NCBI GenBank assembly: GCA_945877135.1
Contig: CAMCQY010000025.1
Span: 1-36,007, forward strand
DNA: 36,007 bases
Reading direction: 5' to 3'
Origin: Candidatus Kuenenia stuttgartensis
Lineage (GTDB): Bacteria; Planctomycetota; Planctomycetia; Pirellulales; UBA1268
Position 1 is the stretch's first letter. Every line of letters starts with the position of its first letter. The notes beneath the pieces are model-generated. The model was not told the origin of the DNA and did no database searches. It saw nothing but the letters and a program-made list of their open reading frames with translations. The translations under genes were made by a program, and so were the position numbers. This document shows positions 1 to 36,007 of the stretch, in pieces.

Positions 1-1803
1 CGCTGGTGGGGCTTCGAGACGTTGCGGCCGCTCCAGGCTGACGCCATCCGGGCGGCGCTCGCGGGCCGCGACTCGCTCGTCGTGATGCCGACCGGCGGTG
101 GAAAGAGCCTCTGCTACCAGCTGCCGCCGCTGGTAAACGAGACGACCGATGTCGTCGTCTCGCCGCTGGTGGCACTCATGAAGGACCAGGTCGATGCCCT
201 GGAGGCGATCGGCTATCCCGCCGCCGCCATCCACTCGGGACTCTCGGCCGACGAAAGGCGGCACATACGCGATCGGCTGGCCGCCGGTGAACTGCGGCTG
301 CTCTTTACAGCGCCCGAGCGACTGGTGAACTCCGGCCTGCTCGATCTGCTCGCGCAGGTGGGCGTGAAGCGGTTCTCGATCGACGAGGCCCACTGCATCA
401 GCCAGTGGGGCCACGACTTCCGGCCTGAATACCGGCAGCTGGCCCTGCTCCGCGAGCGGTTTCCATCGGCGAGCATCCATGCCTTCACCGCCACCGCCAC
501 GCCCCGCGTCCGCGATGACATCGTCAACCAACTCCAGCTCCGCGAGCCCGAGGTCTTGGTCGGCATCTTCGATCGGCCCAACCTCATCTACCGAGTCGTA
601 CCGCGGACCGACCGCATTGCCCAAACACTCCAGGTACTCGGCCGCCATGCGGGGGAGGCCTCGATCGTCTACTGCATCTCGCGGAAGGAGACGGAACGCC
701 TCGCGGCCCGGCTCGCGGCCGAAGGAATTCTCGCACGGCCCTACCACGCCGGCCTCGACACCAAAGAACGGCACAAGACGCAAGAGGCCTTCTCGCGGGA
801 AACGATCGACGTCGTGGTGGCCACCGTCGCCTTTGGCATGGGCATTGATCGCTCCGACGTCCGTCTTGTGCTCCATACCTCGCTCCCCAAGAGCCTGGAG
901 GCCTACCAACAGGAGACGGGCCGGGCTGGCCGCGATGGTCTCGCCGCGGAGTGCGTGCTGCTCTACTCCTCAGCCGACGTCTTCAGTTGGGAGTCGCTCG
1001 TGCGAAAGAGCGCCGAGGATTCGGACCTCGAGCCGGAGGAGGCGGAGAAACTGATCGCCGGTCAGGTCGGCCATCTCCACGCCATGCGGCGGTACGCGCA
1101 GGCCGCCCGCTGCCGCCATGCCGCGCTCTCAGAATACTTCGGACAGGCCTACGGCACCGAGCCGTGCGGCGCCTGTGATGTCTGCCTCGATGAAACGGAG
1201 AGTCTGCCCGACTCGACCATCACCGCTCAGAAGATACTCTCCTGCGTGGCGAGAGTCGGCGAACGGTTTGGCGTGCGGCATGTCTGCGAGGTGCTGCGGG
1301 GCGCGAAGACTGAAGGGATTCAGCGGCATGGCCACGACCGGCTCAGCACTTTTGGGCTCCTTGCCACGCTCGATCAACGGGCCGCCGAAAACCTGGTGCA
1401 CCAACTGCTCGACCAGGACCTGCTCTCGCGGAGCGGCGGCGACCGGCCCGTGGTCTCTCTCAATCCCCGGTCGTGGGAGGTGATGCGGGGTGAGAGGCCG
1501 GTGGTGCTCGTCGAGCCGCGGGCGGGCACCACCCGCAAGGCCAAGGCCGACGTGGACGACTGGCAGGGTGTCGATCGCGATCTCTTCGAGCGGCTCCGCA
1601 AGTGGCGGCGGCGGGTGGCCGATGCCCGTGGTAAGCCGGCCTGGACGATCCTCGACGACAAGTCGCTGCGGGCGATCGCCCGCGAGAAGCCGTCGTCTCC
1701 TGCCGCCCTGCTCCGCTGCAAGGGTATCGGCGAAAAGCGGCTGGCCGACTTCGGCGCCGCGGTGCTCGACCTCGTCGCCGGCCGCGAAGCCCCCTCCGAA
1801 TAA
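1..1803 (+). CDS. recQ: ATP-dependent DNA helicase RecQ (5' end outside window)
   Basis: Frame is open from base 1 (RWWGFETLRPLQADAIRAAL). Helicase motifs MPTGGGKSLCYQLP, DEAHCISQWGHDFRPEY, GRAGRDG; RQC zinc cysteines CGACDVC; C-terminal HRDC-like segment. Confidence 0.97.
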   Translation, partial: RWWGFETLRPLQADAIRAALAGRDSLVVMPTGGGKSLCYQLPPLVNETTDVVVSPLVALMKDQVDALEAIGYPAAAIHSGLSADERRHIRDRLAAGELRLLFTAPERLVNSGLLDLLAQVGVKRFSIDEAHCISQWGHDFRPEYRQLALLRERFPSASIHAFTATATPRVRDDIVNQLQLREPEVLVGIFDRPNLIYRVVPRTDRIAQTLQVLGRHAGEASIVYCISRKETERLAARLAAEGILARPYHAGLDTKERHKTQEAFSRETIDVVVATVAFGMGIDRSDVRLVLHTSLPKSLEAYQQETGRAGRDGLAAECVLLYSSADVFSWESLVRKSAEDSDLEPEEAEKLIAGQVGHLHAMRRYAQAARCRHAALSEYFGQAYGTEPCGACDVCLDETESLPDSTITAQKILSCVARVGERFGVRHVCEVLRGAKTEGIQRHGHDRLSTFGLLATLDQRAAENLVHQLLDQDLLSRSGGDRPVVSLNPRSWEVMRGERPVVLVEPRAGTTRKAKADVDDWQGVDRDLFERLRKWRRRVADARGKPAWTILDDKSLRAIAREKPSSPAALLRCKGIGEKRLADFGAAVLDLVAGREAPSE

Positions 1804-1874
1804 TTCGGGGACGGACATGCAGTGCCAGGCACCTTTCCCCGTTTGCTGCGGGCTTGCCGGGTCCGCAAGACGGA

Positions 1875-1971
1875 TTCCCTCGCTGGCGCTTCGGGCTTGC
1901 ATGGGAGTAAGGCATCATCCACCCGCGTGCCGGCTCCCCGTCCAGCCAAGCCCGCAGCGCAAGCAAGGGGA
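1875..1971. repeat. REP-like inverted repeat pair (tccctcgctggcgcttcgggcttg / caagcccgcagcgcaagcaagggga)
   Basis: Arms at 1876-1899 and 1948-1971, reverse complementary at about 20 of 24 positions; related single arm at 7708-7732 and arm pair at 14228-14306. Confidence 0.8.
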
Positions 1972-2004
1972 GGTGGGTTGCCCTCACACCTACCGTGACG
2001 AACA

Positions 2005-2772
2005 TCATCCTTCGCCGAGATACGCGTCGCGGACACGGCGGTCATGGGCCAGTTCCGTGCCGCTGCCGGTGAGCGTGATGCGGCCGGTTTCAAGAACGTA
2101 GCCCCGCGAGGCGAGCTTCAAGGCCGCTCGGGCATTCTGCTCCACGAGCACCACGGCGATGCCGCGGGCCGACAGCCCCGCGATCACCTCGAAGATCTTC
2201 GCCACCACCAGCGGCGCCAGACCCAGCGACGGCTCGTCGAGCAGGAGCAGCCGCGGCCGGCCCACGAGCGCACGCCCCAGCGCGAGCATCTGCTGTTCGC
2301 CACCTGAGAGCGTGCCTCCCATCTGTCCCATCCGGCCGCCGAGTACGGGGAAGAGACTACAGACCTCGTCGATGTCGCGACGCACCTCGGCCCGGTCGGA
2401 TCGCGTGAAGCCACCGAGTTCCAGATTCTCCCGCACTGAGAGCCGTGGAAAGATTCGTCGTCCCTCGGGCGAATGGCCGATGCCGAGCCGCACGATCTCA
2501 TGCGGCTCGAGGCCGGTGACCGGGCGGCCCTCGAATCGCACCTGCCCACCGCGGACGGGCACGACGCCCGAAATCGCCATGAGCAGCGTCGTCTTCCCGG
2601 CACCGTTGGCACCGATGATCGCCACGAGTTCCCCTGCGGCCACTTCAAGTGACACTTTGTCGAGCGCCCGGATCGGGCCGTAGCCCGCCTCGAGGTTCTC
2701 GACCTCGAGCATCGGCGGTCGCACCTTGGCATCTCCCAAGGTGACGCGCAAGGTGTGAAGCGGATTACTCAT
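2005..2772 (-). CDS. livF: Branched-chain amino acid-type ABC transporter ATP-binding protein LivF
   Basis: Walker A GANGAGKTT, signature LSGGEQQMLALGRAL, Walker B LLLLDEPSLGLAP; 4-bp overlap with upstream livG. Confidence 0.95.
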   Translation of the reverse strand: MSNPLHTLRVTLGDAKVRPPMLEVENLEAGYGPIRALDKVSLEVAAGELVAIIGANGAGKTTLLMAISGVVPVRGGQVRFEGRPVTGLEPHEIVRLGIGHSPEGRRIFPRLSVRENLELGGFTRSDRAEVRRDIDEVCSLFPVLGGRMGQMGGTLSGGEQQMLALGRALVGRPRLLLLDEPSLGLAPLVVAKIFEVIAGLSARGIAVVLVEQNARAALKLASRGYVLETGRITLTGSGTELAHDRRVRDAYLGEG

Positions 2773-4124
2773 GACTCACTGCCCAGGTAGGCCTCGATCA
2801 CCTTCTCGTCCTGTCGCACCTCGGCCGGCGTGCCCTCGGCGATCTTCACGCCATGGTCGAGCACGGCCACGCGGTCGCTGATCCGCATCACCACGTTCAT
2901 GTGATGCTCGATGAGCACGACTGTCACGCCGCGATCGCGGATCCGCTCCACCAGCCGGGCCAGGTCGTCGGTCTCGGAGGGATTCATGCCGGCCGCCGGC
3001 TCGTCGAGCAGGAGAAGCTTCGCGCCGGTGGCGACCGCCCTCGCGATCTCCAGCCGCCGCTGATCGCCGTAGGGAAGCTGGCCGGCAATCCGGTTGGCGT
3101 CGCCTGCCAGTCCCACGAACTCCAGGCTCTCGATGGCCCGTCGCTGGGCTGCCGCCTCGGCCCGTCGATTCGCGGGCGACTGGAAGAGCATCGCCGGCAC
3201 GCCGCCAGGGATCGTGCGATCGAGGCCAACGAGCACGTTTTCGAGTACCGTCATGTTGGAGAAAAGGCGGATGTTCTGAAACGTCCGGGAGATGCCGGCA
3301 CGGGCGACGACGTTCGGCGACCGGCGGCCACGGTTCCAGACTGCGATCGTTCCGGCGGTACCGAGCAGCCAGCCGGCGATCAACCCCGTCCAGCCCCGGC
3401 GCCGCACCTTGGCCTTGCCGGCGGCCAGCCGATCGAGCACTTCCTCTTTCACGTGCGGCCTGCCTGCCGCAGCGTCCGCCACGCCCGCCAGATCGGTCGT
3501 GTCGGGCACGGTGCCCGGCCCTGCTCGACGGGCCGTCACTTCCGCCTGCAGCGCATCGCGAACGGCCTTGGCATCCGCGAGGTCGCGTTTGATCGCCAGC
3601 ACGTCGGTGCCGTCGGCGCTTACCACCCGCCACTTGCCTGCCATCTGATCGATCGCCAGTTCCGCCCGGAAGTAGCCACGCAGCCGCTCCGCAGCGCCGG
3701 TGAGCGTGAACCGGTCGCCCGTGATCATGCCCCGCTTCACCACAGCCAGCCAGAGCCGGTCGACGTCTACTGCCGCTGCGGCGAAGAGCAGGCCTGTGAG
3801 CAGCCCGATGCCGATCGCCGACCAGAACGTGCCGGCCGTGAACGACCGCTCCAGCCGGTGGCCCTCGAACCGCACCGACCCGCTCGTGGGCGAGTAGATG
3901 CCGCTGATCGTGTTGAAGGCGGTCGTCTTGCCGGCGCCGTTGGGACCAATGACCGAGACGATGCTCCCCGCCGGCACCGCCAGATCGAGTTCCGAAACCG
4001 CGACCAGACCCCCAAACCTGACCGTCACCCGATCCAGATCGAGCAGCGGCAAACCGGCCGCGTCGCGCAGGGACGTGCCGGCGGCAGACGACGAGGACGA
4101 CGATGTTTCGGGCTGCCGATTCAT
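2769..4124 (-). CDS. livG: Branched-chain amino acid-type ABC transporter ATP-binding protein LivG with a large internal insertion
   Basis: GPNGAGKTTAFNTISG, SRTFQNIRLF Q-loop, LPYGDQRRLEIARA, LLLLDEPAAGMNP, LIEHHMNVVM. 451 aa versus about 255 aa for typical LivG; extra sequence lies between residues ~94 and ~272. Confidence 0.94.
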   Translation of the reverse strand: MNRQPETSSSSSSAAGTSLRDAAGLPLLDLDRVTVRFGGLVAVSELDLAVPAGSIVSVIGPNGAGKTTAFNTISGIYSPTSGSVRFEGHRLERSFTAGTFWSAIGIGLLTGLLFAAAAVDVDRLWLAVVKRGMITGDRFTLTGAAERLRGYFRAELAIDQMAGKWRVVSADGTDVLAIKRDLADAKAVRDALQAEVTARRAGPGTVPDTTDLAGVADAAAGRPHVKEEVLDRLAAGKAKVRRRGWTGLIAGWLLGTAGTIAVWNRGRRSPNVVARAGISRTFQNIRLFSNMTVLENVLVGLDRTIPGGVPAMLFQSPANRRAEAAAQRRAIESLEFVGLAGDANRIAGQLPYGDQRRLEIARAVATGAKLLLLDEPAAGMNPSETDDLARLVERIRDRGVTVVLIEHHMNVVMRISDRVAVLDHGVKIAEGTPAEVRQDEKVIEAYLGSES

Positions 4125-5233
4125 GCGTTGTCCTCATGGAGTTCGGCGGCGAGACGCCGCGAGGGCACGAGACCCTCCGGCCGATATCGCATCACGAGCA
4201 CGAGCGCCAGCCCAAAGATCGCCAGCCGCCAGCCACTGAAGGACAGCAAGCTCGAACCCGTGGGGTTGATGTTCATCTGCTGGATCCAGGAATCGGCCCA
4301 CGGGGCCAGCACCGTGTCGAAGCCGACGAGGATCGCCACGCCCAGGATCGTGCCCGGGATGCTGCCCAAGCCCCCGAGGATCACGGCGCAGAGAACCATG
4401 ATCGAGCGATTGAAATCGTAGGCATTGGGATCGGCCGTGGTGGAGAGACTGGCGGCGTAGAGGCAGCCTGCCAGTCCGGCCACCGCCGAAGACATCGCAA
4501 ACGCGGAGAGCTTCACCCGCGTCGCCGAGATACCCATCGCCGAGGCGGCGAGTTCGTCCTCGCGGACGGCCACCCACGCCCGGCCGAGCCGCGACTGCTC
4601 CAGCCTCCGCATCGCCACCACGACACCGGCCAGCGCCAGCAGGGCGAGGTAGTAGAACCACCGTGGATCGATGGCGAACGCCAAGCCGAGATCGAGGCCG
4701 GCAATCTTCACTCCGGCCCCCGGGGGCGGCACAGGATTCAGTCCCTTCATGCCGCCGGTGATCTGTTCGAGATTGCGGAGCGTCACCTTCACCACTTCTC
4801 CGAAGCCGAGCGTAACGATGGCCAAATAGTCACCGCGGAGGCGGAGCGTGGGCGCGCCGAGCGCCAGACCGATGCCGGCCGTGGCCAGCACGCTCACGAT
4901 CGTCGCCGCCAGAAACCCGATCTGAAACGGATACATCGGCACCGTGAGGATCGCCATCAGGTAGGCGCCGATGCCGAAGAACGCCGCGATGCCGAGATGC
5001 ACGAGGCCCGTGTAGCCCACCATCACATTGAGCCCAAGTGCCAGGATGCAATAAATGAAGAGCGTGGTCACCTGCCCGCCAAGCGCCCCCCCGAGCGCCG
5101 GCACCACGAGCGGCGCCACCGCCAGGACCGCGAGCGCGACCAGATCCCATCGTTCTCGCACGAAATCTCGCAGGCCAGTCCAGCCAGGCGCAACTGCGTT
5201 CTGCGGCTGAACATTGGAAGGAGCGGGCGTCAT
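4121..5233 (-). CDS. livM: Branched-chain amino acid-type ABC transporter permease LivM
   Basis: Multi-TM protein with LivM-type motifs (LGLNVMVGYTGLVHLGIAAFFGIGAYLMAIL, GVKLSAFAMSSAVAGLAGCLYA-type segment); 4-bp overlaps with livH and livG. Confidence 0.93.
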   Translation of the reverse strand: MTPAPSNVQPQNAVAPGWTGLRDFVRERWDLVALAVLAVAPLVVPALGGALGGQVTTLFIYCILALGLNVMVGYTGLVHLGIAAFFGIGAYLMAILTVPMYPFQIGFLAATIVSVLATAGIGLALGAPTLRLRGDYLAIVTLGFGEVVKVTLRNLEQITGGMKGLNPVPPPGAGVKIAGLDLGLAFAIDPRWFYYLALLALAGVVVAMRRLEQSRLGRAWVAVREDELAASAMGISATRVKLSAFAMSSAVAGLAGCLYAASLSTTADPNAYDFNRSIMVLCAVILGGLGSIPGTILGVAILVGFDTVLAPWADSWIQQMNINPTGSSLLSFSGWRLAIFGLALVLVMRYRPEGLVPSRRLAAELHEDNA

Positions 5234-6147
5234 ACTTTCTCCTTCGTCCGACGTCCCAGCAGGCCTTCCGGCCGGAACACGAGGATCACGATCAGGATCG
5301 CGAAGACGATCGCGCCGGTCCAGCGTTCACCGACATACGCGCTCGACAACGACCGGACGAGCCCGATCACGAGCCCCCCCACGACCGCCCCCGGAATGCT
5401 GCCGATCCCGCCGAGTACCGCAGCCGTGAAGGCATAGAGGCCGTTCTGGAATCCCATCTGGAAGCCGATGGTGTTGATGTAGAGCCCATAGATCACGCTC
5501 GCCGCACCACCCAGAGCCCCGCCGATGAAAAAGGTCGCCGCGATCACGCGATCGACGTCCACGCCCACCAGCGCCGCCGCCGTCGGATCCTGCGACACCG
5601 CCCGCATTGCCCTGCCCAGCCGGGTTGTCTGCACGAGGAGCGACAGGGCCAGCATCAGCGGCACCACGACGACCAGCACCAGCAGATCCTTCCAGGTGAA
5701 CTGCAGCCCCTCGCCGGGCAGCAGGTTGGCAGAGGGAAGCAGTTCGGGGAACGAACGGTCGGAGGGACCGAGCCAGAACAGCCCAATGTTCATGAAGATG
5801 AACGACACGCCGATCGCGGAGACGAGCGGCGCGAGCTTCGGGGCATTCCGCAGCGGCTTGTAGACGATTCTGTCGACACAGACATTGAGCGTGCCGCAGA
5901 ACAGGCCGCAGGCCACGATCAAGACCACGATGCCCAGCCAGGTGGCCGTCGGCCCCGCCGTCGCCAGACCGAAGGTGGTCACCAGCGACAGGGCCAGGCA
6001 GGCCCCCAGCATGATCAGGTCGCCATGCGCGAAGTTGATCAGGCCGATGATCCCGTAGACCATGGTGTAGCCCAGCGCCACGAGTGCCACGAGCGCCCCA
6101 TTGGTCAGTCCGATCAGGCACTGCTGGAGGAAAAACTGGGCTGACAC
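5230..6147 (-). CDS. livH: Branched-chain amino acid-type ABC transporter permease LivH
   Basis: QQCLIGLTNGALVALVALGYTMVYGIIGLINFAHGDLIMLGA is typical of LivH; multi-TM. Confidence 0.95.
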   Translation of the reverse strand: MSAQFFLQQCLIGLTNGALVALVALGYTMVYGIIGLINFAHGDLIMLGACLALSLVTTFGLATAGPTATWLGIVVLIVACGLFCGTLNVCVDRIVYKPLRNAPKLAPLVSAIGVSFIFMNIGLFWLGPSDRSFPELLPSANLLPGEGLQFTWKDLLVLVVVVPLMLALSLLVQTTRLGRAMRAVSQDPTAAALVGVDVDRVIAATFFIGGALGGAASVIYGLYINTIGFQMGFQNGLYAFTAAVLGGIGSIPGAVVGGLVIGLVRSLSSAYVGERWTGAIVFAILIVILVFRPEGLLGRRTKEKV

Positions 6148-6206
6148 GGGCGGGCTTTCAGGAAGCTGGCTTTTCAGACACGGGACGACTGGCGAAGCCG
6201 GAGTTT

Positions 6207-7478
6207 TTACCGCGCGGCCTCTGTTGTTGCAGCGCCATCTGCGGCCCCGCCACTTGGCGGTTCACCATCAGCCCCACCGCCTTCAGCATTGGCGTCGAGG
6301 ACTTCCTCGAACTCAAATCGGCCGTTTTTCACGACGCTGACGGTGAGCGTCCGCATGGTGGTGTCGCCATTAGCGTCAAACCCCCAGTGCCCGAGCGCCC
6401 CGTCGAAGTCGCGGATTGTCAGGGCCGCATCGGAGATCGCACGACGATCTTTCGTGCCGGCCCGGCGGATCGCCTCGAGCGCCACGCAGGCGGCCTCGTA
6501 GCCGTAGACGGCGTAGGCTTCCGGGAGCTCGTGATACTTCTCCCGGTAGCGTTCCACGAAGGTGTGCCCCTTGCCGGTGAGCTTCTCCGGCGGCAGCCCT
6601 CCAAACGTCACGAAGCACCGCCCCTCCAGATTGGCAGCCCCGGCCGAATCGATGAACACCTGCTCCCGGCAGCCGTCGGGCACCATCAGGATCGCGGTGA
6701 TGCCGGCGCTGGCCATGTCCTTGGCGAGTTGGCCGCCCTTGCTCTGCGTGGTGCCGCCGAAGTAGACGAGGTCGGGCTTCGCCGCCTTGATGCTCGCCAT
6801 CAACGACTTGAACTCCTGCGCCTTGGCGTCGATCGAGTCGTGATCCAGCACCTCGATGCCGATCTCGCGGCACCGCTCGTCGAAGAGATCAGCAAGGCCT
6901 TTGCCGTAGACCTCGTTGTCGTCGAGGATGCAGACGGTCTTCACGCCGCGGCGCTTGGCCCAGTCGGCCGACAGCGGCCCCTGCAGGTCGTCAGCGGGCA
7001 CGACGCGTGTGTAGTTGAGCCTCCCGGTGGGCCGGTAGACGCCGGGTTCCCCCGGTTCCCCGAGGCCGGGCTTCGTGAGCCCCACGGCCGTGTTGGCCGG
7101 CGACACCATCAACAGGTCGCCGAGGTTCAAGATCGGCATCGACACCTTCGCGGCACCCGAGTTGAAGGTGCCGATGTAGGCAACCACGTCGGGGTCCTGC
7201 AGCGCGCGGCGGGCATTGGCCGCCTCGGCCTCGCTCGTCCACTGGCCGGCAGCGGCTGTCGAATCGTCGAGGTCAAGATACTCGACGCGATAGGGCCCGA
7301 CCCTGCCTCCGGCCTCCTCGACCGCCATACGGATGCCCCGCACGATCGTGTCGGACTGCTGCTTCGCGCTGCCGGTCCGCGGCAGGCTCGAGACGATGGT
7401 GACAAGCGTGGGATCAGCCGGCCGGCAGCCGGCGAGAAATAGGCTGACGAGCAGGATGGCGGAGATGCGCGGCTTCAT
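6207..7478 (-). CDS. Periplasmic-binding lipoprotein of branched-chain amino acid ABC transporter (LivK-like)
   Basis: Lipoprotein signal MKPRISAILLVSLFLAGC; type 1 periplasmic-binding fold sequence features; first gene of the liv operon. Confidence 0.9.
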   Translation of the reverse strand: MKPRISAILLVSLFLAGCRPADPTLVTIVSSLPRTGSAKQQSDTIVRGIRMAVEEAGGRVGPYRVEYLDLDDSTAAAGQWTSEAEAANARRALQDPDVVAYIGTFNSGAAKVSMPILNLGDLLMVSPANTAVGLTKPGLGEPGEPGVYRPTGRLNYTRVVPADDLQGPLSADWAKRRGVKTVCILDDNEVYGKGLADLFDERCREIGIEVLDHDSIDAKAQEFKSLMASIKAAKPDLVYFGGTTQSKGGQLAKDMASAGITAILMVPDGCREQVFIDSAGAANLEGRCFVTFGGLPPEKLTGKGHTFVERYREKYHELPEAYAVYGYEAACVALEAIRRAGTKDRRAISDAALTIRDFDGALGHWGFDANGDTTMRTLTVSVVKNGRFEFEEVLDANAEGGGADGEPPSGGAADGAATTEAAR

Positions 7479-7515
7479 GACTGATACTTTAGCAGACCCT
7501 GAGCCGCTGCGGTTC

Positions 7516-7646
7516 GGGGCTGCCCGTGCCCCGTCGCCGGACGTTCACTACGGCCATCCTGGCCTTCGCTCACTCGATGCTGACTGCGCTCCGGCATCCT
7601 GCCTGCGCTGGTCAGCAACGCCGGCTCTCGGGACACGGGCAGCCCC
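7516..7646 (-). repeat. Dispersed structured repeat, copy A (131 bp)
   Basis: ggggctgcccgtgccccg...cgggacacgggcagcccc terminal inverted repeats; near-identical to 15981-16111. Sense strand called minus from G.U pattern. Confidence 0.93.
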
Positions 7647-7707
7647 TCACAGATGATTCCTAGTCCCATCCAAGCGTCAAAAGGGTCCTGGCACCTTTTT
7701 CCTCCAT

Positions 7708-7732
7708 CCAAGCCCGCAGCGCAAGCAAGGGA
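7708..7732. repeat. REP-like arm ccaagcccgcagcgcaagcaaggga
   Basis: Near-identical to 1947-1971. Confidence 0.85.
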
Positions 7733-7759
7733 ATACGGGCCACCCCATGTGGCGACTTG

Positions 7760-10213
7760 CTACCGTTTCACAAGCCGCCACGCCCTATGAATCCGTTCGT
7801 TCCGGAAGTCCTCGGGAATCGTGCGATTCGTGATCTCGCGGAGGGTGTAGAGGGCCGACAGACGTTCTTCGGCGAGATGAAACCGGCGGAAGTTGGTCGA
7901 AAAATAGACGACGCCTCCGGTCACGAGATTCTTCGCCACCAGTTCCAGGAGTTCGACATGGTCGCGCTCGATATCCCACGGCGTCTCGCTCTTCGCCGAC
8001 CGCGAGTAGGTCGGCGGATCGACCACCACGAGGTCGAACGGCGGCTCGCCACGCTGCGACCGGTGCTCGAGGAAGGCGCGGGCCTCGTCACGCACGATCC
8101 GGTGGCGACCCGCGTCCTTGAAGCCATTCTTCGAGAGGTTCGTCCGCGTCCACTCGAGATAGGTGTTGGAGAGATCGACGCTCACCGTCTCCTTGGCCCC
8201 GCCCGCGGCCGCATAGACGGAGAAACTGCCCGTGTAGCAGAAGAGGTTGAGCATCCGCTTCCCCTCGGCTTCGCCGCGGACCATGGCCCGCGTCTGCCGG
8301 TGATCGAGGAAGAGTCCCGTGTCGAGATAGTCGGAGAGATTGACCTCGAACGAGAGGTCTCCCTCCTTCACGGAGAGCAACGCCTGCCGTTGGTCCACTT
8401 TTTCATACTGCCCACCATCTCGCTGGCGGCGGCGTACCTTCAGGAAGGTCTGCATCGGCGGCACGCCCAGTTCCACTGCCGCCGCCTCGATCATCTTGTC
8501 GAGCCAGACGTCGTGCTCGATGTCGGTGCGTTCGTGCGGCCGCTCATACTCGGCGGCGTGCAGCCAGCCGGCATACCAGTCGATCACCAGCGGGATCTCG
8601 GGGATGTCGCGGTCGTAGACACGAAACGCCTCGATCCCTTGGCGGCGTGCCCACTTGGAGAGGTGTTTGAACCGCTTGGCGAGCCGGCGGCGGAAGTCGC
8701 CAATTTGATCGTCGGTCGTCCGCGCGCGCGAACGGCCGGTGGCCGGCATATCGTGGGCAGCGTCACTCGCGCCGACGGCGCCGGGACGGTGCGGGTTGTC
8801 TCGCGGGGGCAGGATAGCCTCATGCTCGCCATCCTCGCCCCGATCCCGACTTGCGGCGGTAACGCGTTCGCTCGTGGTGGCTGGCCCGCGGCCTTCGACC
8901 TGGGATAATTCGGGGGTGGCTCGCCTTCTGACCTCCACCTCCAGGAGCCGGCATGCGATCGGACCGTTGGAGAGCGGCACGCGATACGTGGGACGCAGGC
9001 CGAGCTGACCTGCAGCAGGCGTGTCGGCCGCGAGAATCGCCGCCCGCCAGCCGCCGCAGTGCTGCACGAGCCAGTCGCCAAACCGCCTGAAGAAGGCCGC
9101 AGACCGAGGGAGCGGCAGCCGCTCGCCATAGGGAGGATTGGTGACCACCAGCCCGCTCTCCCCCGCCGGCCTCGCCTGTTCGAAATGCTTTACGTCGATC
9201 GCGATGCACGATGCCACGCCCGCAGCCTCGGCACAGGCCTTCGCCGCGGCCACGGCATTCGGATCGAGATCGCTGGCCTGGAAGCCTCCGGCCGGTTCCC
9301 GCACGCGGGCCTCGAGCTCCGCCACCAGTCGATCAAAGAGCCCGCGGTCACAGTCGCGAAACCTAAAAAAGCCGTGGGCCTTCCGCCGCGCGCGATACAA
9401 GCCCGGCGCGATGCGTGCCGCGATCGAGGCCGCCTCGATGACGAGCGTGCCGGAGCCGCACATAGGGTCTAACAATAGCCCGCATGTCTCATCATCAACC
9501 GTACGCCCGCATTTCTCATCATCAACCGTACGCTCGCATGTCTCATCATCAACCGTACGCCCGCCGACATGCCACCAGCCCGCGATGCCGAGGATGCCTG
9601 CGGCCAACACTTCTGAGAGCGGCGCATCGACCTCACCCATCCGCCAGCCCCGCTGGTGAAGCGACCGGCCGGCCGCGTCGCGGAATATCGTCGCCGTGTC
9701 GCCCACCAGATGGAGCCCGAGCCGGAGGGTCGCCCCCCGCAGTTGCACGCTCGGCCGCTTGCCGCTCGGCGTGCGAAGCTGGTCCACGATCGCATCCTTG
9801 ACGATCTGCGCCGCATAGAGCGAGTGCGTGAGAAACGTGTCATGAATCGCAGCATCGACCCGGAGCGTGTCGGAGGTTTTTAATTCTTCCGTCCAGTCGA
9901 CCTCCTGCATCGCGCGATAGAGCGAGTCTGGGGAGTCCGCACGAAACCGTCCAAGCGGCTCGAGCACGCGGATCGCCGTCCGACTCTCGAGCACCGCCCG
10001 GTAGAGCGTCTCCTTCTCGGCCCCGGGAGCGGCCGAAAATTCGATCGTCCGCCGACCGATGCGAAGGTCCCGCGCACCGACTCGCTCCAACTCCCGCGCG
10101 AGGATCCATTCGAGACCTTCGAGCGTCCGCGCGGTCATCCGCGGCGGCTCGTCAGGCGACGGTGCCGGCAGCGGCCGGGGCACCGGGGGTACAGCGGGAA
10201 AGGGAGCGGTCAT
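7760..10213 (-). CDS. rlmL: Bifunctional 23S rRNA methyltransferase RlmKL (THUMP/RlmL plus RlmK domains)
   Basis: LLLDPMCGSGTLVIEAA, VVTNPPYGERL, MLNLFCYTGSFSVYAA, DLVVVDPPTYSRS. Start chosen at ATG 10213 (MTAPFPAVPP) because the longer ORF call runs into carB. Confidence 0.92.
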   Translation of the reverse strand: MTAPFPAVPPVPRPLPAPSPDEPPRMTARTLEGLEWILARELERVGARDLRIGRRTIEFSAAPGAEKETLYRAVLESRTAIRVLEPLGRFRADSPDSLYRAMQEVDWTEELKTSDTLRVDAAIHDTFLTHSLYAAQIVKDAIVDQLRTPSGKRPSVQLRGATLRLGLHLVGDTATIFRDAAGRSLHQRGWRMGEVDAPLSEVLAAGILGIAGWWHVGGRTVDDETCERTVDDEKCGRTVDDETCGLLLDPMCGSGTLVIEAASIAARIAPGLYRARRKAHGFFRFRDCDRGLFDRLVAELEARVREPAGGFQASDLDPNAVAAAKACAEAAGVASCIAIDVKHFEQARPAGESGLVVTNPPYGERLPLPRSAAFFRRFGDWLVQHCGGWRAAILAADTPAAGQLGLRPTYRVPLSNGPIACRLLEVEVRRRATPELSQVEGRGPATTSERVTAASRDRGEDGEHEAILPPRDNPHRPGAVGASDAAHDMPATGRSRARTTDDQIGDFRRRLAKRFKHLSKWARRQGIEAFRVYDRDIPEIPLVIDWYAGWLHAAEYERPHERTDIEHDVWLDKMIEAAAVELGVPPMQTFLKVRRRQRDGGQYEKVDQRQALLSVKEGDLSFEVNLSDYLDTGLFLDHRQTRAMVRGEAEGKRMLNLFCYTGSFSVYAAAGGAKETVSVDLSNTYLEWTRTNLSKNGFKDAGRHRIVRDEARAFLEHRSQRGEPPFDLVVVDPPTYSRSAKSETPWDIERDHVELLELVAKNLVTGGVVYFSTNFRRFHLAEERLSALYTLREITNRTIPEDFRNERIHRAWRLVKR
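9482..9562 (-). repeat. 27-bp tandem repeat, 3 copies, in frame within rlmKL
   Basis: gcatgtctcatcatcaaccgtacgccc / gcatttctcatcatcaaccgtacgctc / gcatgtctcatcatcaaccgtacgccc at 9482, 9509 and 9536; encodes RTVDDETCE RTVDDEKCG RTVDDETCG-type peptides. Confidence 0.97.
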
Positions 10214-10250
10214 ACCGCAGATTAGACCGCCGACGCTGAAAAAGCGACTG

Positions 10251-13520
<3,270 letters not shown>

Positions 13521-13652
13521 GGAAAAACCTGAGGTGCGCGCAAAACTGCCACAGAGTAGCATTCCGACCGCCCATGCTTCAACGAACAGCTACAATCCTC
13601 GCAGTCCGTATCATTTCTCACCCGCCGTCCGAGTCCACGGGATCCATCTGCC

Positions 13653-14192
13653 ATGTCCATCGCCACCCCCTCGATCGAAGCCCTTCGCGACACGCTCCCC
13701 GACGAGTTGAAGGACATCCGGCTCAATCTCTCGAGCGTTCTCGCAGGCGAAAACCTCCAGCCGCTCCAGAGCCTGGGCGTGGCCCTGGCGGCAGCGGCCT
13801 TTGTGCGGTGCAAGCCGCTTGCCCAGGCGATCGAGGCGGATCTGCGGGCTGCCGACGCGGCTGCAGCAGCCCCGGTGATCTCCGACGCCATCGCCGCGGC
13901 AGGTCTGATGGCGATGAACACCGTTTACTACCGCTTCCGCCACATGCTCGGCAAGGAGACCTACGAGGCCCGCCCTCCCCGACTCCGCATGAGCCGTATG
14001 GCCCAGCCGGCGACCTCCAAGGCCGACTTCGAACTGATGAGCCTCGGCTGCGCGGCGCTGGCCGGCTGCGAACTCTGCATCAAGAACCACGAAGCGAGCC
14101 TCGTGCACCTGAGCGTGAGCGAGGACGCCTGCCACGACGCCGTCCGCATCGCCGCCGTGATCAATGCCGTTGCCTGCGGCCTGCCGGCGTGA
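13653..14192 (+). CDS. AhpD-like alkylhydroperoxidase (carboxymuconolactone decarboxylase family)
   Basis: LAGCELCIKNHEASL contains the CxxC...H signature of AhpD-type proteins; length and composition agree. Confidence 0.85.
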   Translation: MSIATPSIEALRDTLPDELKDIRLNLSSVLAGENLQPLQSLGVALAAAAFVRCKPLAQAIEADLRAADAAAAAPVISDAIAAAGLMAMNTVYYRFRHMLGKETYEARPPRLRMSRMAQPATSKADFELMSLGCAALAGCELCIKNHEASLVHLSVSEDACHDAVRIAAVINAVACGLPA

Positions 14193-14227
14193 GTCCGTCG
14201 CGCAACCATCAGCCCGCTCTCATTCAC

Positions 14228-14306
14228 GCCCGCAGCACAAGCAAGGGGAAACGCGTGGCCTCACGCTTCGCGTCGTGGATCCCCTCGCTGGCGGGTTGGG
14301 CTTGCA
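14228..14306. repeat. REP-like inverted repeat pair, second occurrence
   Basis: gcccgcagcacaagcaagggga at 14228-14249 and cccctcgctggcgggttgggcttgca at ~14281-14306. Confidence 0.75.
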
Positions 14307-14325
14307 AGTTCACGACGCAAAGAGT

Positions 14326-14649
14326 TCAGCCGCCGAGTTCCCGCAAATATTCGAGCGTGTAGATGCCGCTGGAGTGACCGTCGGAGAATTCGATCGAGTA
14401 GGCGTATTGGCCAACGGGCTTCATCCCCGCGATCGCCAGCGGTGCCACCTCCTCGGGCCGGAGCACGGGAAGCAGCGCCGGTGCAGCCGGCTGAACCCGC
14501 TGCTCGCGGCAGGTGGCACACGGGCAGGCGTCGCGGAGGAGACGCGGCGAGTAGCAGCCGATCGCAGCGTCGCTCCAGACGATCTCGATGCCGCCCTGAG
14601 CGATGCGTCGGATGGATTGTGGTGTCGGCTGCGTCATGGTCATCCTCAC
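14326..14649 (-). CDS. DUF971 domain protein (gamma-butyrobetaine hydroxylase N-terminal-like)
   Basis: IEIVWSDAAIGCYSPRLLRDACPCATC and GQYAYSIEFSDGHSSGIYTLEYLREL are DUF971 hallmarks. GTG start at 14649, or ATG at 14643. Confidence 0.88.
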   Translation of the reverse strand: MRMTMTQPTPQSIRRIAQGGIEIVWSDAAIGCYSPRLLRDACPCATCREQRVQPAAPALLPVLRPEEVAPLAIAGMKPVGQYAYSIEFSDGHSSGIYTLEYLRELGG

Positions 14650-15935
14650 CCTGACCGAGTGCCACGCCGGTCCACGATCCGCCGTCCCTTGCCCTCGAAC
14701 CGCGGTAGGCTGCCGATCGGCACGGCGATCACCTGCACCCGCAATCCGAGCCGGATCTGCAGTTCGCGGGCCACGCGATCGGGAGCGGACAGCCGATCCT
14801 CTATTTCCAAGGTCAACTCGTCAAGGCTTTCGTGCCTCGCGACCGTGAGGCGGTATTCGACGATCTCGGGAAAGCTGCGAACGATGCCGTCGATCCCACC
14901 GGGGAAGACATTCACGCCACGGATCACAAGCATGTCGTCGGTGCGGCCGAGAATGCCCCCCTCGAGCCGCACCCACGGGCACGCTCCTGCCGCGATCTCG
15001 TCGGCCGCGGGCCACCGGGGTCGCACGAGGTCGCCGGTGCGGTAACGGATGACGGGGGCACCTGCGCGGCCGAGCGTCGTGAGCACGAGTTCCGCCAATT
15101 CATCCTGCTGGGCCGCCTGCCCGGTCTGCACGCTGAGGAACTCGGCATGAAACCAGGGCTCGATCACGTCGAGGCCCCGGCCCGCCAGATCGCCCACGCC
15201 CCACGGCCCCACCTCCGTTGCGCCGGCATGGTCGAGCAGTTCCGCCCCCCACGCCTCGCGAATTCTCGACCGCACCGCAGGCACCGAGCCACCAGGCTCC
15301 CCCGCCACGATCACCAGCCGAATCGGGAGATGCTCGAGGTCAAGCTTGGATTCGGCCGCCACCTCCGCCAGGTGCAGGGCATAGCTGGGCGTGGCCACGA
15401 GCACCGTCGCCCCGAGAGCTCTCGCCATCTCGAGCCGCGCGAGCGTTGTCATGCCACCCGTGGGAATCGCCATCGCCTGCCGCGTGAGCACCGCATCGAA
15501 ACCGCTCCAGAAGCCGGCATAGGGACCGAACGAGGAGGCCACGAGCACGCGATCGCCCGGCTGCACGCCGCCACGGTCGAGGATCGTCTGCCAGCACGCC
15601 ATCCACCATGCCCAGTCTTCCGCCGTGTCGAAGACGGGCAACGGCCGGCCGTGCGTGCCACTGGTCTGGTGAAACCGCACGTAGCGATCGGACGACCAGG
15701 TGAGGTTTCCGGGGCCACCGCTCGCCGCCGCCTCGACCAGTTCCTCCTTAAACGTGAACGGCCACTGCTCAATCGCCGCGAGCGACGGCAGGTCGCGTGA
15801 CACCCGGCCGAGCTTGGCCGCATAGAAGCGGTTGTGCGGCAGGATCGCCTGCACGAGCCCGCGCAGCCTCTCGAGCTTGAGCGCATCGAGCTGCTCACGG
15901 GAAGACGAGGCTGCAGTGGGTCGGTGGGCGGCCAT
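14646..15935 (-). CDS. Phenylacetate-CoA ligase-like adenylate-forming enzyme
   Basis: RFHQTSGTHGRPLPVFDT, GATEVGPWG, RYRTGDLV, RTDDMLVIRGVNVFPGGID. Start at ATG 15935 (MAAHRPTAASS). Overlaps DUF971 start by 4 bp. Confidence 0.88.
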   Translation of the reverse strand: MAAHRPTAASSSREQLDALKLERLRGLVQAILPHNRFYAAKLGRVSRDLPSLAAIEQWPFTFKEELVEAAASGGPGNLTWSSDRYVRFHQTSGTHGRPLPVFDTAEDWAWWMACWQTILDRGGVQPGDRVLVASSFGPYAGFWSGFDAVLTRQAMAIPTGGMTTLARLEMARALGATVLVATPSYALHLAEVAAESKLDLEHLPIRLVIVAGEPGGSVPAVRSRIREAWGAELLDHAGATEVGPWGVGDLAGRGLDVIEPWFHAEFLSVQTGQAAQQDELAELVLTTLGRAGAPVIRYRTGDLVRPRWPAADEIAAGACPWVRLEGGILGRTDDMLVIRGVNVFPGGIDGIVRSFPEIVEYRLTVARHESLDELTLEIEDRLSAPDRVARELQIRLGLRVQVIAVPIGSLPRFEGKGRRIVDRRGTRSG

Positions 15936-15980
15936 GTCAGCATTATGCCATGAACAGCATGAGCACGGGCTACGAGGGCC

Positions 15981-16111
15981 GGGGCTGCCCGTGCCCCGTC
16001 GCCGGACGTTCGCTACGGGCATCCTGCCCTTCGCTCACTCGATGCTGACTACGCTCCGGCATCCTGCCTGCGCTTGTCAGCAACGCCGGCTCTCGGGGCA
16101 CGGGCAGCCCC
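15981..16111 (-). repeat. Dispersed structured repeat, copy B (131 bp)
   Basis: Perfect 18-bp inverted ends GGGGCTGCCCGTGCCCCG / CGGGGCACGGGCAGCCCC; same internal sequence as copy A. Confidence 0.95.
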
Positions 16112-16201
16112 TCACGCGTTTTGCAAAGCAGATGTCGGGGTAGCCGGGATCGGCGGACTCATTCCTTCTGCCGTCCCGGCGGTGCGAGTCGGTTGACTCC
16201 C

Positions 16202-16831
16202 CTACAGCCCCGGGATGCCCTGGGACGGTGCGTTCTGCCGCGGGGCCTGCAATCCCTGCATCGGCGATGGCGACGGAGGCGGCAGCACGAGTCCGCCGCC
16301 CGGTGGCGGCAGCGGCTGCGGGCCCAGCAGCGGTTGCGCGGGCGGTGCCGGAATCGGTTGGGCAATAACCGGCTGCTGCACCACGGGAGCCGGCGGCGGG
16401 GCAGGCAGACTGCCGGCGGCCAGCCGGGCCTGTTCGGCCCGGGCGACGACCGACTCCGGTGGAATCGAGGCCGTCGTGGTCATGGCGAGATCCACAACCC
16501 GCTCGTCGCGAATCTCCCAGGGCCAGAGGTTCTCCGTGACGAAGTCGAGCGGAAAGATCTGGTACCACGGGAGAGGGAACGGCTGTCGCACCGTCAGCGT
16601 TTCGTAGCCGTCCTTGACGAGCCGAATCTTCCGCGTGCCGTAATAGATGAAGTCGGTCGATACCGGCGTGGTGCCGATCTGGTAGTCATCGACGTAGACG
16701 AGGGCTCCCGGTGGATTGCTGCGGACCGTCATTCTCCGCTGCACACAGCCCCCGGCCACCGCCAGCAGACAGCAGCCCACCACGGCCGCACGCCCACTCC
16801 GCGATCGAATTGTGGCTGCTTTTGCATTCAT
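16202..16831 (-). CDS. PEGA-domain lipoprotein with Pro-rich C-terminus
   Basis: Signal with lipobox (VVGCCLLAVAGGC), RRMTVRSNPPGALVYVDDYQIGTTPVSTDFIYYGTRKIRLVKDGYET is PEGA-like. Confidence 0.85.
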   Translation of the reverse strand: MNAKAATIRSRSGRAAVVGCCLLAVAGGCVQRRMTVRSNPPGALVYVDDYQIGTTPVSTDFIYYGTRKIRLVKDGYETLTVRQPFPLPWYQIFPLDFVTENLWPWEIRDERVVDLAMTTTASIPPESVVARAEQARLAAGSLPAPPPAPVVQQPVIAQPIPAPPAQPLLGPQPLPPPGGGLVLPPPSPSPMQGLQAPRQNAPSQGIPGL

Positions 16832-16935
16832 GGTTGGGATCCTTGGCGGCCAGGGCTCCAGTGGCCGGAAACCATAGATTTCTGCCCTGCCGGTCGCCAG
16901 CCCAGCCTGTTTTTACGTATTCTGCCCGGACAATC

Positions 16936-18369
16936 ATGTCTCGCCTGAGCCACGCCATCAGGCTAGAATCCGCTCTTTTCCGCCACCCGCCCGAGGTATG
17001 TCGACGCGTGGGAAAAGTGACGAGCCTCGTCTATTGCGACCGCACCGACATCGGTCGCCGCCGCTCGAACAATCAAGACTCGAAGGCCGTGCTGCCTGCG
17101 AGCCCGCAGCAGTTTCGCACGCGTGGGTGGCTGTTCATCGTGGCCGACGGCATGGGTGCCCACGCCGCGGGCGAACTGGCCAGCGCCATCGTGGCCGACC
17201 GCGCTCCCAAAATCTACGAACAACGTTCCGAGTTTTCCCCGCCGCTGGCCCTGCGGATGAGCCTCGAACGAACCAACGCCGAGATCAACGCGAAGGGTGA
17301 GAGCGGCCATGAATTCAAGGGCATGGGGACGACCTGCACCACGCTCGTGCTCCTCCCTCGCGGTGCCATCGTCGGCCACGTGGGCGACAGCCGCTGCTAC
17401 CGCATTCGGGGCGGTCGGATCGAACAGTTGTCGCGGGATCATTCGCTCGTCTGGGAGCTTGAAACGGCCGGCGGCATGTCCCGCGAACAGGCCAATGACG
17501 CCGCACCAAAAAACATCATCACCCGATCGATGGGCCCGCATCCCCACGTCGATGTCGATCTCGAAGGGCCATTTCCGGTGACGCCGGGCGACGTGTTCCT
17601 GCTCTGCAGCGATGGTCTCTCCGGGCAGGTTGCCGACGAGGAGATTGGCCTGCTTGCCGCCGAACTCGAGCCCCAGGAGGCGGTGCCCGCCCTGATCGGC
17701 CTGGCGTTGGTACGGGGCGCCCCCGACAACGTCACTGTGATCGTGGCGCGGGCCGGGGAGGAAGAGGCCTCGAAGCCGTCCCGGAGCGACGCGGCGTGGC
17801 CGCTCAGCGCGGAGGCCACGACCAATCAGCGGCAGGCCAGCCGCTCCTGGATCGCGCTCACGTTCGCCGCCGCGTGCCTGCTGGCAGCACTGATGTTCAA
17901 CCCTTACAGCCAGCTCACCAGGGAGCTGTGCCGTTCGGAGCTGATGCACGCCGTCTGCACGTTTGGCAGCCTCGGCGCCCTGATGGCGGGAATCGCCGCG
18001 CTCCTGATGGCCGTGCTGGGCTTTCTCGCGCCGGCGCCATCGCGAGGGCGGATGCTTCACGCAGGCGAGATGCTCGGCAAGGGCCCCTACCGTCGCTACG
18101 ACTGCACCCCGACCGAGCAGCTCGTGGAGAGGATCCTCGCGAGCATTGAGCGGGCCGCCGAGGAGCTCCCGGCCGCCGATCGCGACCGCACGGTCACCAT
18201 CGTGTCCCGGGCGCGGCAGCATGCCGCCGCCGGCGCCTTCCACGAGGCGGTGACGGCCGCCGCCGAGGCCATCGCCATCCATACCAAAGCCGTCGAGGCG
18301 GCACGCGGCGACGTGACGAACATCACCCCGAAGCCCGCCGCGGGCTCCCCGCCGCCCGGCCACGCCTGA
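16936..18369 (+). CDS. PP2C-type serine/threonine protein phosphatase with C-terminal membrane segments
   Basis: TDIGRRRSNNQDS, VADGMGAHAAGELAS, GHVGDSRCYRIRGGRIEQLSRDHSLV, LLCSDGLSGQVADEEI, PDNVTVIVARA; followed by two hydrophobic segments. ATG at 16936 is one possible start; an in-frame GTG at ~17010 is another. Confidence 0.9.
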   Translation: MSRLSHAIRLESALFRHPPEVCRRVGKVTSLVYCDRTDIGRRRSNNQDSKAVLPASPQQFRTRGWLFIVADGMGAHAAGELASAIVADRAPKIYEQRSEFSPPLALRMSLERTNAEINAKGESGHEFKGMGTTCTTLVLLPRGAIVGHVGDSRCYRIRGGRIEQLSRDHSLVWELETAGGMSREQANDAAPKNIITRSMGPHPHVDVDLEGPFPVTPGDVFLLCSDGLSGQVADEEIGLLAAELEPQEAVPALIGLALVRGAPDNVTVIVARAGEEEASKPSRSDAAWPLSAEATTNQRQASRSWIALTFAAACLLAALMFNPYSQLTRELCRSELMHAVCTFGSLGALMAGIAALLMAVLGFLAPAPSRGRMLHAGEMLGKGPYRRYDCTPTEQLVERILASIERAAEELPAADRDRTVTIVSRARQHAAAGAFHEAVTAAAEAIAIHTKAVEAARGDVTNITPKPAAGSPPPGHA

Positions 18370-18417
18370 ACGCATGCCTCCAGACCGGGCTCCACACCAT
18401 TTCCAGACCGGACTCCC

Positions 18418-19602
18418 ATGAAGATCATCACCCGCTACGTTCTGAGCGAGTTGCTGCAGGTCTTTCTCGTGGCGCTGTCCGCCCTGACGCTGTTCATGCT
18501 CGTCGTAGGCCTGGTCAAGGAGGCGCAGCAGCAGGGGCTGGGAATGATGCAGATTCTCGCACTCGTTCCCTACGTGCTGCCCGAGGCGATGCGGTTCGCG
18601 GTGCCGGGCACGATGCTGTTTGCCGTGGCGAGCGTGTTTGGAAGGATGTCGGCGTCGAACGAGATCACAGCCCTCAAGGCCGCCGGCATCACGCCGATGG
18701 CCGTGATCTGGCCCGCGGCGGTGCTCGCCATCGTGGTGAGCCTCGTGTCGGTCTGGCTCAACGACATCGCCGTATCGTGGGGACGCGATGGCGTGCGTCG
18801 GGTGGTCATCAGCAGTGTCGAGGACATCATCTACGGCCGACTTCGACAGCAGCGGTCGTACAGCACGTCGCAGCTTTCGATCAACGTGAAGGGCGTCGAT
18901 GGCAGGCGGCTCATCCGCCCCACGCTTTCGTTTCAGCCGGGCGGCTCGAGCCCACCCGTGACGGTCTCAGCCGCTGAGGCCTCGCTGCGTGCTGACGCGG
19001 CCGCCGGCACGCTCACGATCACCTGCCGCGATGGCACCGTGCATGTCGGCGACGTGAAGGCGGTGTTTCCCGACACGATCGAGCGGATCGTGCCGCTCGA
19101 CGCCGTCAGCCGGAAGGGCAGCACCTCGACGAGTCCTTCAGAAATCGCCATGGCCGATTTCGCCAGGGCCCGCACCGAGCAGATCGCGAAGATCGACCAG
19201 TTCGAACAGGTGGCGTCGGGAAAGATCGCCATGGGCATCGTCACCGGCCGCATGGAGCAGACGGTGCCCGCCGCCGTCGAGCCCGACCTGCAACAGGCCA
19301 CCTGGGCGAAGTCGCGGCTCACCCGCATCATCATGGAACCCTGGCGCCGCTGGGCCAATGGATTCAGCTGCCTCTGCTTCGTGCTGGTGGGCGCACCGAT
19401 GGCGATCCGGATGCGAAACGCCGACTTCCTCACGAGCTTCTTTCTTTGTTTCCTGCCGATCCTCCTCGTCTATTATCCCGTGTTCATGCTGGGCGTCTCC
19501 CGCGTGAAGTCGGGCTCGCTCCCACCGCCGGCCGTCTGGATGGGCAACGTGCTCGTCGCTCTCTGGGGTCTGTGGCTGCTCCGCAGCGTCATCCGCCGGT
19601 AA
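18418..19602 (+). CDS. LptF/LptG (YjgP/YjgQ) family LPS export permease
   Basis: ITRYVLSELLQVFLVALSALTLFMLVVGLVKEA, PYVLPEAMRFAVPGTMLFAV, EITALKAAGI, MLGVSRVKSG; LptF/G architecture. Confidence 0.88.
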   Translation: MKIITRYVLSELLQVFLVALSALTLFMLVVGLVKEAQQQGLGMMQILALVPYVLPEAMRFAVPGTMLFAVASVFGRMSASNEITALKAAGITPMAVIWPAAVLAIVVSLVSVWLNDIAVSWGRDGVRRVVISSVEDIIYGRLRQQRSYSTSQLSINVKGVDGRRLIRPTLSFQPGGSSPPVTVSAAEASLRADAAAGTLTITCRDGTVHVGDVKAVFPDTIERIVPLDAVSRKGSTSTSPSEIAMADFARARTEQIAKIDQFEQVASGKIAMGIVTGRMEQTVPAAVEPDLQQATWAKSRLTRIIMEPWRRWANGFSCLCFVLVGAPMAIRMRNADFLTSFFLCFLPILLVYYPVFMLGVSRVKSGSLPPPAVWMGNVLVALWGLWLLRSVIRR

Positions 19603-19641
19603 CCTTTCACTCTCCGCCGCTCTGATCCCAAGGAGTTCCGC

Positions 19642-20643
19642 ATGCCGCGTCCTGTCACCCTGTTTACCGGTCAGTGGGCCGATCTCCCGCTGGAAGATCT
19701 GGCCCGCAAGGCCCGCGAATTTGGCTACGGCGGCCTCGAACTGGCCTGCTGGGGGGATCATTTTGACGTGACCAAGGCCCTCGAAGAGAGCGGCTATTGC
19801 GCCGCGAAACGCGACGCGCTCGAGCGGCATGACCTTTCCGTGTACGCCATCTCCAACCACCTCGTGGGGCAGGCCGTCTGCGACCGCATCGACGAGCGTC
19901 ACAAGTCGATCCTCCCACCGCACGTGTGGGGCGACGGCGATCCTGCCGGCGTCAACAAACGGGCTGCCGAAGAGATGAAGCGGACCGCCCGTGCCGCCCA
20001 AAAACTCGGTGTCTCGGTGGTCAACGGTTTCACGGGGTCGAGCATCTGGCATCTCCTCTATTCCTTCCCGCCGGTGCCTGAATCGATGCTGGCCGCCGGC
20101 TTTCAGGAGTTTGCCGATCGCTGGCACCCGATCCTCGACGTGTTCGCCGAGTGCGGCGTGCGGTTCGCGCTCGAGGTACACCCGACGGAAATCGCGTTCG
20201 ACACGATCACGGCCCAGCGGGCACTCGAGGCGATCGGCCGCCGCGAGGAGTTCGGGTTCAACTTCGATCCGAGCCACCTCCACTGGCAGGGCGTCGATTC
20301 GGTGGAGTTCATCCGCACCTTCCACGACCGCATCTATCACGTCCATGTGAAGGATGCCGTCACGCTCCTGAACGGTCGCAACGGCATCCTCGGCAGCCAC
20401 CTCAACTTTGGCGATCCTCGCCGGGGCTGGGACTTCCGCTCCCCCGGCCGCGGCGGCGTGGACTTCGAGGAGATCATCCGCGCCCTCAACCAGATCGGCT
20501 ACGAGGGACCGCTGTCGGTGGAGTGGGAGGACTGCGGCATGGATCGCGAGCACGGCGCCGCCGAAGCGTGCGCATTCGTGCAGCAAATCGACTTCGCGCC
20601 GAGCAAGCGCCAGTTCGACTCCGCATTCGCCGAGGAGAGTTGA
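19642..20643 (+). CDS. Sugar phosphate isomerase/epimerase (xylose isomerase-like TIM barrel)
   Basis: [83 protein letters not shown]. Confidence 0.92.
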
Positions 20644-20655
20644 ATCGCGGCCGAC

Positions 20656-22194
20656 ATGCATACGCTCGACCGTTGCCGTGCACTCACCCTGCTGATCGCA
20701 GCTGCGATGGCGATCATCCCGCCGTGGTCGCGAGCGGGGGTCGCGGTCGAACCAGCTGTCGTAAAGACGGAAGCTCAACTTGACGAGGAGTGGGCAACCA
20801 CGGCGGCTGATCTTGTGCGGCGAGCCGAGGCTGGCGGCCATCGTGAGCTCGCCACACTGGTCGGCGGCTGGCAGCTCCCCGACGAAGGGGAACGGCAGTT
20901 CGTCCTCGCCATTCCCGCGGTGCCACCGCAGGCCGCCCCGCCCGACTGGCTCGACACGCCTGCCGAGCAGACGATCTGGGAAGACTTTCTGACGGCCCGA
21001 CGAACCCGCGCCGCCGGCACATTCGCGCTGGCCGTGGCAGCGGTTCAGCCCGAGGCACCCCAGTCTCGCCGCACTGAGGCAGACGACTCGGAGCGAACTC
21101 GGCTCCGTCGCGGCGCCGAGGAGGCCATCCGACTTGTCTCCCGCGCCCTCCGCGACGACCCCGACCACCCGCGGGCCCGGGAAGCAGGCGGCTGGGTGAA
21201 GCGGGATGGACAGTGGGTCTGGCCGGAGGCAGCGCGGCGACTCGACAAAGGTGAGGAGTATTCGCCCGAGTTCGGCTGGCTGCCGCAGGGCCGGCAGAAG
21301 CGCTACGCGGCCGGCGAACGCTATGCCCACGGCCGCTGGACGAAGGCCGACGCAGCACGCCGTCCGATCACAGCGCCCGGCGACATCGACAAGCAGGGTT
21401 GGAAGTTTGCCTCCGATCACTGGCAGATCACGACGACCGCCGACGAGAAGGCGGCCGCGAAGCTGGCCATGCAGATGGAAGAGGCCCACGCCGTCTGGCT
21501 TCAGGTCTTTGGCGGCTTTCAGTACGAGCCGGCCGAATGGAAGCAGCGGCTGGAGGGCCGCGGGCGGCCGAAGGCCCTCGAGCCCTTCGCAGCCAAACTT
21601 GCTGCAAACCGGCAGGCCTATGTCGCGGCGCTCGAGCCGCTCGAGCCGCTGATCGCCCGCACGCTTGGCATCTACTGGACTCCCACGCACACGGCCTGGT
21701 TTTTCGAGGGCGAGGGACAGCAAGCGACCACGGTCCATCACGAGGCCACACACCAGCTCTTTGCCGAGAAACGTCGCACCAGTCCACTTGCGGGTGAGCG
21801 ATGTGGCTTCTGGGCGATCGAGGCGGTGGCCTGCTACATGGAGAGCCTGGAGCCGACGCCGTGGGGCTGGACCGTGGGCGGCCGAGATGCGGGGCGGGCG
21901 CCGATGGCCCGGGAACGCCTGGTCGAGGATGGCTTTCATGTGCCGCTGGCCGAACTTACGGCGCTCGGCCGGACGGCCCTCCAGTCGGACGACCGCCTGC
22001 CGCAGATTTACAGTGAAATCTCAGGACTAGCCGACTTTTTCATGAACGGCCGGAAGGCCGCGTATCGCGAGGCGTTCGTCGAGTACCTGACGCGGATCTA
22101 CACCGGCACGGTCGATGCCGACACGCTGTCCCGCCTCTGTCGGAAGAGCTACGCGGAGTTGGACGACGAATATCGGCGGCACATGAGCAGGTGA
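20656..22194 (+). CDS. Secreted DUF1570-like protein, putative zinc metallopeptidase
   Basis: N-terminal signal-like segment; HHEATHQLFAEKRR (HExxH) with downstream WAIEAVACYMES, a gluzincin/peptidase-MA-like pattern. Confidence 0.75.
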   Translation: MHTLDRCRALTLLIAAAMAIIPPWSRAGVAVEPAVVKTEAQLDEEWATTAADLVRRAEAGGHRELATLVGGWQLPDEGERQFVLAIPAVPPQAAPPDWLDTPAEQTIWEDFLTARRTRAAGTFALAVAAVQPEAPQSRRTEADDSERTRLRRGAEEAIRLVSRALRDDPDHPRAREAGGWVKRDGQWVWPEAARRLDKGEEYSPEFGWLPQGRQKRYAAGERYAHGRWTKADAARRPITAPGDIDKQGWKFASDHWQITTTADEKAAAKLAMQMEEAHAVWLQVFGGFQYEPAEWKQRLEGRGRPKALEPFAAKLAANRQAYVAALEPLEPLIARTLGIYWTPTHTAWFFEGEGQQATTVHHEATHQLFAEKRRTSPLAGERCGFWAIEAVACYMESLEPTPWGWTVGGRDAGRAPMARERLVEDGFHVPLAELTALGRTALQSDDRLPQIYSEISGLADFFMNGRKAAYREAFVEYLTRIYTGTVDADTLSRLCRKSYAELDDEYRRHMSR

Positions 22195-22284
22195 TGAGCG
22201 GGGGACGCACGCGTTGACGGCGGTTCCCGCGGGCTTCTACACTTCCCCCCACTTACCAACGAATCTTTAGGAGAAGACCGTCTC

Positions 22285-24369
22285 ATGGCTGCACCCACAG
22301 CTCCCGCCGCCGGCGCGGCCCACGCCACCGACGTCGATCGTCTCGCGATCGACACGATCCGCACCCTCTCGATGGACGCGGTCGAAGCCGCCAAGAGCGG
22401 CCACCCAGGCACGCCGATGGCGCTGGCACCGGTGGCCTATACCGTGTGGAAGGATTTTCTGCGGTACGACCCGGCCGATCCGCTCTGGCCCAACCGCGAT
22501 CGCTTTGTGCTTTCCTGCGGCCACGCGTCGATGCTGCTCTATTCGCTGATCCATCTGGCCGGCATCCGCCGGGCCACATCGCATGGAGGCTCCGCCAGTG
22601 AGCCGGCCGTGTCGCTCGAGTCGATCAAAAAGTTCCGCCAACTCGACAGTGTCTGCGCGGGCCATCCTGAGCACCACATGACCTCCGGCATCGAGACGAC
22701 CACCGGGCCGCTCGGCCAGGGCTGCGGCAACTCCGTCGGCATGGCGATGGCATCGCGGTGGCTCGCCGCCCACTACAACACGCCCGGCCATGTCGTCTTC
22801 GACTATGACACCTACGTCCTCTGCAGCGACGGCGACCTGATGGAGGGCGTGGCCTGCGAGGCCGCATCCATCGCCGGCCATCTCGGCCTCGCGAATCTCT
22901 GCTGGATCTACGACGACAACTCGATCACGATCGAAGGCGAAACCCACCTCGCGTTCAGCGAAGACATGGCGAAGAAGTTTGAGGGCCTGGGCTGGCGGGT
23001 GGAGCACGTGGCCGACGCCAACGACACCGACAGCCTGAAGCAGGCGCTGCAGGGCTTCAAGAGCGAGCAGCACAAGCCGACGCTCGTGATCGTGAAGAGC
23101 GTGATCGGCTACGGGGCGCCGAAGAAGGCGGGCTCGCATGAATCCCACGGCGCGCCTCTGGGCGCGGACGAAATCAAGGGGGCCAAGGCGGCCTACGGCT
23201 GGCCGGCCGACGCCCATTTCTTCGTGCCCCCGGAGGTGCCGGAGCAGTTCGCGAAGACCATGGGTGCCCGCGGCCACAAGGCCCGCGAGGCATGGCGGCA
23301 GACGGTGGCCGACCAGGCGAAGTCTCACGCCGCGCTCGCGGCGGAACTGACCGCCTTTCTCGCCGGACAGGCCCCCGCGGGATGGGAATCGGCCATCCCC
23401 TGCTTTCCTGCCGATGCCAAGGGGCTCGCCAGCCGCGTGTCGAGCGGCAAGGTAATCCAGGCGTTGAGCGGCACCATCCCGTGGTTCCTCGGCGGCTCTG
23501 CCGACCTGGCACCATCCACGATGACGCTCGTGCCGGGAGCTGGCGACTTCGGCCACGGTTCGTTCTCCGGCCGCAACTTCCACTTCGGCATTCGAGAGCA
23601 TGGCATGGCCTCGGCCTGCAATGGCATGGCGCTCTCAGGCCTGCGTCCCTACTGCGCGACCTTCTTTGTCTTCCTCGATTACCTGAAGCCGGCCCTGCGG
23701 CTCTCTGCGATCGGCAACCTCGGCGTGGTCTACGTGCTCACGCACGACTCGATCGGCCTGGGGGAAGACGGCCCGACCCACCAGCCCATCGAGCAGCTCG
23801 CCAGCGCCCGGGCCGTTCCCGGCCTGAGCGTGTTTCGGCCCGGCGACGCCAACGAAGTGGCGGAGACCTACCGTGAGGTCATCCGGCAGGCCGATCGTCC
23901 CGCGGTGATCGTGCTCTCCCGACAGAACCTCCCTACGCTCGATCGCGCCGCCTATGGCTCAGCTGCGGGCGTTGCCAAGGGAGCCTACGTGCTGAAGGAC
24001 GCCGCCGATGGCAAGCCACAGTGCATCCTGATCGGCACCGGCAGCGAGGTTCAACTCTGCCTCGAGGCCGCCGAGAAACTCGCCGCAGAGGGCGTGCAGG
24101 CCCGCGTGGTAAGCATGCCGAGCTGGGATCACTTCGAGGCGCAGGACGAAGCCTACCGGGAGAGCGTGCTGCCCAAGGCGGTCACAGCACGGGTCGCCTG
24201 CGAGGCGGCCTGCGGCTTTGGGTGGGATCGCTGGATCGGCCCGCGGGGCCGATTCGTCGGCATGACGAGCTTCGGCGCATCGGGCCCGGCTCCAGCGCTC
24301 TACAAGCACTTCGGCATCACCGCCGAGGCGATCGCCGCCGCCGCAAAGCAGTCGATCGCAGCTGGCTAG
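22285..24369 (+). CDS. tkt: Transketolase
   Basis: DAVEAAKSGHPGTPMALAPVAYTVW, DGDLMEGVACEAASIAGHL, GIREHGMASACNGMALSG; RBS-like aggaga upstream. Confidence 0.97.
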   Translation: MAAPTAPAAGAAHATDVDRLAIDTIRTLSMDAVEAAKSGHPGTPMALAPVAYTVWKDFLRYDPADPLWPNRDRFVLSCGHASMLLYSLIHLAGIRRATSHGGSASEPAVSLESIKKFRQLDSVCAGHPEHHMTSGIETTTGPLGQGCGNSVGMAMASRWLAAHYNTPGHVVFDYDTYVLCSDGDLMEGVACEAASIAGHLGLANLCWIYDDNSITIEGETHLAFSEDMAKKFEGLGWRVEHVADANDTDSLKQALQGFKSEQHKPTLVIVKSVIGYGAPKKAGSHESHGAPLGADEIKGAKAAYGWPADAHFFVPPEVPEQFAKTMGARGHKAREAWRQTVADQAKSHAALAAELTAFLAGQAPAGWESAIPCFPADAKGLASRVSSGKVIQALSGTIPWFLGGSADLAPSTMTLVPGAGDFGHGSFSGRNFHFGIREHGMASACNGMALSGLRPYCATFFVFLDYLKPALRLSAIGNLGVVYVLTHDSIGLGEDGPTHQPIEQLASARAVPGLSVFRPGDANEVAETYREVIRQADRPAVIVLSRQNLPTLDRAAYGSAAGVAKGAYVLKDAADGKPQCILIGTGSEVQLCLEAAEKLAAEGVQARVVSMPSWDHFEAQDEAYRESVLPKAVTARVACEAACGFGWDRWIGPRGRFVGMTSFGASGPAPALYKHFGITAEAIAAAAKQSIAAG

Positions 24370-24538
24370 TACGCTTTCGGCGTAGGTTGAACACCGGCTT
24401 CGGGGCGGCAAAAGTCTCGTCGCGTGGGCAGGATAGCCCAATGCTCCTCGAGCTTTCGCCGACCCCTTCGCCTACGTCTTCTGGTTTACTCGGGCATGGC
24501 TACAGCTATCGTGCATGCGTTCGAGCCCGCATCCGTGA

Positions 24539-24695
24539 GGGGCTGCCCACGTCTCGAGAGCCGGCGTTGCTGACCAGCGCAGGCAGGATGCCGGAGCGCA
24601 GTCAGCATCGAGTGAGCGAAGGGCAGCGGGCACCGATCCGTCTAAGCGGATTGGTCGACGAAGCGAACGTCCGGCGACGGGGCGTGGGCAGCCCC
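24539..24695 (+). repeat. Dispersed structured repeat, copy C (157 bp, inverted orientation, 26 bp longer)
   Basis: ggggctgcccacgtctcg...cggggcgtgggcagcccc ends; shares gagccggcgttgctgaccagcgcaggcaggatgccggagcgcagtcagcatcgagtgagcgaagggcag with the others. Confidence 0.93.
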
Positions 24696-24711
24696 GAACC
24701 GTCGCCATACC

Positions 24712-25695
24712 CTACGGCTGGTCTTCCGAATCGCCGATGACGGCGTCTTCTTCATCGATGCCGGCGGCCACGTTGCCGTCGTGATTCTTGAAGAGATGGT
24801 CGTCGCCGTGCAGGTCTCCCGGCGCGAGACGTTTCACGTGGCCGTCTTCGAAGAGCACGTGGTGGATGCCGTCGGGATGGTTGCTGCTCCGTTCGCCACC
24901 ATCGTTTGGGGCATCGGCCATCAGTGGATGATGGGCCCGTCGGCGATCACGATTCGGCTGCAACGTACCCGACGCGTCACGATGGCCGAGCGTGTAACCG
25001 TAGTCGCCCCCCATCGTCCTCACCATCTCCTCGAACTGCGGCGTGCCGACGGCTGCGTTGAGTTCCTCCAGAGTCGGCACTCGGAAGGTGCCGCTTCGGG
25101 AAAGCGGCGTATCCGGACAGATAAGCGTGCCATCATCGGCCACGAGACGCTGCTCCGAGACGAGCGTGGGGGCATAGAGCCCGGCCCGCGACAAAGGCCC
25201 CGAGTCGGGGGGCGAAGGGAAGACCCGATGAGCGTCGGCATAGCCTTGGAGCGCACCCGACGTCTTGAGCAGATTGCGTTCCGCCCGCCGAGCGCGGGCC
25301 TGCGAGATGGAGTCGAGCAGGAGTGGCGCCACGAGCACGCAGGCGGCCAGCGCCGAAGCAGCCATGATGGCGCGATCGAGCCAGGCCCGGGCCCCACGGC
25401 CCCGCGGCGGGGCGTCGTCTGCTGACAGCCCTCTCGGCATCGGCAGCGGTCGGCTGGCGGAAGCCTTGGCTGCGGCCTCCTGCTCGACGATAAATCGCAT
25501 CGTGCGGCCCGCCAGACCGGCAGGCGCCGGCAACACGTCGCGATCGCCCGCCAGCGGTTCGAGCGCCAATTGCAGCCGATCGAGATCCTGACGCAGCGCC
25601 GGACCGCTGAGCGGATCGGCCAACGCCATCTCGATCGCTTTTGATTCGGACGGCTCGATGGCCCCCAGAAGGTGGCCGACAAGGTCTTCTCGCAT
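24712..25695 (-). CDS. Anti-sigma-factor-like membrane protein with DUF1559/H-X9-DG-like C-terminus
   Basis: N-terminal DLVGHLLGAIEPSESKAIEMAL...LDRLQLALEPL resembles anti-sigma domains; single TM AIMAASALAACVLVAPLLL; C-terminal NHPDGIHHVLFEDGHVKRL; directly follows the sigma gene. Confidence 0.7.
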   Translation of the reverse strand: MREDLVGHLLGAIEPSESKAIEMALADPLSGPALRQDLDRLQLALEPLAGDRDVLPAPAGLAGRTMRFIVEQEAAAKASASRPLPMPRGLSADDAPPRGRGARAWLDRAIMAASALAACVLVAPLLLDSISQARARRAERNLLKTSGALQGYADAHRVFPSPPDSGPLSRAGLYAPTLVSEQRLVADDGTLICPDTPLSRSGTFRVPTLEELNAAVGTPQFEEMVRTMGGDYGYTLGHRDASGTLQPNRDRRRAHHPLMADAPNDGGERSSNHPDGIHHVLFEDGHVKRLAPGDLHGDDHLFKNHDGNVAAGIDEEDAVIGDSEDQP

Positions 25696-25778
25696 GACAA
25701 ATACTCACATCACTCGTGATTGACGACGAACCTTCAGTGGGGCGTCAGGTTCGTTTTCATCGTCTTTATTCCAGATGC

Positions 25779-26462
25779 TCAACGCGTATGACCGCTTTCC
25801 TGCCATGCCTCGTTGAGTTTGAGCAAGGCCGAATGCAACCGGCTCTTCACGGTTCCCACCGGAATGCCGAGCACATCTGCCGCCTCGCGATACTTCATGC
25901 CTTGGTTGTAGACGAGGATCAGGGCGCTCTTCAGCGGATCGGGGAGTTCCTCGACCGCCGACCGCACCCAGTTCTTCGCCTCCTCGTCCTCCAGTTTCTG
26001 ATCGGCCGTCTGGCCTCTGCCCGAGAGCATTTCCACGAGCGCACCGACGTCGTCATCTCCACCCGTGCGATGATCGAGGCTCACCATCCGGTGACGACGA
26101 TTGCGACGTTGGGCATCGATGGCCTGGTTGGTTGCGATCGTGTAGAGCCAGGGGCGAAACCGCCGGCCGTCCTCAAAATTCTCCCGCTTCAGGTGGACCT
26201 GTAGAAACGTGGCCTGAAACACGTCCTCCGCCATCTCCGCGCTGCCGAGGTAGCGGCGAAGGTAGCTGAACAATTCGCGTTCATACCTGTGGACGAGCGA
26301 CTCGAATGCGGCCGCGTCGTCCCCAGACCGAACCCGACCAATCAATTCCTCATCAGTTGTCCCAGCCCCCACGTCCAGGCGTTGTGTCAACGGTTCGACA
26401 ACCGAACCGCCGCCGGACCGGTTGTCGTGCCCTGAACTGGAGTGGGACTCGTGCAAATCCAT
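25779..26462 (-). CDS. ECF-type RNA polymerase sigma-70 factor
   Basis: FESLVHRYERELFSYLRRYLGSAEMAEDVFQATFLQVHLKRENFEDGRRFRPWLYTIATNQAID (region 2) and LILVYNQGMKYREAADVLGIPVGTVKSRLHSALLKL (region 4). Confidence 0.95.
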   Translation of the reverse strand: MDLHESHSSSGHDNRSGGGSVVEPLTQRLDVGAGTTDEELIGRVRSGDDAAAFESLVHRYERELFSYLRRYLGSAEMAEDVFQATFLQVHLKRENFEDGRRFRPWLYTIATNQAIDAQRRNRRHRMVSLDHRTGGDDDVGALVEMLSGRGQTADQKLEDEEAKNWVRSAVEELPDPLKSALILVYNQGMKYREAADVLGIPVGTVKSRLHSALLKLNEAWQESGHTR

Positions 26463-26760
26463 TGGTCCTACGCGGGCCCAGCGAGAAAAGTTCGCGGGGA
26501 AAAACCCCGTGCCGAAAGTCTAGTGCCGAAAGACCGACCGGCGACCATGCAGCAATCGCCCGACGGGTACCGAGTATAGCCACCGGAGCGGGGGTGCGGG
26601 GAATATTTGCGGCCCCCGAACGGGTTTCCAAAGGGGTGCTGTGGCGTGTCCGATTTGACTTTTCCGGCGGCTCTACGGACATTCCGGCGACGGCTGCTGC
26701 GGCCCCCATCCCCGCACCATTCACAGCCCCGATCGAAACGCCCCGGCACGGACACGCCTC

Positions 26761-28377
26761 ATGGGACCACGCCCGCCTTCCTCCTCGCCAATGCCCTACC
26801 GCTGGGCCACCGCTGGCGACATCAACGCCTTTTTCGGGCTCTCGCTGGATAATCTGGCCGACCTCGTACTGGCCGTCTCGCTGCTGGCGGCCGTCTTCGA
26901 CTATCCGGCCCAATTCGCGCTCTCCCACTTTGTGCCGGGCACGGCCGTGGGCGTGGTGGTGGGCGACCTGATCTTCACCTGGATGGCCTTTCGTCTGGCC
27001 AGGCGGACCGGCCGCTCCGACATCACCGCCATGCCGCTGGGGCTCGACACGCCGAGCACGTTCGGCATGGTCTTCTTCGTGCTCGGCCCGGCCTATGCGG
27101 CGTCACTCGCCAGCGGCATGGAACGGGAGGCCGCCGCCCGTCATGCCTGGCATGTCGGCATGTGTGCCATCGTCGCCAGTGGGGTTTTCAAAGTGCTCTG
27201 TAGCTTTGTCGCCAACTCCATCCGCCGACTCGTGCCCCGCGCGGGCCTGCTCGGCAGTCTGACGGCCATCGCTCTGGCCCTGATCACCTTCCTGCCGCTT
27301 TTGGAGATCTTCGATTCGCCGCTCGTGGGCCTTGCCTCGTTGGGCATCGTGCTGGCGGCGCTCACGGCGCGGATTCCGTTTCCGGCACGGATCCCCGGCG
27401 CTCTGGCCGCCCTCGTGGTCGGCGGCGCGATCCACGCGATCGGCACCGTCACCGGTTGGATTCCCACGGTCGACTCGCATGCCGCGATCGACCCGCGGGC
27501 CGCACTCTGGCCGGTCGAATGGCTGTCGGCCCTGCGACTCGAGTGGCTGGAGGCGTGGAGCGACACGGTCAAGTATCTGCCGATTGTGATCCCCTTTGCC
27601 CTCGGCACGGTGGTCGGCGGCATCGACTGCACCGAAAGCGCCGCGGCGGCCGGCGATGAATACGACACCGGCTCCATCATCGGCGTCGAAGGAATCGCCA
27701 CGATCATCGCAGGAGCCTGCGGCGGCGTGATCCAGACCACCCCCTACATCGGTCACCCCGCCTACAAGGCGATGGGCGGCCGCGCGGCCTACACGCTTGC
27801 CACGGCGGTCTTCATCGGCGTCGCCGGACTCACGGGCAGCTTCGCCTACCTCTACCAGGCCATCCCCGGCCCAGCGATCCTGCCGATCCTCGTCTTCATC
27901 GGCCTGGAGATCACCGCCCAGAGTTTTCATGCCACGCCCCAGCGGCACTATCCGGCGGTGGCCATCGCGTGCGTGCCGGCACTTGCCGCGCTCGTGACGA
28001 TTCAGGCCGACAAGCTCATCGCCGCGGGCGCCGTGCCGACGGGCCCGCTGGCCCGCGAGCTCTTCTCGATCCGGCTCCTCTCCTCGGGCTTTATCGTCAC
28101 GAGTCTCCTCTGGGCGGGGCTGCTGGCGTCGCTCATCGACCAGAAACTTCTTGCGGCCGCCGGCTGGTGTCTGGCCGCCGGAGCCTGCACGCTCTTTGGC
28201 GTGATCCATTCCCCGTTTGCCGACGGCCGACTCTTTCTGCCATGGAGCATCGGACAACTTCCCGCCGAGGCCGCGGGACGTGGCCCTCTCGCGCTCGCCG
28301 GGTCCTACGCCCTGCTGGCTGCGATCTTCGCGGCGTGGCACATGGCCCTGCGGGGCCGTGCTCACTCGAGGCCGTAG
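26761..28377 (+). CDS. NCS2-like (xanthine/uracil permease-type) membrane transporter
   Basis: Multi-TM; DCTESAAAAGDEYDTGSIIGVEGIATIIAGACGGVIQTTPYIGHPAYKAMGGRAAYTL resembles the conserved NCS2/AzgA core. Internal ATG at 26791 may be the real start. Confidence 0.75.
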   Translation: MGPRPPSSSPMPYRWATAGDINAFFGLSLDNLADLVLAVSLLAAVFDYPAQFALSHFVPGTAVGVVVGDLIFTWMAFRLARRTGRSDITAMPLGLDTPSTFGMVFFVLGPAYAASLASGMEREAAARHAWHVGMCAIVASGVFKVLCSFVANSIRRLVPRAGLLGSLTAIALALITFLPLLEIFDSPLVGLASLGIVLAALTARIPFPARIPGALAALVVGGAIHAIGTVTGWIPTVDSHAAIDPRAALWPVEWLSALRLEWLEAWSDTVKYLPIVIPFALGTVVGGIDCTESAAAAGDEYDTGSIIGVEGIATIIAGACGGVIQTTPYIGHPAYKAMGGRAAYTLATAVFIGVAGLTGSFAYLYQAIPGPAILPILVFIGLEITAQSFHATPQRHYPAVAIACVPALAALVTIQADKLIAAGAVPTGPLARELFSIRLLSSGFIVTSLLWAGLLASLIDQKLLAAAGWCLAAGACTLFGVIHSPFADGRLFLPWSIGQLPAEAAGRGPLALAGSYALLAAIFAAWHMALRGRAHSRP

Positions 28378-31300
28378 GCACCCGCCATCGGGATGTCGAG
28401 GCCCGTGCGGCTGGCGAACTGCGTCCGCGACAGGAACCGCGGCTCGAGGTTGAACGTGAAGCCGACGTTGTTGCGGCTGTAGTCGACGTTGAAGCCAAAC
28501 GTCATCAGGAACGATTCGCCGATCCGCACGAGCTGGAAATTCTGCCCGATGTTCATCCCCTTGAGATTGAGCGCCGTGCCGAAGGAGCTCGCCCACTTGG
28601 GGCTCATACGGTAGGTGTAGGAGCCGGTGAGCACGCTGGCATCGATCGGGCCGCCGAATTCATTGAAACCTATATAGAAGCTGCCGCGGGGCGTGCGGTT
28701 GAGCAGCGCACCAAAGGTGTAGAGCTGCTGGCCCCCGGTGAAGAAGTCCACGTCGGCGGTCGAGAGCAGCGTGGTGCGGTCGCCCACGTGCCAGCGGAAG
28801 TCATACTGCCAGAGGCCGAGCGTCTGGCCGAAGTTCTGACTCGTCGTCGGGAAGAGTTCGCCGTCCACGTCGAAGACGATCCAGTCGATAATCCGGCGGT
28901 TGCCCATCGGGCCGCGCTTCGTCTGCCACCTCTGCCGTGCCCCGAGCCGGAAGGCAGTCAGGTCGTTGGCGATCTCCGTCGGACCGGTCACCCAGCCGCC
29001 CATGCCGCGGCGGACGGCGTAGGTCCGCGGGTCGTATTTATTGCTCGGGCCAAAGACAAACGGCGATCCCAGCGGCGTAGCCTGCCCCGGAATGGCGCCG
29101 TAATCCCAGTAGGGAATGTTGCGGCGGTATTGGTTGATCGTGTCGTCATCGATCTGATCGTAGAGCGGAAATTGCGTGATGCTCTGCGTGCTGTTGGCGT
29201 AGGAGAACTCCGCCTCCCAGACCACCTTGTGGGCGAGGCCGTGCACATTCCAGAGCTGGCTCTCCACCGAATCGTCCGACGTCCACATCGGCAGCGTCGA
29301 GCGGACGCCGACCTGCCCGTAGGCCCGGTCGATCGGCGACTGGGTGATGTCCTGACCCCAGTGGGCCAGTTCGCCGAGGGCGTAAGGAACGATCTTCACC
29401 ACGCCCGCCTGGAAGGGCAGGTCGATCTCCTGCCGCGTCGCCAGCCGCTCGCCGATGACGTTGTTTTCGTAGGGAAGCGTTGTCCAGATGCTCGACCCCT
29501 GCCCCGCCGTGGGCGTCTGCGGCAGGTTCTGTCGCACGTACGACACGCCTGAGTGCTGATACCACGTCAGCGAGTCCTGCAGGAGGGGCTGCCCCAGCCA
29601 GTAGTGGTCGAGCCGCGGCCACCACTCGCTCTGGGTGAAGAACGGATTGACGCGGACGCTTGTCAGCAGCCGCAGCTCACGGTTCTCGATCGGCCTGCGC
29701 AGGTCGAGCCAGGTCCGCTGTTCATAGCCTTCCTCCCACTCCGCCTCGTAGTATTCCTCGAGGAAGTTCATGTCACTGATCCAGCCGGCCGTGCCGCGAG
29801 CCTGCCAGCCGCCGAAGAAGCTCTCCGTACTGCCGCCGATATCTTGCCGGTGCCGCCAGAACGAACGGCCGCGGAAGGTGCGGTTGGGATAGCCCGGATA
29901 GGTGAAGTCGCGTCGATAGAGACCGAGATTATCCTGACCCACGTCGCCGATGAACCAAGCGTCGAGGTCGCCGCTGGCGGGTCCGCCGAAGCCTAAGAAG
30001 TCGGGCCGGTTGTAGAGCAGCGACGTGCCGCCGCCAGGGCCGCGGAGACTCAGGTAGTCAACGTCGAAGTCCCAGTCGACGCCGTCTGGCGGCCGCCGCC
30101 AGCCAAACACCTGGAAGGCATCCCAACTGGTGAGCAGCTGCGTGCCAAAGATGCGGTCGTTCTTGATCTGCGCATTATTGATATAGAAGGTCGGCTTCTT
30201 CGCATTGGTTGCCAGCACTGGCCACCAGAGCACCGGCACGCCGCCGAGCGTGAGCGTGTTGCCACGGCTCGTGATGAACTGCTGGTGCTCGACGGCAGGC
30301 TCACCGGTGACGGGATCGATCGCCCGCTGGCCGCCGGGTCCTGCCAACGGCACCTGTTCGTCGGTGAACTCGAGTTCGCGGGAGCGGAACTCCCAACTCG
30401 GCACGCCCAGTCGGCTCGAGGTGAGGCCCGTCTGCTGGGCGACGAAGCGGCTGCGGTCCACCTGGCGAAGCACGTCGGCCCGCAGCCGCACCACGCCGGA
30501 ATAGTTGTCAACCGGCGTGAGCACGGTTGCGCCGGTGATCACGCCGCTGGACCGCGGCACGTCGTAGAACATGCTCACCGCCTCGACGACCCGCTGCCCC
30601 TGCCGGAAGACGACGTTGCCCTCCATGTAGAGTTCGAGCGGCACATCGCCGGCCTGGGCGGCGTTGCCTTCGAGGTCAGGCTGCGACTGACCGCGGGTCC
30701 AGATCACGAGCCGGTCGGCGGAGATGTCGAGCGGGCCGGCCGGATCGACGCCGTCCACGACGAGGTTCACGCCCGAGGTGATCACCGCCACCCACTCGTT
30801 GCCCGCAGGACTGGGAAACCAGCGGATGTTGAGCGGCACGCTCGACCGCGGGAATGCCCGCAGCCGACGGGCGGTCGTGGCGGTGTTCACCTGCGGCACC
30901 GGCGCCGCACCAAATTCGCTGAACTGGGCCCGCTGGATCGGCTCCTCGGTCGCGGCATCGGCGTCGGCGTTGTAGGCGACCGGCACGACGCGGTCGGCGG
31001 GCGCATCGTAGATCGGCGGCATGCCCGCGTTGGGCACGACGCTGGCAAACTCGAGTGTCGGGTCGCGATGCATCCAGAAGCGGCCCGTCCAACGCGGACC
31101 GCGGACGGTCGTAGCGGCGGCATCGGCGCCGGCGGCTCCCGAACGCACAGAGACATTCCCCGCCATACGGACAAGCATGCTGCGGACGGCCGGCGGCGGC
31201 ATCTCTTCCCCGTCCACCGCATCGCCGTCGATCGATGGCGCCGGCTCCTGTTCGATCCAGACCACCGCCTCGTGGGCCACGGCCTCGGTCGTTCCCTGCG

Positions 31301-31634
31301 TGATCCGCACGCCGCCAGTGAGATGCCAGACGTCGTACGAGCCTTCCGTCCACCGCGCGGCCTGCGTGGCGTTGACCGTGACGTTCTCGCGCGGATCGGC
31401 CGACGGCACCTCGATCCTTCCCGCCTCGGCGATGGCCGCGGCCAGCCCGCGGGCAGGCAGCGAGGCAAGCGCGCCTGCGGTGGCCGTCTCCTTGAGCGGT
31501 TGCGCGTTGAGCGGTTGCGCGTTGAGCGGTTGCGCGTTGAGCGGCTGCACGGCAGCGGGAGGCTGCGCCGCAGCCGACCGTGTGCCCATCATCGTCACAA
31601 CGGCCGTCAGCAGGCATGTCACCAGCACCCGCAC
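28362..31634 (-). CDS. lptD: LPS-assembly protein LptD / OstA-like outer-membrane protein
   Basis: OstA-like N-terminal part (DISADRLVIWTRG, YMEGNVVFRQGQRVVEAVSMFYDV), then a long beta-barrel-like C-terminus. Best start guess is GTG 31634 (VRVLVTCLLTAVVTMMGTRSAAAQ signal peptide); the ORF call to 32330 includes non-coding upstream sequence. Confidence 0.8.
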   Translation of the reverse strand: MRVLVTCLLTAVVTMMGTRSAAAQPPAAVQPLNAQPLNAQPLNAQPLKETATAGALASLPARGLAAAIAEAGRIEVPSADPRENVTVNATQAARWTEGSYDVWHLTGGVRITQGTTEAVAHEAVVWIEQEPAPSIDGDAVDGEEMPPPAVRSMLVRMAGNVSVRSGAAGADAAATTVRGPRWTGRFWMHRDPTLEFASVVPNAGMPPIYDAPADRVVPVAYNADADAATEEPIQRAQFSEFGAAPVPQVNTATTARRLRAFPRSSVPLNIRWFPSPAGNEWVAVITSGVNLVVDGVDPAGPLDISADRLVIWTRGQSQPDLEGNAAQAGDVPLELYMEGNVVFRQGQRVVEAVSMFYDVPRSSGVITGATVLTPVDNYSGVVRLRADVLRQVDRSRFVAQQTGLTSSRLGVPSWEFRSRELEFTDEQVPLAGPGGQRAIDPVTGEPAVEHQQFITSRGNTLTLGGVPVLWWPVLATNAKKPTFYINNAQIKNDRIFGTQLLTSWDAFQVFGWRRPPDGVDWDFDVDYLSLRGPGGGTSLLYNRPDFLGFGGPASGDLDAWFIGDVGQDNLGLYRRDFTYPGYPNRTFRGRSFWRHRQDIGGSTESFFGGWQARGTAGWISDMNFLEEYYEAEWEEGYEQRTWLDLRRPIENRELRLLTSVRVNPFFTQSEWWPRLDHYWLGQPLLQDSLTWYQHSGVSYVRQNLPQTPTAGQGSSIWTTLPYENNVIGERLATRQEIDLPFQAGVVKIVPYALGELAHWGQDITQSPIDRAYGQVGVRSTLPMWTSDDSVESQLWNVHGLAHKVVWEAEFSYANSTQSITQFPLYDQIDDDTINQYRRNIPYWDYGAIPGQATPLGSPFVFGPSNKYDPRTYAVRRGMGGWVTGPTEIANDLTAFRLGARQRWQTKRGPMGNRRIIDWIVFDVDGELFPTTSQNFGQTLGLWQYDFRWHVGDRTTLLSTADVDFFTGGQQLYTFGALLNRTPRGSFYIGFNEFGGPIDASVLTGSYTYRMSPKWASSFGTALNLKGMNIGQNFQLVRIGESFLMTFGFNVDYSRNNVGFTFNLEPRFLSRTQFASRTGLDIPMAGAYGLE
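31492..31551 (-). repeat. 15-bp tandem repeat, 4 copies, encoding PLNAQ
   Basis: ttgagcggttgcgcg x3 plus ttgagcggctgcacg; translates to QPLNAQPLNAQPLNAQPLK just after the LptD signal peptide. Confidence 0.95.
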
Positions 31635-32181
31635 CGCATCGAATCGCAGGCGCGCGGAGCCTCGGCGCGACGGAGCGTGAGTCCGATATCGCGAGGGCGC
31701 AGCGGTGGCGTGGTCGAGCGGAAAAAACACGCGTGCAGGGGAGTCTCTGGAGGGCGGAACTGGGCCGATCTTGAAATGCGCGGGACTATAGGAGTGCCTG
31801 CGCCGACGGGTCAAGGCGTTGCCGCCGCCGCTCAGACTCCGCAAGTCGTGGCTGCAAACGGGGTTACCGACGTGCGTGGGGCATCCCAAACGAGAATGCA
31901 GGCCTGTGCCTGCCGGGCCGTTCCGCAACGCCCTGCCCCCACAGGCCGCGCAGGCTGGGCTATCCGGAGAGCGACCACTCTGGCAACCCAGGCAACCTTC
32001 GGGCTCACGCCGTCTGCCCAGCCCGCTTCTCCCCGCCGCGGTACCATACTTCTCCGGACTGCGTGGACCGTGCTTTGCCCGCGGCTCTGGCGGGTTGCCC
32101 ACGCCGCCCTCGCCCCGCCCCATCGCTCGCCCTCCCCGTCCTTCAGCCTCCTCTTCCATCCTCACGCGAGTCGTTCGATCC

Positions 32182-34548
32182 ATGCCTGCGATTGAGCATC
32201 GTGTCGCACGCTGGCTGATCCGCCACCGGAATCTGCTCGCCGTTGTCGCGGTCGTGGCCACGATCCTGTCGGTCGCCCAATCGCGACGGCTCGAGTTCTC
32301 AAGGTCGATCGACACGATGTTCGACCGCACCGATCCGGCGCTCGTGCCCTACCGTAGGATGATCCGCGCGTTTGGTTCGAGCGAAGTGGTGCTGGCGGCC
32401 TACGACGACCCAGACCTCTTCTCCCCTCCGGGCATCGAACGGTTGCGGACGCTCACAGACACGCTCGCCGCGGTTCCTGGCATCGCCTCGGCCACGAGCC
32501 TCGCCGACACGCCGCTGGGAAATCGCATCATCGAGACCGACACGAGCCCGACTGCACGGCGCCTCGTTGAACTGTTGGAAGGGTATGCCGTCGGCACCGA
32601 CCACCGCACCGCCGCGGTCGTCTGCATGCTGGAGACTCCGGCTGCAGCGTCTGACGCAGCAACCACCAAAGCGTCTTCACAGCCGCAGTCGGACTTCCGC
32701 GCCGATGCGATCGATCGGCTCCGCGCTGTCATGGACGACCGACCCGCAGGCACTGTCGCGGGGGAGCCGGTGATGCTCCGCGACGGGTTCGCCATGCTCA
32801 AGCGTGACGGGAACCTGCTGGGAACGGCCAGCGCGGTCCTGGCCGGCGCGGTCCTGCTCGTCTCATTTCGCAGCGTTCGCTGGCTGGTCGTGCCGCTGGC
32901 GGTGGTGCTCCTGGCACTCTGGAGCACGCGGGGTGTGCTGGCCGTGATCGGCCTCAAGCTGACGATGGTCTCGACCATGCTTTCGGCAATGGTCACGGTA
33001 GTGGCGATCGCCACCGTCGTGCACGTGATCGTGGAGTTTCGGCGGCAGCGGGAGGAAGGGCTGTCCCCGGCCACGGCCCTCGAACGCACGATCTCGATCC
33101 TGTTCTGGCCGATGGTCGGCTCGATCGTCACCGACGTGATCGGCTTCGGATCACTCATCGCCAGCAGCGTCGGGCCGGTCCACGACTTCGGCATCATGAC
33201 GAGCGTGGGCGCGGTGATGGTGCTCGTCGCCGCGGCGCTCGTCGTGCCATTTCTGGCGCTCTGGGGACGATTCGACGCCGATCCGAAGCGGGCCTGGGGC
33301 GAGGGCGTGCTCGAACTCGGACTCGACGGGCTCGTGCAGCGGATCGTGCACCAGCCGGGTCCGATCCTGCTCGGGTCAACGCTGCTGGTGGCCGCGGCCA
33401 TGGCAGGTATGGCCTGGCTCCAAGTGGAGACCGATTTCACCCGCAACTTCCGCCGGTCGAGCCCCGTTGTTGCCTCCTACGACATGATCGAGTCACGCCT
33501 GGGAGGAGCCGGCGTGTGGGACGTGCTCCTGCCCGCAGGGAAGGCGATCGATGGCAAGGTGCTCGGCGACATGGCCCGGCTTGAACACCGGCTGCGGACC
33601 GAGGTCACGATTCCAGATGACGAGGGCCGACCGGTGCCCGCGCTGACCAAGGTGATAGGGTTGACCGACGTCATGGCGGCGGTGTCGCCGATTTCACTTG
33701 AGCGATTGCAGAGCACCCAGCTGGGCAGTTGGCTCGTGGCCGGCGCGATCGAGGTGATTCAGAAGCAGGTGCCACAGTTGAGCCGTACGTTCATCGGCCG
33801 CGATCCCGAAGACGGCTCCACCTGGCTGCGGGTGATGCTGCGAGCCCACGAACGACAGCCGGCGCCGCAGAAACGCGCCATCATCGATCAGGTCAACCGA
33901 ATCGTGGCTGAGGAATTTCCGGCCCGGGATGGTCGGCCGGCCGGGGCGGTGACGGGCTTCTTCGTGCTTCTGGCACAGCTCGTGGACAGGATGCTCTCCG
34001 ATCAGTGGCTCACGTTCCTGCTGGCCGCGGTGGGGATCTTTCTGTTTCTGGCGGTCAGCTTTCGCAGCATGCTGGTGGCGACGGTGGCGCTGGTGCCCAA
34101 TGCCCTGCCGATCTTCGTGGTGCTCGGACTGCTTGGCTGGGCCGGCGAGCGAATCAACATGGGCACGGCGATGATTGCGGCGGTGTCGATGGGGCTCTCG
34201 GTGGACAGTTCGATCCACTACCTCGCGGCCTTCCGTCGGAGGCTCGCATCGGGGGAGCCGATCGCCGCCGCACTCACCACTGCCCACCAGACCGCGGGCC
34301 GGGCGATGATCTTTTCGACGCTTGCACTCGTGATCGGTTTTCTCGCGCTTACGACCAGTGGGTTCATCCCCACCGTATCGTTCGGCGCACTCTCCAGCCT
34401 CACACTCACGGGCGGCCTTCTGGGTAACCTCGTCGTACTCCCCGTGCTGCTCTCCCTCCTGGGCCCTTGGCTCGGGCAGGGATGTCGTACCGCTGAAAAC
34501 ACGCTACATTCGTCGCTTCAACCCACAGACGCCAGGAGTGGCCCATGA
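32182..34548 (+). CDS. RND/MMPL superfamily exporter
   Basis: Two sets of multi-TM segments separated by large loops; VTVVAIATVVHVIVEFRRQREEGLSPATALERT and AVSMGLSVDSSIHYLAAFRRRL. Start ATG 32182 (MPAIEHRVARWLIRHRN) rather than ORF-track 31819. Confidence 0.88.
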   Translation: MPAIEHRVARWLIRHRNLLAVVAVVATILSVAQSRRLEFSRSIDTMFDRTDPALVPYRRMIRAFGSSEVVLAAYDDPDLFSPPGIERLRTLTDTLAAVPGIASATSLADTPLGNRIIETDTSPTARRLVELLEGYAVGTDHRTAAVVCMLETPAAASDAATTKASSQPQSDFRADAIDRLRAVMDDRPAGTVAGEPVMLRDGFAMLKRDGNLLGTASAVLAGAVLLVSFRSVRWLVVPLAVVLLALWSTRGVLAVIGLKLTMVSTMLSAMVTVVAIATVVHVIVEFRRQREEGLSPATALERTISILFWPMVGSIVTDVIGFGSLIASSVGPVHDFGIMTSVGAVMVLVAAALVVPFLALWGRFDADPKRAWGEGVLELGLDGLVQRIVHQPGPILLGSTLLVAAAMAGMAWLQVETDFTRNFRRSSPVVASYDMIESRLGGAGVWDVLLPAGKAIDGKVLGDMARLEHRLRTEVTIPDDEGRPVPALTKVIGLTDVMAAVSPISLERLQSTQLGSWLVAGAIEVIQKQVPQLSRTFIGRDPEDGSTWLRVMLRAHERQPAPQKRAIIDQVNRIVAEEFPARDGRPAGAVTGFFVLLAQLVDRMLSDQWLTFLLAAVGIFLFLAVSFRSMLVATVALVPNALPIFVVLGLLGWAGERINMGTAMIAAVSMGLSVDSSIHYLAAFRRRLASGEPIAAALTTAHQTAGRAMIFSTLALVIGFLALTTSGFIPTVSFGALSSLTLTGGLLGNLVVLPVLLSLLGPWLGQGCRTAENTLHSSLQPTDARSGP

Positions 34549-36007
34549 CCAACGAATTTTCCCACCTCCGTACCGGCGGCGCTGCCGGTGGCATCGTCGC
34601 CGATCCAACCGCGAGGCCCGAAGCGATCGAGGCCGACGCCGTCGTGACGTTTCTCACCGAGGGGGGCATCGGGTCCGGCACCGTCGCCGAGATCGATCGG
34701 GCGACCGGTGGACTTCTCTCGAGGCTGGCCGCCGCCGGGGAAATCACTGGCAAGCGGTATGAGTGCGTGCCTATCCTCGCGGCTCCCGGCCTCAAGGCCG
34801 GTCAACTCGTGGTGGTGGGGCTCGGCAAACGCGAGGATCTTGACGCTGGCGTGCTCTACCGCGCGGCGGCGACGGCCTCGAAGCATCTCGCCGGCCGTCC
34901 CCGCGCGAAGGTCGTATTTGTTGCCGACGGCTCCTGGTCGACCCGGCAGACGGAGCAAGCCGTGGCGGGTGCGGCCGTCGGCATGGTTGGGCAGGATCTC
35001 TACCGGGCCGAAAAGAAACGCACGCGGTTCGGCAGCACCGTCTGGCTGGTGGCGGCTCCCGAGGCCGTCGCCCACGGTGTGGTGATCAGCGAGGGGGTGA
35101 ATCTGGCACGGCGGCTGGTCAACATGCCGGCTGATGATCTCTACCCGCAGACCTTTTCCGAGGAGGCGGCGGCCGTGGCCGGCCGCACCGGGATGGAGAT
35201 CGAGATCTGGGACGAGGAGCAGCTGGCGAGGGAACGCTGCCACGCGATCCTGGCGGTCGGCCGGGGCTCGAGCCGTGCGCCGAGGCTGGTCATCCTCCGC
35301 TACCGCGGACCAGGGGCTCACAACGGCCAGCCCGACATCGCGCTTGTCGGCAAGGGCGTGACCTTCGATTCTGGTGGTCTCTCGCTCAAGCCCTCCGATT
35401 CGATGCTCGGCATGAAGTGCGACATGTCCGGAGGGGCCGCCATGCTGGCTGCGGCCGCCACGATCGCCGCGCTCAAGCTGCCGGTGAATCTCTTGGTCGC
35501 GATCGGCCTCGTGGAAAACATGACCGGCCCGGCGGCCTACAAACTCGGCGACGTGATCACGGCGAGAAGCGGCACCACGATCGAGATTCACAACACCGAC
35601 GCCGAGGGACGCGTCGTGCTGGCCGACGTGCTCGACGTGGTCCGCGGCTATAAGCCGAAGCGGATCATCGACGCCGCCACGCTCACGGGGGCCTGTATGG
35701 TGGCGCTTGGCCATGATGTCGCCGGTCTCTTCACCAACGATCAGCCCTGCTGCGACGATCTCGCCCGGGCGGCCCGCGCCGTTGGCGAGCCCGTCTGGCA
35801 GCTGCCGATGTATGCCGACTACGACGACCAGATCCGAAGCGACGTGGCCGACATCAAGAACGTCGGCGATGGCCGCTGGGGTGGCGCCATCACGGCGGCG
35901 AAGTTCCTCGAGCGGTTTGTGGGCGGTATTCCCTGGACCCACGTTGACATCGCCGGCCCGGCATTCGCCGAGAAGCCCCGCCCGTGGATCGACGGCGGCG
36001 GCACAGG
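34545..36007 (+). CDS. pepA: Leucyl aminopeptidase (M17 family), 3' end beyond window
   Basis: ATG at 34545 overlaps the RND stop (ATGA). Hand translation gives MTNEFSHLRTGG...LVGKGVTFDSGGLSLKPSDSMLGMKCDMSGGAAML...NTDAEGRVVLADVLD..., open to the window edge. Absent from the ORF track because no stop is present. Confidence 0.95.
   Translation, partial: MTNEFSHLRTGGAAGGIVADPTARPEAIEADAVVTFLTEGGIGSGTVAEIDRATGGLLSRLAAAGEITGKRYECVPILAAPGLKAGQLVVVGLGKREDLDAGVLYRAAATASKHLAGRPRAKVVFVADGSWSTRQTEQAVAGAAVGMVGQDLYRAEKKRTRFGSTVWLVAAPEAVAHGVVISEGVNLARRLVNMPADDLYPQTFSEEAAAVAGRTGMEIEIWDEEQLARERCHAILAVGRGSSRAPRLVILRYRGPGAHNGQPDIALVGKGVTFDSGGLSLKPSDSMLGMKCDMSGGAAMLAAAATIAALKLPVNLLVAIGLVENMTGPAAYKLGDVITARSGTTIEIHNTDAEGRVVLADVLDVVRGYKPKRIIDAATLTGACMVALGHDVAGLFTNDQPCCDDLARAARAVGEPVWQLPMYADYDDQIRSDVADIKNVGDGRWGGAITAAKFLERFVGGIPWTHVDIAGPAFAEKPRPWIDGGGT

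Follow-up and report, generated by a model that had tools for sequence, protein, structure and literature searches.

The 36,007-nt stretch of DNA analyzed here (the window) carries three dispersed copies of a sequence that can fold into a branched structure, which raises the question of what kind of element this is: a structured RNA, or an element that folds and moves as DNA. A preliminary description had placed the copies at 7516-7646, 15981-16111 and 24539-24695. The copies and their coordinates proved to be right, and the family is larger than had been noted. A covariance model delimits copy A at 7513..7651 and copy B, our reference copy, at 15978..16116 (both on the minus strand), and a profile search places copy C at 24536..24697 on the plus strand; the enlarged P2 arm already described for copy C was seen again. 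A RAYT-type REP signature is located 5′ of copy A (7704-7715, minus strand), and the same signature, which is also that of the REPs at RAYT genes of the genus, recurs at 1893-1904 on the plus strand. The window also has short tandem repeats at 9478-9564 and 31492-31551 (27 nt × 3 and 15-nt units), which are probably inside coding sequence.

The three copies are members of a repeat family that numbers at least 65 copies in their own genome (G000, a 3.9-Mb metagenome-assembled planctomycete from a lake). A search of that genome, in which 40 of 118 candidates were scored, gave at least 42 matches to the element, and the signature of arm P3 or P2 was matched 85 times (0 for the reversed control). 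We aligned 69 distinct near-full copies from this genome. The element is about 155 nt long (130 to 155 nt), and its copies diverge by 9% within the genus and by 25% between genera. Because copies from sister species intermix, species-specific bursts can be ruled out. Searches with a covariance model built from 62 diverse copies detected the element in 43 of the 50 genomes that represent its own taxonomic family and in 0 of 200 genomes from other families of the order; among the genomes searched, its range is restricted to one planctomycete family. The element has no match in collections of plasmid, phage and viral contigs, nor in Rfam 15 at gathering or loose thresholds, in agreement with the earlier impression that no named RNA family resembles it. 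It is not described in the literature searched, whose coverage mostly left out subscription journals. Six element-bearing records (L063, L064, L090, L100, L114 and L121) are named Planctomicrobium piriforme, Candidatus Kuenenia or Chitinophagia; given the restriction of the element to one family, this suggests that these metagenome bins are misnamed.

The predicted fold is strongly supported by the alignment of the 62 copies. RNAalifold found 34 pairs, 28 of them with two-sided changes, and a hand-refined structure has 46 pairs, with 93.3% of cells paired. Two-sided changes occur in 33 of these 46 pairs (19.6 ± 1.7 in shuffled alignments), and the covariation score is 0.330, compared with 0.130 ± 0.006 after shuffling and 0.030 to 0.056 when the structure is slid along the alignment. 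The three-way junction proposed from three copies is thereby upheld. It consists of P1 (17 bp, 15 pairs changing on both sides), P1b (5 bp, conserved and without covariation), P3 (two-sided changes in 8 of 9 outer and 3 of 6 inner pairs) and P2 (7 of 9 pairs). As an RNA, copy B has a minimum free energy of −92.7 kcal/mol against −62.4 ± 3.7 for shuffles (z = −8.2), its complement reaches −86.9 kcal/mol (z = −6.8), and copy B folded as DNA reaches −54.9 (z = −7.9).

In copy B, read on the minus strand throughout, the 5′ arm of P1 (GGGGCTGCCCGTGCCCC, 16095..16111) pairs with its 3′ arm (GGGGCACGGGCAGCCCC, 15981..15997), and the 5′ arm of P1b (GCCGG, 16086..16090) pairs with CCGGC at 16001..16005. 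Arm P3 occupies 16040..16085 (CGTTGCTGAC..AGCGCAG-GCA-GGA-TGC..GGAGCG..GTCAGCATCG) and arm P2 occupies 16008..16038 (GTGAGCGAAGGGCA-GGA-TGCCCGTAGCGAAC, with tandem G-A mismatches), both ending in a GGA loop. Outside P1, a conserved 5′ edge, GCGTGA (consensus GAnGnATCCGTGA), at 16112..16117 was defined from the information content of flanking sequence in 94 copies and from flank classes. P2 and P3 are built alike. From an outer helix, each continues through a G/A-rich mismatch, two G-C pairs that are conserved, and a GNA/GNA internal loop to a covarying stem of 4 to 5 bp, which ends in a loop with GGA. Both arms read AGCG-N-AG-stem-GGA-stem-CG-N-AGCG, GGA is present in 271 of 282 scanned arms, and a conserved CGTC follows arm P2. 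The helices of the preliminary description all exist, with changes at their borders. P1, given as 18 bp, has 17, and of the 8 bp assigned to P1b only 5 were kept. Its last three pairs give way to the bases of P3 and P2, since covariation is seen in the latter alone: pairs 34-86, 35-85 and 37-83 at the base of P3 swap TA and AT in 26 sequences, and the outer P2 pairs 88-120 and 89-119 swap TA and CG in 20 sequences. Similarly, the GCGC/GCGC pairing of P3 retains two almost invariant pairs (48-71 and 49-70), and its remainder is better read as the GNA/GNA internal loop.

Covariation by itself does not say which strand folds. From three copies, it had been noted that mismatches are G·U and not A·C on one strand, and that a balance between the strands would speak against a transcribed RNA. 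Across 226 distinct copies, the pattern holds, with 305 G·T and 37 A·C pair cells; parsimony on the tree counts 151 changes from a Watson-Crick pair to G·T and 33 to A·C (P = 3e−19). Since the corresponding transition classes at unpaired columns are balanced (ratio of 1.12), a mutational strand bias does not account for the asymmetry. The one-sided wobble and the balanced control therefore indicate that selection acts on the fold of one strand, and this fold is maintained by selection. More generally, covariation over hundreds of copies, combined with wobble asymmetry and an unpaired-site control, makes a one-strand fold of a dispersed bacterial repeat demonstrable. The asymmetry cannot, however, distinguish RNA from single-stranded DNA, of which strand-specific folding is equally expected, as with REP and IS200/IS605-type elements. 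An apparent preference for one replication strand (P = 0.0001) disappeared on exclusion of the nearest 450 nt and is probably due to C-rich neighboring modules.

We surveyed the surroundings of 244 unique copies, 181 of which had both neighboring genes called; genes were predicted by a simple codon-usage caller, so that individual assignments may be in error. Of the 181 copies, 86 are in convergent gaps, which account for only 16% of element-free intergenic bases, and the remaining copies are in co-directional (85) or divergent (10) gaps; nine more copies run into predicted coding sequence. In convergent gaps, the 3′ end of the element lies a median of 26 nt from a stop codon and its 5′ end 137 nt, and 73 of the 86 copies are nearer to the stop codon at their 3′ side. 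The copies are thus located mostly 3′ of genes. Within co-directional gaps, 45 copies are in sense and 40 in antisense orientation (P = 0.66), so that the element does not have the fixed orientation relative to a neighboring gene that a cis-acting RNA should have. In the flanks of 94 copies, conservation extends about 13 nt beyond the 5′ end of P1 and 11 nt beyond its 3′ end, the conserved edges being GAnGnATCCGTGA and GAACCGTCGCC, and the information content beyond them reveals neither a promoter nor a terminator. The proteins encoded beside the copies include no recurring mobile-element family, only ordinary genes.

The space 5′ of the element is often filled by a palindromic module. Among 104 copies from the genus, a REP signature (on either strand) occurs upstream of 26 and downstream of none, and a second module, U, occurs upstream of 20 and downstream of 2. 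The upstream REP is the same REP that flanks RAYT genes in the genus. Module U (GTATACACG, a hairpin whose GGA is on the opposite strand, CCGGCCCTCCGGGCC) and the element appear to form a block that is inverted between two sister species, with the outer arms the same (L242:1000-1560 and L323:1150-1600).

The presence of the element at orthologous loci varies between species, the level at which all compared genomes differ. Locus A is full in G000, interrupted in G002, and reduced to the 3′ arm of P1 in the sister species G001 and G003; at locus C, G002 has no element, and the copies present in G000 and G001 face opposite ways. Occupied and vacant orthologous sites compare at 271 vs 3 nt, 349 vs 16 nt, 291 vs −4 nt and 415 vs 46 nt. 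Several loci have the element in opposite orientations in sister species, as found by a screen that favors such cases and gives no frequency. In-place inversion with exchanged edge sequences was ruled out as a general rule, as 100 copies have canonical edges and 1 has swapped edges. In G001 and G003, locus A holds precise one-arm remnants (CCGTGA-GGGRC..GCCCC-GAACCG), and a nearly identical junction is found at a second site, G001:C8. Such remnants could have arisen from slippage between GGGGC repeats or from REPIN-like excision; they call to mind the asymmetric excision that has been reported for REPINs (PMC3116915). No target duplication of 4 to 10 nt was found at any fixed offset, with boundaries taken from conservation rather than from strain-level empty sites. 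Where elements form pairs, 12 are head-to-head, 3 direct and 0 tail-to-tail.

Based on these observations, we consider it rather probable that the element is a non-autonomous, REPIN-like mobile element that acts via folded single-stranded DNA and is not a regulatory RNA of its neighbors. Its layout may be read as that of an enlarged REPIN, in which long imperfect terminal inverted repeats (P1) surround a conserved interior with two look-alike arms. One strand, exposed as single-stranded DNA, would fold into the three-way junction, which an enzyme supplied in trans would recognize. Most insertions would be 3′ of genes, frequently immediately 3′ to a RAYT-type REP hairpin, and copies would later be lost or reduced to one P1 arm. 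We infer that the folded species is single-stranded DNA rather than RNA, that a transposase-like enzyme processes it, and that the copies are mainly selfish.

The comparison with REPINs and BIMEs, the REP doublets mobilized by RAYT, supports the likeness and marks its limits. Both are dispersed, intergenic and non-autonomous, have inverted-repeat ends and a folded single strand, accumulate compensatory changes, leave one-arm remnants, occur as inverted pairs, and frequently cluster with other palindromes (PMC3116915). REPINs have conserved 16-mers 71 bp apart, whereas our element spans 130 to 155 nt, and in REPINs the REPs are better conserved than the spacers, whereas the interior of the element is conserved and builds a three-way junction (PMC3116915). 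This interior is far more conserved than reported REPIN spacers and could have a function of its own. The element has no GTAG-type REP and no GTAG at the hairpin foot, its edges being those given above. As a dispersed intergenic inverted-repeat element with a single-strand fold and inverted doublets, it resembles REPINs; because RAYT linkage and the GTAG foot were looked for and not found, we class it with the REP/REPIN kind as a variant rather than a member. The CGTC-tagged REPs (PMC3733652) are likewise REP-like, without a dedicated transposase and mostly in head-to-head dimers, and the element has its CGTC after P2. They form one stem of 8 to 9 bp with a loop of 4 to 5 nt, in contrast to the several helical segments of the junction, and Planctomycetes are not among the CGTC-positive phyla given in the Results of that study (PMC3733652).

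The folded species could instead be RNA, transcribed as part of the 3′ ends of neighboring genes and serving in mRNA stability, processing or protein binding, functions that have been suggested for ERIC and NEMIS, with selection on the transcript maintaining the copies. Such a role for the folding strand is possible, since the wobble pattern fits RNA as well and the copies are found at sites where read-through transcripts terminate; the z-score of the RNA fold and the rarity of copies between divergent genes (10/181) also agree with it. The main argument against it is the lack of orientation preference, which means that nearly half of the copies would be read as the complementary strand. The absence of a conserved promoter, terminator or any flank past about 13 nt, and the presence and absence of the element at the same genes in sister species, weigh in the same direction. 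We therefore regard an RNA role as rather unlikely. For these reasons, and because single-stranded DNA predicts equal strand specificity, we do not follow the preliminary description in taking the one-sided wobble as favoring a transcribed RNA. A wider caution follows: covariation in repeats is no proof of an RNA gene, as single-stranded DNA structures leave an identical mark.

Turnover at orthologous loci, the long terminal inverted repeats and the lack of coding sequence would also fit a classical MITE of a DDE transposase, with P1 corresponding to the inverted ends of an insertion sequence that has been lost. ERIC/IRU, a 127-bp repeat of enterobacteria that is of similar length, imperfectly palindromic, intergenic and present in both orientations, is a TIR/TA-type MITE with target duplication (PMC2229807). 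Our element differs from ERIC in fold and sequence and has no target duplication at any consistent offset; moreover, a strand-asymmetric fold is unexpected for a double-stranded intermediate, and no protein family recurs beside the copies. We consider this origin distinctly unlikely.

The two GGA-loop hairpins resemble CsrA targets, so that the copies might form a predicted RNA pool that binds CsrA, akin to the CsrB/RsmZ-type small RNAs with their several GGA-loop hairpins. The near-universal GGA of the arms fits this idea, as do the CsrA hits in the genomes (six in G000 and at least two in every genome tested) and P2 variants such as GGACAGGATGTCC, which resemble the CsrA SELEX core. CsrA, however, is found in all 37 genomes, including those without the element, and because of this lack of co-occurrence the GGA loops are suggestive only. 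A CsrA-binding pool would leave the GNA/GNA internal loops and P1 unexplained, and half of the copies run antisense to the transcription around them. Unlike CsrB and RsmZ, the element does not form an autonomous gene with its own promoter and terminator; it is present in many dispersed copies with extra conserved internal loops. This possibility appears very unlikely. CsrA-domain hits number 2 to 5 in the other family genomes tested, against the six in G000.

A bacterial retroposon copied by reverse transcriptase would need a folded RNA, and the strand-specific fold agrees with this; it is nevertheless exceedingly improbable, as the RVT_1 domain is absent from all five genus genomes (G000-G004, four of them 90-96% complete). 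IS110 transposases are absent from the same five genomes, which eliminates both as the mobilizing enzyme. The attC sites of integrons also seem a poor fit, as gene-cassette arrays appear to be lacking and the edges of the element are unlike the R boxes.

For the REPIN-like mobile element that we favor, RAYT was considered as the enzyme. Y1 transposases of the RAYT type exist in the genus, but the element profile had no match in the 20 such loci fetched from the family and order, and no Y1 transposase was seen in several element-rich genomes; RAYT was therefore rejected as the cognate enzyme. The RAYT genes of the genus are flanked by tandem REPs, CCCCCGGCTTGCGCCGGGGGCTTTTATGG / ATTCCCTTGCTTGCGCTGCGGGCTTGGATGG (L173:2044-2253 and 2791-2995; L174:2116-2246 and 2837-3055), and in G001 the REPs that flank them are of the CCCCGGCTTGCGCCGGGGGCTTTTATGG type and differ from the element. 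With its unusually elaborate three-way junction, the element offers a concrete target for finding the mobilizing enzyme. More speculatively, the AGCG-N-AG-stem-GGA-stem-CG-N-AGCG arm might be the recognition unit of a widespread single-strand nucleic-acid system with a non-RAYT enzyme, which would move or maintain the three-way-junction elements of this planctomycete family as well as repeats of other construction that have similar arms (G097, Eremiobacterota and Xanthomonadales), although we hold so broad a system to be improbable.

Outside the family, the distant planctomycete G097 has 34 matches to the arm motif AGCGNAG..GGA..CGNAGCG (L224-L231), in a differently built repeat (GCGCCAGGATGGCGC, GAGGGGGCGAAGCCCCCTC, AGCGGAGGCCAGGGATGGCCGGAGCGACGAT), and counts of the motif are near chance in most other genomes of the phylum. 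The exact 21-mer CGCAGGCAGGATGCCGGAGCG is found in other repeat-like hairpin clusters, of Eremiobacterota (L079 and L124) and of Xanthomonadales (L084, L086, L117, L125, L127, L130 and L138). Its occurrence in unrelated phyla may reflect either convergence or a common recognition unit.
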